58,451 bases of DNA from an uncultured Acidovorax sp. (GTDB taxonomy: Bacteria > Pseudomonadota > Gammaproteobacteria > Burkholderiales > Burkholderiaceae_C), in assembly GCA_913774625.1 (NCBI GenBank), contig CAJYHL010000035.1:1-58451 (forward strand). Reading direction: 5' to 3'. Every line of letters begins with the position of its first letter. Positions within the stretch are counted from its first letter, which is position 1. Under the pieces are notes generated by a model. The model had not been told where the DNA came from. It was given only the letters and a program-made list of their open reading frames with translations, and ran no database searches. Below are positions 1-58,451 of this stretch, piece by piece. Made by a program: the position numbers and the translations under genes.

Positions 1-1
1 G

Positions 2-3000
2 CCCCGGCTGCTTGCATGGGCACCAGCCCATGCGGCGCATCCGAGGCATCCACTCATCCCGATTGCGCTCCAACGCGATCCCCTGCGAGATCGTAAACAC
101 GTTCTCAAGACCTACACCACCGATGCGCATGGACAACGCGCCAAGCGCATGACGCAGCTGCGGGCTCAGGCCTGGGTGCAGGGCGGCGCGCAGCCTCCGC
201 ACAGTCTGGCCTTGAGCGAAGCGACGTTGAAGGCCCATGTGGCCGAATATGCCGATGCGCCACCGGGCGGCCCGGCCACCAGCCCGCTGGTCAAGGCATT
301 CGGGCAGGCCGGCCGCCGCTTCGACATGCGGCGGCTGGGCCGTGCCAAGGACATGCAGGCCCACGCCCGGGCGATGGAGCAGGCCGCCGGCCCGGCCTGC
401 AAGGACCGCGCGCTCATCATCCGCCTGCGCGACGACGTGGGCGTCGCCGAGGAGCACAACCATCTGCGGCTGCTGGCAGCGGAGCGCAAGAAGGCCTGGG
501 CCATCGGCGGGCCGGACGAAACCGGCGCCAAGGACGACGCCCTGCGCCCCTGGAAGCTGCGCTCCAGCCTGCATGTGGACGTGATCGAAGGCTGGGCCCG
601 AGCGCAGGCCCGGGACGACGCACGCCAGTACGTCACCCGCGAGCTCAACAAGAACATCCCGCCCGTGACCGAGGAAGACTGGCAGCGCGGCCTGGCCGAT
701 GGCACCTATCCGGCCGGCACGACCTGGGAACCGCTTTTCCTCACGCGCAGCACCGGCCTGTTTCCGCCCAAGGTCGAGCCGGTGCTGGACGCCCGGGGCC
801 AGCCCGTGGCGCAGACCGTGGCATCGCGGCAGCGCCCGGGCCAGCAGACGCGCCTGGGCCGCATCGGATGGCCCAGCGCCGCCGTCAAGCAGGTGGCCGA
901 CCAGCACTACGGCGGCTCCACGGCCGAGGGCCGCGTGTCTCGCTACCGCGAAAAGCTGCGCTGGGCCGAGCTCAGCGCCTGGCGCGATGCCTTCAAGGCC
1001 GCCAGCGAGCGCTGGGACGCCTTCATCGCCCGCTACGACGCCGACCTGGCGGACTGGCGCTCCGGCCCGGCCTGGGCCCTGGCGCTGCGCCACGACTACA
1101 CGCAAGGCTTGAACCTGTCGCAACCCAAGCCGGAGCACGGCACGCCCGGGCAGCAGGTGCAGGACGCCATCGCCCGCATGGAAGCGGTGGATGCCGCCTG
1201 GGGCGGCGGGGCGGCGGGCCCGGCGACGGCCAAGGAACTGGCCGCGCTGCTGGGCAAGAATCCCGACGATCCGGCGAACTGGATCGACAACGCACTGCTG
1301 GCGCCCTTCAGCCTGGCGAACGAAGTCGGCAACCTGAACAACGCGGGACTGCACAAGGACCTGGGGGAAAAGAGCCGGAGCGCGGTGGAATTGCCCAGCG
1401 TCGTACACGAGGCCCTGGCCGCGCGGCGCGAACGGCTCGAAGCGGTGGCGCTGAGCCTGATCCACGCCCGCGAACAAGGCATGAACCTCGCCATCTCGGC
1501 CATCGATCCGGACCGGGCCAAAGCGCTGGGCATGGCCCGCAGCACGGCGGAGCAGGTCGATCGACTGCAGACCATCCATGTGCGCACCGCCGCCGTGCTC
1601 GCCGAAGTGATCAGCCCGAAGGATATCTACGCCACGGTGCGCGTGAAGCTGCCGGTGGGCCAGACCATAGACGCCTTGAGCGAAGCCTTCGCGGCGGGCA
1701 GCCTGCCCATGGCGCTCGAAGCCAAGAACGCCACCACGCGGCAGGAGCGCCGTAGCACCGCCAGAAACCTGCGCAAGCTGGCCGGCAGGCCCGGGCTGAC
1801 CACGCCCGAGTTCTATCCGCTGGTGCTCAAGGAGAGCACGCTCAAGCAACTGGCCCGGCAGGCCGCACGCACCGGCGAAGCCCTGGTGGAAGTGGTGCCC
1901 GACTCCACGCTGGGCGGGCTGAACCAGCCCTTCAAACTGCCGCAGTCGCTGGCCCTCAAGCTGGTAGGGGAGCAGGCCAGCGCGGCCAGGGCGGCGCGGC
2001 AGGCAGTCGGCTCGCGCATGGGAATGGCCACGCTGGTCGTGGCGCTGCTGCAGGCCAGGGCGCTGAACAAGGTGCTGGGCGACATCAAGGCCGCACAAGG
2101 CTACGACCAGGTGGACGCGCTGATGAGCCTCTTCTCCGCCAGCACCGGGCTGCTGGAGGGCGGGCTGTCGATGTGGGCGCTGTACTACGACCTGCGATCG
2201 CAAGGCAGCAAACTGGTGCTGGCATCGACGTTCACGAAGGCGGCCACGATGCGGCTGGCCATCGGGGTGTTCGGGGCTGCGGGGTCGGGGTTTGATGCGG
2301 TGGCGGCGTTTGCTAAAGCGGTGTCGCGGAGGGAGCGGGGCGACGCGCAGGCTGCACCACACTACTTAGGCTCGGGCGGTGCATACACTACATCAATGTT
2401 TTCCCTTGGCCTGTCAGCCAGTGCAATGTTCGCCCGCGCAATGGCCCAACGGGCTTCAACAAGTGCTATCGGCGCAATCTCAGAAATGGTGGTTATGCGC
2501 TTGGGCGGCGCAGCTGCAGCCGCCTATCTCGGCACCTCCCTGACCGGCATCGGCATCGTGCTGGCCATCGCCGGATTCGGCTGGTCGCTTTACGCGCAAA
2601 GCCTGGAGGACGATCTGAACGAGATATTCCTCAAGCGCAGCTTCTGGGGCACCGGGCATCCGCAAGGTCAATTCGGGTCAGCGAAGGCCAAGCCCGCTGG
2701 TACAGACGCCGGCGCGCTGCAACTCTGGGTGGATGCAGCCCTGCGCGATGAGCAGAGCGCGTTCGCGGCCTTGTCGGTGGGCTTCAAGGCCTCGCTGGCC
2801 TGGCAAGACAACTGGTGGAGCGACGACCAGGTGCAGGCAAAAATCGAATCTGCCACGAACAGCGGAAAGCGGCGCATCGCCTATACGCTCACGCTGTACG
2901 GTGATGTCCAACGCAAGCACCGGCTGGCCTCCCGTGAAGACAAGGCGGCGACGTTGACATTCGATGACGACAGCGGCCGCCACGTGCTGGAGATCAGCGT

Positions 3001-3118
3001 GCCGATGACGGATGCGCAGTGGGAGGCCGCCCGAGTCGCCCTCTTCACCTATAACGTCTATGAAGAATTCGAGCGCGTCAGCCTCGGGCGCGACACGCTC
3101 ATCGTGAATAAACCCTGA
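2..3118 (+). CDS. T6SS effector-like protein (BTH_I2691-type), 5' end outside window
   Basis: The frame is open from the window edge, so the true start is not visible; the first in-frame ATG is at 149 (989 aa from there). The stretch from about base 98 (KHVLKTY, then HGQRAKRM and HVAEYADAP) and the segment RLRDDVGVAEEHNHLR (around residue 88 from the ATG) resemble the middle of large T6SS effectors of the BTH_I2691 type. From memory of that family, a further N-terminal part is expected upstream. A long helical, Ala/Glu-rich centre (residues 300-620) is followed by hydrophobic segments near 630-860, as in membrane-acting effectors. No catalytic motif was recognised. Base composition dips at 2340-2560, within the hydrophobic part. 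The next gene starts 2 nt after the stop. A generic large membrane-associated toxin is the alternative. Family call is moderate. Confidence 0.6.
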   Translation, partial: PRLLAWAPAHAAHPRHPLIPIALQRDPLRDRKHVLKTYTTDAHGQRAKRMTQLRAQAWVQGGAQPPHSLALSEATLKAHVAEYADAPPGGPATSPLVKAFGQAGRRFDMRRLGRAKDMQAHARAMEQAAGPACKDRALIIRLRDDVGVAEEHNHLRLLAAERKKAWAIGGPDETGAKDDALRPWKLRSSLHVDVIEGWARAQARDDARQYVTRELNKNIPPVTEEDWQRGLADGTYPAGTTWEPLFLTRSTGLFPPKVEPVLDARGQPVAQTVASRQRPGQQTRLGRIGWPSAAVKQVADQHYGGSTAEGRVSRYREKLRWAELSAWRDAFKAASERWDAFIARYDADLADWRSGPAWALALRHDYTQGLNLSQPKPEHGTPGQQVQDAIARMEAVDAAWGGGAAGPATAKELAALLGKNPDDPANWIDNALLAPFSLANEVGNLNNAGLHKDLGEKSRSAVELPSVVHEALAARRERLEAVALSLIHAREQGMNLAISAIDPDRAKALGMARSTAEQVDRLQTIHVRTAAVLAEVISPKDIYATVRVKLPVGQTIDALSEAFAAGSLPMALEAKNATTRQERRSTARNLRKLAGRPGLTTPEFYPLVLKESTLKQLARQAARTGEALVEVVPDSTLGGLNQPFKLPQSLALKLVGEQASAARAARQAVGSRMGMATLVVALLQARALNKVLGDIKAAQGYDQVDALMSLFSASTGLLEGGLSMWALYYDLRSQGSKLVLASTFTKAATMRLAIGVFGAAGSGFDAVAAFAKAVSRRERGDAQAAPHYLGSGGAYTTSMFSLGLSASAMFARAMAQRASTSAIGAISEMVVMRLGGAAAAAYLGTSLTGIGIVLAIAGFGWSLYAQSLEDDLNEIFLKRSFWGTGHPQGQFGSAKAKPAGTDAGALQLWVDAALRDEQSAFAALSVGFKASLAWQDNWWSDDQVQAKIESATNSGKRRIAYTLTLYGDVQRKHRLASREDKAATLTFDDDSGRHVLEISVPMTDAQWEAARVALFTYNVYEEFERVSLGRDTLIVNKP
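31..100 (+). repeat. 70-bp dispersed repeat, copy 1
   Basis: Bases 31-100 match the complement of 20868-20937 at 67 of 70 positions, including 45 identical bases in a row (49-93). The copy lies inside the open frame that leads into the T6SS effector-like gene, and the match stops where effector-like sequence begins (about base 98-100). It may be the junction of a recombination event or part of a dispersed element. Confidence 0.85.
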
Positions 3119-3120
3119 CC

Positions 3121-4302
3121 ATGGCCCGAACCAAGAACGACAAACACTCCGCCTCCGAGCCCAAGCCATCGACATCGCGCCGACCCGCCGGCATGGCCGA
3201 CATCGAATGGCTCGGCCAGCAGGCCGGAGACGAATTCTTCAAGCTGCACGACAACGAGGTGTTCAGGGGCATCGGTGCCGGGGCCGTGCTCTTGCCGCCG
3301 CACAGCGTGCCGGCCAGCCGATCGCCCAACAGCGGCGGCGCGGTCATCGAGGCGTTTCCGCATGGCTTGGCGTACGGAAGCATGATGACTTTGCTAGTCG
3401 GATACTCTGCCTTCATTGCAACGATAGGCTCACCATTATTGGTCCTCTTTTGGCCTGCTTTGCTCGATCCAAGTTTCGTACCGGATCGATTCAGTTTTCC
3501 GTTTTTTTTTGGAGTGGGATGCCTGGGCTTTGCGTCATTACTCGTAGTCTTCGCGCTCCGCTTCGACCTTATCGGCTACCGCTACCAGCCCACCCTCTTC
3601 GACCGCAATGCCGGCAAGGTCCATGTCTTCAAGGACAACACACGTCTATTCAGCTGGTGGCCGCTCTGGGGAGGGGGCGGCCAGCACGAGATCCTCAGCT
3701 ACGACTGGGCCTGCGTGCGCGCCCAGGTCACCCGCTTCAAGACCTTCACCAGCACCGTGGCGCAGGACAACGCGGCCCTGCAGATGATCGTGCTGGCCGC
3801 GCCGGGCGATACCCGCGTGGTCGGCCAGTTCGGCCTGGGCCTGACCAGCAGCGCCATCGCGGTACAGCCCCTGCTAGATACCTGGGAACACATCCGCCGT
3901 TTCATGGAGCATGAAGGGCCGCTGTTCGTCGAAGGCGACGGACCCAATGAGGCCTTGTTCGAGATGCGCCTTGGGCGCTGCATCTTCTTCGGCCAGCCCT
4001 TCATCGGCCCGGGCAGTGCGGAGCATTGGAAGCACCCCGACCTGGGCGCCATCCTCTGGCAGGTCATCGCCATCCCGCTCTTTCCGCTGACCCTGCTCTA
4101 CGGCCTGATCCGCTGGGCCAGTTTCCACATCAAGAGCCAGCCCGCATGGCCGCCTGAAGTGCTGGCCAGCGTGGGCGGCGCACCCTTGCATGGCAGCGCG
4201 CTGGAAGCCTGGCGCCATGTGGTGCCGGACCGCGCTGCAGGGGCCGCCGCGACGCACCGGCCAGCGCAGCGCACCGGGCCACGGGACCCGCTGCTTCCGT
4301 GA
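3121..4302 (+). CDS. Membrane protein partner of the T6SS effector-like gene (DUF6708-like)
   Basis: 393 aa, starting 2 nt after the effector-like stop codon, so the two are almost certainly co-transcribed. Two hydrophobic helices lie near residues 83-108 and 118-142 and another near 320-340, separating a cytoplasmic-looking N-terminus from a central soluble domain (YRYQPTLFDRNAGKVHVF, residues about 155-172). The layout resembles DUF6708 proteins encoded beside T6SS effectors. Its role as immunity protein, co-effector or adaptor cannot be decided from sequence. Bases 3370-3560, covering the first helices, are clearly lower in GC than the flanks, which suggests a swapped segment. The C-terminal 30 residues are Arg/Ala/Pro-rich and may be unstructured. 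Family assignment is moderate. Confidence 0.6.
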   Translation: MARTKNDKHSASEPKPSTSRRPAGMADIEWLGQQAGDEFFKLHDNEVFRGIGAGAVLLPPHSVPASRSPNSGGAVIEAFPHGLAYGSMMTLLVGYSAFIATIGSPLLVLFWPALLDPSFVPDRFSFPFFFGVGCLGFASLLVVFALRFDLIGYRYQPTLFDRNAGKVHVFKDNTRLFSWWPLWGGGGQHEILSYDWACVRAQVTRFKTFTSTVAQDNAALQMIVLAAPGDTRVVGQFGLGLTSSAIAVQPLLDTWEHIRRFMEHEGPLFVEGDGPNEALFEMRLGRCIFFGQPFIGPGSAEHWKHPDLGAILWQVIAIPLFPLTLLYGLIRWASFHIKSQPAWPPEVLASVGGAPLHGSALEAWRHVVPDRAAGAAATHRPAQRTGPRDPLLP

Positions 4303-4333
4303 GCCGCCACGACTCGGGGAGATACGTACGGCC

Positions 4334-5524
4334 TCAGGCCAGCTCTGCGCTGTCGGCCTTCAACTCCGATTCCACCAGGCTGACCCAATAAGCGGCCCCC
4401 AGGCCCAGGGTGTCGTCGTTGAAGTCGTAGCGCGGGTTGTGCAGGGGCAGCGATGGGTCCGCGCCGTCGGCGCCCAGCCAGATGTAGGCGCCCGGTTTGG
4501 CCTGCAGCATGAAGGCGAAGTCCTCCGAGGCCATCGACGGCCGGCAGTCGAACTGCACGCGGCCGGCGCCGGCCACCGCCCGGGCGGCGGCGATGGCCAC
4601 GTCGGTCTCGCGGTCGGTGTTGATGGTGGGCGGGTAGCCGCGCCGGTAGGCGACGGTGGCCGTGGCGCCGTGGGCTTCGGCCGTCGCGCGGCACAGGGTG
4701 TGCAGCGCCGCTTCCACGCGGTCCTGCACCTGCGGCGAGAAGCAGCGCACGGTGCCTCGCATGACCACCCGGTCGGGAATCACGTTCCAGGCGTCGCCGC
4801 CGTGGATCTGCGTGAGGCTGACCACGGCGCTGTCCATCGCGCTCAGGATGCGCCCCGGGATGGTCTGCAGGCCCAGCGTGATCTGCGCGACGGCCGTGAA
4901 GGGATCGACGCCGCGCTCGGGCATGGCCGCATGCGTGCCGTGGCCCTGCACGGTGATCTCGAAGGTGTCCAGCGCGGCCATCATGGGGCCGTGGTTGATC
5001 GCGAACGTGCCGGCGGGCAGGCCCGGCCAGTTGTGCATGCCGTAGACCGCATCGCACGGAAAACGCTCGAACAGGCCGTCCTGCACCATGGCGCGGCCGC
5101 CGCCCTCGCCCTCTTCCGCCGGCTGGAAAACGAAATGCACGGTGCCGCGGAAGCTGCGCTGCGCCGCCAGGTGGCGGGCGGCGCCCAGCAGCATGGCGGT
5201 GTGGCCGTCATGCCCGCAGGCGTGCATGGTGCCGGCATGGCGCGAGCAGTGGCCGAAGGTGTTGAGCTCCTCCAGCGGCAGCGCGTCCATGTCGGCGCGC
5301 AGGGCGATGGCCGGGCCGGGCGCCGTGGAGAGCGTGCCCACCACGCCGGTCCCGCCCAGGCCGCGATGCACGGCGATGCCCATGGCGGACAGTTCGCGCG
5401 CGACCAGGTCGGCGGTGCGGTGCTCGTTGAACGCCAGCTCCGGATGGGCGTGCAGATCGCGGCGCCATGCGCGCATGGCTTCCACGGTATCGGGTGGGAT
5501 CGTTGCCGGCATGGGGCGGGGCAT
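4334..5524 (-). CDS. M20 family amidohydrolase (hippurate hydrolase/aminoacylase-like)
   Basis: 396 aa, usual length for the M20D amidohydrolases that remove an acyl group from N-acyl amino acids such as hippurate. Metal-site signatures are visible: ACGHDGH (C103, H105), PAEEGEGG (E137/E138), a downstream MHNWPGLPAG histidine, and a C-terminal MASEDFAFM motif. The start is the ATG that follows the upstream transporter stop by 2 nt, so it is translationally linked to the DUF3100-like gene. It is the last gene of the four-gene minus-strand operon and converges on the T6SS partner gene with a gap of about 30 bp. No signal peptide, so cytoplasmic. Substrate is inferred only at family level; the flanking transporter suggests an imported N-acyl compound. 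Confidence 0.88.
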   Translation of the reverse strand: MPRPMPATIPPDTVEAMRAWRRDLHAHPELAFNEHRTADLVARELSAMGIAVHRGLGGTGVVGTLSTAPGPAIALRADMDALPLEELNTFGHCSRHAGTMHACGHDGHTAMLLGAARHLAAQRSFRGTVHFVFQPAEEGEGGGRAMVQDGLFERFPCDAVYGMHNWPGLPAGTFAINHGPMMAALDTFEITVQGHGTHAAMPERGVDPFTAVAQITLGLQTIPGRILSAMDSAVVSLTQIHGGDAWNVIPDRVVMRGTVRCFSPQVQDRVEAALHTLCRATAEAHGATATVAYRRGYPPTINTDRETDVAIAAARAVAGAGRVQFDCRPSMASEDFAFMLQAKPGAYIWLGADGADPSLPLHNPRYDFNDDTLGLGAAYWVSLVESELKADSAELA

Positions 5525-5526
5525 GG

Positions 5527-6885
5527 TCAGACGACAGGCTTGTGCATGAAGAACTGGGCCACCAAGGTCGCGCCGATGAAGGTGCCCGCATTGGCCGCGA
5601 ACGAGACGACGACGATGCGCCAGCCCAGCCGGCGGAAGGCCGGGACGTCCTTGGCGATCGACAGTCCGGCGAAGGCCAGGATGGGCGTGGCCAGCGCGAG
5701 GAAGTTGATCTTGCCGGTCATCGCGGCCACCTGCGCTGCGAACGGAAACTGCGGGAAGGTCAGCAGCATGCCGGCGAGCGACACCCAGATCACGGCCGGA
5801 ATCCTGCCGCCCGCGAGGCGGTAGACCACTTGGCCGGCCAGCACGGCGCCGACGATGACCGCCATGCCGCCCAGCACCGCCGGGTCGAAGGGCGAGGTCT
5901 TGTAGGTGATCCAGTTGCCCAGCAGCGCGAAGGCCCCCACCAGCACCCAGGTCAGCACCTGCAGGCCGAAGCCCAGGGCGGGCGTCTCGTGCTGCGGCTG
6001 GGCGGCATCCACCGGCACGTCGGCCATGCTGGCCTGGGTGGTGCGGCCCAGGATGGGTTCGAGCACCTTGTAGGCCCAGATGGTGAAGGGCAGCGACAGG
6101 AACAGCGTGAAGTAGGTGCCGACGGTGGTGGTGATCAGGTTGCTGGCCGCGGCGAAGGTCGCCACGTCCTTGGCCATCTCGGGCGAGGCCTGCTGGGCCG
6201 CGATGGCGCCCGATGCGGCGGCCATCATGCTGCCTGAACCCACGCCGGCGCCCATGGCGAGGGCCAGCGGATTGAACACGTTCAGGCTGGCCAGGAAGCC
6301 CGCCAGCACGGCGATGAACACCGCGCCGAACACGGTGCCGGTCAGGTATTCGGCCAACACGCCCTGGCCTTCGGGCGACTGCATGCCGAAGCGTTCGCCG
6401 ATGATCGCCAGGCTGGGCTCGCGGCCGACCGAGAAGGTCGCACCGATGGCCTGGCGCTTGATGCCCAGCATCAGCGCCACGGGCAGGCCGAAGACGGCCG
6501 TGCCGAAGAAGTGGCCGAACTCCTGGAACACCAGGCCGAAGCCGGCCGCCGCCAGCTTGGGCAGCGAGCCGCCCACCAGCAGGCCCAGCTTGGCGATGAA
6601 GAGCAGCAGCGCAGGCTGCAGGATGGACGATGCCGTGCGCTGCAGGGGCACTGCGATGGCGAACCCGCCCGGCAAGCGGGGACTCGCCAGCCCCCAGGCC
6701 GCGCCCAGCAGCAGCGCCCACAGCAGCGGCAGCAGCACCACCTTGGCCGGGCCGAGCGGCAGGCTCACATTGCCGATGAATTCCGCGATCAGGACGAGCA
6801 GGAAGGCTGCGGCGAACAGTCGCGCGTGTCCGGCGCCGGCATGGCTGCCGGCCGGGGAGGCCGGGCCGTCGAAGGTGGTGATCAT
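5527..6885 (-). CDS. DUF3100-like multi-pass membrane protein, putative transporter
   Basis: 452 aa and very hydrophobic, with about 11-12 predicted membrane helices starting at AFLLVLIAEFIGNVSL. The ATG at 6885 is preceded by a CAGGAGA ribosome site and is better than the upstream in-frame start. Glycine-rich segments such as GVGSGSMMAAASGA and SNLITTTVGTYF resemble the DUF3100 family, whose transport function is presumed. It lies between an aldehyde dehydrogenase gene (71-bp gap) and an M20 amidohydrolase (2-nt gap), which fits uptake of the amidohydrolase substrate or export of its product. The transporter role is inferred from topology and context; the family name is from recollection. 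Confidence 0.7.
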   Translation of the reverse strand: MITTFDGPASPAGSHAGAGHARLFAAAFLLVLIAEFIGNVSLPLGPAKVVLLPLLWALLLGAAWGLASPRLPGGFAIAVPLQRTASSILQPALLLFIAKLGLLVGGSLPKLAAAGFGLVFQEFGHFFGTAVFGLPVALMLGIKRQAIGATFSVGREPSLAIIGERFGMQSPEGQGVLAEYLTGTVFGAVFIAVLAGFLASLNVFNPLALAMGAGVGSGSMMAAASGAIAAQQASPEMAKDVATFAAASNLITTTVGTYFTLFLSLPFTIWAYKVLEPILGRTTQASMADVPVDAAQPQHETPALGFGLQVLTWVLVGAFALLGNWITYKTSPFDPAVLGGMAVIVGAVLAGQVVYRLAGGRIPAVIWVSLAGMLLTFPQFPFAAQVAAMTGKINFLALATPILAFAGLSIAKDVPAFRRLGWRIVVVSFAANAGTFIGATLVAQFFMHKPVV

Positions 6886-6956
6886 GGGTATCTCCTGTCC
6901 GATGTCGTGCTGTGGCTGCTGATGCAGGGATGGGTGGAGGGGGCGGCGTCCGCGGG

Positions 6957-8486
6957 TCAGGCGCCGATGCCGGGGGCGTAGCCGAAGGCCACGGCCGGGC
7001 TGGCCGAGGTCTCGACCCACACGCTCTTGACCTGCGTGTACTCGTGCAGCGCATCGGTGCCGCTGGAGCGGCCATAGCCGCTGGCATCGAAGCCGCCGAA
7101 CGGCGAGGCCACGTTGATCACCTTGTAGGTGTTGATCCAGAACGTGCCGGCCTTGACCTGCGCGGCCACGCGGTGGGCGCGCGCCACGTTGTTCGTCCAG
7201 ACGGCGCCGGCCAGGCCGAAGTCGCTGTCGTTGGCGATGGCGATGGCTTCCTCTTCGGTGTCGAACGGGATGGCGACCACCACGGGCCCGAAGATCTCGG
7301 TGCGCGCGACCTCCATGTCGTTGCGCACGTTCTTGAGCACCGTCGGGCGCACGAAGTAGCCCTGCTCCGCCGGCTGGCCGTCACAGCCCTCGGCCAGCTC
7401 GGCGCCTTCACGCAGGCCGGACTGGATCATGCCCAGCACGTGCGCGTACTGTTTGGCGTTCTGGATCGGGCCCACTTCGGTCTCGGGCGACAGCGGCTCG
7501 CCCGTGCGCAGGCGCCGCGCGCCGTCGGCCAGCATGGCGACGAAGCGGTCATAGACGCTGCGCTGCACCAGCAGGCGCGAGCCGGCCACGCAGCTCTGGC
7601 CCGCGGCCGCGAAGATGGCCGACTGCGCGCCCACGCAGGCACGCGCCAGGTCGGCGTCCTCGAACACGATGTTGGCCGACTTGCCGCCCAGCTCCAGCAC
7701 GCAGGGAATGCCGCGCGCGGCGCAGGCGGCGGCGATCTTGCCGCCCGTGGCCGGGGAGCCCACGAACACGACCTTCTTGACGGCCGGGTTCGAGATGGCG
7801 GCCTGGCCCGTGGTGTGGCCGAAGCCGCTCAGCACGTTGATGACACCCTTGGGCAGGCCGGCCTGCTCGGCCAGCGCCGCGACGGCCAGCGAACTCAGCG
7901 GGGTCAGCTCGGAAGGCTTGAGCAGCACCGCGTTGCCGGCGGCGATGGCCGGGGCCACGTTCCAGCCGCAGGTGAACACGGGCGCGTTCCAGGGCGTGAT
8001 CAGCAGCATCACGCCGAAGGCTTCGCGGCGCGTGTAGTTCAGGTGGCCGCTGGGCACGGGGATGACTTCGCCGTGCAGCTTGTCGGTCCAGCCGGCGTAG
8101 TACTCGAACATCTCGGCCACCTTGGTGACCTCGCCGCGGCAGTCGCGGATGGGCTTGCCGGCAGACAGCGATTCGAGCTGAGCGAGCGGCTCGATGTGGG
8201 CACGCACGGTGCGGCCGATCTCGAACATCACGCGGCCGCGCTGGGCGGCCGTGAGGGCGGCCCAGGCCTTCTGGCCGGCCGTGGCGGCGGCAGCGGCCTG
8301 CGCCACCTGCTCGGCGCCGGCGTCGGCGTACTGCAGGAATTCCTGGCCCGTGGCGGGATCGACCAGCGTCACCGGAGCGCCGGTGCCGGCGACGTATTCG
8401 CCGCCGATGTAGGAGCCGACGGTATCGGCGCCGGGGAAGAAAGGGGCCAGCTTGGCGAGCAGTTGTTGGCTGAGTGCAGAGGTCAT
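6957..8486 (-). CDS. NAD(P)-dependent aldehyde dehydrogenase
   Basis: 509 aa, a full-length ALDH superfamily enzyme that oxidises an aldehyde to the acid in the cytoplasm. Catalytic residues are in place: E265 in LELGGKS and C299 in AAGQSC; the cofactor-loop motif TPWNAP (164-169) and the FVGSPATGG turn (241-249) are visible. The C-terminal EIFGPVVVAIPF block is also intact. It is the second gene of the operon, 61 bp after the reductase and 71 bp before the DUF3100-like transporter. Its best overall resemblance is to betaine-aldehyde or gamma-aminobutyraldehyde type enzymes, but the substrate cannot be read from sequence. Confidence 0.92.
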   Translation of the reverse strand: MTSALSQQLLAKLAPFFPGADTVGSYIGGEYVAGTGAPVTLVDPATGQEFLQYADAGAEQVAQAAAAATAGQKAWAALTAAQRGRVMFEIGRTVRAHIEPLAQLESLSAGKPIRDCRGEVTKVAEMFEYYAGWTDKLHGEVIPVPSGHLNYTRREAFGVMLLITPWNAPVFTCGWNVAPAIAAGNAVLLKPSELTPLSSLAVAALAEQAGLPKGVINVLSGFGHTTGQAAISNPAVKKVVFVGSPATGGKIAAACAARGIPCVLELGGKSANIVFEDADLARACVGAQSAIFAAAGQSCVAGSRLLVQRSVYDRFVAMLADGARRLRTGEPLSPETEVGPIQNAKQYAHVLGMIQSGLREGAELAEGCDGQPAEQGYFVRPTVLKNVRNDMEVARTEIFGPVVVAIPFDTEEEAIAIANDSDFGLAGAVWTNNVARAHRVAAQVKAGTFWINTYKVINVASPFGGFDASGYGRSSGTDALHEYTQVKSVWVETSASPAVAFGYAPGIGA

Positions 8487-8547
8487 GTGCGGGTCTCGGT
8501 TAGCGATGTGTGGGGGTCGTCGGATGGCGCGTGAAGCGAAGGGCCGC

Positions 8548-9426
8548 TCAGGCCTTGGCGGGCCGGGTGCCCAGCTCCACGATGCGGTTGAAGTCCTCGT
8601 CGTCGCCGATGGTCTCGGCGCTCGCGGCCCAGCGCTCAGCCACCTGGCGCGACAGCGGCAGGTCCATGCCCAAGGCGCCGATGAGCTCCTGCGACAGGCG
8701 CACGTCCTTGCGCATGAGCTTCATGGTGAAGCCCGAGTCGAACCTGCCGCTGGTGACCCAGGTGGGGAAGTTGAATTCGGTGACGAAGCTGCGGCCCGAG
8801 CCGGCGTTCACGCCGCTGAGCAGGCGGTCGACCGGCACGCCGGCCTGCTCGGCCATGCGCGTCACCTCGCCGGCGATGGCCAGGTGCGCGGCGCACAGCA
8901 GGTTGTTGGCGATCTTGGCCACGTGGCCCGCGCCCACGCCGCCCACATGCACGCGCTTGGCGCTCATGGCGGCCATCACCGGCTCGGCGCGGGCCACGTC
9001 CTCGTCGCTTCCGCCGATGACCATGGTCATCGTGCCGGCCAGCGCGCCCTTGGGGCCGCCGCTGACGGGCGCGTCGATCAGCCGCATGCCGGCCTGGTCC
9101 AGCTGCGCGGCCAGGCGGCGCGTGGTGTCGGGGTGCGAGGTGGAGGTCTCGATGACCAGCACGCCGGCCTTGGGATGGCTGAGCAGGCCGCCGGGGCCTG
9201 CCACGACCTGCTCGACGATGGCGGCCGTCGGCAGCGACAGCACGATGGCCTCCGCCTGGGCGACCACTTCCCCGATCGAATCCACGACCCGGACGCCTTC
9301 GGCCGCCAGCGCGGCCCGGGTGCCGGCAGAGGCGTCGGTGCCCACCACCTCGAAGCCGCCGCGCTGCAGCGACAGGGCCATGCCGCGCCCCATGTTGCCC
9401 AGGCCAATGACACCGATCGTCTTCAT
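8548..9426 (-). CDS. 3-hydroxyisobutyrate dehydrogenase-like NAD(P)-dependent oxidoreductase
   Basis: 292 aa, typical of the beta-hydroxyacid dehydrogenase family (3-hydroxyisobutyrate dehydrogenase, tartronate semialdehyde reductase). The N-terminal Rossmann motif is GLGNMG (8-13), the substrate-binding motif DAPVSGGPKGA lies at 118-129, and the catalytic lysine is K171 in GHVAKIANN. The ATG at 9426 was chosen because MKTIGVIGLG is the canonical N-terminus of the family. It is the first gene of the minus-strand operon, read divergently from the LysR gene at 9622. With the aldehyde dehydrogenase next door it would interconvert a hydroxyacid or alcohol and an aldehyde. Substrate unknown. Confidence 0.92.
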   Translation of the reverse strand: MKTIGVIGLGNMGRGMALSLQRGGFEVVGTDASAGTRAALAAEGVRVVDSIGEVVAQAEAIVLSLPTAAIVEQVVAGPGGLLSHPKAGVLVIETSTSHPDTTRRLAAQLDQAGMRLIDAPVSGGPKGALAGTMTMVIGGSDEDVARAEPVMAAMSAKRVHVGGVGAGHVAKIANNLLCAAHLAIAGEVTRMAEQAGVPVDRLLSGVNAGSGRSFVTEFNFPTWVTSGRFDSGFTMKLMRKDVRLSQELIGALGMDLPLSRQVAERWAASAETIGDDEDFNRIVELGTRPAKA

Positions 9427-9565
9427 GTGAAATCTCCGAACTTGATTGATTGATTGCGATGCATCGCCCCGGATGCGGCCCTTCGCAGAGAGGGCGCCGG
9501 CTGCAGCGATGGGCGAAGAATCCCACCGGCGGTCCACGCGAACAATGACAACGTCCGTACAATTC

Positions 9566-9584
9566 CGTTGACTTGAAGGCAACG
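9566..9584. promoter_or_regulatory. Candidate LysR operator between divergent genes
   Basis: An inverted repeat CGTTG-N9-CAACG contains a T-N11-A core and lies 38 bp before the LysR start and about 140 bp before the divergent reductase start. A further CAACG at 9549-9553 forms a second dyad with the first arm. The position fits autoregulation and control of the operon, but binding is inferred. Confidence 0.4.
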
Positions 9585-9621
9585 CTCTCGTCGCTGCCTC
9601 CACCCACCGCCGCGAGGCCGC

Positions 9622-10572
9622 ATGCAAGAGAAACTGGAATTCCGGCGCGTCCGATACCTGTACGAAGCCGTCGTGCGCGGCTCGGTGCGGGCCGCGGCCG
9701 ACACGCTCGACATGAACCCTTCCGTGGTGAGCCGGCAGATCGCCAAGCTGGAGGAAGAGCTGGCCATTCCCCTGGTCGAACGGCATGGGCGCGGCGTGAA
9801 GGCGACGGAAGCGGGCCAGATGCTGGTCGAATACTTCCGGCAGGAAAGCGCCTACCAGGACGACCTGCTGACCAAGGTGCAGGAGCTGCGCGGCATGGCG
9901 CGCGGGCACATCGACCTGGTACTGGGCGAGGGCTTCGTGAGCGACCTGATGGCCGAGCCGATGAAGGAGTTCTGGCGGCGCTACCCGGGCCTCACGGTGA
10001 CCATGCATCTGGCGGGCACGAACGAAGTCATGCGCCTGGTGGCGGAAGACGCAGCGCACATCGGCCTGGTGTACAACCCGCCGCTGGCTTCGGGCATCCG
10101 CTCGCGGGCGGCCATACGCCAGCCGATGTGCGTGATCACGCGGCCCGACCACCCGCTGGTCGCGCTGAAGCGCCAGCCCCTGCTGAGGCAGGTCAGCGCC
10201 TACCCCGTCGCGCTGATGCACGGCTCGTACGGCACCCGGCAGGTGATCGAGCTGGCCGAGCAGATGGAGCGCGTGCGCCTCGTCCCCAAGCTGACCACCG
10301 ACTCCATTTCAGTGATCAAGCATTTCGTGCGCTCGGACCTGGGCGTGAGCCTGCTGCCCGCATTCACCGTCGCGCAGGAGATCGACGATGGCGAGCTGGT
10401 GGCCATTCCCGTCGATCAGGCCGTGCTGGGCGCGGCCGAAGCGCACATCGTCACGCGGCTCGGCCGCCAGCTCTCCATCGCCTCGAACCAGCTGCTGCTG
10501 CAGCTGATCGGCACCATGCGTGCGTTCAAGGACTCCCGGCCACGGCACCGCAGCAGCAAGGCCGGGGCGTGA
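9622..10572 (+). CDS. LysR family transcriptional regulator
   Basis: 316 aa. The N-terminal winged helix (residues 1-65) contains the recognition stretch AAADTLDMNPSVVSRQIAKL, followed by the typical LysR linker helix and a substrate-binding domain from about residue 90. The gene diverges from the oxidoreductase/ALDH/transporter/amidohydrolase operon across 195 bp, the classic arrangement for a LysR activator of a neighbouring pathway, so control of that operon is a reasonable inference. The inducer is likely a pathway metabolite. It converges on the TetR gene with 101 bp between the stops. The C-terminal tail is basic (RPRHRSSK). Confidence 0.93.
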   Translation: MQEKLEFRRVRYLYEAVVRGSVRAAADTLDMNPSVVSRQIAKLEEELAIPLVERHGRGVKATEAGQMLVEYFRQESAYQDDLLTKVQELRGMARGHIDLVLGEGFVSDLMAEPMKEFWRRYPGLTVTMHLAGTNEVMRLVAEDAAHIGLVYNPPLASGIRSRAAIRQPMCVITRPDHPLVALKRQPLLRQVSAYPVALMHGSYGTRQVIELAEQMERVRLVPKLTTDSISVIKHFVRSDLGVSLLPAFTVAQEIDDGELVAIPVDQAVLGAAEAHIVTRLGRQLSIASNQLLLQLIGTMRAFKDSRPRHRSSKAGA

Positions 10573-10673
10573 TGGCAGCCGCCGCCGAGGCGGATCGGGC
10601 CGCATTCCGCTGAGCGAAAGACCGGCCCGGCAGCGCGGAACAGGGACCGCCCTGCCGCGGCGAATTCACCCAG

Positions 10674-11390
10674 TCATCCCGCAGCGGCTTTCCTGCGCGA
10701 AGAAGGCTTGGCCACGGCCGCCGCAGGCTGCACCTTGCCCAGCTGGCTGGCCACCATGCCGGCCACGGTACGGGCCACGGCGTTCACGTCCAGGGGCTCG
10801 TCGAAGATCATCTCCACCGTGGCGTAGATCAGTTCCACCACGATGCGGCTGAGCAGCTGCAGCTGGGCCAGGTCGGCGCCCGGCAGGGCCTGGGCCAGCA
10901 GCTGCACCTGTTCCTGCGTGACGGCCTTGTGCGATGCCAGCCGCACTTCCTGCAGCACGGGCACGGCGCGCAGCGCCCGCATGATCCAGACGCCGCCCAC
11001 GGTCTGCACCGTGGCTTCGTAGGTGTCGATGATGAGGCCCTCCACGGCGCGCTCCAGGTCTTCGGCGCCGCCCGCGAACACCTCCAGCGTGATCCAGCGG
11101 CCCACGCGCGCGTTCTGCGCCTGCATCAGGCGCTGCCCCAGCTCGTGCAGCAGGGCGTATTTGTTCGGGAAGTAGCGGTAGAGCGCCGGCGGCGTGATGC
11201 CCGCGCGTTCGCACACCAGGTTGGTGGACAGCCGCTCGATGCCGACGTCGGCCAGCGTCTGCGCCGTCACCTCCAGGATGCGTTCGTAGGTCTCGGTCGC
11301 GCGCTGCTGCGCGGGCTGCTTCTTGGTGGCGAGGGAAGGCGATATGCGGCGGGCAGGAGGCATGGAACGAGGAGTGGCGGTCTGCGGCAT
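10674..11390 (-). CDS. TetR family transcriptional repressor
   Basis: 238 aa from the ATG at 11390, which has a GAGGA ribosome site; an in-frame GTG at 11420 would add 10 residues but lacks support. The TetR helix-turn-helix occupies residues about 30-80, with ALYRYFPNKYALLHELGQRL as the signature block. The ligand-binding half is all-helical. A basic, disordered N-terminal stretch (RISPSLATKKQPAQQR) and a Lys/Arg/Ala tail flank the fold. The gene is divergent from the FGGY kinase operon, with a strong palindrome in the shared promoter region, so it very probably represses that operon and itself. Ligand unknown, likely a substrate or intermediate of the operon. Confidence 0.92.
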   Translation of the reverse strand: MPQTATPRSMPPARRISPSLATKKQPAQQRATETYERILEVTAQTLADVGIERLSTNLVCERAGITPPALYRYFPNKYALLHELGQRLMQAQNARVGRWITLEVFAGGAEDLERAVEGLIIDTYEATVQTVGGVWIMRALRAVPVLQEVRLASHKAVTQEQVQLLAQALPGADLAQLQLLSRIVVELIYATVEMIFDEPLDVNAVARTVAGMVASQLGKVQPAAAVAKPSSRRKAAAG

Positions 11391-11428
11391 CAGGGATTGT
11401 CCTCGTATTGGCTGTTGCACAAAACAGT

Positions 11429-11455
11429 AGTTATGACTATATTCTAGTCATCACT
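11429..11455. promoter_or_regulatory. Palindromic TetR operator
   Basis: The sequence contains perfect arms ATGACTA-N5-TAGTCAT (11433-11451), extended outwards by AGT/ACT after one unpaired base on each side, so 10 of 11 arm positions are symmetric. It is in an AT-rich stretch between the divergent TetR gene and the kinase operon. Size and symmetry are those of TetR-family operators. Assignment to this TetR is by position. Confidence 0.7.
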
Positions 11456-11495
11456 ATTTAATCATTGTGATCCAGGTCCAAGAAAGGTGCATTCC

Positions 11496-11576
11496 ATGAA
11501 GACCCTCACCCGCCGGCCCGCGCGGCATGGCGCCCCCACCCCGTTCCGGGCGCCCCCGGCCCTGCGCCGCTGCTGA
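11496..11576 (+). CDS. Possible 26-aa leader peptide upstream of the kinase
   Basis: An ATG preceded by AGAAAGG (7 nt spacing) opens a 26-codon frame beginning MKTLTRRPARHGAP and ending in Arg-Arg-Cys. Its TGA is 1 nt before the kinase ATG at 11578. The kinase start itself has no good ribosome site, so translation of this small frame could couple to the kinase. The peptide is Pro/Arg-rich and has no recognisable domain. It may be only a translational coupler or a chance frame. Confidence 0.35.
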   Translation: MKTLTRRPARHGAPTPFRAPPALRRC

Positions 11577-11577
11577 C

Positions 11578-13179
11578 ATGGATCTGCGATCCAAGGACGC
11601 CCGCCTGGTCCTGGCGGTGGACCTGGGCACCTCGGGCTGCAAATGCGCCCTGGTGTCCATGGACGGCACCGTCCATGCCTGGGCCTTCCGCCCCGTGGCG
11701 CTGCATGTGCAGGGCGCTCTGGCCGAGCAGGTGCCCGACGACTGGTGGCAGGCTTTCCTGCACAGCGCCAGCGAGGTGCTGGGCGCCGATGCCGGCCTGC
11801 GCCAGCGCGTGGTGGCCGTGTGCTGCTCCACGCAGACCGAGGGCACGGTGTGCGTCGATGCGCAGGGCCGCGCCCTGGGCCGCGCGCTGACCTGGCTGGA
11901 CGCGCGCGGCGCGGCGGCCATCCGGCGCCGGGTGCGGGGCTGGGGCCCGAACATCGAGGGCTACGCGCCGCTCAGGCTCTGGCGCTGGCTGCGCCTGACG
12001 GGCGGGGCGCCCTCGCTGTCGGGGCGCGACTCGGCCGGCCACATGGCCTATCTGCGCGACGAAGACCCGGTGCGCTACGAACGCAGCCACAAGTTCCTCA
12101 ACGTGCTGGACTACCTGAACCTGCGCCTGACGGGCCGGTTCTGCGCCACGCAGGATTCGGCGGTCACCTCGTGGATCACCGACAACCGCGATCCGCACCA
12201 TGTGCGCTACGACGCCGGCCTGATCCGCCTGCTGGGGCTGGACGACGCCAAGCTGCCCGAGATCGTGCATTCCACCGACGTGCTGGGCCCGCTGCTGCCG
12301 CAGGTGGCCGAGGCGCTGGGGCTGGAGCGCAGGACCGTGGTGGTGGCCGGCGCGGTGGACACCTCCGCCGTGGCCGTGGGAGCGGCCGTGGCCGATTTCG
12401 AGACGCACCTGTACCTGGGCACCTCGTCCTGGCTGGGCGCGCACCTGCCCTTCATGAAGACCGACGTGCGCCACAAGATCGCCTCCATCCCCAGCGCCGT
12501 CGATGGCCGCTACCTGGCGATGGCGCTGCAGTCCACGGCCGGGGCCAATCTCTCGTTCCTGCGCGACCGCATCCTCTACCACCCCGACGAGCTGGCCAGC
12601 GACGAGGAGCACCCCGCCGTCTATGACGTGCTCAACCGCATCGCGGCGCGGGTGCCGCCGGGTGCGCGCGGCCTGATCTACACGCCCTGGCTGCTGGGCG
12701 AGCGCACGCCGGTGGACGATCCGCGCCTGCGCGCCGGCCTCATCAACCTGTCGCTGGAGCATTCCCGCGAGGACATCTTCCGCGCCTTCCTGGAGGGCGT
12801 GGCGCTCAACACGCGCTGGATGCTGGAGCCCTTCGCGCGCCTGCTGGGCCGCAGCGCCGGCACCATCAACGCGGTGGGCGGCGGCGCGCAGTCGGACGTG
12901 TGGTGCCAGATCCTGGCCGACGTGACCGGCCAGCCCGTGCGCCAGCTCGAAAGCCCCATCCAGACCAATGCCATCGGCGCCACCTTCATCGCGGGCGTGG
13001 GGCTGGGCGCGCTCTCGTTCGGCGACCTGGCCCAGCTGCGCCGCACCCGCGCGCTCTACGAGCCGAACCCGGCGCTGCGGCGCCTCTACGGCGACCACTT
13101 CGAGACCTTCAAGGAAGTGCGCGCCCGCCTGGCGCCGCTCTACCACCGCATCAACGCCCCCACGAAAGCCGCCGCATGA
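11578..13179 (+). CDS. FGGY family carbohydrate kinase (xylulokinase-like)
   Basis: 533 aa from ATG 11578. It phosphorylates a sugar or polyol with ATP. The N-terminal phosphate-1 motif is VLAVDLGTSGCKCAL (D15), an adenosine-binding GGGAQSDVW motif lies near residue 440, and the FGGY fold extends over the full length. The start was chosen because the next ATG upstream in frame gives a Pro/Arg tail unlike kinases. It is the first enzyme gene of a six-gene plus-strand operon; the aldolase start overlaps its stop (ATGA). Overall it is closest to xylulokinase-like members, but its substrate is not readable. Regulation is probably by the divergent TetR. Confidence 0.92.
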   Translation: MDLRSKDARLVLAVDLGTSGCKCALVSMDGTVHAWAFRPVALHVQGALAEQVPDDWWQAFLHSASEVLGADAGLRQRVVAVCCSTQTEGTVCVDAQGRALGRALTWLDARGAAAIRRRVRGWGPNIEGYAPLRLWRWLRLTGGAPSLSGRDSAGHMAYLRDEDPVRYERSHKFLNVLDYLNLRLTGRFCATQDSAVTSWITDNRDPHHVRYDAGLIRLLGLDDAKLPEIVHSTDVLGPLLPQVAEALGLERRTVVVAGAVDTSAVAVGAAVADFETHLYLGTSSWLGAHLPFMKTDVRHKIASIPSAVDGRYLAMALQSTAGANLSFLRDRILYHPDELASDEEHPAVYDVLNRIAARVPPGARGLIYTPWLLGERTPVDDPRLRAGLINLSLEHSREDIFRAFLEGVALNTRWMLEPFARLLGRSAGTINAVGGGAQSDVWCQILADVTGQPVRQLESPIQTNAIGATFIAGVGLGALSFGDLAQLRRTRALYEPNPALRRLYGDHFETFKEVRARLAPLYHRINAPTKAAA

Positions 13180-13832
13180 GCCTCGATCCTTCCGCCACGC
13201 TGGCCGTCCGCCAGACCGTCGTCGCGCTGTGCCTGGAGCTGTCGCGCCGGGGGCATTTCTCGGGCACGGGCGGCAACATCGCGCTGCGCATCGACGCCGC
13301 GCACATCGCCGTCACGCCGTCGGCCACCGACTACCTGGCCATGTCCGCCGACGACATCTGCGTGCTGCGCCTGGACGATCTGCAGCAGGTGGCAGGCGAG
13401 CGCGCGCCGTCGGTGGAAAGCGGCCTGCACGCCCGCGTGCTGCGTGCCCGGCCCGACGTCCACGCCAGCATCCACACCCACCAGCCGGTGGCCAGCGCCT
13501 GCGCGCTGCTGGGCCGGCCGCTGGCCGTGCCCGAAGGCCCCATGCGCCGCACGCTGGGCCCCGGCGTGCCGATGGTGGGCTACGCGCCCTCGGGCAGCGG
13601 CTGGCTTTCGAGCAAGCTGGCCAAGGCGCTGCGGCCCGACACCCAGGCCTATCTGATGCTCAACCACGGCGTGCTGTGCTGCGGCGCCGACGTGGAGACC
13701 GCCATGCAGGCGGTCGAAGACCTCGAAGCGCTGTCGCAGCGGACGCTGCTGCAGGCCATGGAAAGCCGCGCCCGACAGTGGCCCGCCATGCGGCCCGCGC
13801 TGCGGCGCGTGAGCGACGCCCTGAGCGCCTGA
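13176..13832 (+). CDS. Class II aldolase/adducin family protein (fuculose-1-P aldolase-like)
   Basis: 218 aa, standard length for zinc class II aldolases such as L-fuculose-phosphate or ribulose-phosphate epimerase/aldolase relatives. Zinc ligands are visible as H100 and H102 in IHTHQPV and H164 in LNHGVLC, with the catalytic glutamate E81 in SVESGLH; FSGTGGNIALR (28-38) is the phosphate-binding stretch. The ATG overlaps the kinase TGA by 4 nt, so the two are translationally coupled. Together they suggest phosphorylation of a sugar followed by retro-aldol cleavage (inference). A paralogue lacking the zinc site is encoded three genes on. Confidence 0.92.
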   Translation: MSLDPSATLAVRQTVVALCLELSRRGHFSGTGGNIALRIDAAHIAVTPSATDYLAMSADDICVLRLDDLQQVAGERAPSVESGLHARVLRARPDVHASIHTHQPVASACALLGRPLAVPEGPMRRTLGPGVPMVGYAPSGSGWLSSKLAKALRPDTQAYLMLNHGVLCCGADVETAMQAVEDLEALSQRTLLQAMESRARQWPAMRPALRRVSDALSA

Positions 13833-13892
13833 GCACCCCACCCCTCCCCACTCCGGTCCCCGCCCATCCACCCTTTTCCACGAGTCCCTGCC

Positions 13893-15383
13893 ATGAGCAA
13901 CCTTGCCCCGATCCACACCGCCGCATCGGCCAGCGCTGCGCCCAGCACCGCCATCTCGGCATGGCCCGACGTGGGCGACCTCTACCGCCGCTTCGATGAA
14001 CTGGTCCGGCAGCCCATGCGGCCCATCCGTTCCGACAAGATGCCGCAGGTCATGCGCTACTTCGACGAGCGCTGCCAGGGCTCGCGCCGGCTGGCCGAAC
14101 AGGCCAAGGCCGTGATTCCCGGCGGCGTGCAGCACAACCTGGCGTTCAACCACCCCTTCCCGCTCGCCATCGCCCAGGCCGAGGGCGCCCACATGACGGA
14201 CGTGGACGGCAACCGCTATATCGACTTCCTGCAGGCCGGCGGCCCCACGCTGCTGGGCTCCAACCACCCAGCGGTGCGGCAGAAGGTCAACGAGGTGCTG
14301 GACTCCTGCGGCCCGGTCACCGGCCTGCTGCACGAATACGAGGTCAAGCTGGCCGAGCTGGTCTGCCAGAACATGCCCGGCGTGGACATGGTGCGCCTGC
14401 TGGGCTCGGGCACCGAAGCCGTGATGGGCGCGGTGCGCCTGGCGCGCGCCTTCACCGGCAAGAAGCGCATCATCAAGGTGGGTGGCGCCTACCACGGCTG
14501 GAGCGACCAGTTGGTCTATGGCATGCGCCTGCCCAAGACCGGCCGCATGGAGGCCGTGGGCATACCGCACGGCGCCACCGGCAACACGCAGGAATGCAAT
14601 CCCAACGACCTGGACGCGCTGCGCAGCCAGCTGCGCTGGAACCGCCTGCGCGGCGGCACGGCGGCCGTGCTGCTGGAGCCGCTGGGCCCCGAGAGCGGCA
14701 CCCGGCCCGTCCACCCCGACTACAACCTCGAGGTGCGCAAGCTGTGCGACGAGTTCGGCGCGCTGATGATCTTCGACGAAGTGGTGACCGGCTTCCGCCT
14801 GGGCCCGGGCGGCGCGCAGGCCTATTTCGGCGTCAAGCCCGACCTGACCGTGCTGGGCAAGTGCCTGACCGGCGGCTACCCCATGGCCGGCGCCATCGGC
14901 GGGCGGCGCGACATCATGATGATGCTGGTGGGCGGCATCGGCACCACCGCCAAGCGCGCCTTCGTGGGCGGCACGCTGTCGGCCAACCCGCTGTCCTGCG
15001 TGGCCGGCTACCACGCGCTGCTGGAAGCGCAGCGCACCGATGCGGCCGGCGTGGCCGGGCGCGCGGGCGACCGGCTGCGCCGCGGCCTGGACGGCATCAT
15101 CCAGCGCCTGGGCCTGCCCTACGTCACCTACAACATGGGCTCCATCGTGCATCTGCAGACCTCGGGCGTGCTGCTGCTGGACACCGGCAGCCTCTGGAAG
15201 CTTTTCAAGGCCAAGGACGAAGCCAAGCGCCGCAAGCACATGATGGAGGAGATGGGCGCGGCCTATACCGCCCACGGCCTCATCACCCTGGCCGGCAGCC
15301 GCATCTACACCAGCCTGGCGGACACCGACGACGTGATCGACGATGCGCTGAACCGCTTCGAGGACGTCTTCAAGCTGGTCTGA
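13893..15383 (+). CDS. Class III PLP enzyme (glutamate-1-semialdehyde aminomutase-like)
   Basis: 496 aa, about 60 residues longer than housekeeping HemL because of an N-terminal extension (residues 1-65). PLP-site features are present: GSGTEA (171-176) for the phosphate, D295 in MIFDEVVTGFR, and the Schiff-base lysine K323 in LGKCLTGGYPMAG. Members of this subgroup are annotated as glutamate-1-semialdehyde aminomutases but often act on other amino compounds, including as transaminases or phospho-lyases. The catabolic context argues against haem biosynthesis. It lies 60 bp after the aldolase and 4 bp before the degenerate aldolase. Confidence 0.9.
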   Translation: MSNLAPIHTAASASAAPSTAISAWPDVGDLYRRFDELVRQPMRPIRSDKMPQVMRYFDERCQGSRRLAEQAKAVIPGGVQHNLAFNHPFPLAIAQAEGAHMTDVDGNRYIDFLQAGGPTLLGSNHPAVRQKVNEVLDSCGPVTGLLHEYEVKLAELVCQNMPGVDMVRLLGSGTEAVMGAVRLARAFTGKKRIIKVGGAYHGWSDQLVYGMRLPKTGRMEAVGIPHGATGNTQECNPNDLDALRSQLRWNRLRGGTAAVLLEPLGPESGTRPVHPDYNLEVRKLCDEFGALMIFDEVVTGFRLGPGGAQAYFGVKPDLTVLGKCLTGGYPMAGAIGGRRDIMMMLVGGIGTTAKRAFVGGTLSANPLSCVAGYHALLEAQRTDAAGVAGRAGDRLRRGLDGIIQRLGLPYVTYNMGSIVHLQTSGVLLLDTGSLWKLFKAKDEAKRRKHMMEEMGAAYTAHGLITLAGSRIYTSLADTDDVIDDALNRFEDVFKLV

Positions 15384-15387
15384 CGCC

Positions 15388-16068
15388 ATGACGACGACAA
15401 CGAGAACGACCGCGGCGCCCGCAGCCGCCGAAGACGGCCTGCGCGCGCAGTGGCTGGGCCTGCGCGACCGGCTGCGGGCCAAGGACCTGCTGCAGGGCGG
15501 GCACGCCAGCCTGTCGCTGCGCATCCCCGGGGGCAGCGCGATGTGGTTCGGCCCGGCGGACGCCGATGCGCCTCAGCGCATCGCGCTGGGCGCCGGTCCC
15601 CTGCCGGCCCCGGAGCCCGCGCGCCTGCATGCCCTGGCCTATGCGCAGCGCGGCGACGTGGGCGCCGTGGCGGTGGGCGGCGGCGCCTTCGGCCGCTGCC
15701 TGGCGGACTTCGGCGGCGCCATGCCGCAGGTGTTCGACGAGCAGGCACGCCACGTCGGCCCCATGACCCCCGCCATCCGCCTGGACCGGAACGCCGCGCC
15801 CGGCGCCCTGCAGGGCCGGGGCAATGCCGCCCTGGTGGACGGCCACATGGTCTGCCTGGGCATGACCGCCACCCGGCTGGGCCTGAACGCCGAGCTGGTC
15901 GAGAAATGCGCCAAGGCCTATGTGCTGGCCGTGGCCGGCGGCGGGCGCGTGCGCCCCCTGCCGTGGATCGTGCGCCTGGTCGCCAACCGGCGCCTGGCCA
16001 AGGACCAGCTGCGCGCCCGGGCACGGCTCATGCAGGGCCTGCTGCCCGAAGAGACCAAGGGCTACTGA
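15388..16068 (+). CDS. Degenerate class II aldolase-like protein without zinc site
   Basis: 226 aa with a class II aldolase outline: KDLLQGGHASLSLRIPGG corresponds to the phosphate-binding stretch, GDVGAVAVGGGAFGRCLA to the place of the HxH zinc motif, and MPQVFDEQARHVGPM and NAALVDGHMVCLG to later conserved blocks. The two zinc-binding histidines are replaced by GG, and the third position reads GHMVC. It is therefore unlikely to work as a zinc aldolase. It could form mixed assemblies with the intact paralogue encoded at 13176, have a different reaction, or bind a regulator. It sits between the PLP enzyme and the transporter, inside the same operon. Confidence 0.75.
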   Translation: MTTTTRTTAAPAAAEDGLRAQWLGLRDRLRAKDLLQGGHASLSLRIPGGSAMWFGPADADAPQRIALGAGPLPAPEPARLHALAYAQRGDVGAVAVGGGAFGRCLADFGGAMPQVFDEQARHVGPMTPAIRLDRNAAPGALQGRGNAALVDGHMVCLGMTATRLGLNAELVEKCAKAYVLAVAGGGRVRPLPWIVRLVANRRLAKDQLRARARLMQGLLPEETKGY

Positions 16069-16113
16069 CCCGGCGCCGGGCATCGCCAGCCACCGCAGAA
16101 GGAGACCCTCGCC

Positions 16114-17310
16114 ATGACCGACCGGCCGCACACCCCCGCCCTCATCCCCGCCGCCCAGGTGGCGGCCGCGCTGGCCGTCGGCAGCATCGCCGTGCTCATG
16201 GTGGGCCTGCAGCCCATCGTGCTGGGCGAGCTGGTCGAGGCCCGGCGCGTCAGCCTCGAAGGCGTGGGCATTGTCGCCATGGCGGAAATCGTCATGCTGG
16301 GGCTGGGCGTGGTGCTGGGCGATGCGCTGCTGCCCATCGCCCGGCTGCGCGCCGTCGCGCTCCTGGCGGCGCTGGCCGCGGCCGGCCTGGACGGGCTCAC
16401 GCTGCAGGTCCAGGGCGACGGCCTGCTCGCCGCCGTGCGGGCGGCGGCGGGCCTGGCCGAAGGGGTGCTGGTCTGGGTCGCCACCGGCGTGGTGGTGCGC
16501 ACCGCCAGCCCCGCGCGCGTGGGCGGCATCTTCTTCGTGCTGCAGACGCTGGCGCAGGCCCTGGTGGGCGCCTTGCTGGCCCATGCGGTGATTCCGCACC
16601 GGGGCTGGGCGGGCAGCTTCGTGGCGCTGGCCCTGCTGGCGCTGCTGGCCGGCGCGCTGGCCGCCCTGCTGCCGGCCCGGCTGGCGCCGCTGCCGCCGGC
16701 TGCGGCCACGGGCTTGCGCTGGTCGGCGCGCACGCTGCAGCCGCTGGGGGTCGCCTTCCTGCAGCTGGCAGCGCTGGGCGCGTTCTGGGCCTATCTGGAA
16801 CCGCTGGGCAAGGCCGCAGGCTTCGACGCGCGGGGCGCCCAGACCCTGGTGGCGGCAGCGCTGGCGATGCAGGTGGCCGGCGGCAGCCTGGCGACCGTCG
16901 CCGTGCGCCGGCTGCCCGCTCTGCCTGCGGTCCTGGGCTGCTCGGCCGCGCTGGCAGGCGTCACCGTCTTCATCCACCAGCTGCCCCCCGGCAGCACGCG
17001 GAGCTTCGCCCTGGCCTGCGCGGTCTTCGGCTTCGTCTGGCTCTTCATGCTGCCCTTCCACATCGGCCTGGCGCTGCGCACCGATTCCACCGGCCGCCTG
17101 GCGGGGCTGGTGCCCGCGGCGCAGCTGCTGGGCAGCGCCTTCGGGCCGCTCACGGCCTCGTTCATCGTGCAGGGCGACAACGCCGCCGCCGTGCCGCTGC
17201 TCAGCGCCAGCTTCGCGGGCGCGGCGGCGTTGCTGGCCCTGGCCGTGCATGCGCCGCCGGCCGTGCAGCGCCGGACCTCCGGGCACCCTCCATCGAAAAG
17301 CACGACATGA
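16114..17310 (+). CDS. MFS transporter
   Basis: 398 aa with about 12 hydrophobic helices and the two-halves layout of the major facilitator superfamily, an inner-membrane secondary transporter. The inter-helix loop after helix 6 (LPARLAPLPPAAATGLRW) separates the halves. The start ATG at 16114 follows an AGGAGA ribosome site. The stop overlaps the next aldehyde dehydrogenase start by 4 nt. Position within the kinase/aldolase/PLP operon suggests it imports the pathway substrate (inference). The sequence is very Ala/Leu-rich, so subfamily assignment is not possible here. Confidence 0.88.
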   Translation: MTDRPHTPALIPAAQVAAALAVGSIAVLMVGLQPIVLGELVEARRVSLEGVGIVAMAEIVMLGLGVVLGDALLPIARLRAVALLAALAAAGLDGLTLQVQGDGLLAAVRAAAGLAEGVLVWVATGVVVRTASPARVGGIFFVLQTLAQALVGALLAHAVIPHRGWAGSFVALALLALLAGALAALLPARLAPLPPAAATGLRWSARTLQPLGVAFLQLAALGAFWAYLEPLGKAAGFDARGAQTLVAAALAMQVAGGSLATVAVRRLPALPAVLGCSAALAGVTVFIHQLPPGSTRSFALACAVFGFVWLFMLPFHIGLALRTDSTGRLAGLVPAAQLLGSAFGPLTASFIVQGDNAAAVPLLSASFAGAAALLALAVHAPPAVQRRTSGHPPSKSTT

Positions 17311-18743
17311 AGACCGAAGAAGACACCGCCGCCCACGTCGTCCAGCGCCTCTTCGAGAGCCAGGGCCCCACCGCGCTCGCCCTGCGCGGCTCCACCGCCC
17401 AAGAGCGCACGGCCAAGCTGCGCCGCCTGCGCGACGCGCTGCTGGAGCGGCGCGCGGCGCTGCACGCCGCCTTCGCGCTCGATCTGCGCAAGCCGCCGGT
17501 CGAGGTGGACCTGACCGAACTGCTGCCGGTGGTGGACGAGGCCCGCCATGCCATTGCCCACCTGCGGCGCTGGATGCGACCGCAGCGGGTGCGGCCCACG
17601 CTCACCACCCTGGGCACGCGCGCGCAGGTGCTCTGCCAGCCGCGCGGGCGCTGCCTCATCGTCGGCCCCTGGAACTACCCGGTGAACACGCTGCTGGGTC
17701 CGCTGGTGTCGGCCATCGCCGCGGGCAACGCGGTGATCCTCAAGCCCTCGGAATTCACGCCCCACGTCAACGCCGTGGTCGCGGAGCTGGTGGCGGCGCT
17801 GTTCGACCCGGCCGAAGTCGCGCTGGTGCAGGGCGGCGTGGAGACGGCCCAGCGGCTGCTGGCCCTGCCCTTCGACCATGTCTTCTTCACCGGCTCGCCC
17901 GCCGTGGGCCGGATCGTGATGGCCGCGGCCGCCCGCCACCTCACCTCGGTCACGCTGGAGCTGGGCGGCAAGTCGCCGGTCATCGTCGATGCCACGGCCG
18001 ACCTGCGGCAGGCCGCGGAGCTGGTCCTCTGGGGCAAGTTCACCAACGGCGGGCAGACCTGCGTGGCGCCCGACCACGCCTTCGTCCACCGCAGCGTGAT
18101 GGACCGCTTCGTGCAGCACTGCAGGCAGCTGCTGGCCGAGCGCTACGGCGCCGGCGACGAGGCCGTGCAGTCCAGCCCGGACCTGGCCCGCATGGTCACC
18201 CAGCGCCATGCCGCGCGCCTGGGCGGCCTGATCGACGACGCGCTGGCGCGCGGCGCCACCCTGCTGGCGGGCGGGCGGCACGACGCGACTACGCGCTACG
18301 TGGCGCCCACGCTGCTGGGCGAGGTGCCGGCCGATGCGCTCATCGAAAGCGAAGAGATCTTCGGCCCCGTGCTGCCGCTGCAGGCGTTCGGCTCGCTGGA
18401 CGAGGTCATCGCGCGGATCGACGCCCGGCCCAAGCCGCTGGCGCTCTACCTCTTCAGCCGCGACCGCGCAGCGCAGCGGCAGGTGGCCCTGCGCACCAGC
18501 TCGGGCGGGCTGGGGCTGAACCTCTGCGTGCAGCAGTACGCGCACGGCGGGCTGCCGTTCGGCGGCGTCAACCATTCGGGCATGGGCAGCGCGCACGGCG
18601 TCCATGGCTTCCGGGCCTTTTCCCACGAGCGCGCCTGCCTGGCCGCCGGGCCGTTCTCCGCCCTGTCCCTGTTCTATCCGCCCTACACCGCGCTGCGGCA
18701 GCGCCTCAGCGCCGCGCTGCTGCAGATCCTGCGCCGGATCTGA
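17307..18743 (+). CDS. Aldehyde dehydrogenase (class 3/coniferyl aldehyde type)
   Basis: 478 aa. E218 in LELGGKS and C252 in GGQTCVAPDH are the catalytic residues; GPWNYPVNTLLGPL and the lack of the extended N-terminal arm put it with class 3 fatty/aromatic aldehyde dehydrogenases such as coniferyl aldehyde dehydrogenase. A hydrophobic C-terminal tail (FSALSLFYPPYTALRQRLSAALL) may attach it to the membrane, as in that class. The ATG overlaps the MFS stop by 4 nt. It is the last gene of the operon and would oxidise an aldehyde made by the aldolase or PLP enzyme (inference). Confidence 0.92.
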   Translation: MKTEEDTAAHVVQRLFESQGPTALALRGSTAQERTAKLRRLRDALLERRAALHAAFALDLRKPPVEVDLTELLPVVDEARHAIAHLRRWMRPQRVRPTLTTLGTRAQVLCQPRGRCLIVGPWNYPVNTLLGPLVSAIAAGNAVILKPSEFTPHVNAVVAELVAALFDPAEVALVQGGVETAQRLLALPFDHVFFTGSPAVGRIVMAAAARHLTSVTLELGGKSPVIVDATADLRQAAELVLWGKFTNGGQTCVAPDHAFVHRSVMDRFVQHCRQLLAERYGAGDEAVQSSPDLARMVTQRHAARLGGLIDDALARGATLLAGGRHDATTRYVAPTLLGEVPADALIESEEIFGPVLPLQAFGSLDEVIARIDARPKPLALYLFSRDRAAQRQVALRTSSGGLGLNLCVQQYAHGGLPFGGVNHSGMGSAHGVHGFRAFSHERACLAAGPFSALSLFYPPYTALRQRLSAALLQILRRI

Positions 18744-19112
18744 CCCCCAGCCGCGCCGCGGCCAAGCTCGGCCCATCCCAGGCCTCCCCGGCGCCAGCGC
18801 AGGCGTCACGGGCGCCTTCTGCTACTTAACGAATAGCAGACCCATCCACGCCCCGCCCGGGGCGGGCTCCTTCCCGACAGCCTCCCTACTCCCCGGCCGC
18901 ACCCGCAGCAGAGCTGCGTGCGTGCGCCAAGCGCTGATTCGCCCGCCTTTGCGGTAGATCAAAAAAATCAGATTAATAGACTTCCCTCCTGTATTACATC
19001 TGCCATATGAAAAATAAATTGATACAAATGATCAAAAATCCTTGCAAGCACCGTACAGGCAGACCTTGCCGGCAGCGGTTCCGCTTCCCTCATCAACCAG
19101 CCCCCGTCCAGC
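18744..19112. other. Intergenic region between catabolic operon and chemoreceptor
   Basis: No credible gene. It holds a 7-bp inverted repeat TCTGCTA/TAGCAGA (18818-18840) and a GC-rich hairpin around 18852-18866 without a T-tract. An AT-rich stretch (18955-19045) is the probable promoter area for the chemoreceptor gene. No confident -35/-10 or FliA promoter could be picked out. Confidence 0.5.
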
Positions 19113-20663
19113 ATGTCACTCCTCTCCCGAATCAGTCTCTCGGCCCGCCTGTATGCGGTGTCGCTCGTGCTCATCGCTGCGCTCACGGCACTGGCCGTCA
19201 ACGTCTGGGTGCAGCTCGTCAACGTCAGCGCCATGGCCGGCAACGCGGGCCAGGTCAAGGTGCTGCAGCTGGCGCTGATCGCCAGCACCGAACTGAAGGT
19301 CAGCCAGGTGCTCTCCAGCGTGCGCCACGGGATGCTGGTGAAGTCGCCCCAGGACATCGCGCTGGCCGACCAGGACATCCAGGCCAAGCGCGCCCAGATC
19401 GCGAAGAACGATACCGACTTCCTCAAGCAGATCGCCACCCAGCAGGGCCGCGACGCCTTCCAGAAGGACTGGCTGGCGCTGCAGCAGGTCACCTGGCCGG
19501 TGGCGGAGGCCAACATGCGGCTGGTGGCGGCCGGCAAGCAGGAAGAAGCCCTGGCCATGCTGATGGGCCAGACGATTCCCGCTTTCGCCAAGATGCAGGA
19601 CTGGCTCAGCGCCGAGCGCAGCCGCCAGAACGAGGACGTCGCGGCCCAGGTGGTGGCCATCGGCGCCGCGGCCGACCGCATCCGCCTGCAGCTGGCCGTG
19701 CTGGTGGCGCTGATCGCCGTAGGCCTGCTGGCCTTCTCCTGGTCCATCGCCCGCACGCTGCGCCACCGGGTGGACATCTCCCAGCGCGTCGCCGAACGGG
19801 TGCAGAAGGGCGACTTCACCCAGGCCGTGCAGGATACGGCGCACGATGAATTCAGCCCGCTGCTGCAATCGCTGCAGGCCATGCAGACCTCGCTGACCGA
19901 GGTGGTGGCCGTGGTGCGCTCCAACGCCGAGGGCGTGGCCACGGCCAGCGCGCAGATCGCGCAGGGCAACCAGGACCTGTCGGGCCGCACCGAACAGCAG
20001 GCCAGTGCGCTGGAAGAGACGGCAGCCACCATGGAGGAGCTGAGCACCACGGTGCGCCAGAACGCCGACAGCGCGCAGCAGGCCAACAAGCTGGCGCAGA
20101 ACGCATCGTCCATCGCGCAGCAGGGCGGCCAGATGGTGAGCCAGGTGGTCGCCACCATGCAGGAGATCAACGACAGCAGCCGCAAGATCGAGAACATCAT
20201 CGGCGTGATCGACGGCATCGCCTTCCAGACCAATATCCTGGCGCTGAACGCCGCCGTGGAGGCGGCCCGTGCCGGCGAACACGGCCGGGGCTTCGCCGTG
20301 GTGGCGGGCGAGGTGCGGACCCTGGCCCAGCGCAGCGCCGAGGCGGCCCGCGAGATCAAGGCCCTGATCGTGAGCAGCGTGCAGCAGGTGGCGCGCGGAT
20401 CGGACCTGGTCGATCAGTCGGGCCAGACCATGGGCGAGATCGTCGCCTCGATCCAGCGGGTGAGCCACATCGTGGCGGAGATCAGCTCGGCCAGCACCGA
20501 GCAGAGCTCGGGCATCCAGCAGGTCGGCGAGGCCGTGAGCCAGATGGACATGGCCACCCAGCAGAACGCATCGCTGGTGGAGGAAAGCGCCGCCGCCGCC
20601 GACAGCCTGCGGGGCCAGGCGCAGCAGTTGGTGCAGGCCGTGGCCGTGTTCCAGCTGCCCTGA
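19113..20663 (+). CDS. Methyl-accepting chemotaxis protein
   Basis: 516 aa, inner-membrane chemoreceptor. TM1 at residues about 12-34, a periplasmic four-helix-bundle type sensor (35-188), TM2 near 189-211, a HAMP domain (about 212-265) and the cytoplasmic signalling coiled coil. The hairpin tip that contacts CheA/CheW reads [23 protein letters not shown] (about 367-389). Methylation helices carry the usual Gln/Glu pairs ([19 protein letters not shown]). It ends in FQLP and lacks the CheR-binding pentapeptide, unlike the second receptor encoded at 27468. A strong terminator follows at 20775. It faces the five-gene sensory operon tail to tail. Confidence 0.95.
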
Positions 20664-20774
20664 GCGTGTTCAGCCAGGAACTTTCACCGGCGGGCACTCC
20701 CGCGCCAGGGGTGATGTGATGGGCTGAGGGCCTGACGCAGAGCGCCACGCGACGCCGCAGCACCGCCCGAAAGA

Positions 20775-20811
20775 AGACGCCGCAGAGCCTGCTCTGCGGC
20801 GTCTGTCTTTT
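20775..20811. terminator. Intrinsic terminator after the chemoreceptor, possibly bidirectional
   Basis: A perfect 14-bp stem (20775-20788 with 20791-20804), based on GACGCCGCAGAGC, is followed on the plus strand by TGTCTTTT. On the opposite strand the stem is followed by TTCTTT, so it may also stop the minus-strand sensory operon arriving from 21040. Confidence 0.8.
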
Positions 20812-20867
20812 GCTTGCCGTCAGCGCTTCAAGCGACGAAGGCCGCCGCCCGGCCCGGGCCTCAGCAG

Positions 20868-20937
20868 GTGTTTGCGATCTCGCAGGGGATCGCGTTGGAG
20901 CGCAATCGGGATGAGTGGAGGCTTCGGATGCGCCGCA
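20868..20937 (-). repeat. 70-bp dispersed repeat, copy 2 (inverted)
   Basis: The complement of these bases matches positions 31-100 at 67 of 70 sites, with 45 identical bases in a row (20875-20919). It lies in the non-coding stretch between the terminator and the end of the downstream histidine kinase gene. Translated in the equivalent frame both copies read PLIPIALQRDPLRDRKH. No effector-like sequence follows this copy. Confidence 0.85.
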
Positions 20938-21039
20938 CAACACCGTGAACGGCCGGCCGGCCGGCTCGGCTCTGCGGGCGGAAGGCGCGACGCGCCCCTA
21001 CCCGATCGGACCGCTTCAGCCCGGAACGTGTCGATGTTC

Positions 21040-22806
21040 TCAAGCCGTGCGCATGGGCAGCAGCAGGGCGACCTGGCAGCCCTCTGCCTGGCCGGTTTCC
21101 AGCCGCACGTCGCCGCCCATGCGCCGGGCGATGCCCCGGGCCAGCGCCAGGCCCAGGCCGGTTCCGCCATGCTCGTAGCTCACCCGGCCATCGGCCTGGC
21201 GGAAGTTCTCGAACACCTGCTCGCGCAGCTCGGGCGCGATGCCCGGGCCGGTGTCGCTCACGGTGAGCTTCCAGCCCTCGGGGCCGGCCGAGACGTGCAG
21301 CGTGACCCGCCCCTGCCGCGTGAACTTCACGGCGTTGGAGAGCAGGTTGCCCAGGATCTGCCGGAAGCGCACGGCATCGGTCCAGACAACCGCGGGCAGG
21401 TCTTCCGCGTAGATGACCTCCAGCACCAGCCCCTTTTCCTGGGCACGGGCCTTGAACACGCCCGCCGTCTCATCGACCAGCTCGCGCAGGTCGTTGCGCG
21501 ATTCGCTGAACACCATGCTGCCGGTATCCACCTGCGAGAGGTCGATGATCTCGCCGAGCAGCGCGTTCAGCCGCTGGGCCCCCTGCCGGATCAGCCCGGC
21601 CGGGCCCTGGACGGCGCCGTCCTCGCTGCGGCGCTCCAGCAGCTCGGCGAAGCCCAGGATGCTGGTGAGCGGCGTGCGCAGCTCGTGCGAAATGGCGGCG
21701 AGGAACTGCGTCTTCGCCTCGCTGGCCGCCTGGGCCTGGGCTTCGCGCAACTGCAGTTCGCGGTGCTGCGATTCCAGCTGGCTCACCCCGCGCACCACCA
21801 GCCAGCCCGTGCCGCAGAGCAGCAGGCTCAGCAGGACCGCCAGGCCCACCACCAGCCTGCAGGTGGCGCGCCAGGGCGCCAGGGCCTCGGGCATGCCGCT
21901 GATGGCGAAGACGTAGAGCGGATAGCCGCCCACCCGGTGGTAGGCCGCGATGCGCTCGATGCCGTCGATCCGGGAAACGAAGGTCCACTGCCCGCTGCGG
22001 CCCAGCTGCTGTCGCACGAGGCGGCTGGTGCTGCCCAGCTCCGCACCTATGCCCGCCCCCTTGCCGCCGATGACCCGCGCACGCAGGATGCCGTCGTCCC
22101 CCACCAGGCTGATGCCGCCCTGCCGCCCCAGCGCGACCTGGCGATAGACCTCCTCGAAATACAGCGCGTCGATGGAGCCCACCACCACGCCCCGCACGGC
22201 GCCGCCCTCGGCCAGCACGGCGCGCGTGAGCTGGATGGTCCACTTGCCCGACACCTTGCCCAGCACGGGCGGGCCTACGTAGAGCCCGCCCCGCATCAGC
22301 ATGGACCTCTGCTGCGGGGACATCGCGTCGGGACGCAGATGCACCTTGACGTGGTCGCGGCCGGAGAGATCGACCGGCCCGGTCCTGGCCGCGCCGGGGT
22401 CCACGTTGCTGGTGACGAAGCGGCCCTGCGCATCCAGCACGGACAGCTGCGGAAGAATGGCCTCGGACAGCCCGGTCGAATCCACGATGCGCTGCAGTTC
22501 GTCGGCCGGCACCGGCCCCCGGGACGCCAGGATGGCCAGCCGCAGCACGGCCTGATCGACGGCCGAGAAGACCCGTGCCGTCTGCTCCTGCAATGCTTGG
22601 GCGACGTTGGCGTTCTGCCGGAACTCGGCGTCCACCGCCTGCCGGCGCTGCTCCTGGAGCAGGGTCCAGACCGTGATCCAGACCGCGAACAGCACCACCA
22701 CCAGCATGGCGGTGGTCAGGGTCAGCAGGCGCGTGGGGCGCCGGCCCGCGCAGGGCGCGGCGGCCAGCGCGCTGCGCAGGCGGGCCAGGGCACGGGGAAC
22801 GCTCAT
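21040..22806 (-). CDS. Sensor histidine kinase with periplasmic Cache-like domain (kinase 2)
   Basis: 588 aa. TM1 at 29-50, a large periplasmic region (51-315) of the PDC/dCache kind with paired sensor modules, and TM2 at 317-338. It then has a short linker without PAS domains, a HisKA domain with the phospho-acceptor H374 in AAISHELRTPL, and an ATPase domain with NLLSNAVKF, DTGPGIAPE and GGTGLGLALARGIARRMGG. There is no receiver domain, so the partner must be encoded elsewhere, probably the single-domain receiver of this operon or the receiver proteins at 29-30.6 kb. ATG 22806 overlaps the upstream kinase stop. It is the last gene of the five-gene minus-strand operon. Confidence 0.93.
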   Translation of the reverse strand: MSVPRALARLRSALAAAPCAGRRPTRLLTLTTAMLVVVLFAVWITVWTLLQEQRRQAVDAEFRQNANVAQALQEQTARVFSAVDQAVLRLAILASRGPVPADELQRIVDSTGLSEAILPQLSVLDAQGRFVTSNVDPGAARTGPVDLSGRDHVKVHLRPDAMSPQQRSMLMRGGLYVGPPVLGKVSGKWTIQLTRAVLAEGGAVRGVVVGSIDALYFEEVYRQVALGRQGGISLVGDDGILRARVIGGKGAGIGAELGSTSRLVRQQLGRSGQWTFVSRIDGIERIAAYHRVGGYPLYVFAISGMPEALAPWRATCRLVVGLAVLLSLLLCGTGWLVVRGVSQLESQHRELQLREAQAQAASEAKTQFLAAISHELRTPLTSILGFAELLERRSEDGAVQGPAGLIRQGAQRLNALLGEIIDLSQVDTGSMVFSESRNDLRELVDETAGVFKARAQEKGLVLEVIYAEDLPAVVWTDAVRFRQILGNLLSNAVKFTRQGRVTLHVSAGPEGWKLTVSDTGPGIAPELREQVFENFRQADGRVSYEHGGTGLGLALARGIARRMGGDVRLETGQAEGCQVALLLPMRTA

Positions 22807-25286
22807 GGCGCGCTCCCGCTCTCTTCGGCCGGCAGGCGGATCTCGAAGACGCTGCCGCCGCCCGGCGCCGGCCGCATGGCGATGCGCCCGGCATGCGCCT
22901 CGACGATCTTGCGGCAGATGGCCAGCCCCAGGCCGGTGCCGCCATGGCCATGGCGGGTCGCGCTCGACTGCACGAAGGGCTGGAAGATCAGTTCGCGTTC
23001 GGCCTCGGGAACGCCCGGGCCCTCGTCCTGCACGCTGACGGCGATGCAGGCGCGGCCGTCGGCATGGCGCTCCAGCGCGCCGCGCACGGTGAGCGTGCCG
23101 TGCTCGGGCGAGAACTTGATGCCGTTGGCCAGCACGTTGCGGAAGACCTGCTCCATGCGCACCCGGTCCACGCTGGCGCGCAGCGGCTCGTCGGGCAGCT
23201 GCAGCGCGAACTGCACCTGCCGGCGGCCCGCCAGCGGCGTCAGCTCCTGCACCACGGCGGTCAGGCTCTCGCGCAGGTCGTCGGGCGCGAAACGGAAGGA
23301 GCCCACGGTGCTCTCGATCTTGGAGATGTCGAGCAGGTTGTTCACCAGCTCCAGCATGCGCAGGCCCGAGGCGTGGATGTCGTCGAACATCAGGCGCTGC
23401 TGCGACTTCTCGTCGCTGCGGTAGATGCCCAGTTCGGAAAAGCCCAGGATGGACTGCAGGGGCGTGCGCAGCTCGTGGCTGATGTTCGCCACGAATTCGG
23501 ACTTGGCCTGCGACGCCGCCTCGGCCACGGCCAGCGCGTTGCGGATGGCCGTGATGTCCACCTTCACGGCCAGCAGCCCCATGGGCTCGCCGTTCTCGCC
23601 GGGCACGGCCACCTTGCTGACCTGCACATGCCGCACGCTGCCGTCGGGCAGGCGGAAGGTCTTCTCGTAATGCACGCGCCCGCCCTCGCTCAGCAGGCGG
23701 GCCGCATGCAGGTCGTAGGCCTCGGCTTCCTCGGGCGGCAGGAAATCGATGTTCCTCAGGCCGATGATTCCGCTGCGCGAGCGGCCCATGAACTCTTCCC
23801 AGGCACGGTTCACGCTCATGAAGCGCGACTGCCGGTCGGTCATGCACAAGGGCAGCGGCACGATGTCCTGCAGCAGATCGAGGAACTGCAGCCGCGATTC
23901 GGCCCGCCGCTCGGCGGCGATGCGCTCGGTCACGTCCACCGCGCTGCCGGCGAAGCCGGAAAAGACGCCATGCTCCTCCAGCGGGGTCAGGGCCATTTCC
24001 ACGTACAGCCGGTCGCCGCTGCCGCTGCGCATCTGGATGGTGCCGCTGCGCGGCTCGCCCGTGGCGTGCCGATGCAGCAGCAGCCGCAGCTTGTCCTGAT
24101 CGCACTCGGCCACCAGCTGGCTCAGGTGCCGGCCGACCGGGTCGTCGTGCAGGCCCCATTGCGCCCAGCGCGGATTGGCGAACAGCACCGTGCCGTCCGC
24201 ATCGGTGCTGAACAGCAGCTCCTGCACGCTCTCGACCAGGATCTGCAGCTTGCGCTCGCCGGCGGCGACCCGGGCCTTGGCCTGCTGCAGCTGGCCGTGC
24301 TGCTGCTCGCGGGCACGCATGTGGCGCAGCGTGAGGGCGGTGAGCCCGAGAATGGCGCACAGCACGCAGGCCAGTGCCGGCAGCAGCCAGCCCAGCATGC
24401 CCACAGCCCTGCCGATCGCGTCGGCACGCGGCCGCTCCACCAGCGCGACCAGCGGCAGCCGGGGGCTCGCGCGGTAGCCGATGAGCTGGACCGCGCCTTC
24501 AGCGTCTTCCAGGGCGAAAGTGCCCTTTGCCCGGCGCTCCAGCAGCGCCGCCAGCGGGCTGCCGGAGTTCAGCAGCTTCAGCAGGTTGGCATCGGCTTCG
24601 CCCGCCAGCAACCGGCCGGAGCGGTCCGCCAGCACGGCCCGGGCACCGGGCGCCATGGACTCCAGCAGCCCCTGCTGGTAGGCCGTGAACGAGGCGGGAT
24701 TGACGACGCCCACGACGAGGAAGCCGGTACGGTCTGCGCCCCGCGATGCATGGAAGATGACCGGAATGAACTCCACGCCCTCCGGCACGCTGCCGGGCTG
24801 CATCATGTCGGCCAGATAGCGCCCGTGCTGGCGCAGCCCGATGCCGACGCGGTTGGGCGGCGGCAGGTCGCCCAGCCGCTCCAGCGCCACCACCGTGCCC
24901 ACGCCACGCTCGGCGGTGCTGGCCAGGATGCGTCCGCTCATGTCCAGCACCGCGACGCTGCGCAGATCGGGCAGCACCCGCAGCGCCTGGGCGAGGTTGT
25001 CGCCGAGGCCGAGCGGCTGGCCCTGCTCGATCTGCAGGTCCACGGTGCCGGCGATGGTGCCCAGCAGCGCATCCGTGGTGTCGAAGGTGCGGCTGGCGCG
25101 CTCTTCCAGCATGCGCGCCGTCAGGCCGACGCCTTCCAGGTCGGACGCCACCGCGTTGCGCACCGCGGAGCCGATCAGCACGGCGGCGGCGATGCAGGCG
25201 ATCATGCAGGCGCCGATGCAGAAGGCCACCAGGGCGCTGGTGGCGGCCTTCAGCGGGTTGCGGCTGGAACGCAAGAGAAGGCTCAT
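22803..25286 (-). CDS. Sensor histidine kinase with Cache-like sensor and two PAS domains (kinase 1)
   Basis: 827 aa. TM1 at about 17-40, a periplasmic dCache-like sensor (41-295) and TM2 near 297-320. PAS 1 lies at about 345-455, PAS 2 at 465-580 (ending LLAVKVDITAIRNA), the HisKA domain has H604 in ANISHELRTPL, and the HATPase domain carries NGIKFSPEHGT, DEGPGVPEAE and GGTGLGLAICRKIVEAH. It lacks a receiver. The ATG at 25286 was chosen because it overlaps the binding-protein stop as ATGA; an upstream in-frame start would add 11 residues reading back into that gene. Co-translation with a periplasmic binding protein suggests that the bound ligand is presented to the Cache domain (inference). 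Confidence 0.93.
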   Translation of the reverse strand: MSLLLRSSRNPLKAATSALVAFCIGACMIACIAAAVLIGSAVRNAVASDLEGVGLTARMLEERASRTFDTTDALLGTIAGTVDLQIEQGQPLGLGDNLAQALRVLPDLRSVAVLDMSGRILASTAERGVGTVVALERLGDLPPPNRVGIGLRQHGRYLADMMQPGSVPEGVEFIPVIFHASRGADRTGFLVVGVVNPASFTAYQQGLLESMAPGARAVLADRSGRLLAGEADANLLKLLNSGSPLAALLERRAKGTFALEDAEGAVQLIGYRASPRLPLVALVERPRADAIGRAVGMLGWLLPALACVLCAILGLTALTLRHMRAREQQHGQLQQAKARVAAGERKLQILVESVQELLFSTDADGTVLFANPRWAQWGLHDDPVGRHLSQLVAECDQDKLRLLLHRHATGEPRSGTIQMRSGSGDRLYVEMALTPLEEHGVFSGFAGSAVDVTERIAAERRAESRLQFLDLLQDIVPLPLCMTDRQSRFMSVNRAWEEFMGRSRSGIIGLRNIDFLPPEEAEAYDLHAARLLSEGGRVHYEKTFRLPDGSVRHVQVSKVAVPGENGEPMGLLAVKVDITAIRNALAVAEAASQAKSEFVANISHELRTPLQSILGFSELGIYRSDEKSQQRLMFDDIHASGLRMLELVNNLLDISKIESTVGSFRFAPDDLRESLTAVVQELTPLAGRRQVQFALQLPDEPLRASVDRVRMEQVFRNVLANGIKFSPEHGTLTVRGALERHADGRACIAVSVQDEGPGVPEAERELIFQPFVQSSATRHGHGGTGLGLAICRKIVEAHAGRIAMRPAPGGGSVFEIRLPAEESGSAP

Positions 25287-26092
25287 CGGATCACCATCAC
25301 ATCCATGCCGTGCTTCCATGCCGCCTGGTTGAGCCTGCCGTCCTCACGCACGGCCTCGACGAAACGGTCCACGTAGTCGCTCCAGGCCGGCCGGTCCAGC
25401 GCGGTGGCATAGGCGTATTGCATCATCTCTACCGGGGCCGGCGGCTTGATGGCGCGGGCCCAGCCGGTGGTACGGGCCAGCAGCTCGCTGCTGCTGAAAT
25501 TGGTCAGGAACACGTCGATCCGCCCGGCCTGCAGATCCTGCCGCAGTACGGGAAAGGCCCGCGCCACCACCTGGGCGGCACGCAGGCGGGGGGCGATGTC
25601 CGTTTCGAAATAGGTGGCAGCCACCACGCCGACCACCACGCCCGGTCGGTCGATGTCCGCCCACTGCCGCACCACCGGGCTGCCCCGGTTGACCACGGCG
25701 TACACGTCGCTGCGCAGATGGGGCGTGGCCAAGCGCATGCCGCGCCTTCGCTGCGCGGAATTGGCCCAGGCGGACATGGAAATGTCGCAGCGGCGCGCAG
25801 CCAGGTCGTCCGCCACGGTGTCGGGCGTCGTATCGATGAACTGCGCCGGAAGGCCCAGGCCAGCGGCCAGGACCTGCGCCATGTCGATGTCCAGGCCCCA
25901 GAGCCGGCCGGTCACCGGGTCGCGGTAGGTGCTGCCGAAATAGTCCGGCCAGACGCAGATGCGCAGCACCGAGCGGGGCATGGCGTCCTTCGCCCCAGGC
26001 GGCTGCGCGGCCCATGCGGCGCAGCAGGGCAGCAGCCCGGCGAGCGCCAGCCACGCCGCCCCGGCCATGCCGCGCAGCATCGCAAGCGTCAC
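25283..26092 (-). CDS. Periplasmic solute-binding protein (SBP_bac_3 type) in a sensory operon
   Basis: 269 aa from a GTG start that overlaps the HD-GYP stop (GTGA); an alternative ATG lies at 26080. Residues 1-29 form a Sec signal peptide (AWLALAGLLPCCAAWAA, cleavage before QPPG). The mature part has the family-3 binding-protein fold: LRICVWPDYFGSTY, LWGLDIDMAQVLAAGLG, DTVADDLAARRCDISMSAW and the later VVVGVVAATYFETDIAP. Such proteins normally bind amino acids or small acids for ABC import. There are no ABC permease or ATPase genes here; both downstream neighbours are histidine kinases. A role as ligand receptor for signalling is therefore more likely than transport (inference). Confidence 0.88.
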   Translation of the reverse strand: MTLAMLRGMAGAAWLALAGLLPCCAAWAAQPPGAKDAMPRSVLRICVWPDYFGSTYRDPVTGRLWGLDIDMAQVLAAGLGLPAQFIDTTPDTVADDLAARRCDISMSAWANSAQRRRGMRLATPHLRSDVYAVVNRGSPVVRQWADIDRPGVVVGVVAATYFETDIAPRLRAAQVVARAFPVLRQDLQAGRIDVFLTNFSSSELLARTTGWARAIKPPAPVEMMQYAYATALDRPAWSDYVDRFVEAVREDGRLNQAAWKHGMDVMVIR

Positions 26093-26841
26093 AGCGCGAT
26101 GTCCTTTTCCACCAGGTCGCGGAAGCTCGGGCGCAGATCGGTCACGCGCTGATGCAGGCGCTGTATTTCAGGCAGGTGGGCCAGGAAGACATCCACGATC
26201 TCGGGATCGAAGGCGGCGCCGCGTTCCTCGTGGATCATGCGCACGGTCTCTTGCACGCTGAAGGCCTTGCGATAGACGCGGTCCATGGTGAGCGCGTCGA
26301 AGAAATCCACCACCGCCACGATGCGGCCCGACAGCGGGATCTGCCTGCCCGACAGGCCACAGGGATAGCCCTTGCCGTCCCAGCGCTCGTGGTGCGAGAG
26401 CGCGGTTTCCGCCGCCAGCTTGAACACCGGAATGTTCGACATGCCGAGGATGGCTGCGCCGTTGGTGGTGTGCTGCTTCATGATCTCGCGCTCTTCGGGC
26501 GTGAGCGGGCCGGGCTTCTTCAGCACCGCATCGGGCGTGCCGATCTTGCCGATGTCGTGCATGGGCGCGGCGCGGCGCAGCATCTGCGCGTAGGCCGCAG
26601 GCTGGCCCAGGAGCAGGGCCAGGCATTCGGCCAGGAAGCCGATGCGCACGATATGCACGCCGGTGTCGTCGTCCTTGAACTCGGCCGCGATGCTCAGCTG
26701 CAGCAGCGCCTCGTGATGCGCGCGGGTCACCTCCTCCAGGGCCTGGTTGCGCTCGTGGTAGAGGCGCCCCAGGTCGGCCACCATGCGCTCCATCTGCGCC
26801 TGCGCCATCGCATCGACGTAATGCCGCGCAGCCTCCGTCAT
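26089..26841 (-). CDS. HD-GYP domain c-di-GMP phosphodiesterase
   Basis: 250 aa. A short helical N-terminus (1-50) precedes an HD-GYP domain with intact residues: DTGVHIVR (59-66), HDIGKIG (95-101), HHERWDGKGYP (150-160) and VVDFFDALT. The GYP signature and complete metal ligands predict hydrolysis of cyclic di-GMP. Most relatives carry a fused receiver domain; here the receiver is a separate gene immediately upstream with a 4-nt overlap, so this looks like a split version of the common REC-HD-GYP protein. The ATG at 26841 overlaps the receiver stop, and its own stop overlaps the GTG of the binding protein. Confidence 0.93.
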   Translation of the reverse strand: MTEAARHYVDAMAQAQMERMVADLGRLYHERNQALEEVTRAHHEALLQLSIAAEFKDDDTGVHIVRIGFLAECLALLLGQPAAYAQMLRRAAPMHDIGKIGTPDAVLKKPGPLTPEEREIMKQHTTNGAAILGMSNIPVFKLAAETALSHHERWDGKGYPCGLSGRQIPLSGRIVAVVDFFDALTMDRVYRKAFSVQETVRMIHEERGAAFDPEIVDVFLAHLPEIQRLHQRVTDLRPSFRDLVEKDIAL

Positions 26842-27233
26842 GGCATGGCCCCGGCTGCGTGCAGCAGCTTCTGCTTGACCGTCTCCAGCAGCTCCAGCGG
26901 GCTGAACGGCTTGATCAGATAGGCGTCGGCCCCAGCGGCAAGCCCGCTCTCCACGTCGGCCTGCCGGCCCCGCGCGGTCAGCAGGATCACGGGCGGGGAC
27001 AGCGCGTCCTCTCCCCCCTCCTGCTTGATCAGCCGGCAGAGATCGAGCCCGTCGATCGCCCCGGGCGTCATCACGTCCAGCAGCACCAGATCGGGCCGCA
27101 GGACCTGGAAGACGTGCGCCCCCTCGTCGGCGGTGGCGCACTCCTCGATCGAATAGCTCTCCAGCTCCAGCGTCATGCGGATGAGCCTGCGGATCTCCTG
27201 CTGATCCTCCACGACCAGGATTTTCTTCAACAT
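26838..27233 (-). CDS. Single-domain response regulator (CheY-like receiver)
   Basis: 131 aa, only a receiver domain. Acidic pocket E9/D10, phosphorylation site D53 in LVLLDVMTPG, switch Thr near 82 in ILLTARG and the conserved lysine in YLIKPFSPLEL. The ATG at 27233 was chosen since MLKKILVVEDQ is a canonical start and the upstream in-frame extension is AT-rich leader sequence. It is the first gene of the five-gene operon and overlaps the HD-GYP gene by 4 nt. It is the obvious partner of the two kinases, and may control the HD-GYP protein through complex formation (inference). Confidence 0.93.
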   Translation of the reverse strand: MLKKILVVEDQQEIRRLIRMTLELESYSIEECATADEGAHVFQVLRPDLVLLDVMTPGAIDGLDLCRLIKQEGGEDALSPPVILLTARGRQADVESGLAAGADAYLIKPFSPLELLETVKQKLLHAAGAMP

Positions 27234-27467
27234 GTCTCGCCTCCGTATCAAATTAATGGTTGCAAATATCATATCCATCATTTAATCTTGCAACCAGCCT
27301 TTTCGGCGTAGCCCCATCGTAAGGCTGGGATACCACGAAGGCGAGTGCATAGACAGGAGGCGGCTTGATGTGCGTCATGCAACCGGCAGTTGGCTGTGAC
27401 TGCCATCACCTTCGCCAGCATTCATGCCCCGCGCTCGAAGCCAACCCCTCACCCAAGGAGTGAACCC

Positions 27468-29219
27468 ATGTTCGGAACAATGACAGTCGCCAAGAAGCTG
27501 GCCCTGGGCTTCGGCTCCCTGCTGGCCATCGGCATAGGCATCGTCGCCTATGCCGCCTGGACCCTCAACGGCCTCAACGCGAGCATCACGGAACTGGCCA
27601 GCCATCGCATGGCGCAGGTACAGCAATTCAGCCAGATCAAGGACAACGTCCAGACCACAGGGCGCTACGCGCGCAACATCGTCATCAACAACGAGCCGCA
27701 GTTCGTCGCCGGCGAACGCAAGAAGATCGCAGACTTGATCGCCAACAACACGGAACTGCTGAAGAAGCTCGACCAGAGCCTGAGATCGCCCCAGGCGCGC
27801 GATCTGCTCAAGCAGCTCCATGAAGCCCGCGGCCCCTATCTCAAGGCGCTCAACACCGCCATGGAGATGGCGGAGAAAGGCCAGCAGGCGGAGGCCGGCA
27901 AGTACCTGATCGATGTCGTGCGGCCCGTGCAGAACGTCTATTTCAAGACCATCGACGACTCGGTCAACCTGCAGCGTGCCATGGCGGATGGGCAGGCCCT
28001 CTCGGCCTCCGAGACGGCGCACTCCAGCGTGGTGATGATGTCCACGCTGGCAGCGGGCATGGCCCTGGTCGGCGCAGCCGTGGGCTGGCTGGTGACGCGC
28101 GATCTGCGCCGGGCCCTGGGCGCCGAGCCGGCCGCGCTGAGCACGGCCGCCAGCCGCGTGGCCGATGGCGACCTGAGCCAGCCGCTGGACGTGCGGGCCG
28201 GCGACAGCGGCAGCGTCCTGGCCAACCTGGCACGCATGCAGGCGCAGCTGGCCCGGGTGGTCGCCAGCGTGCGGCAGAACTCCGAGAGCGTCGCCACGGC
28301 CAGCGCCGAGATCGCCCAGGGCAACGAAGACCTGAGCCAGCGCACCGAGCAGCAGGCCAGCGCGCTGGAGGAAACGGCCGCCACCATGGAAGAGCTCAGC
28401 ACCACCGTCCGCAACAACGCCGACAGCGCCAAGCAGGCCAACCAGCTGGCCCTGGGCGCATCACGCGTGGCGCAGCAGGGCGGCGAGGTGGTCGGCCAGG
28501 TGGTGACGTCCATGGAGTCGATCAACCAGAGCAGCAGCCGCATCGGCGACATCATCGGCGTGATCGACGGCATCGCCTTCCAGACCAATATCCTGGCGCT
28601 GAACGCCGCCGTGGAAGCGGCCCGCGCGGGCGAGCAGGGCCGCGGCTTCGCCGTGGTGGCCACCGAGGTGCGCAGCCTGGCGCAGCGCTCGGCCGAAGCC
28701 GCCAAGGAGATCAAGGAACTGATAGGCCAGAGCAGCGCGCATGTGGAACAGGGCTCGGCGCTGGTCGGCCAGGCCGGCAAGACCATGGGCGAGATCGTCG
28801 ATGCCATCCAGCGCGTGAGCGACATCGTGGCCGAGATCTCCGCATCGAGCAGCGAGCAGAGCAACGGAATCCAGCAGGTGGGCGAGGCGGTGAGCCAGAT
28901 GGACCAGGTCACGCAGCAGAACGCCGCCCTGGTCGAGGAAAGCGCCGCTGCGGCAGCCAGCCTCAAGGGCCAGGCGCAGCAGCTGGTGGAAGCCGTGTCG
29001 GTCTTCAAGCTGGCACCGGCGGGAGCCTCCGGCCACCACGCCGGCATGGCGGCAGCGCCTGCACGCAAGGCACCCATCGTGCCGGCTCCCAAGCCCGTGC
29101 GCGCAGCGGCCAAGAGCCAGCCTGCGGCAGCGCGCGCCGCCAAGCCCTTCGCACCGGCCCGGCCGGCGCTGGCATCGGCCACGGCCGGCGCTTCGGCGGA
29201 CAACTGGGAAACCTTCTAG
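27468..29219 (+). CDS. Methyl-accepting chemotaxis protein with NWETF tail
   Basis: 583 aa. TM1 near residues 11-31, a periplasmic four-helix-bundle sensor, TM2 about 187-209, HAMP (210-265) and a signalling domain with the tip [24 protein letters not shown] long Ala/Pro/Lys-rich tether (about 525-578) leads to the C-terminal NWETF, identical to the CheR/CheB docking pentapeptide of the enteric Tar/Tsr receptors. The ATG at 27468 has an AAGGAG ribosome site. It is divergent from the five-gene sensory operon. A 67-bp stretch coding the tip is identical to the other receptor gene. Confidence 0.96.
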
Positions 29220-29269
29220 TCGGGATGTGAGGGCCAGGGGTCAGGGCCCAGCGCCTTGCCCCTGCGGCG

Positions 29270-29971
29270 TCAGATCCGGCCCAGCGCGCCGCGCAGCGCC
29301 TGCCAGCGGCCGGCGACATCGGAGAGGTCGCGGCGGATGAGCTGGGTATCGAGCGCCTGGGCCAGTTCGGCCGCATCCTGGGCGCCGATGAGCCGCAGCA
29401 CGCTCTTGAGGTTGTGAGCCGTGCGGCGCAGCGCATCCATGTCGTGCCGCGCCAGGGCCTCGTCGCCCGCCTGCACATCGCGCGGGAACTGCTGCCGGCA
29501 CTGGGCCTTGAAGGTCTGCAGCAGCGCCGCGTTGCCGTCGAACGGCGTGCTCTGCGGCGAAGCATCCACGGCCAGGGGCGCGGGGGCCGTGGTGCCGGCG
29601 GCAGGCTGGCGCACGGCGGAGAGGGCATCCATCACGCAGGACTGGAGCGCCTTCAGCCCGACAGGCTTGTGCAGGATGCGCCAGACCCCGGCCTGCCGCA
29701 GCTGCTCCTCGACATCGGGCGTGATGCCGGCGCTGAACACGGCCACCGGCATGCGGCCCTGCGCCAGCAGCGCCTTGGCGAATTCCAGCGCCGAGCCATC
29801 GACCAGCGTGAGGTCGGTCAGCACCATGTCGAAAGCTTCGGCCTCCAGCAAGGCGGACGCCTGCGCCACGGATTCGCACATGCGCAGCGCTATGGGCAGG
29901 CCGTCCAGGGCCATCGTCACATAGCGCCTGACGGCGGGGTCGTCTTCCAGCAGCAGCACCGGGGCGGCCAT
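29270..29971 (-). CDS. Receiver-Hpt fusion protein (phosphorelay intermediate)
   Basis: 233 aa. The N-terminal receiver (1-120) has E9/D10/D11, phospho-site D53 in MVLTDLTLVDGS and K102. A Pro/Ala linker (123-145) is followed by an Hpt domain (146-233) whose phospho-histidine is H186 in RRTAHNLKSVLRLIGA. This order lets a phosphoryl group pass from a kinase to D53 and, via H186, to or from another receiver. It is the second gene of a two-gene minus-strand unit, 20 bp after the HTH-receiver gene. The histidine kinases at 21-25.3 kb lack Hpt and receiver domains, so this protein may complete their relay (inference). Confidence 0.9.
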   Translation of the reverse strand: MAAPVLLLEDDPAVRRYVTMALDGLPIALRMCESVAQASALLEAEAFDMVLTDLTLVDGSALEFAKALLAQGRMPVAVFSAGITPDVEEQLRQAGVWRILHKPVGLKALQSCVMDALSAVRQPAAGTTAPAPLAVDASPQSTPFDGNAALLQTFKAQCRQQFPRDVQAGDEALARHDMDALRRTAHNLKSVLRLIGAQDAAELAQALDTQLIRRDLSDVAGRWQALRGALGRI

Positions 29972-29991
29972 GGCGTATGCCCGCGCCGGTG

Positions 29992-30588
29992 TCAGGCCAG
30001 GCCCAGGGCGGACTTGACCAGGCCGCCCAGCTCCTGAACCATGTTGACTTTGTGGACCACCGGCACTCCGCTCAGCGCGAAGCGATAGGGCTCCAGTTCG
30101 CTCTCGGTCAGCGAGGTCACGACGATAAGCCGGGTGCTATCGAACTGGGGGCTGGTCCGCAGGCCTGCGATCAAGGCCGCCCCGTCGATGCCGGGCAGCA
30201 GGATGTCCACCAGCAGCACGTTCGGCTTGAGCTGCCCCGCCATGGCCAGGCCGCTGATGCCGTCGGGTGCCACATGCAGGTCGAGATCGGGCAGCTCGTG
30301 CTTGAGCACCATCGACACGAGATTCTGGAAGTGGACCGAATCCTCGATCAGCAGCACCCGGGATTTCTGTGGGGCCGGCGCGCGGTCCTGCGGCGCCAGT
30401 GTGCTGTTGCGCTGCCAGGCCTCGACCGACTTGCGGGAAATGCGGCGATGGCCGCCAGGCGTCTTCCAGGCTTCCAGCTCGCCGCGATCGACCATCAGCT
30501 GCACCGAGCGCACCGCGAGGTTCAGCTCGCGCGCAGCTTCGATGGTGGTCATTTCACCGCCGGCCTGAGTCAACGCTTCATTCGACAT
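29992..30588 (-). CDS. HTH (excisionase/MerR-like) - receiver protein
   Basis: 198 aa. An N-terminal helix-turn-helix of the excisionase/MerR kind (about 13-58: TTIEAARELNLAVRSVQLMVDRG then TPGGHRRISRKSVEAW) precedes a receiver domain (77-198) with E82/D83, phospho-site D128 in VLLVDILLPG and a lysine in VVHKVN. The usual order in response regulators is receiver first and DNA-binding domain last; here it is reversed. ATG 30588 is used; an upstream TTG adds 3 residues. It heads the unit with the receiver-Hpt gene and diverges from the binding-protein gene at 30713, a likely target (inference). Confidence 0.88.
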   Translation of the reverse strand: MSNEALTQAGGEMTTIEAARELNLAVRSVQLMVDRGELEAWKTPGGHRRISRKSVEAWQRNSTLAPQDRAPAPQKSRVLLIEDSVHFQNLVSMVLKHELPDLDLHVAPDGISGLAMAGQLKPNVLLVDILLPGIDGAALIAGLRTSPQFDSTRLIVVTSLTESELEPYRFALSGVPVVHKVNMVQELGGLVKSALGLA

Positions 30589-30712
30589 TCGAACCAATCA
30601 GTTATCTTTCAAAGAAATTATTCTATCGAGAAAAGTGATAGAAATACGCAAGACTTTTGTAAGCATTCGGATATATCACCCCATCGTATCCAAAGCGGAA
30701 AGAGAGAAATCC

Positions 30713-31462
30713 ATGCCGTCCATAGACCCTTCGCTCATCCAACGCATTGCGCCCACGGGCCGTCTGCGGGCCTGCATCAACCTGGGCAACCCCATCCTGG
30801 CGCGGCGGGACGGCGGCGGCCAGCCCGCCGGCATCTCCATCGACCTGGCCCGTGAATTCGGCCGGCGCCTGGGCCTCGAAGTGGATCTGGCGGTGTTCGA
30901 CACGGCGGCCCGGTCTGTCGAGGCCGTGACCGCAGAGCAGGCGGACATCGGCTTCTTCGCCGTGGATCCGCTGCGCGGCCAGGGCATCGCCTTCACCGCG
31001 CCCTATGTGCTGATCGAGGGCGCCTACCTGGTGCGCGACGCCTCGCCCATCACCGCCAACGAGCAGGTGGACCAGGCCGGCATCTCGGTGGCCGTGGGCC
31101 AGGGCAGCGCCTACGACCTCTACCTGAGCCGCGAGCTGAAGGCCGCGCGCATCGTCCGCGCGCCCAGCTCCCCGGCCGTGGTGGACACCTTCGTCGAACA
31201 ATCGCTGGACGTGGCGGCCGGCGTGCGCCAGCAGCTCGAGGCCGACGCCCAGCGCCTGCCCGGCCTGCGCCTGCTGCCCGGCCGCTTCATGGTGATCCAG
31301 CAGGCCATGGGCCTGCCCAAGGGCCGGGGCGAGGCCGCCGCGCAGCTGCTGCGCGGCTTCGTCGAAGACATGAAGGCGGAAGGTTTCGTGGTGGACGCCA
31401 TGCGCAGGCACGGCATCCAGGGCGCATCGGTCGCCCCGGCCGCAGCGCAGCCGGGCGCCTGA
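30713..31462 (+). CDS. Solute-binding protein-like (SBP_bac_3) without signal peptide
   Basis: 249 aa with the family-3 binding-protein fold: GRLRACINLGNPILARR, QPAGISIDLAREFGRRLGLEV, EQADIGFFAVDPLRGQGIAFTAPYV and AVGQGSAYDLYLSRE. The N-terminus from ATG 30713 (MPSIDPSLIQRIAPTG) shows no signal peptide, and extending to 30635 gives a charged, non-hydrophobic stretch, so the protein looks cytoplasmic. There are no ABC transporter genes nearby. It is divergent from the HTH-receiver gene across about 125 bp of AT-rich DNA, suggesting shared control. It may be an intracellular ligand sensor, an enzyme of the cyclohexadienyl dehydratase kind, or exported another way. Confidence 0.82.
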   Translation: MPSIDPSLIQRIAPTGRLRACINLGNPILARRDGGGQPAGISIDLAREFGRRLGLEVDLAVFDTAARSVEAVTAEQADIGFFAVDPLRGQGIAFTAPYVLIEGAYLVRDASPITANEQVDQAGISVAVGQGSAYDLYLSRELKAARIVRAPSSPAVVDTFVEQSLDVAAGVRQQLEADAQRLPGLRLLPGRFMVIQQAMGLPKGRGEAAAQLLRGFVEDMKAEGFVVDAMRRHGIQGASVAPAAAQPGA

Positions 31463-31496
31463 CCGCCGGGCTGCCGCAGCGCCCATCCCCGCAGGC

Positions 31497-32312
31497 CTAC
31501 GCCCTGCTCTCCAGCCAGCCGCACACCTGCTGCACCACCCAGTCGGGCGCATCCAGCGGCAGGTCGTGCCCGGCCGTGGGATGGCTCGAGAAGGCGCAGC
31601 CCCAGGCGCTGGCGATGGCGGCGGTGCAGCCCGGATGCACCAGCCCGTCGCCCGCGCTGCCCAGCAGCAGCAGCGGCACGGCCGGGGCCGCGGCAGGCGC
31701 CCGGTAGCGCGCCGCAGCCATCAGCTGGCGCAGGGCGTTGCCGCGCGAGACCGGGCGCTGCGCGCGCAGCTGCGCCCAGGCCGGAACCACCTCATCCCGC
31801 AGCTCCGCCCGGCGGCTGGTCAGCGCATGGATCAGGCGCTCGGCCCGCTCGGGCTGGCGCCAGGTCCAGGCCAGGCGCAGCAGCGCCGCATAGTTGCGCG
31901 GGCGCAGCCGGCGGTAGAAGGGGCTGAAGGGCCGCAGGCTGGTATTGACCAGCACCGCGCCGGCCAGCTCCTGCGGCGCCTGGCGCATCCATTCGGCGGC
32001 CACCATGGCCCCCAGCGACATGGCCAGCACGCGGTAGGGCGGCAGCAGCCCCTCTTGCGCCAGCTGGCTGCGGCAGGCCTGCAGCAGGCCCTCCACCAGG
32101 GCCGGACTGGGCCGGCCGTTCAGCGCACCGTTGCCGGGCAGGTCCAGGCAATGGACCCGGGCGCCCTCGCCCAGCGCCTGCCGCAATTGATCCGGAAAGC
32201 CGCCCCAATGGCCGGCTTCGCGCGTGAGGCCGCGCAGCAGCACCCAGGGCACGGCGTTCATGGCCTGCCTGGGCGCTCGTCTTCCGCTCGGCTCGTCCAC
32301 GTGCTGCCCCAT
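31497..32312 (-). CDS. Alpha/beta hydrolase
   Basis: 271 aa from ATG 32312; a second start at 32261 would remove 17 unstructured residues and fits the fold better, but neither has a clear ribosome site. Features: HCLDLPGNG (54-62), the nucleophile elbow LAMSLGAM with S99, and the late histidine in TAGHDLPLDAPDWV that would complete the triad. The size fits small esterases of the BioH/YdjP kind. The gene begins 4 nt after the M14 peptidase stop, so the two are an operon. Substrate unknown. Confidence 0.85.
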   Translation of the reverse strand: MGQHVDEPSGRRAPRQAMNAVPWVLLRGLTREAGHWGGFPDQLRQALGEGARVHCLDLPGNGALNGRPSPALVEGLLQACRSQLAQEGLLPPYRVLAMSLGAMVAAEWMRQAPQELAGAVLVNTSLRPFSPFYRRLRPRNYAALLRLAWTWRQPERAERLIHALTSRRAELRDEVVPAWAQLRAQRPVSRGNALRQLMAAARYRAPAAAPAVPLLLLGSAGDGLVHPGCTAAIASAWGCAFSSHPTAGHDLPLDAPDWVVQQVCGWLESRA

Positions 32313-32316
32313 CGCA

Positions 32317-33423
32317 TCAATACCAGGCCGCCAGCGCGGCCGCGCGGCGGGCCTCCTGCGCCTGCGCGCTGGGCAGCCAGCTGCGGTAGCCGCAGGCCGC
32401 GCGCGGCAGAAAGTCCAGCAGGGCCATGTGCTGTCTCAGCACGCGCTGCTGCCGGTGGTCGATCAGCGGATTGAAGATGCCCATGCGCTTGAAGATCTGG
32501 CGCGGGTTCTTCTTGATCCAGAGCCAGGAACCCATTTCCAGCGTGAGCGGCAGGAAGATGCGGCCGGGCTCCTCGCAGGCGCGCATGTAGAGGTGGTCCC
32601 ACAGATCGCCATGGGCCAGGTAGTGCAGGCTCTGCGGCTCGATCACGTAGCGGTGGTTGCTGTAGGCCTGCATGAAGATTTCCTGCAGCGCGTGCAGCTC
32701 GGCCAGATGCTTGATGGGCCGGCGGGTGTGCGCGAACGGGAACCACAGCCGGTCGGACAGGCCGAAGCCGGAGTGGCAGTCCAGCGCCATGCTGAACTGC
32801 CGCGACAGCAGCTCGCTTTCCACCACTTCGCACAGTGCCTGGCTTTCCTGCTCCATGGGCTCGCCCGGAGCCCCCCGGTACCAGGGCAGGCTGGAGCTCA
32901 GGCGCTGGCCGCCGATCAGGAAGGGCACCCGGTCGTCGGCGGAGATGGGCGCATTGCGCATCAGGTCCACCCCGCGCGGATTGGCGCGCGTGGACAGCAG
33001 CGTGCCGCCCGGGTTGATGAGCGGCATGAAGACCAGCCGCACCTGTTCGAGCTGCTGCAGCAGCAGTCCGTCCCAGCGCAGGCGGTTGACCACATGCTCC
33101 AGGTAGGCGATGACCACCTGCGCGCCGATGCGCTCCAGCCCGTGCACACCGCCGAAGAAGCCCACGGCCGGCACGTCGGGCGAGGGGTTGCCCATGCAGA
33201 TCGCGTAGAGCGGCAGGTCGGGCCCCGCCTGCGTGGCGATGGAGCGCAGCATGCGGACCTGCAGATGCGGCGCACCCTGTTCGATGATGCGCTCCAGCGC
33301 GATCAGTTCAGGCAGCAGCGGAGCATTCACGAGGTGCGCGAGGAAGTGAGAGGGAGGAGCCAGAAAGGAGGATGGAAGCCGTGCGAAGTAGCGGCGGGCC
33401 CGCGGCGGCCGATCGGCAAGCAT
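32317..33423 (-). CDS. M14 family zinc metallopeptidase
   Basis: 368 aa from ATG 33423, chosen because the upstream extension is Cys/Pro-rich and unlike the family. Zinc ligands H94 and E97 in GGVHGLERIG and H217 in ALDCHSGFG are visible, with the catalytic glutamate E296 in LTLEMGSW. This is the carboxypeptidase A-like fold; members act as carboxypeptidases, deacylases or peptidoglycan amidases. No signal peptide is seen, so probably cytoplasmic. It is followed by the alpha/beta hydrolase after 4 nt and is divergent from a small membrane-protein ORF at 33522. Exact substrate unknown. Confidence 0.88.
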   Translation of the reverse strand: MLADRPPRARRYFARLPSSFLAPPSHFLAHLVNAPLLPELIALERIIEQGAPHLQVRMLRSIATQAGPDLPLYAICMGNPSPDVPAVGFFGGVHGLERIGAQVVIAYLEHVVNRLRWDGLLLQQLEQVRLVFMPLINPGGTLLSTRANPRGVDLMRNAPISADDRVPFLIGGQRLSSSLPWYRGAPGEPMEQESQALCEVVESELLSRQFSMALDCHSGFGLSDRLWFPFAHTRRPIKHLAELHALQEIFMQAYSNHRYVIEPQSLHYLAHGDLWDHLYMRACEEPGRIFLPLTLEMGSWLWIKKNPRQIFKRMGIFNPLIDHRQQRVLRQHMALLDFLPRAACGYRSWLPSAQAQEARRAAALAAWY

Positions 33424-33521
33424 AGCCCCGCCGCCACGGCAGCACGGGCTTGGCCCGCAGCACGGGCAGGATTCTGGCCGGCTGACTTCAAATTGACACA
33501 GGTCTGCGGCAGGCTCGCGGC

Positions 33522-33692
33522 ATGCAAATCCCATTCCTCCACCGCAAGAGCCCGGCCAAGCGCTCCCTGATCGCCGTGGGCTCCATCGCCTTCGGCATGG
33601 CGGGCGGGCTCCTGGAATGCCTGGCGCTGATGCGCTCGCGCCGCCAGGTGCGCAAGCACGCGCAGCGCCGCACCCTGCAGCGCCAGCACTGA
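33522..33692 (+). CDS. Small basic single-helix membrane protein (56 aa)
   Basis: A 56-codon frame starting MQIPFLHRKSPAKRS. A basic N-terminus, one hydrophobic segment (SLIAVGSIAFGMAGGLLECLALM, about residues 15-37) and a strongly basic tail (RSRRQVRKHAQRR) give a positive-in, single-pass layout. It has no close ribosome site. It diverges from the M14 gene and lies 66 bp before the SPOR protein gene, with no competing gene in the interval. No known family recognised; a short regulator or assembly factor of the envelope is possible. Confidence 0.45.
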   Translation: MQIPFLHRKSPAKRSLIAVGSIAFGMAGGLLECLALMRSRRQVRKHAQRRTLQRQH

Positions 33693-33758
33693 AGCCCGCC
33701 GCCCCGCCGCAGGGGGCGGGGGTGCCGGATCGGCATCCCGCATGCCAGAATTCCTGCC

Positions 33759-35264
33759 ATGCAAGCCCATCAAGCCTATGCCGTCCAGGCCGCAGCGACC
33801 GCCACGCGGAAACGCGCGGCAGGCACCATCGCCATGCCGGCCCTGTACCGCGCCGCGCTCGGACCGTTCAACACGGACCGCTATCTCGCGTTTTTCGAGC
33901 GGCAGGACGACACGGGCCGCAACCTCCCGGGCTGGAATGCGGCCGCCGCGTTCTTCACGCTGGGCTGGATGGTGTTCCGCCAGCTCTGGCTGCCGGCCCT
34001 GGTCTATCTGGCCGCGCTGGAGGGCGTGGCCCTGGTGGCCTTCGCGCTGGGCCAGCAGTGGCTGAAGCTGCCGCCGCCGGTGCTGGGCGGGCTGGCGCTG
34101 GCGGTCTTCGGCGCAGCCTGCGTGCTGCCCGGCCTCTATGGCGATGCGGTGATGCATGCGGAGATGCGCAAGAAGATCAACCGGGCGCTGGCAGCCTCCC
34201 CCAATCTGGCGCAGGCGGCCGAACTGCTGGCGCGGCAGGCGCCCACCCGCAGGCGGCTGGCCTGGGTGGCCGCCGTGCATGCGCTGCTGGCGGCCGCGGC
34301 GCTGGCGCTGTGGCTGGCCTTCCCGGAAGGCATGGAGAAGTCCGCTGCTGCCGGCACATCCCCAGCCGGCACGGCGCCGGCTGCCGTCCCCGCCACGCCT
34401 TCGGCATCGGTCCCCGCGGCACCGGAACCCGCAGCCAGCGCCGCCGGTATCGCCGCCCCCGCGCAAACGGCCGCTTCGGAGGCCGCGCCGGGGCCCCAGG
34501 GCGCAGCAGTGCCCGGCCCTCAGGCTGCTTCCGCCTCGGCGCCCGAGGTGGCCGCTTCCCAGCCTGCGGCGGCCGCAGCGCCTGCGGCAGCCAGCAGTGC
34601 CGCCCTGGAGCCGGCGAAGCCTCTGGCGGCCGAGGCCAAGCCCGCTGCAGCAGCCGCGTCGCAGGCGGCTGCGCTCCAGGCGAGCGCCGCCACTCCCGAC
34701 GCCTCGGCATCGGCAGCGACAGCGCCTTCCGCACGACAGGCGGCCAGCAGCCCTGCCGCGACACCGACGCCGTCCGCGCAGCCTGCGGCCAAGGCACCAT
34801 CGGCCGGGGCCTCGTCTCCAGCACAGGCACCCGCAATGGCCCCGGCCTCATCGCAACCCCAATCCGCACCGGCTGCCAAGGCGGCGGGCAGCCCGGGCAC
34901 CAGCGCAGCGGCCGCACCGCATGCGCCGCAGGCACGCACCGCCGCCGCCCGCACCACCAGGCACGCAGCCAGGCCGGCGGCAGCCACCCCGCCAGCGGCA
35001 ACCGGCGAAAGCGACCCACCGGTCGCGCAGCGGCGCCTCTATATCAACGTGGGCCTTTTCGGCGAACCGGCCAATGCCCGCCGCGCCATGGCCCTGCTGC
35101 AGACGGTCGATGTGCCCGCATCGACGGCGCAGGTCCGCTCCGCCACCACCGGGCGCATGCTGACCCGCGTGCGGGCAGGGCCGTTCCGCTCGTCGTCGGA
35201 AGCGAACGACGCGGCCCGGCGCGTGCTGTCGGTGGGGCTGGAAGCCGCGCCGGCACAGAACTGA
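33759..35264 (+). CDS. DUF2628-like membrane protein with Ala/Pro linker and C-terminal SPOR domain
   Basis: 501 aa. The N-terminal region contains a DUF2628-like module (FFERQDDTGRNLPGWNAAAAFFTLGWMVFRQLWLPAL, about 45-82) with three to four membrane helices up to residue about 190. A low-complexity linker of some 225 residues, mostly Ala, Pro and Ser, follows, and a SPOR domain (about 428-495: YINVGLFGEPANARRAMALLQ to RVRAGPFRSSSEANDAARRVL) ends the protein. SPOR domains bind denuded septal peptidoglycan, so it should span the inner membrane and reach the cell wall at division sites. An ATG at 33834 is an alternative start. The combination is uncommon. Confidence 0.8.
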   Translation: MQAHQAYAVQAAATATRKRAAGTIAMPALYRAALGPFNTDRYLAFFERQDDTGRNLPGWNAAAAFFTLGWMVFRQLWLPALVYLAALEGVALVAFALGQQWLKLPPPVLGGLALAVFGAACVLPGLYGDAVMHAEMRKKINRALAASPNLAQAAELLARQAPTRRRLAWVAAVHALLAAAALALWLAFPEGMEKSAAAGTSPAGTAPAAVPATPSASVPAAPEPAASAAGIAAPAQTAASEAAPGPQGAAVPGPQAASASAPEVAASQPAAAAAPAAASSAALEPAKPLAAEAKPAAAAASQAAALQASAATPDASASAATAPSARQAASSPAATPTPSAQPAAKAPSAGASSPAQAPAMAPASSQPQSAPAAKAAGSPGTSAAAAPHAPQARTAAARTTRHAARPAAATPPAATGESDPPVAQRRLYINVGLFGEPANARRAMALLQTVDVPASTAQVRSATTGRMLTRVRAGPFRSSSEANDAARRVLSVGLEAAPAQN

Positions 35265-35377
35265 GGCGCCACCACGACAACGACCGGCGTTACCCCTGGT
35301 GACGGCGGCGCACGGCCGACATGGGTTAAGGTGGTTTCCAGTTGCTATTTTTCTCTCATCTTCAAGGAGCGGTTCCC

Positions 35378-35713
35378 ATGCGTACAGCAGCATCCACGGC
35401 GTTGACCCTTGCCACGCTGGCCCTGGCGGCAGGCTGCACTTCCACCTCTCCGTTCGGCAGCCCGAACACCTCGCCCGTGCCGGACGGCGCCACCACGCCC
35501 CCCGTGGGCGGCACCTGCAATGCCCAGCCCGCGCAGGGCTTCGTGGGCCAGATGAGCACCGCCAAGGTGGTGGAGGCGGCCCGCGTGAGCTCGGGAGCGA
35601 ACATGGCGCGCGTGCTGCGACCCGGCCAGATGATCACCAAGGAATACGACACCCAGCGGCTCAACCTGCAGATCGACGCCACCGGCCGCATCACGGCCGT
35701 GAACTGCGGCTGA
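35378..35713 (+). CDS. Lipoprotein, I78 family peptidase inhibitor
   Basis: 111 aa from ATG 35378, which has an AAGGAG ribosome site. A lipoprotein signal peptide ends in the lipobox LAAGC (cysteine about residue 20). The mature domain carries the I78 inhibitor pattern: C...FVGQ, AARVSSGANMARVLRPGQMITKEYD, LNLQIDATGRI and a C-terminal CG. I78 proteins inhibit elastase-like serine peptidases. As a lipoprotein it would be anchored in the envelope and could protect against host or self proteases (inference). It converges on hemW with a 29-bp gap. Confidence 0.87.
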   Translation: MRTAASTALTLATLALAAGCTSTSPFGSPNTSPVPDGATTPPVGGTCNAQPAQGFVGQMSTAKVVEAARVSSGANMARVLRPGQMITKEYDTQRLNLQIDATGRITAVNCG

Positions 35714-35742
35714 AAGCGCCCTACCCGCGTGCCTCCCGGCCG

Positions 35743-37026
35743 TCAGTCGGCCAGGAACAGCTCCTGCAGGTCGCTCAGGAAGTCGAATCCGCGCTCGGTG
35801 GGCCGCACCTGCTGTGCGCCATCGCGCGTGACGAGGCCCTTGCGCTCGGCCTCGTCCAGCCCCCGGGCGATGGACGTCAGCGGCAGGCCGGTGCGCTCCA
35901 TGAACTGCTGCAACGTGAACCCGTCCCTGAGCCTCAGGGCGTTCAGCATGAATTCGAAGGGTAGGTCGGCCCGCCGCACGTCCTCGTCCTGAGCGATGGC
36001 GCGGCCGGCCAGGGCGCCGTCCATGTAGCGGCGCGGGTCGCGCAGCCGCACCTGGCGCACGATGCGGTGCGCGAAGCTGAGCTTGCTGTGCGCCCCGGCA
36101 CCTATGCCCAGGTAGTCGCCGAACTGCCAGTAGTTGGTGTTGTGCAAGCACTGGTGCCCGTCCTGCGCATAGGCCGAGACCTCGTAGCGCCGCAGCCCGG
36201 CCGCGCCGGTCATCTCGGTGATGCGGTCGAGCATGGCGTAGGCCGTGTCGTCCTCGGGCACGGCGGGCGGGTACTTGGCGAAGTAGGTGTTGGGCTCGAT
36301 GGTCAGGTGGTAGATGGAGATGTGCGGCGGCGCCAGGGCCAGCGCCGTGCGCATGTCCTGCTCCAGGTCGGCGATGCTCTGGCCCGGCAGCGCGTACATG
36401 ATGTCCAGGTTGAAGGTGCCGAAGGCGTCGCGCGCCTCCTCCACCGCCGCCAGCGCCTGGGCCCGGTCGTGGACCCGGCCCAGGGCTTGCAGGAAGCGGT
36501 CGTCGAAGCTCTGCACCCCCACCGAAAGCCGCGTGACGCCCGCCGCGCGGTAGGCGCGGAAGCGGTCCCGCTCGAAGGTGCCGGGATTGGCCTCCAGCGT
36601 GATCTCGCAGTCCGGCTCCAGCCGCAGCCGGGCGCGCACGTCGCCCAGCAGGCGGTCGATGGACCGGGGCGAGAACAGGCTGGGCGTGCCCCCGCCGATG
36701 AAGATGCTGTGGACGGTGCGGCCCCAGATCAGCGGCAGCGCGGCCTCCAGGTCGGCCATCAGTGCGTCGAGGTAGCGCGACTCGGGCAGCGCGTCGGCGC
36801 CGGCCCGCGCCTCGTGCGAATTGAAGTCGCAGTACGGGCACTTCTTCAGACACCAGGGCAGGTGGATGTAGAGCGACAGCGGCGGCAGGCTGGACAGCTG
36901 CAGCAGGCCCGGGCGCATGTAGTGCTGCGGGTCCCGCAGGGCGGCGCCCTCGGGCGGGGCTTCGCCGGGCGCGGCAGCGGGAACGATGGGGATGGACACG
37001 GTCGGTGCTCCGGCTTCGGCCGCCAC
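35743..37026 (-). CDS. hemW: Radical SAM haem chaperone HemW
   Basis: 427 aa. The radical SAM motif is CLKKCPYC (C59, C63, C66), preceded by SLYIHLPW; the HemW-specific HNTNYW motif lies near residue 300 and separates it from true coproporphyrinogen dehydrogenases. The C-terminal HemN domain is complete (FMLNALRLRDGF). HemW binds haem and is thought to deliver it to membrane proteins. An N-terminal extension of about 36 residues precedes a second possible start at 36918. It is placed immediately after rdgB (1-nt gap), in a conserved rph-rdgB-hemW string of betaproteobacteria. Confidence 0.93.
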   Translation of the reverse strand: MAAEAGAPTVSIPIVPAAAPGEAPPEGAALRDPQHYMRPGLLQLSSLPPLSLYIHLPWCLKKCPYCDFNSHEARAGADALPESRYLDALMADLEAALPLIWGRTVHSIFIGGGTPSLFSPRSIDRLLGDVRARLRLEPDCEITLEANPGTFERDRFRAYRAAGVTRLSVGVQSFDDRFLQALGRVHDRAQALAAVEEARDAFGTFNLDIMYALPGQSIADLEQDMRTALALAPPHISIYHLTIEPNTYFAKYPPAVPEDDTAYAMLDRITEMTGAAGLRRYEVSAYAQDGHQCLHNTNYWQFGDYLGIGAGAHSKLSFAHRIVRQVRLRDPRRYMDGALAGRAIAQDEDVRRADLPFEFMLNALRLRDGFTLQQFMERTGLPLTSIARGLDEAERKGLVTRDGAQQVRPTERGFDFLSDLQELFLAD

Positions 37027-37027
37027 G

Positions 37028-37627
37028 TCAGAACCAGCGCTCGCGCATCAGCGCCAGCATCTGCTGCGCTGCACGGCCGCGGTGGCTGTGGGCGTTCTTC
37101 ACCTCCACGGGCAGCTCGGCGAAGGTCTTGCCGAATTCGGGCAGGAACATGACCGGGTCGAAGCCGAAGCCGTTGCTGCCGCGCCGCTCGCGCGCGATCT
37201 CGCCGGAAACCCGGCCCACGGCGATGAGCGGCTCCGGGTCCTCGGGGCTGCGCACCGCGACCAGGGTGCTGACCATGGCGGCGCGGCGGTCGTCGATGCC
37301 GGCCATCTGCTCCAGCAGCGCCTGCACGTTGGTGTCGTCGCCCTTTTCATAGCCGAACTGCGTGGCGTAGTAAGCCGTCTGCACACCCGGCTGGCCGCCG
37401 AAGGCCTGCACGCACAGGCCCGCATCGTCGGCCAGCGCCGGCAGGCCGGTGTGCCGGGCCGCGAAGCGCGCCTTGGCCAGCGCGTTCTCGACGAAGGTGT
37501 GGAAGGGCTCCTCGGCTTCGCCCACGCCCAGGTCGGCCTGGCGCACCAGTTCGACGCCCAGCGGGGCCAGCATGGCCTGCAGTTCGGCCAGCTTGCCGCG
37601 GTTGTTGGATGCGAGAACGAGTTTCAT
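37028..37627 (-). CDS. rdgB: XTP/dITP pyrophosphatase (non-canonical purine NTPase)
   Basis: 199 aa, full length for the RdgB/HAM1 family, which removes ITP, dITP and XTP from the nucleotide pool. Signatures: LASNNRGKLAELQAML at the N-terminus, FVENALAKARFAARHTGLPALADDAGL, and GFGFDPVMFLPEFGKTFAEL for the nucleotide site. It lies 45 bp downstream of rph and 1 nt before hemW. Confidence 0.96.
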   Translation of the reverse strand: MKLVLASNNRGKLAELQAMLAPLGVELVRQADLGVGEAEEPFHTFVENALAKARFAARHTGLPALADDAGLCVQAFGGQPGVQTAYYATQFGYEKGDDTNVQALLEQMAGIDDRRAAMVSTLVAVRSPEDPEPLIAVGRVSGEIARERRGSNGFGFDPVMFLPEFGKTFAELPVEVKNAHSHRGRAAQQMLALMRERWF

Positions 37628-37672
37628 GATGTTTTGGGCTCCTGGCCCATTCGATGCCTGGGCCTGTAGCTA

Positions 37673-38419
37673 TTATTTTTGCAGCGACTGGGCTTGCAGC
37701 GCCACCAGCTCGCCAATGCCCTTTTCGGCCAGGGCCAGCAGCTGGTCCATTTCCTGGCGCGTGAAGGCCGCGCCCTCGGCCGTGCCCTGCACTTCCACGT
37801 AGTGCGCCACGCCCTGGCCGTTCACCGTCATCACCACGTTCATGTCGGTGTCGCAGGCCACGTCTTCCACGTATTCCAGGTCCAGCACCGGCTGGCCCTG
37901 CACGATGCCCACAGAGATGGCCGCCAGCGGCGCAGTGATGGGCGAGGCCTGCAGCTTGCCCGCGGCGATCAGCGTGGCCACTGCGTCCTGCGCCGCCACC
38001 CAGGCGCCGGTGATGGCCGCCGTGCGCGTGCCGCCGTCGGCCTGGATCACGTCGCAGTCGAGCTGGATGGTGCGCTCGCCCAGGGCCTTGAGGTCGAACA
38101 CGGCGCGCAGGCTGCGGCCGATGAGGCGCTGGATTTCCTGCGTGCGGCCGTTCTGCTTGCCGCGCGCGGCCTCGCGGTCGCTGCGGGTGTGGGTGGACCG
38201 GGGCAGCATGCCGTATTCGGCCGTCACCCAGCCTTCGCCGCTGCCGCGCTTGTGCGGCGGCACGCGCTCTTCGACCGACGCGGTACACAGCACCTTGGTG
38301 TTGCCGAATTCGATCAGCACCGAGCCTTCGGCATGCATGGTGTAGCGGCGGGTGATGCGTACCGGCCGCAGTGCATCGGCGGCGCGGCCGCCCGGGCGGG
38401 AGCTGGAGGAAGGGGTCAT
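37673..38419 (-). CDS. rph: Ribonuclease PH
   Basis: 248 aa, a phosphorolytic 3'-5' exoribonuclease that trims tRNA 3' ends. The N-terminus [36 protein letters not shown] is diagnostic, as are MLPRSTHTR and the catalytic [11 protein letters not shown] near the C-terminus. It is full length and intact. Downstream of the stop, 37660-37690 contains AT-rich spacer before rdgB. The PP2C gene ends 133 bp upstream on the same strand. Confidence 0.96.
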
Positions 38420-38552
38420 GGAATGCGAGCCTTTGCAGGATGGATATCGGAGAGCGATGGCCGATGGGCCGGAGGCCGCGCGGCGGACTTCATGGCGGCG
38501 GCGAACTGCGGATTCTCGCCTGCCGGCGAATCGGGTGCAGGGCCCGGGCTGC

Positions 38553-39467
38553 TCAGAGCCTGCGCGCCGCCGACCGCCGGATGGCCTCGTTGATCTCGGC
38601 GATGGAGCGCTCGATGGCCTCGTCGTCCAAATCGTCGAGCAAGCCTTCGGGCGCGCCGCCCTGGATGGTCGAGGCGAAGCCGTCGTCGCCCAGGCTGGCG
38701 GTGCTCACGCTGAAGGTGGAGCCGAAGGCATCGGGCGTCTCCCACTCCATCGCCACCGCGGTCACGTTGTCGCTGGCGCTGCCCGCCTTGCGCAGCGCAT
38801 CCTCGACCAGATCCGGCACGGAGCCGTCCACCGTCTGTCGGCCCAGCTGGCGCACGATGTGGACCTCGTCCAGCGCGCCCCAGAGCCCGTCCGAGCACAG
38901 CAGGATGCGGTCGCCCTGCTCCAGCACCACCGGCCCGGCGCGGTCGTAGATCGGCTTGGCGGGCGATCCCAGGCAGGTGAACAGCACGTTGCGGTTGGTG
39001 ATGGCCCTGTCGTGCGGCAGCAGCAGTCCGGGCGCATCGCGCAGCTCCAGATAGGAATGGTCGCGCGTGCGGGCCAGCAGCTGGCCGTCGCGCACCAGGT
39101 ACAGGCGCGAATCGCCGCAATGGATCCAGCTGGCGCGCCCGGCCTGCACCACCGCCGCCACCAGCGTGGTGCGCGGCGTGTCCTCCAGCCGGCGATCGCT
39201 GGCGTGCTGCAGGATGGCCTGGTGCGCCTGCAGCAGCGCCGTGGCCAGGAAGGCCTGTGGATCGGCCAGCACCGGCTGGGCCTGCCGCTGGAAGAGGGCC
39301 GAAACGGTCTGGATGGCGATCTGCGCGGCCACTTCGCCGTCGGGGTGGCCGCCCATGCCGTCGGCCAGCACGAAAAGGCCCGATTCGCGCGTGTAGCAAT
39401 AGCCCATGCGGTCTTCGTTCTTCTCGCGGCCTCCGCGCCGGCTGATCTGGAAGACGGAGAACTTCAT
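38553..39467 (-). CDS. PP2C-type Ser/Thr protein phosphatase
   Basis: 304 aa. Metal-binding motifs of the PPM/PP2C family are present: KNEDRMG (16-22), [13 protein letters not shown] (34-45), [24 protein letters not shown] and SDNVTAVAM. An acidic C-terminal tail (about 235-304) is extra to the catalytic core. It overlaps the upstream kinase gene by 4 nt, forming a writer/eraser pair for Ser/Thr phosphorylation. Such pairs can control type VI secretion, but here the neighbours are housekeeping genes, so the target is unknown. Confidence 0.93.
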
Positions 39468-40453
39468 CGGCTGGCCTTGCCGCCGCTGCGCCGCTTGTCG
39501 GCCACCAGCGAATCGATCTGCATGCGCACCTTCTCGCCCAGGCTGAGCCTGGTGTAGCGGCGCTCGCCCTCGCGGCTGAGCTCCTTTTGCAGCGCGAAGA
39601 CGGACTGCGGCCGCGCCAGCGGGTCGAGCGCCATGCACCATTCGACCACCTCGATGAGGTTGTCCGAATAGATGCCGCGCAGCCGGGTGAGCGACTGCAA
39701 AAGCCGGTCCGTCTCGTTGCGCTGCGGCGCCTCGGTGGGCGGAAAGCCCTGCATGCAGGCATAGATGCAGGCGCCGATGGCGTAGATGTCGGTCCACGGC
39801 CCCATCTGCGTGTCGCGGCGGTACATCTCCGGCGCGGCGAAGCCGGGCGTGTACATCGGGCGGATGAAATTGCCTTCCTTGGACAGCACCTCGCGCGCCG
39901 CGCCGAAATCGATCAGCACGGCCTTGTTGTCGTCGGTGATGAAGACGTTGGCCGGCTTGATGTCCAGATGCAGCATCTTGTGCTGGTGCACGATGCGCAA
40001 CCCGCGCAGCACCTCGTCGAACAGCGAGCGGATGGTGGACTCGCGGAACACCTTCTTGGTGTTGAGTTCTCGGGCGGTGACGATGAAGTCCTGCAGGGTC
40101 GCACCCTCCAGGTAGTTCATCACCATGTAGACGGTCTCGTTCTCGCGGAAGAAGTTGAGCACGCTGACCACCGAGGCGTGCGATATCTGCGCGAGCGAGC
40201 GGCCCTCCTCGAAAAAGCTCTTGAGCCCCAGCCGGTAGAGCGAGAGCTTTTCGGGCTGCACCTTGGGCAGCAGCTGGCCGGGATCCCGGGTGGCGAGCGA
40301 GGAAGGGAGGTATTCCTTGATGGCCACCTGCTGGCCGTCGGCATCGGTGGCCAGATAGACCACGCCGAACCCTCCGGCGGACACCTTGCGGACCACGCGG
40401 TAGCCGCCTATGGAGGTGCCGGGAGGCAGGGGTGCCGGCTTGATCTTGGACAT
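39464..40453 (-). CDS. Ser/Thr protein kinase (Hanks type)
   Basis: 329 aa, cytoplasmic; no membrane helix or PASTA domain. Canonical subdomains: glycine loop VSAGGFGVVYLA, lysine K46 in VAIKEY, catalytic loop HLDIKPAN (162-169), DFG at 182-184 and FAAPEMY. The ATG at 40453 gives MSKIKPAPLPPGTSIGGYRV. The C-terminal region after the kinase fold is basic. Its stop overlaps the phosphatase start. Divergent from yicC with a 73-bp promoter interval. Confidence 0.95.
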   Translation of the reverse strand: MSKIKPAPLPPGTSIGGYRVVRKVSAGGFGVVYLATDADGQQVAIKEYLPSSLATRDPGQLLPKVQPEKLSLYRLGLKSFFEEGRSLAQISHASVVSVLNFFRENETVYMVMNYLEGATLQDFIVTARELNTKKVFRESTIRSLFDEVLRGLRIVHQHKMLHLDIKPANVFITDDNKAVLIDFGAAREVLSKEGNFIRPMYTPGFAAPEMYRRDTQMGPWTDIYAIGACIYACMQGFPPTEAPQRNETDRLLQSLTRLRGIYSDNLIEVVEWCMALDPLARPQSVFALQKELSREGERRYTRLSLGEKVRMQIDSLVADKRRSGGKASR

Positions 40454-40526
40454 ATTCTGCGAAGAAGACTCGGGCACGAATCGGAACCGGGATAATTGCG
40501 CGTTTGCAGCAACCACCGAGAGTCCC

Positions 40527-41435
40527 ATGGCAGTTTACAGCATGACCGGATACGCCAGCGCCCAGCACGGAGCGTCTGCGGCAGGCGCCGAAACCGACGC
40601 GCCCACGCGCCGCCTGGGATTGGAGATCCGCTCGGTCAACAGCCGCTTTCTCGACCTGTCGTTCCGGCTGTCCGACGAACTGCGGGCCCAGGAACCAGCG
40701 CTGCGCGCCCTGCTCACGGCCAAGCTCAAGCGCGGCAAGGTCGAGGTGCGCGCCTTCATCGAAGACGAGGGCACGGGCAACCTGCCCGACCCCGCACCCC
40801 GGCTGCTGCAGCGGCTCAACGGCCTGCAGGACGCCGTGCGGGCCTGGCTGCCCCAGGCCGCCCCTCTGAGCGTGGCCGATGCGCTGCGCCTGTGCGCCAA
40901 CTTCTCCGGCCCGGCCCAGGACTGGTCCGAAGCCCTGCCACCGCTGGCCGAGCAGGCCCTGAAGGAACTCATGACCTCCCGCGAGCGCGAGGGCAAGCGC
41001 CTGGCCGCGATGCTGCAGGACCGGCTGGCCCAGCTGCGAGCCCTGGCCCTGCAGGCCGTGCCGCTGGTGCCGCAGCTGGTCGAGCAGCACCGCCAGCGCT
41101 TCCTGGACCGCTGGAACGAGGCGCTGGCCCAGGCCGACGGCAAGATCGCGGCCGAGGCCGCCCAGGACCGGGCCCTGACGGAGGCCACGGCCTTCGCCAT
41201 CCGCATCGATGTGGCCGAGGAAGTCACGCGCCTGCAATCGCATCTGGATGAAATCGAGCGACTGCTGAAAAAGGGCGGCGAGATCGGCAAGCGCCTGGAC
41301 TTCCTCATCCAGGAGCTGCACCGCGAAGCCAACACCCTGGGGTCGAAATCGGCGGCGCTCGAACTCACGCGCATCAGCGTGGACATGAAGGTGCTCATCG
41401 AGCAGATGCGCGAGCAGGTCCAGAACATCGAGTGA
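40527..41435 (+). CDS. yicC: YicC family endoribonuclease
   Basis: 302 aa from ATG 40527 (MAVYSMTGYASA, the family's typical opening). The C-terminal DUF1732 block is present: GKRLDFLIQELHREANTLGSKS followed by VDMKVLIEQMREQVQNIE. YicC proteins are endoribonucleases linked to mRNA/sRNA turnover and lie next to gmk in many proteobacteria, as here (50-bp gap). Divergent from the Ser/Thr kinase. Confidence 0.95.
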   Translation: MAVYSMTGYASAQHGASAAGAETDAPTRRLGLEIRSVNSRFLDLSFRLSDELRAQEPALRALLTAKLKRGKVEVRAFIEDEGTGNLPDPAPRLLQRLNGLQDAVRAWLPQAAPLSVADALRLCANFSGPAQDWSEALPPLAEQALKELMTSREREGKRLAAMLQDRLAQLRALALQAVPLVPQLVEQHRQRFLDRWNEALAQADGKIAAEAAQDRALTEATAFAIRIDVAEEVTRLQSHLDEIERLLKKGGEIGKRLDFLIQELHREANTLGSKSAALELTRISVDMKVLIEQMREQVQNIE

Positions 41436-41485
41436 TGATGATGGATAGATAATCCTGTTTTGATAGCAGCTAACGCAGACGCCGT

Positions 41486-42106
41486 ATGGACTATCCCGGA
41501 AATCTCTTTGTAGTGGCCGCCCCCAGCGGGGCCGGCAAGTCGAGCCTGGTCAAGGCCTTGCGCGAACTCGACTCGCACGTGCAGCCCTCGGTGTCGCACA
41601 CCACGCGCCCGCCCCGCGGCCAGGAAAAACACGGCCGCGAGTACTTCTTCACGTCCGACCAGGAATTCGACGCCATGGTGGCGGCCAACGGCTTCGTCGA
41701 ATGGGCGCATGTGCATGGCCGCCGCTACGGCACTTCGCGCAAGGCCATCGAGGAGCGCGTCGCCCAGGGCGCCGACGTGCTGCTGGAGATCGACTTCCAG
41801 GGCGCGATCCAGATCAAGCAGGCCTTCGCCAACGCCGTGCTGATCTTCATCCTGCCGCCCAGCTGGGACGAACTGCGCTCGCGCCTGGAGCGGCGTGGCG
41901 AAGATGCGCCCGACGTCATCGAACTGCGGCTCGCCAACGCCGCCGAAGAGATGGCCCAGGCCCACAAATTCGACTTCGTTATAATCAACGAATTGTTCGA
42001 GCGTGCGGTTTTCGACCTGAAGACCATCGTTCACGCCCAGCGCCTCAAGTACTCGGCCCAGCGCCGCGCCCGCGCCGACATCTTCGAGTCGCTAGGCATC
42101 GTCTGA
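41486..42106 (+). CDS. gmk: Guanylate kinase
   Basis: 206 aa; phosphorylates GMP to GDP. P-loop [10 protein letters not shown] (12-21), the GMP-binding [19 protein letters not shown], and the lid region [11 protein letters not shown] are intact. It is upstream of rpoZ and spoT in the usual gmk-rpoZ-spoT order, linking GTP supply with (p)ppGpp metabolism. Confidence 0.97.
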
Positions 42107-42131
42107 TTTCCCCTTTTTTCGAGAACCATCC

Positions 42132-42335
42132 ATGGCCCGCATCACCGTCGAAGATTGCCTCGAGCAGATCCCCAACCGCTTCCAACTGGTGCTGGCTGCC
42201 ACATACCGCGCACGCATGCTGAGCCAGGGCCACGCCCCCCGCATCGAAAGCCGCAACAAGCCGGCGGTGACCGCGCTGCGCGAAATCGCCGAAGGCAAGG
42301 TCGGCCTGGAAATGCTCAAGAAGGTGCCCGGCTGA
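42132..42335 (+). CDS. rpoZ: RNA polymerase omega subunit
   Basis: 67 aa beginning [21 protein letters not shown], a clear omega signature, with [21 protein letters not shown] in the second half. It assists beta' folding and forms part of a (p)ppGpp-binding site. It lies 25 bp after gmk and is followed by an intrinsic terminator before spoT. Confidence 0.97.
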
Positions 42336-42369
42336 TCACGACGAGCACGTCTGCCCCGGGGCAGACAGC

Positions 42370-42399
42370 AAAAAGCACCGCTTCGCGGTGCTTTTTTTT
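42370..42399 (+). terminator. Intrinsic terminator after rpoZ
   Basis: The stem GCACCGC/GCGGTGC (42375-42391) with a 3-nt loop, flanked by A and T tracts (eight Ts follow), is a strong rho-independent terminator. spoT therefore probably has its own promoter or relies on read-through. Confidence 0.88.
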
Positions 42400-42441
42400 G
42401 TCCCGAATGCCTTGTCGCCGACGGCAGGCTACATTAAAGGC

Positions 42442-44712
42442 ATGACTGCGGTGTTGAACAAACCTCTTGTTTCCGATGGGCTGCCGAGCGAAGGCCCGGG
42501 CGGCACGAGTCCGTCCGCAGCGGTCGCCAACGCGGCGGCCGCCAGCTTTGCCGCGCTGGTGGACAGCCTCGACTATCTGGACCCGGCCAGCATCGAGCAG
42601 GTACGCAAAGCCTACCGCTTCGCCGACGAAGCGCACCTGGGGCAACTACGCAGCAGCGGCGAGCCCTACATCACCCACCCCATCGCGGTCACCGCCCAGT
42701 GCGCCAGCTGGAAGCTCGACGCCCAGGCCCTGATGGCCGCCCTGCTGCACGATTCCATGGAAGACTGCGGCGTCACCAAGGCCGACCTGATCGAGCGCTT
42801 CGGCGCGCCGGTGGCCGAGCTGGTGGACGGCCTGACCAAGCTGGACAAGTTGCAGTTCAACACCCGCGAAGAGAACCAGGCCGAATCCTTCCGCAAGATG
42901 CTGCTGGCCATGGCGCGCGACGTGCGCGTCATCCTCATCAAGCTGGCCGACAGGACGCACAACATGCGCACCCTGTCCGACATGCCGCGCAGCAAATGGG
43001 GCCGCATCTCGTCGGAAACGCTGGAGATCTACGCCCCCATCGCCCACCGCCTGGGCCTGAACCAGACCTACCGCGAGCTGCAGGACCTGTCCTTCCGGCA
43101 TCTGCATCCCTGGCGCTACGCCACGCTGTCCAAGGCCGTCAACAAGGCCCGCAACCGGCGCCGGGACATCGTCCAGAAGGTGCAGAACGAGGTCGATGCA
43201 GCCTTCGCGCGCATTCCCATGAAGGTGCGGCTGGCCGGCCGCGAGAAGACGCTCTACGCCATCTACCAGAAGATGGACCTCAAGCACCTGAGCTTCGCCC
43301 AGGTAACCGACATCTACGGCTTCCGCGTGATCGTTCCCACGGTGACCGACTGCTACACCGCGCTGGGCGTGCTGCACCAGATGTACAAGCCGGTGCCGGG
43401 GCGCTTCAAAGACCACATCGCCATCGCCAAGCTCAACGGCTACCAGTCGCTGCACACCACGCTGGTGGGCCCTTCGGGCGTCAACATCGAATTCCAGATG
43501 CGAACCGAGGAGATGCACGTGGTGGCCGAAGCCGGCGTGGCCGCGCACTGGCTCTACAAGGCGCAGGACGACGAAGGCAGCACGGCAGAGCGCCTGGGCA
43601 CCAAGTGGCTGCAGTCGCTGCTGGACATCCAGAACGAAACCCGCGATGCCGCCGAATTCTGGGACCACGTCAAGGTGGACCTCTTCCCCGACGCGGTCTA
43701 TGTCTTCACGCCCAAGAGCCAGATCATGGCCCTGCCGCGCGGCGCGACGGTGGTGGACTTCGCCTACGCCATCCACAGCAACGTCGGCGACCGCACGACG
43801 GCGGCCAAGATCAACAACGAGCAGGTGCCGCTGCGTACCGAGCTCAAGAACGGCGACGTGGTCGAGATCATCACCGCGCCGGTCTCCACGCCCAACCCGG
43901 CCTGGCTGGGCTTCGTGCGCACCGGCCGGGCGCGCTCGAAGATCCGCCACTACCTGAAGACGCTGGCCCACACCGAATCCGCCAGCCTGGGCGAAAAGCT
44001 GCTCACCCAGGCCCTGCGTGCAGAAGGTCTGGAACAGCTGCCCGACGAGCAGAGCAACCATGCGCTGTGGGACAAGCTGCTGCGCTTCACCGGCAACCGC
44101 AACCGGACCGAACTGATGACGGACATCGGCCTGGGCAAGCGCATCGCCGGCATCGTCGCCAAGCGGCTGGTCGTGCTGATGTCCGAGTACGGCCACCGGC
44201 CCGATGCCCTGCTGCTCACGCGCGAACGCTACAGCTCGCATGAGAACCTCTCGCAAGGCGGACTCACGCTGGACGGCAGCGAGAACGCCTCGGTGCAGTA
44301 CGCCCACTGCTGCCGCCCCGTGCCCGGCGACTCCATCGTCGGCTACCTGGGCAAGGGCGAAGGCCTGGTGGTGCACAACAGCGCCTGCAGCGTGGCCAAG
44401 AAGCTGCAGCACAAGGACAGCGAACGCTTCATCGCCGTGGACTGGTCGGACGAGCCCACCCGGCTGTTCGAGACCGGCATCGTCGTCACCATCTCGAACG
44501 GCAAGGGCGTGCTGGCCCGCATCGCCGCGGAACTGGCCAGCTCCGAAGCAGACATCGTGCACGTGGAGATGGACGATGCCGTGGCCATGGACACGACCGA
44601 TCTGCGCCTGGTCGTGGCGGTGCGCGACCAGGCCCACCTGGAAACGGCCCTGCGCAACCTGCGCCGCACCCAGTCGGTGCTGCGCGCCTTCAGGATACTG
44701 CCGCAGGGCTGA
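42442..44712 (+). CDS. spoT: Bifunctional (p)ppGpp synthetase/hydrolase SpoT
   Basis: 756 aa from ATG 42442 (ATTAAAGG before it). The N-terminal HD hydrolase has H79 and HD at 103-104 (LLHDSMED). The synthetase domain carries GFRVIVPTVTDCY and the RFKD motif (near residue 320) that marks bifunctional enzymes, with LNGYQSLHTTLVGP. A TGS domain (VYVFTPKSQIMALPRGATVVDFAYAIH), a CC/zinc-finger-like region (CCRPVPGDSIVGY) and a C-terminal ACT domain complete it. It controls the stringent response alarmone. It converges on greB. Confidence 0.96.
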   Translation: MTAVLNKPLVSDGLPSEGPGGTSPSAAVANAAAASFAALVDSLDYLDPASIEQVRKAYRFADEAHLGQLRSSGEPYITHPIAVTAQCASWKLDAQALMAALLHDSMEDCGVTKADLIERFGAPVAELVDGLTKLDKLQFNTREENQAESFRKMLLAMARDVRVILIKLADRTHNMRTLSDMPRSKWGRISSETLEIYAPIAHRLGLNQTYRELQDLSFRHLHPWRYATLSKAVNKARNRRRDIVQKVQNEVDAAFARIPMKVRLAGREKTLYAIYQKMDLKHLSFAQVTDIYGFRVIVPTVTDCYTALGVLHQMYKPVPGRFKDHIAIAKLNGYQSLHTTLVGPSGVNIEFQMRTEEMHVVAEAGVAAHWLYKAQDDEGSTAERLGTKWLQSLLDIQNETRDAAEFWDHVKVDLFPDAVYVFTPKSQIMALPRGATVVDFAYAIHSNVGDRTTAAKINNEQVPLRTELKNGDVVEIITAPVSTPNPAWLGFVRTGRARSKIRHYLKTLAHTESASLGEKLLTQALRAEGLEQLPDEQSNHALWDKLLRFTGNRNRTELMTDIGLGKRIAGIVAKRLVVLMSEYGHRPDALLLTRERYSSHENLSQGGLTLDGSENASVQYAHCCRPVPGDSIVGYLGKGEGLVVHNSACSVAKKLQHKDSERFIAVDWSDEPTRLFETGIVVTISNGKGVLARIAAELASSEADIVHVEMDDAVAMDTTDLRLVVAVRDQAHLETALRNLRRTQSVLRAFRILPQG

Positions 44713-44753
44713 AACGGCCTCCGCCCGCAGCCGCTGCCAGGCAGGCTTTTCTT

Positions 44754-45329
44754 TCACGCACCGGGCGCAGCCGGCCCGGGATAGCGCACAGCCAGCACTT
44801 CGAGCGTGCGCGTGCCGCCCGGCGTCTGCAGCGCGACGGCATCGCCTTCGCGCGCCTTGAGCAAGGCCCTTGCGACCGGCGAGATCCAGCTGACGTCGCC
44901 ACGGGTGTTGTCCGCCTCGTCCACGCCCAAAATGGTGATGGTGCGCTCGCTGCCTTCGTCGTCCGCATAGGTCACCGTAGCGCCGAAGAAGATCTGGTCC
45001 GACCCCGCATGCACGGACGGATCCACCACCTCCGCGATTTCCAGGCGCTTGGTCAGGAAGCGGATGCGCCGGTCGATTTCCCGCAGGCGCTTCTTGCCGT
45101 AGAGATAGTCGCCGTTCTCGGAACGGTCGCCGTTGCTCGCAGCCCAATGCACGACCTCCACGACACGCGGCCTCTCGTTGTCCATGAGGTCCAGCAGTTC
45201 GGCCCTCAGCCGCGCGTAGCCGGCCGGCGTCATGTAGTTCTTGCTTCCGGCAGGCAGCGGGGCGACCGCGACTTCATCGTCGCCGTCATCGCCCGCTGCA
45301 TCGTTCTCTTTGGTGAAAGCCTTGCTCAT
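44754..45329 (-). CDS. greB: Transcription elongation factor GreB
   Basis: 191 aa; rescues backtracked RNA polymerase by stimulating transcript cleavage. N-terminal coiled coil NYMTPAGYARLRAELLDLMDNERPRVVEVVHWAASNGDRSENGDYLYGKKRLREIDRR includes the acidic tip (DRSENGDY), and the FKBP-like C-terminal domain is complete. An acidic 25-residue N-terminal extension (DDGDDEVAVAP) is longer than in enteric GreB. Converges on spoT with a 41-bp gap. Confidence 0.94.
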   Translation of the reverse strand: MSKAFTKENDAAGDDGDDEVAVAPLPAGSKNYMTPAGYARLRAELLDLMDNERPRVVEVVHWAASNGDRSENGDYLYGKKRLREIDRRIRFLTKRLEIAEVVDPSVHAGSDQIFFGATVTYADDEGSERTITILGVDEADNTRGDVSWISPVARALLKAREGDAVALQTPGGTRTLEVLAVRYPGPAAPGA

Positions 45330-45444
45330 ATCCGATAGCCTGTGTGATTCGCATAAGCCACGCCTTTCCGCGCAGCCCGGTCCGAGGCTTTGTAACCCAA
45401 AAGAGCAGCCCGCTCAGCGTGGCTGCGGCCTGGGGGCCCCGGGG

Positions 45445-45651
45445 TCAATGGTGGGGCGGTGGATCCTGCACGGGCTCGTCGCCTCCAGGACTGGAGGGCG
45501 GCTCCTCCACCTCCGGCGAAGGCTCCCACTGCGGAGATGGCGGAATATCGAGCGGAGGTACGGGCTGCGGGCTGCCCGGCTGGGGCATGGGCGTGGAGGT
45601 CATCAGGGCAGGCATGGTGCGAATTGCTGGGTGTCGTTGCAATGAAGGCAT
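45445..45651 (-). CDS. Possible small Pro-rich protein
   Basis: In this frame the C-terminal part (TSTPMPQPGSPQPVPPLDI then EVEEPP and GGDEPVQDPPPHH) is a proline/acidic sequence like small hypothetical proteins seen in Comamonadaceae (recollection). Starts at 45651, 45615 and 45603 (shortest 52 aa) are possible and none has a good ribosome site. The opposite strand is also open, so coding is uncertain. Nothing else was recognised in the 510-bp gap between greB and the tRNA terminator. Confidence 0.4.
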   Translation of the reverse strand: MPSLQRHPAIRTMPALMTSTPMPQPGSPQPVPPLDIPPSPQWEPSPEVEEPPSSPGGDEPVQDPPPHH

Positions 45652-45796
45652 CAAGATAGCCCGTCGCCCTCTCCTGCCATGCCGGCGAATGCCGCGACCT
45701 TGCGCTCGGAGCACCAGGCGCGGCTGGCTGGTGCGACTCCCCCAGAAATTCTCCAAGGGCTTCTGGAGCGGGTAGCGCGAAAACGCTCCCCACAAC

Positions 45797-45830
45797 GGAA
45801 AAAGCCCTAGAACATTTCTGTTCTAGGGCT
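45797..45830 (-). terminator. Intrinsic terminator of the tRNA-Arg transcript
   Basis: A perfect 12-bp stem (45803-45814 with 45819-45830; AGCCCTAGAACA) with a 4-nt loop is followed on the minus strand by five Ts. It lies 8 bp after the tRNA 3' end. Confidence 0.88.
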
Positions 45831-45837
45831 TACCGTT

Positions 45838-45914
45838 TGGTGCGGCTGGCAGGAATCGAACCCACGACCCCTTGGTTCGTAGCCAAGTACTCTATCCAGC
45901 TGAGCTACAGCCGC
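45838..45914 (-). tRNA. tRNA-Arg (anticodon ACG)
   Basis: 77 nt on the minus strand including an encoded CCA. The acceptor stem GCGGCTG pairs with CAGCCGC, the anticodon loop is CTACGAA (ACG, reading CGU/CGC after A-to-I editing), and the T-loop is GGTTCGATTC. A terminator follows directly. Confidence 0.96.
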
Positions 45915-46100
45915 TAAGCTTTGAATTATAGCATGATTTTTTACGCTACTTCAAAAAATCGACTTTTTAACTTTTGCCTTTTAGGCAGCTGCTTTAAAGC
46001 CGATGCGTAATTGTAGCGCAACTTTCGAGGCTTCCGGCAAAAGTTCGCCACTTTGCTCGCATTGCCCGAAAGAAGCGCTGCCCAGAACGCGAACACGTCC

Positions 46101-47426
46101 TCAGAAATCCGCCACCTTGCCCCAGGCCGACTCCTTGAAGCGTTCAGGCTGGTAGGGCTTGGGATCGAAGAGCGGCGCATCGCCCGTCACCAAGTCGGCG
46201 ATAAGGTGGCCGGCGCCCGGTCCGATGCCGAAACCATGGCCCGAGAAACCGGCCGCCAGGATGAAGCCCGGAATGCCGTCGACGGGGCCGATGCCCGGCA
46301 CGCCGTCGGGCGTGCTGTCCACATAGCCGGCCCAGGCGTTGGCGATGCTGGCGCTGCGCAGCGGGGGCAGCAGCTCGACGGCGCGGCGATGGGTTTCCTT
46401 CACCGCGGCCGGATCCGGTTTCGGGTCGAGGATGCGCACCCGCTCCATGGGCGTGACCTCGTCCAGGCGCCAGCGGCTCAAGGTTTCGTGGCCCGAGCGC
46501 ATGCCTTCCAGGCCACCCGGGAAGACGTTGCGCCAGCGCTTGGCGAACATTGGCACGAACTGGGGTGCGAAGCGCAGCAGCTGCGGCGTCGGGTCCACGC
46601 GCCCGCGGCCGCTGATCGCCAGGGTGTAGCTGCCGTCGCTGCGCCGCGTCAGCGACACGCCTGCAGTGTGCAGGGTATCGGGCAGTCGCTCGTCGATGGC
46701 CGATACGCGCACGATGGACTGGCGCACCGTGGCGAGCGGAAAGCGCACGCCCAGCTGGCGGCAGAAGGACGAGGCCCAGGCGCCGCCGGCCATCACGGCC
46801 ATGCGGGTCTTGATGGTGCCGGCCTCCGTCACGACGCCGCTGACGCGCCCGCCTTCCAGGTCCAGGCCGCGCACGGCGCAGTTCTGATGCACGCTGCCGC
46901 CGAGGCGCATGAAGGCCTCGGCCACGGCGGGCGCGGCCTTGCCCGGGTCCGCCGTGCCGTCGGTGGGCGAGAAGACGCCGCCCTTCCAAGCGCGCCCGGT
47001 GGCGCTGCCGCGCAGCGTGGCCTGCTCCGCGCTCAGCATGTGCGTGACCACGCCGGCCGTCTTGGCGAACCTGCCCCATTGGGCCCAGCGCTCCAGCTCG
47101 GCCTCGTCGTTGCTCAGGTAGAACAGGCCGCAGCGCTTGAAGCCCGTGTCCTGGCCCGTGTCCCGGGCGAACTGCTCCCACAGCTCCAGGCTCTTGGTCG
47201 CCATGGGCAGCTCGCGCGCATCGCGGTTCTGCTGGCGGCACCAGCCCCAGTTGCGGCTGGACTGCTCGGCGCCGATGACACCCTTTTCAACCAGCGCCAC
47301 CGACAGGCCACGCTTGGCCAGGTAATAGGCGGTGAACACGCCGATGATCCCCGCGCCGATCACGACGGCGTCGGCGCTGGCGGGCAATGGAGAGGACGTT
47401 TCTAGGACGCGCAGGGGTTGGAGCAT
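46101..47426 (-). CDS. FAD-dependent amine/amino-acid oxidoreductase (DadA-like)
   Basis: 441 aa. The dinucleotide-binding motif VVIGAGIIGVFTAYYLAKRG (GxGxxG at 24-29) and the DAO-family C-terminal block GYVDSTPDGVPGIGPVDGIPGFILAAGFSGHGFGIGPG are clear. Such enzymes oxidise secondary amines or amino acids, giving an imine or aldehyde. It lies 119 bp after an aldehyde dehydrogenase on the same strand, so the pair could carry out amine to aldehyde to acid oxidation (inference). No signal peptide. Substrate unknown. Confidence 0.9.
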   Translation of the reverse strand: MLQPLRVLETSSPLPASADAVVIGAGIIGVFTAYYLAKRGLSVALVEKGVIGAEQSSRNWGWCRQQNRDARELPMATKSLELWEQFARDTGQDTGFKRCGLFYLSNDEAELERWAQWGRFAKTAGVVTHMLSAEQATLRGSATGRAWKGGVFSPTDGTADPGKAAPAVAEAFMRLGGSVHQNCAVRGLDLEGGRVSGVVTEAGTIKTRMAVMAGGAWASSFCRQLGVRFPLATVRQSIVRVSAIDERLPDTLHTAGVSLTRRSDGSYTLAISGRGRVDPTPQLLRFAPQFVPMFAKRWRNVFPGGLEGMRSGHETLSRWRLDEVTPMERVRILDPKPDPAAVKETHRRAVELLPPLRSASIANAWAGYVDSTPDGVPGIGPVDGIPGFILAAGFSGHGFGIGPGAGHLIADLVTGDAPLFDPKPYQPERFKESAWGKVADF

Positions 47427-47545
47427 GGAGGACTCTCTCGCTTCTCTTCAGGATGGATCGCGGCGCAGGTCCGCAGGACTTGGCGCTGCGATCGCGGTTG
47501 GAAATGCATGGGCGGCGGCGTTCGGGGACATCCGGCAAGGCGGAC

Positions 47546-49024
47546 TCATGCGCCCTCCACGGCGCCATAGCCCAGGATGGCCTTGGTCTCCAGATACTCC
47601 TGCAGCCCTTCGACGCCGAATTCGCGGCCGTTGCCCGATTGCTTGTAGCCGCCGAAGGGCGCATCGGGGCTCCAGGCCGGGTTGTTGATATGCACCTGGC
47701 CCGCGCGGATGCGCAGCGCGACGGCTCGCGCGGCGACGAGGTCCTGCCCCTGGACATGGGCGCCGAGGCCATAGACCGTGTCGTTGGCGATCTCCACGGC
47801 ATGGTCCACCGTGTCGTAGGGAATGATGGCGAGCACCGGACCGAAGATCTCTTCCTGCGCGATCCTCATGTCCGAGCGCACGTCGGAAAAGATGGTCGGG
47901 CGCGCATAGAAGCCGCGGTCCAGCCCCGCAGGGCGCCCCGGGCCGCCGCAGATCAGGCGCGCGCCCTCTTCCAGGCCGGCGCCGATCATTTCCTGCACCC
48001 GGTTGAACTGGGCGCGATTGGCCAGCGGACCGTGGGTGGTGGACTCAGAACGCGGGTCTCCGACGACGAAGGCCGAAACCGCCTCGCAGGCAAGGCGCTC
48101 GACCTCGGCCAGGCGGTTGCGCGGAACAATCATGCGGGTGGGCGCGCTGCACGATTGGCCCACGTTGCGCATGCCCGATGCGACGCCCGCCGGCACGGCG
48201 CGGGCCAGGTCGGCGTCGGGCAGGATGAGGTTGGGCGACTTGCCGCCCAGCTCCTGCGCCACGCGCTTGACGGTGGGCGCCGCCGCCTGCGCCACCAGCA
48301 CGCCGGCTCGGGTGGAACCGGTGATCGAAACCATGTCCACTTCCGGGTGCGACGACAGCGCGGCGCCCACCACCGGGCCTTCGCCGCCCACCAGATTGAA
48401 GACCCCGGCGGGGAAGCCGGCGTCATGCACGGCCTCGGCGAACAGCAGGGCGCTGAAGGGCGAGAGCTCGCTGGGCTTGAGCACGACGGTGCAGCCAGCC
48501 GCCAGCGCGGGACCGACCTTGGCGGTGATCTGGTAGAGCGGCCAGTTCCAGGGCGTGATCAGGCCGCAGACGCCGATGGCCTCTCGCGCTATGGCAGTGC
48601 CCCCCCGCTGGGTGACGAAGGCATAGCTGCCGGCCAGGTCACGGGCCACGCGCAGATGCTCGGCCGCCACCGGCACCTGCGCGCCCCGGGCGGCGCCGAT
48701 CGCGGAGCCCATCTCCAGCGAGATCATCTGCGCGAAGTCCTCTGCGCGTTCCAGGACCAGGGCATGCAGCCGGCCCAGCAGCGCGGAGCGTGCCTGCGGC
48801 GCCGTGCCGGACCAGCCGGCGAAGGCGCGCCGGGCGGCCAGCACGGCGGCCGCCACGTCCTCTGCATCGCCCAGCGCGATCTCGGCCACCGCCTGCTCCG
48901 TGGAAGGGTCGAACACCGGCACCCGGCCCTGCCCGGAAGGCCGCGTCCACGCGCCGTCGATATAGAGGCTGTCCAGACGGCCTGCTTCGGCCAGGCGCTT
49001 GAGGATGTCGTCGGAAGAATGCAT
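47546..49024 (-). CDS. Aldehyde dehydrogenase
   Basis: 492 aa from ATG 49024 (MHSSDDILKRL). Catalytic E258 in AQELGGKSP and C292 in NVGQSCSAPTR; TPWNWPLYQITAKVGPAL and ITGSTRAG complete the cofactor site. This is the third aldehyde dehydrogenase of the window and is not closely similar to the other two. It is followed by the FAD oxidoreductase gene and probably shares its promoter, in the 320-bp region up to 49347. Confidence 0.93.
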   Translation of the reverse strand: MHSSDDILKRLAEAGRLDSLYIDGAWTRPSGQGRVPVFDPSTEQAVAEIALGDAEDVAAAVLAARRAFAGWSGTAPQARSALLGRLHALVLERAEDFAQMISLEMGSAIGAARGAQVPVAAEHLRVARDLAGSYAFVTQRGGTAIAREAIGVCGLITPWNWPLYQITAKVGPALAAGCTVVLKPSELSPFSALLFAEAVHDAGFPAGVFNLVGGEGPVVGAALSSHPEVDMVSITGSTRAGVLVAQAAAPTVKRVAQELGGKSPNLILPDADLARAVPAGVASGMRNVGQSCSAPTRMIVPRNRLAEVERLACEAVSAFVVGDPRSESTTHGPLANRAQFNRVQEMIGAGLEEGARLICGGPGRPAGLDRGFYARPTIFSDVRSDMRIAQEEIFGPVLAIIPYDTVDHAVEIANDTVYGLGAHVQGQDLVAARAVALRIRAGQVHINNPAWSPDAPFGGYKQSGNGREFGVEGLQEYLETKAILGYGAVEGA

Positions 49025-49347
49025 GGGAACGGTCACGGTCTTGTGGAACGAGGCAGGAGCGACGCGAAAGGCAGGCAAGCCGGCAGCATGGCTTCCGGGC
49101 TGCGGCGAGGGCCGCAGTGCAGGCAGGCCGGCAGAGCGCGCCCATCGATGGACAATTGCACCATGCAGCGCGCTGCAGGCCGTTCGGAAAAACGGAGCTC
49201 ACTGGAGCGAAGCTGCGGTTTTCGGGGCCGGCCACGGCATGGGATGCGGTCTGCCACATGGCAGTGCGCGCATGCACCCGCATGTGGCGGGCCCGCACCA
49301 CCGGGCCGCGCGCGTTGGCGGTCTGGCTAAGGCGGCGCGTCAGTCAG
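49025..49347. other. Intergenic region upstream of the ALDH/FAD operon
   Basis: No gene recognised. An inverted repeat GCCACATG (49253-49260) and CATGTGGC (49281-49288), 20 nt apart, could be an operator or part of a hairpin. A short TCAG tandem repeat lies at 49341-49355 and includes the GH16 stop codon. A promoter for the minus-strand operon is expected here but was not identified. Confidence 0.45.
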
Positions 49348-50133
49348 TCAGTCAGGCCTGGCCTGCCAGACCCTCACCCAGTTCACATCCATGTGATAGC
49401 GGCCTTCGCGCTGGCTGCCATAGCCGCCGGCCGGAATCTCGCCGGCCCAGCCACGGTCCTTGATCTCGCAGGTCAGGCGGATGTCCTGGCCCGTGGCCGA
49501 CACGGCGGCACTGGTCTGCCAGCGTGGCTCGCCGTCCACATAGAACACATAGCCCTCGGCGGTCCACAAGAGGCCATAGACATGCCAGCTGCCATCGAGC
49601 GACTCCGGTGCTGTCCAGTGCGAACCCGCATGCTTGTGGTCGCTGCCGTAGCCATCCCAGTGCAGGTTGAAGGAGGCCAGATGGCCGATGTCGCGGCCTT
49701 GCTGATCGGTGGCCCGGTGCTCGACGATGTCGATCTCCACCCCGGCCGCAGCCGGATCGCCCAGGGGCTTGCCCACCGTGGGCGACTGCAGCCAGAACGC
49801 GCAGTGCCCGCCCGGCGCATCCTGGAAGCGGATGCGCGCCTCGAAATAGCCGAAGCGCGGCAGATAGCGGCCGGTGGTCGTCAGGAAACCGGTGTAGTGC
49901 CTGCCGTTCTCGGTGTAGGTGCCGATACGCAGATTTCCGCCGCCCGTGGTGACCGCTGCCGGCGTCAGGGTGGCGTTGTCGCGGACCTTGTCGTAGGCCA
50001 GCCATTTACCGGCATCGAGCGCCGGGCTCTGGAAATCGTCCTGCCAGACCAGACGGTAGCCGGATGGCGGAGCGGCCATGGCACCAGCAGTCCATAGCAG
50101 CCCCACGGCAAAAAGTGCTTTGGCCCGATGCAT
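49348..50133 (-). CDS. Secreted glycoside hydrolase family 16 (beta-glucanase-like)
   Basis: 261 aa from ATG 50133, supported by an AAGGAG ribosome site. A signal peptide (HRAKALFAVGLLWTAGAMAA) precedes the GH16 domain. The catalytic motif ExDxxE is VEIDIVEH (E133 nucleophile, D135, E138 acid/base), with GRYLPRFGYFEARIRF and the late HVYGLLWTAEGYVFYVDGEPRW as further family blocks. GH16 enzymes cut beta-1,3/1,4-glucans, agar or similar glycans outside the cell. It is divergent from the molybdopterin oxidoreductase, and no other polysaccharide genes are near. Confidence 0.93.
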   Translation of the reverse strand: MHRAKALFAVGLLWTAGAMAAPPSGYRLVWQDDFQSPALDAGKWLAYDKVRDNATLTPAAVTTGGGNLRIGTYTENGRHYTGFLTTTGRYLPRFGYFEARIRFQDAPGGHCAFWLQSPTVGKPLGDPAAAGVEIDIVEHRATDQQGRDIGHLASFNLHWDGYGSDHKHAGSHWTAPESLDGSWHVYGLLWTAEGYVFYVDGEPRWQTSAAVSATGQDIRLTCEIKDRGWAGEIPAGGYGSQREGRYHMDVNWVRVWQARPD

Positions 50134-50332
50134 CGCCTGCTCCTTCGTTGTATCTCGCGAAAGTGGCAAAGCATATCCACCGCTTGGCCGCCCTGCTTTC
50201 GGTGAGCCGAAACCCCTTGCGTGTCAGCCACCGCCGCGTCTTGCCCCAAGTCACTGCGTAAGCCGTTGCACGGCCCGGTCAGGCCGCGTACGCTGGCCCG
50301 ACCGGCATTCGAGCGCCCTCCAGGAGATACGC

Positions 50333-50377
50333 ATGCGACAAGGCAGCACGCCATTGAAGAAAGCTTCCCGTGGCTAA
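50333..50377 (+). CDS. Possible 14-aa leader ORF overlapping the oxidoreductase start
   Basis: An ATG with a good CAGGAGA ribosome site opens a 14-codon frame (MRQGSTPLKKASRG) whose TAA lies at 50375-50377. The oxidoreductase begins at a GTG (50370) inside this frame's end, with only a weak ribosome site of its own. This looks like translational coupling; a frameshift in the assembly that would join both is the alternative. Confidence 0.35.
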   Translation: MRQGSTPLKKASRG

Positions 50378-52721
50378 TAACTCCACTGCGCCTCAGGCCG
50401 GTGCGAACGAGGCCAGCGACACCCTGGATGCCCACGACATGGCGGTGGATAGCGATCCGCCTGCGGCAGGTGGATGGGGCTCACTCAAGGCCGTCGCCGG
50501 CAGCGTGCTGCGCGACCGCCCCAGCATCGCCGTGGTCAAGGCGCTGGCGCTGCAGAACAAGCACGACGGCTTCACATGTTCCAGCTGCGCCTGGGCCAAG
50601 CCGGCACACCCGCACGCGGCGGAGTTCTGCGAGGCCGGAGCGAAGGCCACGTCCTGGGAACTGGCCCGGGGACGGCTCGATGCGGAATTCTTCCAGCGCC
50701 ACACGCTGACGGAGCTGGCGGGCTGGACGGACCATGCGCTGGAGGCCGGTGGCCGGCTCACGGTGCCGCTGCGCTACGACGCCGGCAGCGACCGTTACCG
50801 CGAGGTTTCCTGGCAGGAGGCGTTCGAAGGCATAGCCCGCGAACTGAAGGCGCTAGACCCCGACTCCGTCGTGTTCTACGCCTCCGGACGCGCATCGCTC
50901 GAAACCTCGTACCTGTGGCAGCTGTTCGCGCGGCTATATGGCACGAACAACCTGCCCGACAGCTCGAACATGTGCCATGAGAGCACATCCGTCGGGCTGA
51001 AGAAGTCCATCGGCTCGCCGGTGGGAACGGTCCAGCTGGACGATTTCGAGCATTGCGATGCAATCTTCTTCTTTGGCCAGAACGTCGGCGTTTCCAGCCC
51101 GCGCATGCTGCATCCGCTGCAGGAAGCGCGCAAGCGGGGCGTGCCGATCGTGACCTTCAATCCGCTGCGCGAAAGCGGTCTGGTGGCATTCAGCAATCCC
51201 CAGTCGCCGGTGGAGATGCTCACGCCCGGCAGCACCGACATCAGCACGCAGTATCTGCAGGTGAGGCCCGGGGGAGACGTCGCGGCACTCACGGGCCTGT
51301 GCAAGTGCGTCATCGAGGCCGACGACGCCGCACTGGCGGCGGGGGATGCGCGCGTCATCGATGCGGACTTCGTCGCCGAGCATACGCAGGGCTACGAGGA
51401 GCTGGCCCAGGCCATGCGCCGGGCGTCCTGGGCCGATATCGAGCGCGAGTCCGGCCTGGCCCGCTCCAGCCTGGAGCAGGCGGCCCGCACCTATATGGAT
51501 GCACGGCGCGTCATCGGCGTGTACGGCATGGGCCTCACGCAGCACCGCGAGGGCGTGCTCAACGTGCAGATGCTGGCCAACTGGCTGCTGCTGCGCGGGA
51601 ACGTGGGCAAGCCGGGCGCGGGCCTTTGCCCCGTCCGCGGGCACTCCAACGTGCAGGGCCAGCGCACCGTGGGCATCACCGAAAAGCCGGAACTGGCCCC
51701 GCTGGACCAGCTCGCACGCCAGTTCGGGTTCGAGCCGCCGCGGCACAAGGGCCTGGATACCGTGGGTGCCTGCCGGGGCGTGCTGGACGGTTCGGTGCGC
51801 GCCTTTCTCGGCCTGGGCGGCAACTTCGTGCGCGCCATCCCCGAAACGGAACTGGTCGAATCGGCTTGGCAGCGCCTGCGTCTGACGGTGCAGATCGCGA
51901 CCAAGCTCAACCGCAGCCATGTCGTGCACGGCGAGGTCGCCTACCTGCTGCCCTGCCTCGGCCGGGTGGAGATCGACCGGCAGGCCGGCGTCGAGCAGAC
52001 GGTGTCCACCGAGGATTCCACGGGTGTGATGCATCCGTCGCGCGGCGTCGCGGAGCCGGCGGCTGAAACGCTGATGTCGGAACTGGCCATCGTGGCCGGT
52101 CTGGCGCAGGCCACGCTGATACCGAACGGCCGCGTGCCCTGGGCGGACTGGACCGGCGACTATGCCCTGGTACGCGATGCGATCGCCGAGACCTTCCCCA
52201 GGATCTTCCACGACTTCAACCAGAGGCTGGCGGTTCCGGGCGGATTCGCGCGCCCCAATCCGGCGCGCGAGCGCGTGTGGCAGACGGAGAGCGGCAAGGC
52301 CGTCTTCACCGCCCCTGAAGGACTGCTGGCCGATCCCGACGAGGTGCCCACGCCAGTGGACGGCGAGGTGCTGCGCCTCTTTACGATCCGCAGCGACGAC
52401 CAGTTCAACACGACGATCTATAGTCTGGACGACCGCTTCCGCCGAGTCGAGGGCAACCGGCGCGTGCTGCTGATGAATCCGCACGACATCGGCAGGCTGG
52501 GGCTGGAGGCGGGCTCGCTGGCGAGGGCCCGGACCGAATGGCGCCAGGACGACGTCCGCCGCGAGGTGGGCGGGCTGACCGTGGTGGCCTACGACCTGCC
52601 GGCGGGATCGGTGGCGGGCTATTTTCCGGAACTCAACCCGCTGATGCCGCTGGGCCATCATGCGCGGGAAAGCCATGTGCCGGCCGCGAAGTCGATTCCG
52701 ATACGGGTATTGGCAGACTGA
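50370..52721 (+). CDS. YdeP-type molybdopterin oxidoreductase (FdhF/YdeP family)
   Basis: 783 aa, colinear with E. coli YdeP: GGWGSLKAVA (34-43), FTCSSCAWAKP (C70 and C73, iron-sulfur region), NMCHESTSVGLK, FFFGQNVGVSSPRMLHPL, GMGLTQHREGVLNVQ, PVRGHSNVQGQRTVGITEKP and the C-terminal SDDQFNTTIYSLDDRFR. It should bind bis-molybdopterin guanine dinucleotide. YdeP has been connected with acid resistance in E. coli but its reaction is unknown. No fdhD is adjacent. GTG 50370 is taken as start; an in-frame ATG at 50439 is possible. Cytoplasmic; no Tat signal. Confidence 0.92.
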   Translation: MANNSTAPQAGANEASDTLDAHDMAVDSDPPAAGGWGSLKAVAGSVLRDRPSIAVVKALALQNKHDGFTCSSCAWAKPAHPHAAEFCEAGAKATSWELARGRLDAEFFQRHTLTELAGWTDHALEAGGRLTVPLRYDAGSDRYREVSWQEAFEGIARELKALDPDSVVFYASGRASLETSYLWQLFARLYGTNNLPDSSNMCHESTSVGLKKSIGSPVGTVQLDDFEHCDAIFFFGQNVGVSSPRMLHPLQEARKRGVPIVTFNPLRESGLVAFSNPQSPVEMLTPGSTDISTQYLQVRPGGDVAALTGLCKCVIEADDAALAAGDARVIDADFVAEHTQGYEELAQAMRRASWADIERESGLARSSLEQAARTYMDARRVIGVYGMGLTQHREGVLNVQMLANWLLLRGNVGKPGAGLCPVRGHSNVQGQRTVGITEKPELAPLDQLARQFGFEPPRHKGLDTVGACRGVLDGSVRAFLGLGGNFVRAIPETELVESAWQRLRLTVQIATKLNRSHVVHGEVAYLLPCLGRVEIDRQAGVEQTVSTEDSTGVMHPSRGVAEPAAETLMSELAIVAGLAQATLIPNGRVPWADWTGDYALVRDAIAETFPRIFHDFNQRLAVPGGFARPNPARERVWQTESGKAVFTAPEGLLADPDEVPTPVDGEVLRLFTIRSDDQFNTTIYSLDDRFRRVEGNRRVLLMNPHDIGRLGLEAGSLARARTEWRQDDVRREVGGLTVVAYDLPAGSVAGYFPELNPLMPLGHHARESHVPAAKSIPIRVLAD

Positions 52722-52782
52722 TCGGGGCGGCCCTGGCGGCCCTGCCTGGAGCGAAGCGGCCGCGGAACGGAACAGAAGAATC

Positions 52783-52859
<77 letters not shown>

Positions 52860-52907
52860 ATGCGCCAGCGCCGCAATCGGCCAGACACAAAAGCGGATTG
52901 TATGTGT

Positions 52908-53912
52908 TTACTTACGGTGGCTGAGCGCGTTGGTCACCAGGCGCGAGGTGATGTCCACGATCTGGATCATCTTGTCGTAGGCCATGCGGGTGGGACCGAT
53001 CACGCCCAGCGTGCCGACGATCTGCCCGTCCACCTCGTAGGGAGCACTGACGACGGACAGTTCCTCGAACGGCACGACATGGCTTTCGCCGCCGATGAAG
53101 ATGCGCACGCCCTCTGCCTTGCTGGAGATGTCCAGCAGGCGCAATATCTGCGTCTTTTGCTCGAACAGGTCGAAGGCCCGGCGCAGGTTGCCCATGTCGC
53201 TGGAGAAATCGCTCACGGACAGCAGGTTGCGTTCGCCCGAGAAGACCACCTCGTCCTGCGATTCGGACAGGGCCTCGGTGCCGGCATTGACCGCCGCCTG
53301 CATCAGGTCCGCGATCTCGCCGCGCAGCTGGTCCACCTCGGTCTTCAGCCGCTCGCGCACCTGCTCCATCGTGAGCCCGGTGTAGTGGGCGTTGAGGAAA
53401 TTGGCCGCCTCGACCAGCTGGGACTGCGAATAGTCGGAATCGGTGAAGATGACGCGGTTCTGCACGTCGCCGTCGGGCGAGACGATGATGACCAGGAAGC
53501 GCCGCTCCGATAGCCGCAGGAACTCGATGTGCCGGAACACCGAGGCCCGGCGGGGCGCCATGACCACGCCCACGAACTGCGACAGGCTGGACAGCAGGTT
53601 GGCGGCGTTGGCGATCACCTTCTGCGGCTGCTCGGGCACCAGTTCGGGCGCCATGAGCTGTCCGCGCTGCACGGTGAGCATGGTGTCCACGAACAGGCGG
53701 TAGCCCTTAGCCGTGGGAATGCGCCCGGCCGAGGTGTGCGGACTGGCGATCAGCCCCAGCTCTTCCAGGTCGGCCATGACGTTGCGGATGGTGGCCGGCG
53801 ACAGCTCCAGCCCCGACGCCCGCGACAAGGTGCGCGAACCCACGGGCTGGCCGTCGGCGATGTACCGCTCCACCAGCGCTTTCAGCAACAACTTGGCACG
53901 ATCATCGAGCAT
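52908..53912 (-). CDS. hrcA: Heat-inducible transcription repressor HrcA
   Basis: 334 aa. The N-terminal winged helix ([44 protein letters not shown]) and [15 protein letters not shown] are diagnostic, with a GAF-like middle and the C-terminal [17 protein letters not shown]. HrcA represses groE/dnaK through CIRCE elements. The start ATG has no Shine-Dalgarno sequence in the 9 bp that separate it from the prophage recombinase stop, so its original promoter and 5' region have apparently been displaced by the prophage. No CIRCE element was found within 400 bp upstream. Confidence 0.96.
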
Positions 53913-53921
53913 TGACTCATT

Positions 53922-54503
53922 TTACGGGCGTAATGCCCATCTTCCACGCCGTTCGAAGCGGTGGATATGGTCCCGCATGCATGCCTCGCTGATGCCCAGC
54001 ATGTCAGCCAGCACCCGCTGTGTGTACCACCCGCTTCGCCAAGCTGCAACGGCCTGAGCGGTGTCCTCATCGGACAGCGCCCGCTTCACTCCCCAAGTCT
54101 TCCCCGCCGCTCTCGCGGCACGCTGGCCAGCAAGGCAGCGCTCCCGGATCAACTCCCGCTCAAACTCTGCGAAAGCACTCAGCATGTGGACGCACATGCG
54201 ACCGTGCGGGCTATCCGTCTCGATGGATTCGGTCAACGACCGGAAGCCGACGCCCCGAGCTTTGAGATCTTCGAAGACCTTGACGAAATGCACCATCGAC
54301 CGTGCAAGGCGGTCCAGCTTGTAGACCACCAGCACGTCACCGGGTTTGAGCTGCTGCAACAGCTTCCCCAAGACAGGGCGATCCTTCACGGCAGATCGGT
54401 GCTCTTCAAAAACTCGCTTGATGCCCGCCCGTTTGAAGGCCGCGAGTTGAGCCGCAGTGGTTTGCTCAGTGGTGCTGACGCGGGCGTATCCGTAGACAGT
54501 CAA
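53922..54503 (-). CDS. Small serine recombinase (resolvase/invertase), probable prophage integrase
   Basis: 193 aa. Catalytic serine S10 in YGYARVST, followed by RAGIKRVFEEHRSA, the active-site arginines in VVYKLDRLARS and SPHGRMCVHMLSAFAEFERELIRER, then a C-terminal Hin-like helix-turn-helix (LADMLGISEACMRDHIHRFE). The start is TTG at 54503, overlapping the upstream stop (TTGA), so translation is coupled. Position at the prophage end suggests it performs integration and excision, as proposed for RSM phages. The stop is 9 bp from the hrcA start codon. It could alternatively be a plasmid-type resolvase picked up by the phage. Confidence 0.9.
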   Translation of the reverse strand: MTVYGYARVSTTEQTTAAQLAAFKRAGIKRVFEEHRSAVKDRPVLGKLLQQLKPGDVLVVYKLDRLARSMVHFVKVFEDLKARGVGFRSLTESIETDSPHGRMCVHMLSAFAEFERELIRERCLAGQRAARAAGKTWGVKRALSDEDTAQAVAAWRSGWYTQRVLADMLGISEACMRDHIHRFERRGRWALRP

Positions 54504-54937
54504 CGGTCAACGTAGGTGGCATCGAAACGCTTGCGAGCGGCCATGTATTCATTGGCACAGGGCAAGGTGGCAGAGTCGATCCGGCAAAGGTCAGAGGGAC
54601 GGAAGAACCTCTGCCATGCGGCTTCCTTTCGCTCTCTACGCTCCCTGATCTCGCGAGCCATTGCCTCATCTGCAGAACGCTGCTGAGCAGCTCTTTCGAA
54701 CTCCTCCTTCCTTGCCTGCTCTCGCTGCTGCGCCTGCTGGCTCTGGCGGGCCTGCATGGCTTGCGCTTCGTGCTGCAGATCCTGTGCGAATTTTTTAGCA
54801 GCCTGCTCAAGCCGCCAAGCCGTGATGGCTTCGTAAGTGAACATGGCCGCCAAACCACCGATGAACACGCCCATAGCGATCTTGAACAGGTCAAGCAGGA
54901 ACGTTCCCTCATCGTTCTCAAATCCACGCCTTTGCAT
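54500..54937 (-). CDS. Prophage membrane protein with coiled coil, unknown function
   Basis: 145 aa from ATG 54937, which has a strong AGGAGGA site (8-nt spacing). A short cytoplasmic N-terminus (MQRRGFENDEGTF) leads to one membrane helix (about 17-37: IAMGVFIGGLAAMFTYEAITAW), then a charged Gln/Arg/Glu coiled coil (45-105) and a small C-terminal domain with two cysteines (LCRIDSATLPCANEYMAARKRF). No named family recognised. It is co-translated with the recombinase. Position after Zot and a single-pass topology would suit a morphogenesis or superinfection role (inference). Confidence 0.8.
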   Translation of the reverse strand: MQRRGFENDEGTFLLDLFKIAMGVFIGGLAAMFTYEAITAWRLEQAAKKFAQDLQHEAQAMQARQSQQAQQREQARKEEFERAAQQRSADEAMAREIRERRERKEAAWQRFFRPSDLCRIDSATLPCANEYMAARKRFDATYVDR

Positions 54938-55120
54938 GCGTTGCGTCCTCCTGAAAGCAGTGTAGCCAGGAGAAATGCGCGCGAGCGCAAGAGCAGAGCC
55001 CCGTGCGACGGGCACGGTTTGCATGTGTCCCCAACATGGGGTTTGTCACCCCATACCCCGACCCCACCACTACGGCACAAGGCCTCCGTTCCCGGGGCCC
55101 CGGTTTTCATCCAAAAGCAG
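54938..55120. other. Intergenic stretch inside the prophage with dyads
   Basis: No gene. It contains CCCCA-ACA-TGGGG (55029-55041), a perfect 12-bp palindrome CCGGGGCCCCGG (55092-55103) and the ribosome site of the downstream gene. One of the dyads could be a terminator-like element after zot or a recombinase site; neither has a T-tract on the minus strand. Confidence 0.4.
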
Positions 55121-56293
55121 TTACTGCAGGGCCGACCGTACCTGCGCATTCCTTGCGGCAAGGGCCTCAAGGTAGGCAGATTGCTGCTGCGGCGGCTGGA
55201 CTGCGGGGAGGTTGATGACCACGGGCGGCTGGGCCTGGGCGGCGACAGCGGGGGCCTGGTCGCGGGGGGCACGTTGCACGGGCGGCGGGGCCTCTTGCTG
55301 CTTCTTCCAGTCAACGAAATAGCCGAACTTGACGATCTGCCTGCAGGTGTCGGCGTTGACCTGCAGCAGCGTGGCCTGCTGGGTGTAGCACTCGCAGCGC
55401 GGGCCCATCTGCACGCATGCGGCTGGATACGGTGCTTCTGTTGGCTGGGTGACCTGGTCGTAGACCGGCGCCGTGTTGGGGAAGCCTGGTAGCCGCGGCT
55501 GGCGAGCTGCCAGCCATTCGGCCGTGGTCATGGTGTGCGCCGAGTTGGGCCCGCCAGTAGCCACTGCACCCGGTGCGCCACCCAGCTTGCCCGGCGCGGC
55601 GGCCACATCAGCGCCGCCGGCGGAACGAGCCTTGTCGAGCACGCCGCCGAAGAGATGGATACCGGCCCAGATCGCCAAGCCGGCCAGCGCCAGGCCGCCC
55701 GGGATCGCCCAGATCTTGAGCGGGATCTGCCGCTTGATGTTGTGGACGTCGGCGCTCTTGTACCAGGGCTTGGTGATCCAGTTACCGGCCTTGTCCTTCT
55801 TGCCGAAGGCATCCTTGGGATAGCGCCACGGGTACTTCTCGGACTTGGATTTGACGCGCTCCGGATCGGTCTGCATCCGGTTGAATTTGTGGGCCACAGC
55901 GTTCTCGGAGCCGAAGGCGCGCACCACATGCCAATGGATCTCGCAGAGCTTGCGCGGCGTGGCATGCACCAGGCCGGGGTCTTGCGTGATGAAGTAGAAA
56001 TCGATGCCCCGCTTCCCGTGCTTGCTGAGCTCGAGGATGGGCGGTGGCACACGGGAGCCAGGCGGGGCCATGCCCCAGAAGTCCTGCAGTTCGTCGACCA
56101 CGATGATGGAGTCGTTCGGGCACTCCATCCACTTGTCCGGATGGTCGATTTCGGTCCATCCCTCGAGCGTCACCTCGGGGATGTTGCAGTAGAAGACGGG
56201 CCGATTTTCTTTCTTGGCGCGCTCCTGAACCTGGATGAAGGTGAAGAGCGTTTTCCCCTGCCTAGGGAGCCCGGTGACGAAGTTAATGGGCAT
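55121..56293 (-). CDS. zot: Zot-like phage assembly ATPase (gene I protein)
   Basis: 390 aa. Walker A GLPRQGKT (8-15), Walker B-like SIIVVDELQDFWG (62-74), FFITQDPGLVH, then a membrane helix about 194-214 and a Pro/Gln/Ala-rich outer region with several cysteines (PRCECYTQQ). This is the inner-membrane motor that drives assembly and export of filamentous phage. The name zonula occludens toxin refers to a homology and does not imply a toxin here. It lies 3 bp after the pVI-like gene. Confidence 0.94.
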   Translation of the reverse strand: MPINFVTGLPRQGKTLFTFIQVQERAKKENRPVFYCNIPEVTLEGWTEIDHPDKWMECPNDSIIVVDELQDFWGMAPPGSRVPPPILELSKHGKRGIDFYFITQDPGLVHATPRKLCEIHWHVVRAFGSENAVAHKFNRMQTDPERVKSKSEKYPWRYPKDAFGKKDKAGNWITKPWYKSADVHNIKRQIPLKIWAIPGGLALAGLAIWAGIHLFGGVLDKARSAGGADVAAAPGKLGGAPGAVATGGPNSAHTMTTAEWLAARQPRLPGFPNTAPVYDQVTQPTEAPYPAACVQMGPRCECYTQQATLLQVNADTCRQIVKFGYFVDWKKQQEAPPPVQRAPRDQAPAVAAQAQPPVVINLPAVQPPQQQSAYLEALAARNAQVRSALQ

Positions 56294-56296
56294 GGC

Positions 56297-56599
56297 TTAC
56301 CTCTGCACCAGGCGGCGGATTTTGTCGCCGCCGAGGGAGTTGAGCAGCACCTTCACACCGATGGCGCTGATGATGATCGAGATATGCACGTCGATACGGA
56401 AGAAGCCGGCCCACTCGGCCAGGCTGGATGCGCCGACGCCAGCGAGCAGCGACGAGGCCTGAGACTTCACCGAATCGACCAGCGACGACACGCCGACGAA
56501 CTCCACGAAACCGAAGCCGAGGGCGAGCAACACACGGCCCACGAAGCTGCTGACGATGCGCAGCAAGCCCCCGAGAAGAACGGAAATGATCCATGGCAT
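56297..56599 (-). CDS. Minor coat protein pVI-like (DUF2523)
   Basis: 100 aa with three hydrophobic segments (WIISVLLGGLLRIVSSFVGRVLLALGFGFVEFVGV and ISIIISAIGVKVLLN), the typical size and profile of pVI-like inovirus minor coat proteins annotated DUF2523. It is located between the pIII-like gene (11-bp gap) and zot, the position of gene VI in filamentous phages. pVI caps the virion together with pIII. Confidence 0.88.
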   Translation of the reverse strand: MPWIISVLLGGLLRIVSSFVGRVLLALGFGFVEFVGVSSLVDSVKSQASSLLAGVGASSLAEWAGFFRIDVHISIIISAIGVKVLLNSLGGDKIRRLVQR

Positions 56600-56610
56600 G
56601 GCTTACCCCT

Positions 56611-58227
56611 TCATGCTGATTTCTTGCCGCCAAGAACCCACACCAGCGAGCCGAGCAGCGTGATGCCGACGCCGGCCAGGCTCAGGACACTGAGCGGGCC
56701 GCAGATGCGAGAAAACGGGATGGAGAAGCTGGCTCGCACGAAACCAAGGGCTATCTCCGGATCAGGCGGACAGCTGCTGCCCCAGCCGAAGCCACTCTGA
56801 TCGAAGCTGCTGATCGACACCTGCTGCGCCTTGCCCTTGAGCTTCTCAGCGCTGGATTCATCGGTGCCATCAGAGGCGGCCTTGTAGTCGCCATCTGGCT
56901 GATCGGTTTGGAACATCTGGCAATTGCGCATGTGCTGCTCGCGCGCAATGGCGCACTGGATGGCATCGCCTTCGCAGCTGAATCCGGCAGCACAGGAGCC
57001 GCCGAAACTAGACTTGTCACCGTCGCCGCACTTATCGCCGGTGCAGTTCCCGTTCCCGTTCCCGTTGCCGTTCCCGTTCCCGTTCCCGTTCCCGTTCCCG
57101 TTCCCGTTCCCGTTCCCGTTCCCGTTCCCGTTCCCGTTGCCGTTCCCGTTCCCGTTGCCGTTGCCGGTGCCGGTGCCGGTGCCGGTGCCGGTGCCGGTGC
57201 CGGTGCCGGTGCCGGTGCCGGTGCCAGTGCCAGTGCCAGTGCCAGTGCCAGTGCCAGTGCCAGTGCCAGTGCCAGTGCCAGTGCCGCCGCCCGTGCCACC
57301 CGTACCGCCTCCAGCGCTGCCACCAGTGCCGCCACCGGTGCCACCGCCAGTACTGCCGCTACCGTTGCCACTACCCGCGCCACCGCCGCCAGTACCACCA
57401 CCGGAGCTACCGCCACCAGTGCCGCCGCCAGTGCCACCCGAGCCGGACCCACCGCCGGTGCCGCCACCCGTACCGCCGCCCGTGCCCCCGGTGCCGCCGC
57501 CAGTGCCACCAGAATTGCCGCCGCCGTTGCCGCTGCCCGTGCCGTTGCCACTGGAGCCGCTGCCGCTACCTTCACCACCACCTGTACCGCCATTGCCGGA
57601 GCCAGAGCCAGAGCCACCGCCCGATCCGTTGCCCGGAGTGCAGGTGGAGCCGGTCCACACGGCCTCACCGGAGCAATGCACCTTGCCGTCATCGCCCGTG
57701 GTGCAGGCACCGTTTTTCGAGCGCTGGCCGCAAAAGTTACCGTTGTAGGCAGTACAGGTGGACGTGGACGAGGAGGGGCCGTCCCAGCTTAGATAGCCGT
57801 TCGAAGTGCCATCGGTGGGGCACACCGGTTTTTTGGGGACGCACTGGCCGCCAGACTCTTCGTACCCGTCATTACAGGCGCACGTCGTACCGCCGACCAG
57901 CTGAGAATTCGCGGGGCAGGAGGCGGCGCCCCAATGGACCTCGAGACCATAGTCCTGCCTAGACCCCGACACCCAGTTATAGGAATTGATGACGCAAGGC
58001 GCCGTAGCCGGATAGGTGAGAGCACAAGACGCCCGAGGGCCGCCGTTACCCTGGTCAAAGTACTGATAGCCCTGCTCTGCAGCCGCTTGACAGGTGGAGG
58101 CGGTCAGCCATTTACCGTTACCGAGCACGACAGTGCACTCTTGCGTCACCGTGATGGCAGCCGATGCGGGAGGGAGCCAGAGCCAACACAGGGCACAGGC
58201 GAGCAGTACGCGAAAAAAATAAATCAT
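56611..58227 (-). CDS. pIII-like receptor-binding/attachment protein with Gly-rich repeat linker
   Basis: 538 aa. Signal peptide (MIYFFRVLLACALCWLWLPPASA), N-terminal Cys-rich domain(s) (about 25-200, e.g. CACNDGYEESGGQC), a Gly-rich linker (about 200-390) composed of GG-Ser/Thr/Gly runs, then GT dipeptides and GN dipeptides, a Cys-containing domain (DKCGDGDKSSFGGSCAAGFSC), and a C-terminal membrane anchor (LSVLSLAGVGITLLGSLVWVLGG). This is the classical pIII layout: receptor-binding head, flexible glycine hinge, virion anchor. The linker is encoded by tandem hexanucleotides. It is longer than most pIII proteins. Confidence 0.9.
   Translation of the reverse strand: MIYFFRVLLACALCWLWLPPASAAITVTQECTVVLGNGKWLTASTCQAAAEQGYQYFDQGNGGPRASCALTYPATAPCVINSYNWVSGSRQDYGLEVHWGAASCPANSQLVGGTTCACNDGYEESGGQCVPKKPVCPTDGTSNGYLSWDGPSSSTSTCTAYNGNFCGQRSKNGACTTGDDGKVHCSGEAVWTGSTCTPGNGSGGGSGSGSGNGGTGGGEGSGSGSSGNGTGSGNGGGNSGGTGGGTGGTGGGTGGGTGGGSGSGGTGGGTGGGSSGGGTGGGGAGSGNGSGSTGGGTGGGTGGSAGGGTGGTGGGTGTGTGTGTGTGTGTGTGTGTGTGTGTGTGTGTGTGTGTGNGNGNGNGNGNGNGNGNGNGNGNGNGNGNGNGNGNGNGNCTGDKCGDGDKSSFGGSCAAGFSCEGDAIQCAIAREQHMRNCQMFQTDQPDGDYKAASDGTDESSAEKLKGKAQQVSISSFDQSGFGWGSSCPPDPEIALGFVRASFSIPFSRICGPLSVLSLAGVGITLLGSLVWVLGGKKSA
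57046..57282. repeat. Hexanucleotide tandem repeats in the pIII linker
   Basis: Three adjoining arrays on the plus strand: about 19 units of GTTCCC (a few GTTGCC) at 57046-57162, 10 units of GCCGGT at 57163-57222, and 10 of GCCAGT at 57223-57282. On the coding strand each unit is two codons (Gly-Asn or Gly-Thr), so slippage changes linker length without a frameshift. Confidence 0.95.
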
Positions 58228-58235
58228 GCGTCACC

Positions 58236-58295
58236 TCACGGCCAAAAGATGATGGCGCCCGCGAGGACAAACGCGACAAGAATCCAGAACCCCAT
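58236..58295 (-). CDS. 19-aa hydrophobic phage peptide (possible minor coat protein)
   Basis: A 19-codon frame, MGFWILVAFVLAGAIIFWP, with a GGAGG ribosome site 5-6 nt upstream of the ATG at 58295. It is almost entirely one membrane helix with Trp at both ends. It lies between pVIII and pIII in the same orientation, and the pIII ATG is 8 bp after its stop. The pVII/pIX tip proteins of filamentous phages are small single-helix proteins of about 32-33 residues in Ff; this is shorter but in the right class. No other gene explains this interval. Confidence 0.6.
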   Translation of the reverse strand: MGFWILVAFVLAGAIIFWP

Positions 58296-58329
58296 GACAG
58301 CCTCCCCAAGCTGGTGAACAGATGAAAAA

Positions 58330-58359
58330 AAGGGGCGCACCCTTGCGAGCACGCCCCTT
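58330..58359 (-). terminator. Intrinsic terminator after pVIII
   Basis: An 8-bp stem AAGGGGCG/CGCCCCTT (58330-58337 with 58352-58359) is followed on the minus strand by a run of Ts. A terminator directly after the major coat gene is typical of filamentous phages and keeps coat expression above that of pIII and downstream genes. Confidence 0.85.
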
Positions 58360-58371
58360 CCCAAAGCGCCC

Positions 58372-58451
58372 TTACAGGACGCGCTGAACCCACTTGTAGA
58401 GCTTGATCACGACGACCAGGCTGATCACGGCGACACCGATTGCGCTGATCG
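58372..58451 (-). CDS. Major coat protein pVIII, C-terminal part
   Basis: The last 26 codons are visible (ending LVVVIKLYKWVQRVL, stop TAA). A hydrophobic helix ending in a Lys-rich tail matches the C-terminus of filamentous phage major coat proteins, whose basic end faces the DNA. The start lies outside the window. It is the first visible gene of the module, followed by a terminator. Confidence 0.85.
   Translation of the reverse strand, partial: ISAIGVAVISLVVVIKLYKWVQRVL

What the first reader, a model, noticed from the sequence alone, without database searches (positions are those of the whole stretch)
25283..27233. Five-gene signalling operon with a periplasmic binding protein co-translated with two kinases, a receiver and an HD-GYP enzyme
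The order is receiver, HD-GYP, SBP_bac_3, kinase 1, kinase 2 (27233 down to 21040), and all four junctions overlap by 4 nt (ATGA or GTGA). There are no ABC transporter genes. The layout predicts a ligand-sensing unit in which a soluble binding protein feeds one or both Cache-domain kinases and the output goes to a free receiver and a c-di-GMP phosphodiesterase. The combination, with a split receiver/HD-GYP, is not a standard two-component arrangement I recognise. The operon continues to 21040.
Basis: partly seen in the sequence, partly recalled or inferred. Interest (0 to 1): 0.75.

Follow-up and report, generated by a model that had tools for sequence, protein, structure and literature searches.

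The report
Binding protein paired with swappable receptor
This five-gene cluster looks like one version of a bacterial sensing unit in which a loose periplasmic binding protein is nearly always encoded beside one kind of membrane receptor, while the inner part of that receptor is swapped between kinases and other signalling enzymes; how it works is inferred from gene comparisons and is untested in the laboratory.

Summary
In detail: REC, HD-GYP, SBP_bac_3, kinase 1 and kinase 2 lie head to tail at 27233–21040 (−) with four 4-nt overlaps. It is not a one-strain oddity. Of 250 family genomes 59 carry this SBP subfamily, at 63 places; at 61 of these a sensor like kinase 1's starts directly downstream on the same strand. 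The receptor's output varies between loci: histidine kinase, hybrid kinase, GGDEF, GGDEF-EAL or SpoIIE phosphatase. No ABC permease was detected within 3 kb in 87 distinct loci. The near-invariant unit is thus SBP plus dCache receptor. Kinase forms often add REC, a separate HD-GYP, and an HTH–REC/REC–Hpt pair (also in this window); kinase 2 is an extra (5 of 87). Most likely the ligand-bound SBP docks on kinase 1, which controls REC (hence HD-GYP) and HTH–REC. Kin in design: ArtI–STM1987, NspS–MbaA, LuxP–LuxQ. New variant of a known kind; docking, ligand and phosphate flow are inferred, and the distance tests are mixed.

The parts
26838..27233 (-). REC, stand-alone receiver (131 aa)
   Evidence: Response_reg 88.6 bits; phospho-Asp and Lys kept in 38 of 38 aligned sequences
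26089..26841 (-). HD-GYP c-di-GMP phosphodiesterase (predicted) without its own receiver (250 aa)
   Evidence: HD_5 125 bits; HD His and Asp and the GYP residues kept in 34 of 34 aligned sequences
25283..26092 (-). periplasmic solute-binding protein (predicted), SBP_bac_3 family, 269 aa, N-terminal hydrophobic stretch
   Evidence: 57.4 bits; hydrophobicity; model pLDDT 87.5, nearest folds AncCDT and amino-acid binding proteins
22803..25286 (-). kinase 1: TM, dCache sensor, TM, two PAS, HisKA, HATPase_c (827 aa); the SBP's near-constant partner
   Evidence: sensor model pLDDT 85.8, nearest fold 3lif
21040..22806 (-). kinase 2: TM, dCache_1, TM, HisKA, HATPase_c (588 aa); accessory, found in 5 of 87 loci
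29270..29971 (-). REC-Hpt protein (233 aa), conserved neighbour
   Evidence: near the SBP in 50 of 87 distinct loci; phospho-Asp and Hpt His 40 of 40 aligned sequences
29992..30597 (-). HTH_17 (excisionase-like)-REC putative transcription factor (201 aa), conserved neighbour
   Evidence: near the SBP in 48 of 87 distinct loci; phospho-Asp 40 of 40 aligned sequences
27257..27296 (.). perfect 9-nt inverted repeat just upstream of REC; possible regulator site (inference, weak)
   Evidence: sequence only partly kept in P. wautersii, arms not perfect there

Best explanation
A periplasmic SBP_bac_3 protein binds a small amino-acid-like ligand and docks on the dCache domain of kinase 1 (TM-dCache-TM-PAS-PAS-HisKA-HATPase). 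Ligand-dependent docking sets the kinase/phosphatase balance. Phosphate passes to the stand-alone REC, which controls the HD-GYP phosphodiesterase encoded by the next, overlapping gene, and, directly or through REC-Hpt, to the HTH_17-REC regulator. Kinase 2 adds a second Cache input. The net output is a ligand-dependent change in c-di-GMP plus a transcriptional branch. Shown, by comparison only: the SBP-dCache gene pairing, the exchange of output domains, the REC/HD-GYP linkage and the intact catalytic residues. Inferred: physical docking, the ligand, the phosphate route and the direction of regulation.
For: At 61 of 63 family places the sensor (E<=1e-15) starts within 500 bases downstream of the SBP on the same strand (SBP places, sensor places). 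One miss is a contig end; in the other (G181) the sensor is elsewhere in the genome. SBP genomes that also have the sensor at E<=1e-25: 58 of 59, Fisher p about 1e-49. The pairing survives exchange of the output for GGDEF, GGDEF-EAL, hybrid kinase or SpoIIE, so it is the sensor that is kept with the SBP. On the SBP tree (77 rows with a state) kinase versus c-di-GMP output needs at least 5 changes (quick tree). HD-GYP of this subfamily (E<=1e-70): 23 of 25 genomes have the SBP, Fisher 1.6e-14; in the other two it lies near a kinase gene. Fused REC-HD-GYP stands in the same place in 4 of 87 loci, which points to REC acting on HD-GYP. Mantel tests: SBP-sensor given kinase core r=0.34, p=0.0005, n=55; kinase core-REC given sensor r=0.40 and kinase core-HTH-REC given sensor r=0.35, p=0.0005, n=27.
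Confidence: 0.5

Rival explanations
1. Kinase 1's dCache domain binds its own small ligand (for example autoinducer-2 or an organic acid), and the SBP only concentrates or scavenges ligand, or tunes the response.
For: The nearest solved sensor, 3lif, binds AI-2 directly. AsrK, a dCache_1 kinase, senses AI-2 and controls a phosphodiesterase response regulator (PMC11796354, abstract). Some K1-type sensors have no adjacent SBP.
Against: The SBP stays beside the sensor at 61 of 63 places, across output changes, which a mere scavenger would hardly need.
Confidence: 0.22
2. The SBP is the binding protein of an amino-acid ABC transporter encoded elsewhere and also signals.
For: Family SBP_bac_3; a 33% identical relative in Methylobacterium sits in a real ABC operon. 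ABC ATPase-like genes occur within 7 kb of several loci, and in two genus members (L132, L135) with permeases.
Against: No ABC permease detected within 3 kb in 87 distinct loci (one permease query); the other SBP relatives in the own genome are at most 30% identical.
Confidence: 0.15
3. Kinase 2, not kinase 1, is the cognate kinase for REC and HD-GYP, and the SBP-kinase 1 pair feeds the HTH-REC branch.
For: In the assembly of the closest relative (L001, the same locus as L129) kinase 1 reads as two frames in one phase, while REC, HD-GYP and kinase 2 are whole.
Against: Kinase 2 was not found in 82 of 87 loci (some cut by contig ends), while 27 of 87 have REC and HD-GYP.
Confidence: 0.1

Closest known systems
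ArtI-STM1987 (Salmonella): periplasmic arginine-binding protein plus dCache_1 diguanylate cyclase
   Same: A putative periplasmic amino-acid binding protein and the dCache_1 domain of a c-di-GMP enzyme are both needed for the response (PMC8846402, passages read). The GGDEF-output loci found here have the same two parts.
   Different: Here the SBP gene is beside the receptor gene in nearly every genome that has it, no transporter genes are attached, and the window's receptor is a kinase with REC and HD-GYP.
NspS-MbaA (Vibrio, Sinorhizobium)
   Same: Periplasmic binding protein plus receptor changing c-di-GMP (PMC9993111, abstract).
   Different: NspS-MbaA is a polyamine system; homology with the SBP here was not tested. 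The receptor here is a kinase in most of the 87 loci.
LuxP-LuxQ
   Same: Binding protein plus Cache-like periplasmic domain of a kinase that leads into a phosphorelay (recalled).
   Different: LuxQ is a hybrid kinase and LuxP belongs to another SBP family (recalled); here the relay parts are separate proteins and one output is HD-GYP.
RpfC-RpfG type REC-HD-GYP regulators
   Same: A receiver tied to an HD-GYP phosphodiesterase; fused forms stand at 4 of 87 of these loci.
   Different: In the window REC and HD-GYP are separate, overlapping genes; RpfC senses a fatty acid itself (recalled).
RmcA (P. aeruginosa)
   Same: SBP_bac_3 domain as input to c-di-GMP turnover, L-arginine sensing (PMC8846402, passages).
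   Different: In RmcA the SBP domain is part of the enzyme; here it is a separate protein docking on a dCache domain (inferred).

Membership tests
SBP-assisted sensor kinase (LuxPQ/BctE kind) | SBP gene genetically tied to a receptor with a periplasmic domain | tested here: met
   61 of 63 places in 250 family genomes
SBP-assisted sensor kinase (LuxPQ/BctE kind) | SBP binds the receptor's periplasmic domain and changes its activity | not testable with these tools
   no complex prediction or assay on hand; distance tests mixed
RpfG-type response regulator | REC and HD-GYP in one polypeptide | tested here: not met
   separate overlapping genes in the window; fused in 4 of 87 loci
HD-GYP phosphodiesterase | metal-binding and GYP residues intact | tested here: met
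   HD His and Asp 34 of 34, GYP 34 of 34, second His of HH 31 of 34, next His 32 of 34; the window has all
ABC importer binding protein | permease and ATPase genes in the same operon | tested here: not met
   no permease within 3 kb in 87 distinct loci; neither within 7 kb in the window; one ATPase and one permease query
Cyclohexadienyl dehydratase (nearest solved sequences) | catalytic Glu173 (role recalled) | tested here: not met
   the position, mapped by eye, is Tyr in 67, Phe in 6 and Ser in 1 of 74; the window has Ser
dCache sensor domain | tandem PAS-like fold after a long first helix | tested here: met
   kinase 1; kinase 2: Pfam dCache_1

The most novel reading that the evidence does not exclude
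The SBP and the K1-type dCache domain are one portable two-protein input module. Evolution has fitted it, with the same gene layout, to at least five kinds of output (histidine kinase, hybrid kinase, diguanylate cyclase, cyclase-phosphodiesterase, SpoIIE phosphatase), so one class of extracellular ligand can be wired to phosphorelays, c-di-GMP or partner switching by changing only the inner half of the receptor. The window's copy, with altered pocket loops, has been turned to a new ligand.
Probability: 0.5. Interest if true: 0.7.

Novelty: new variant of a known kind. Interest (0 to 1): 0.55.

Why it matters
Few SBP-driven receptors are characterised (a 2022 survey speaks of about 10 examples of SBPs activating sensor kinases, PMC9602780, passages read), and gene adjacency alone has misled before. 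A pair kept together at 61 of 63 places while the output enzyme differs between loci is a good test set for how a binding protein drives a Cache domain. It also suggests an extracellular input for an HD-GYP enzyme.

Tried and rejected
Considered and rejected. Chance juxtaposition or one-strain arrangement. A frameshifted REC-HD-GYP fusion: separate REC and HD-GYP genes recur in 27 of 87 loci, and 15 of 27 such junctions are 4-nt overlaps. ABC operon. Cyclohexadienyl dehydratase: the acid residue is missing. 'The five genes as such are the conserved unit': kinase 2 was found in 5 of 87.

Led nowhere. Literature searches for this arrangement: I saw the listings with titles and abstract starts only (for example 12 of 105 papers and 10 of 1,372); none of those listed appeared to describe it, one search returned none, and the 12 listed have no occurrence of 'excisionase'. 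This is no proof of absence. The inverted repeat upstream of REC is only partly kept in the nearest relative. The Mantel tests are mixed and do not remove shared ancestry. The SBP tree cannot place the window copy (end branch 4.14) and left out the P. wautersii copies.

Counting notes. The 87 distinct loci are the window, 60 regions from the family search, 14 from the genus and 15 from genome contigs, minus 3 with identical SBPs; some genomes give two loci, and they are not a random sample. Of the 87, 10 receptors were cut by contig ends, interrupted, or had no output that my BLAST queries recognised; 5 of those 10 were put to Pfam: two are SpoIIE, three gave PAS or Cache only. In one search I merged two pieces of one split SBP in G160, so 64 rows became 63. 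The genome search scored at most 6 to 12 candidates per genome, so extra copies may be missed. SBP at E<=1e-50: 13 of 250 genomes in the order search (two of them in the family) and 6 of 398 in the phylum search (three in the family). Of 13 places outside the family that were fetched, 11 have the sensor beside the SBP (10 downstream, one of them only at 1.9e-13; 1 divergent); the other two (L196, L197) lie within about 800 bases of a contig end. ABC ATPase-like hits occur within 7 kb of several loci, and L132 and L135 also have ABC permeases there.
Full report
OBSERVATION. Pfam confirms the families. Kinase 1 has hydrophobic stretches at residues 11-48 and 290-323, kinase 2 at 24-53 and 312-342, and the SBP has N-terminal ones only. 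Two conserved neighbours are an HTH_17-REC protein (30597-29992) and a REC-Hpt protein (29971-29270), on the same strand, separated from REC by a chemoreceptor gene on the other strand.

CONSERVATION. A scan of species genomes with the SBP gave 15 loci; 12 have titles that name an order, family or genus, and these are Burkholderiales, while three are named only Pseudomonadota or beta proteobacterium. In 12 of the 15, REC-Hpt and HTH-REC lie divergent to the operon, and 8 of the 15 have REC, HD-GYP, SBP and kinase 1 in order. In 250 genomes drawn from the window's family, 59 have the SBP at E<=1e-40; in its genus 15 of 17 have it at E<=1e-30, the own genome included. The 250 family genomes were also searched for HTH-REC (54 genomes at E<=1e-45) and this HD-GYP (25 genomes at E<=1e-70). 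Co-occurrence with the SBP: HD-GYP 23 of 25 (Fisher 1.6e-14), HTH-REC 32 of 54 (Fisher 7.6e-11).

THE NEAR-INVARIANT PAIR. I took 60 regions of the family and 14 of the genus and annotated them, with the window and the 15 loci, in scripts. The gene right after the SBP carries a sensor of the kinase 1 kind in 85 of 87 distinct loci. A whole-genome search with the sensor profile puts it within 500 bases downstream of the SBP, same strand, at 61 of 63 places; the misses are a contig end (G138) and G181, where the sensor is elsewhere in the genome. In the other direction 60 of 77 sensor places at E<=1e-25 are beside the SBP; this direction is biased, because the profile came from SBP neighbours. 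Of the 17 others, three stand beside HTH-REC, and one of these (L165) has an SBP-like remnant in front. The profile cross-reacts with other dCache domains (kinase 2 in the window at 1e-11; a second place in the own genome at 6e-16; unpaired receptors down to about 2e-25), so matches of the receptors in L099, L100, L102 and L204 show a dCache sensor but not clearly this kind.

OUTPUTS. Of 87 distinct loci the receptor output is a histidine kinase in 65, a hybrid kinase in 1, GGDEF in 4, GGDEF-EAL in 5, not assigned in 10, with one contig end and one without a receptor. Pfam confirms GGDEF in L099, L100 and L102, GGDEF-EAL in L101 and a hybrid kinase in L111, and finds SpoIIE plus HATPase_c_2 in L077 and L096, which are among the 10. 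Outside the family the SBP again stands beside a receptor with this sensor in 11 of 13 fetched places, with hybrid kinase, GGDEF or GGDEF-EAL output; in Azospirillum and G512 the two genes are divergent. A more distant relative (33%, Methylobacterium) is in an ABC operon. On an SBP-only tree of 88 rows, 77 with an output state, kinase versus c-di-GMP output needs at least 5 changes (quick tree, 36 of 85 inner branches open, the window row too long to place).

THE REST OF THE KINASE FORM. REC and HD-GYP as separate genes upstream: 27 of 87; REC alone 14; HD-GYP alone 6; fused REC-HD-GYP 4; neither 36. HTH-REC nearby 48, REC-Hpt nearby 50, kinase 2 found in 5. REC, HD-GYP, SBP and an uninterrupted kinase 1: 23 of 87 (all). 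In the two HD-GYP genomes without the SBP the HD-GYP is near a kinase gene, in one of them as REC, HD-GYP, kinase in line. Phospho-acceptor Asp is kept in 38 of 38 REC, 40 of 40 HTH-REC and 40 of 40 REC-Hpt; Hpt His 40 of 40; kinase His 55 of 55; HD-GYP residues in 31 to 34 of 34. So the parts look active.

LIGAND. [quoted passage not shown] AncCDT-1 binds L-arginine (PMC7683729, passages read). The Arg that in this family grips the ligand carboxylate (role recalled) is kept in 74 of 74. The position taken as the ammonium-binding Asp (mapping and role recalled) is Asp in 66, Asn in 5 including the window, Thr in 3. Two Cys (46 and 102) are kept in 74 of 74. Three loops taken to line the pocket differ in the window and P. 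wautersii from the other 14 rows (read), so their ligand may differ. A carboxylate, probably an amino acid or near relative, is my best guess.

MECHANISM. The SBP is kept with the sensor while the output changes; therefore the SBP most likely acts on the sensor. In kinase forms REC and HD-GYP overlap or, in 4 loci, are fused; therefore REC most likely controls HD-GYP. HTH-REC and REC-Hpt are likely further targets. Distance tests agree for the larger set (SBP-sensor given kinase core 0.34, p=0.0005; SBP-kinase core given sensor 0.09, p=0.16; n=55; without the window 0.30 and 0.16) but not for the 27 loci with all relay parts (0.18 against 0.36). Given the sensor, kinase core-REC is 0.40 and kinase core-HTH-REC 0.35, but kinase core-REC-Hpt is 0.12 (p=0.11), whereas sensor-REC-Hpt given the kinase core is 0.40, which my model does not predict. 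These tests do not remove shared ancestry.

VERDICT. Real, conserved and larger than described; a new variant of SBP-assisted signalling, with the exchange of outputs behind one SBP-dCache pair as its most interesting feature. Interest 0.55.

Noticed in passing
window 30635-31462 (+): A second SBP_bac_3 protein beside HTH-REC has no hydrophobic stretch and may be cytoplasmic; 90% identical in P. wautersii.
   Followed up: partly
window 19113-20663 (+) and 27390-29219 (+): Two 4HB_MCP chemoreceptor genes flank the operon; 13 of the 14 genus loci also show a chemoreceptor gene.
   Followed up: partly
L001 8780-11269 (same locus as L129): Kinase 1 of the closest relative reads as two frames in the same phase with an in-frame stop between them; kinase 2 is whole.
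   Followed up: no
window 27257-27296: Perfect 9-nt inverted repeat just upstream of REC, partly kept in P. wautersii.
   Followed up: partly
L077 1919-5179 (-) and L096 9512-12211 (+): The SBP's receptor has a SpoIIE phosphatase plus HATPase_c_2 output, a possible link from an SBP to partner switching.
   Followed up: no
L203 from 10895: One 607-aa open frame matches both the chemoreceptor signalling domain and, more weakly (4.7e-12), this SBP profile; possibly an SBP-chemoreceptor fusion.
   Followed up: no
L165 4581-4763: A short SBP-like remnant (E 3e-4) stands in front of a K1-type receptor, as if the SBP gene had decayed.
   Followed up: no
window 29992-30597 (-): HTH_17-REC is a family of its own: 54 of 250 family genomes have it, 22 of them without this SBP; 9 of 17 such loci looked at away from the SBP have REC-Hpt beside it.
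   Followed up: partly
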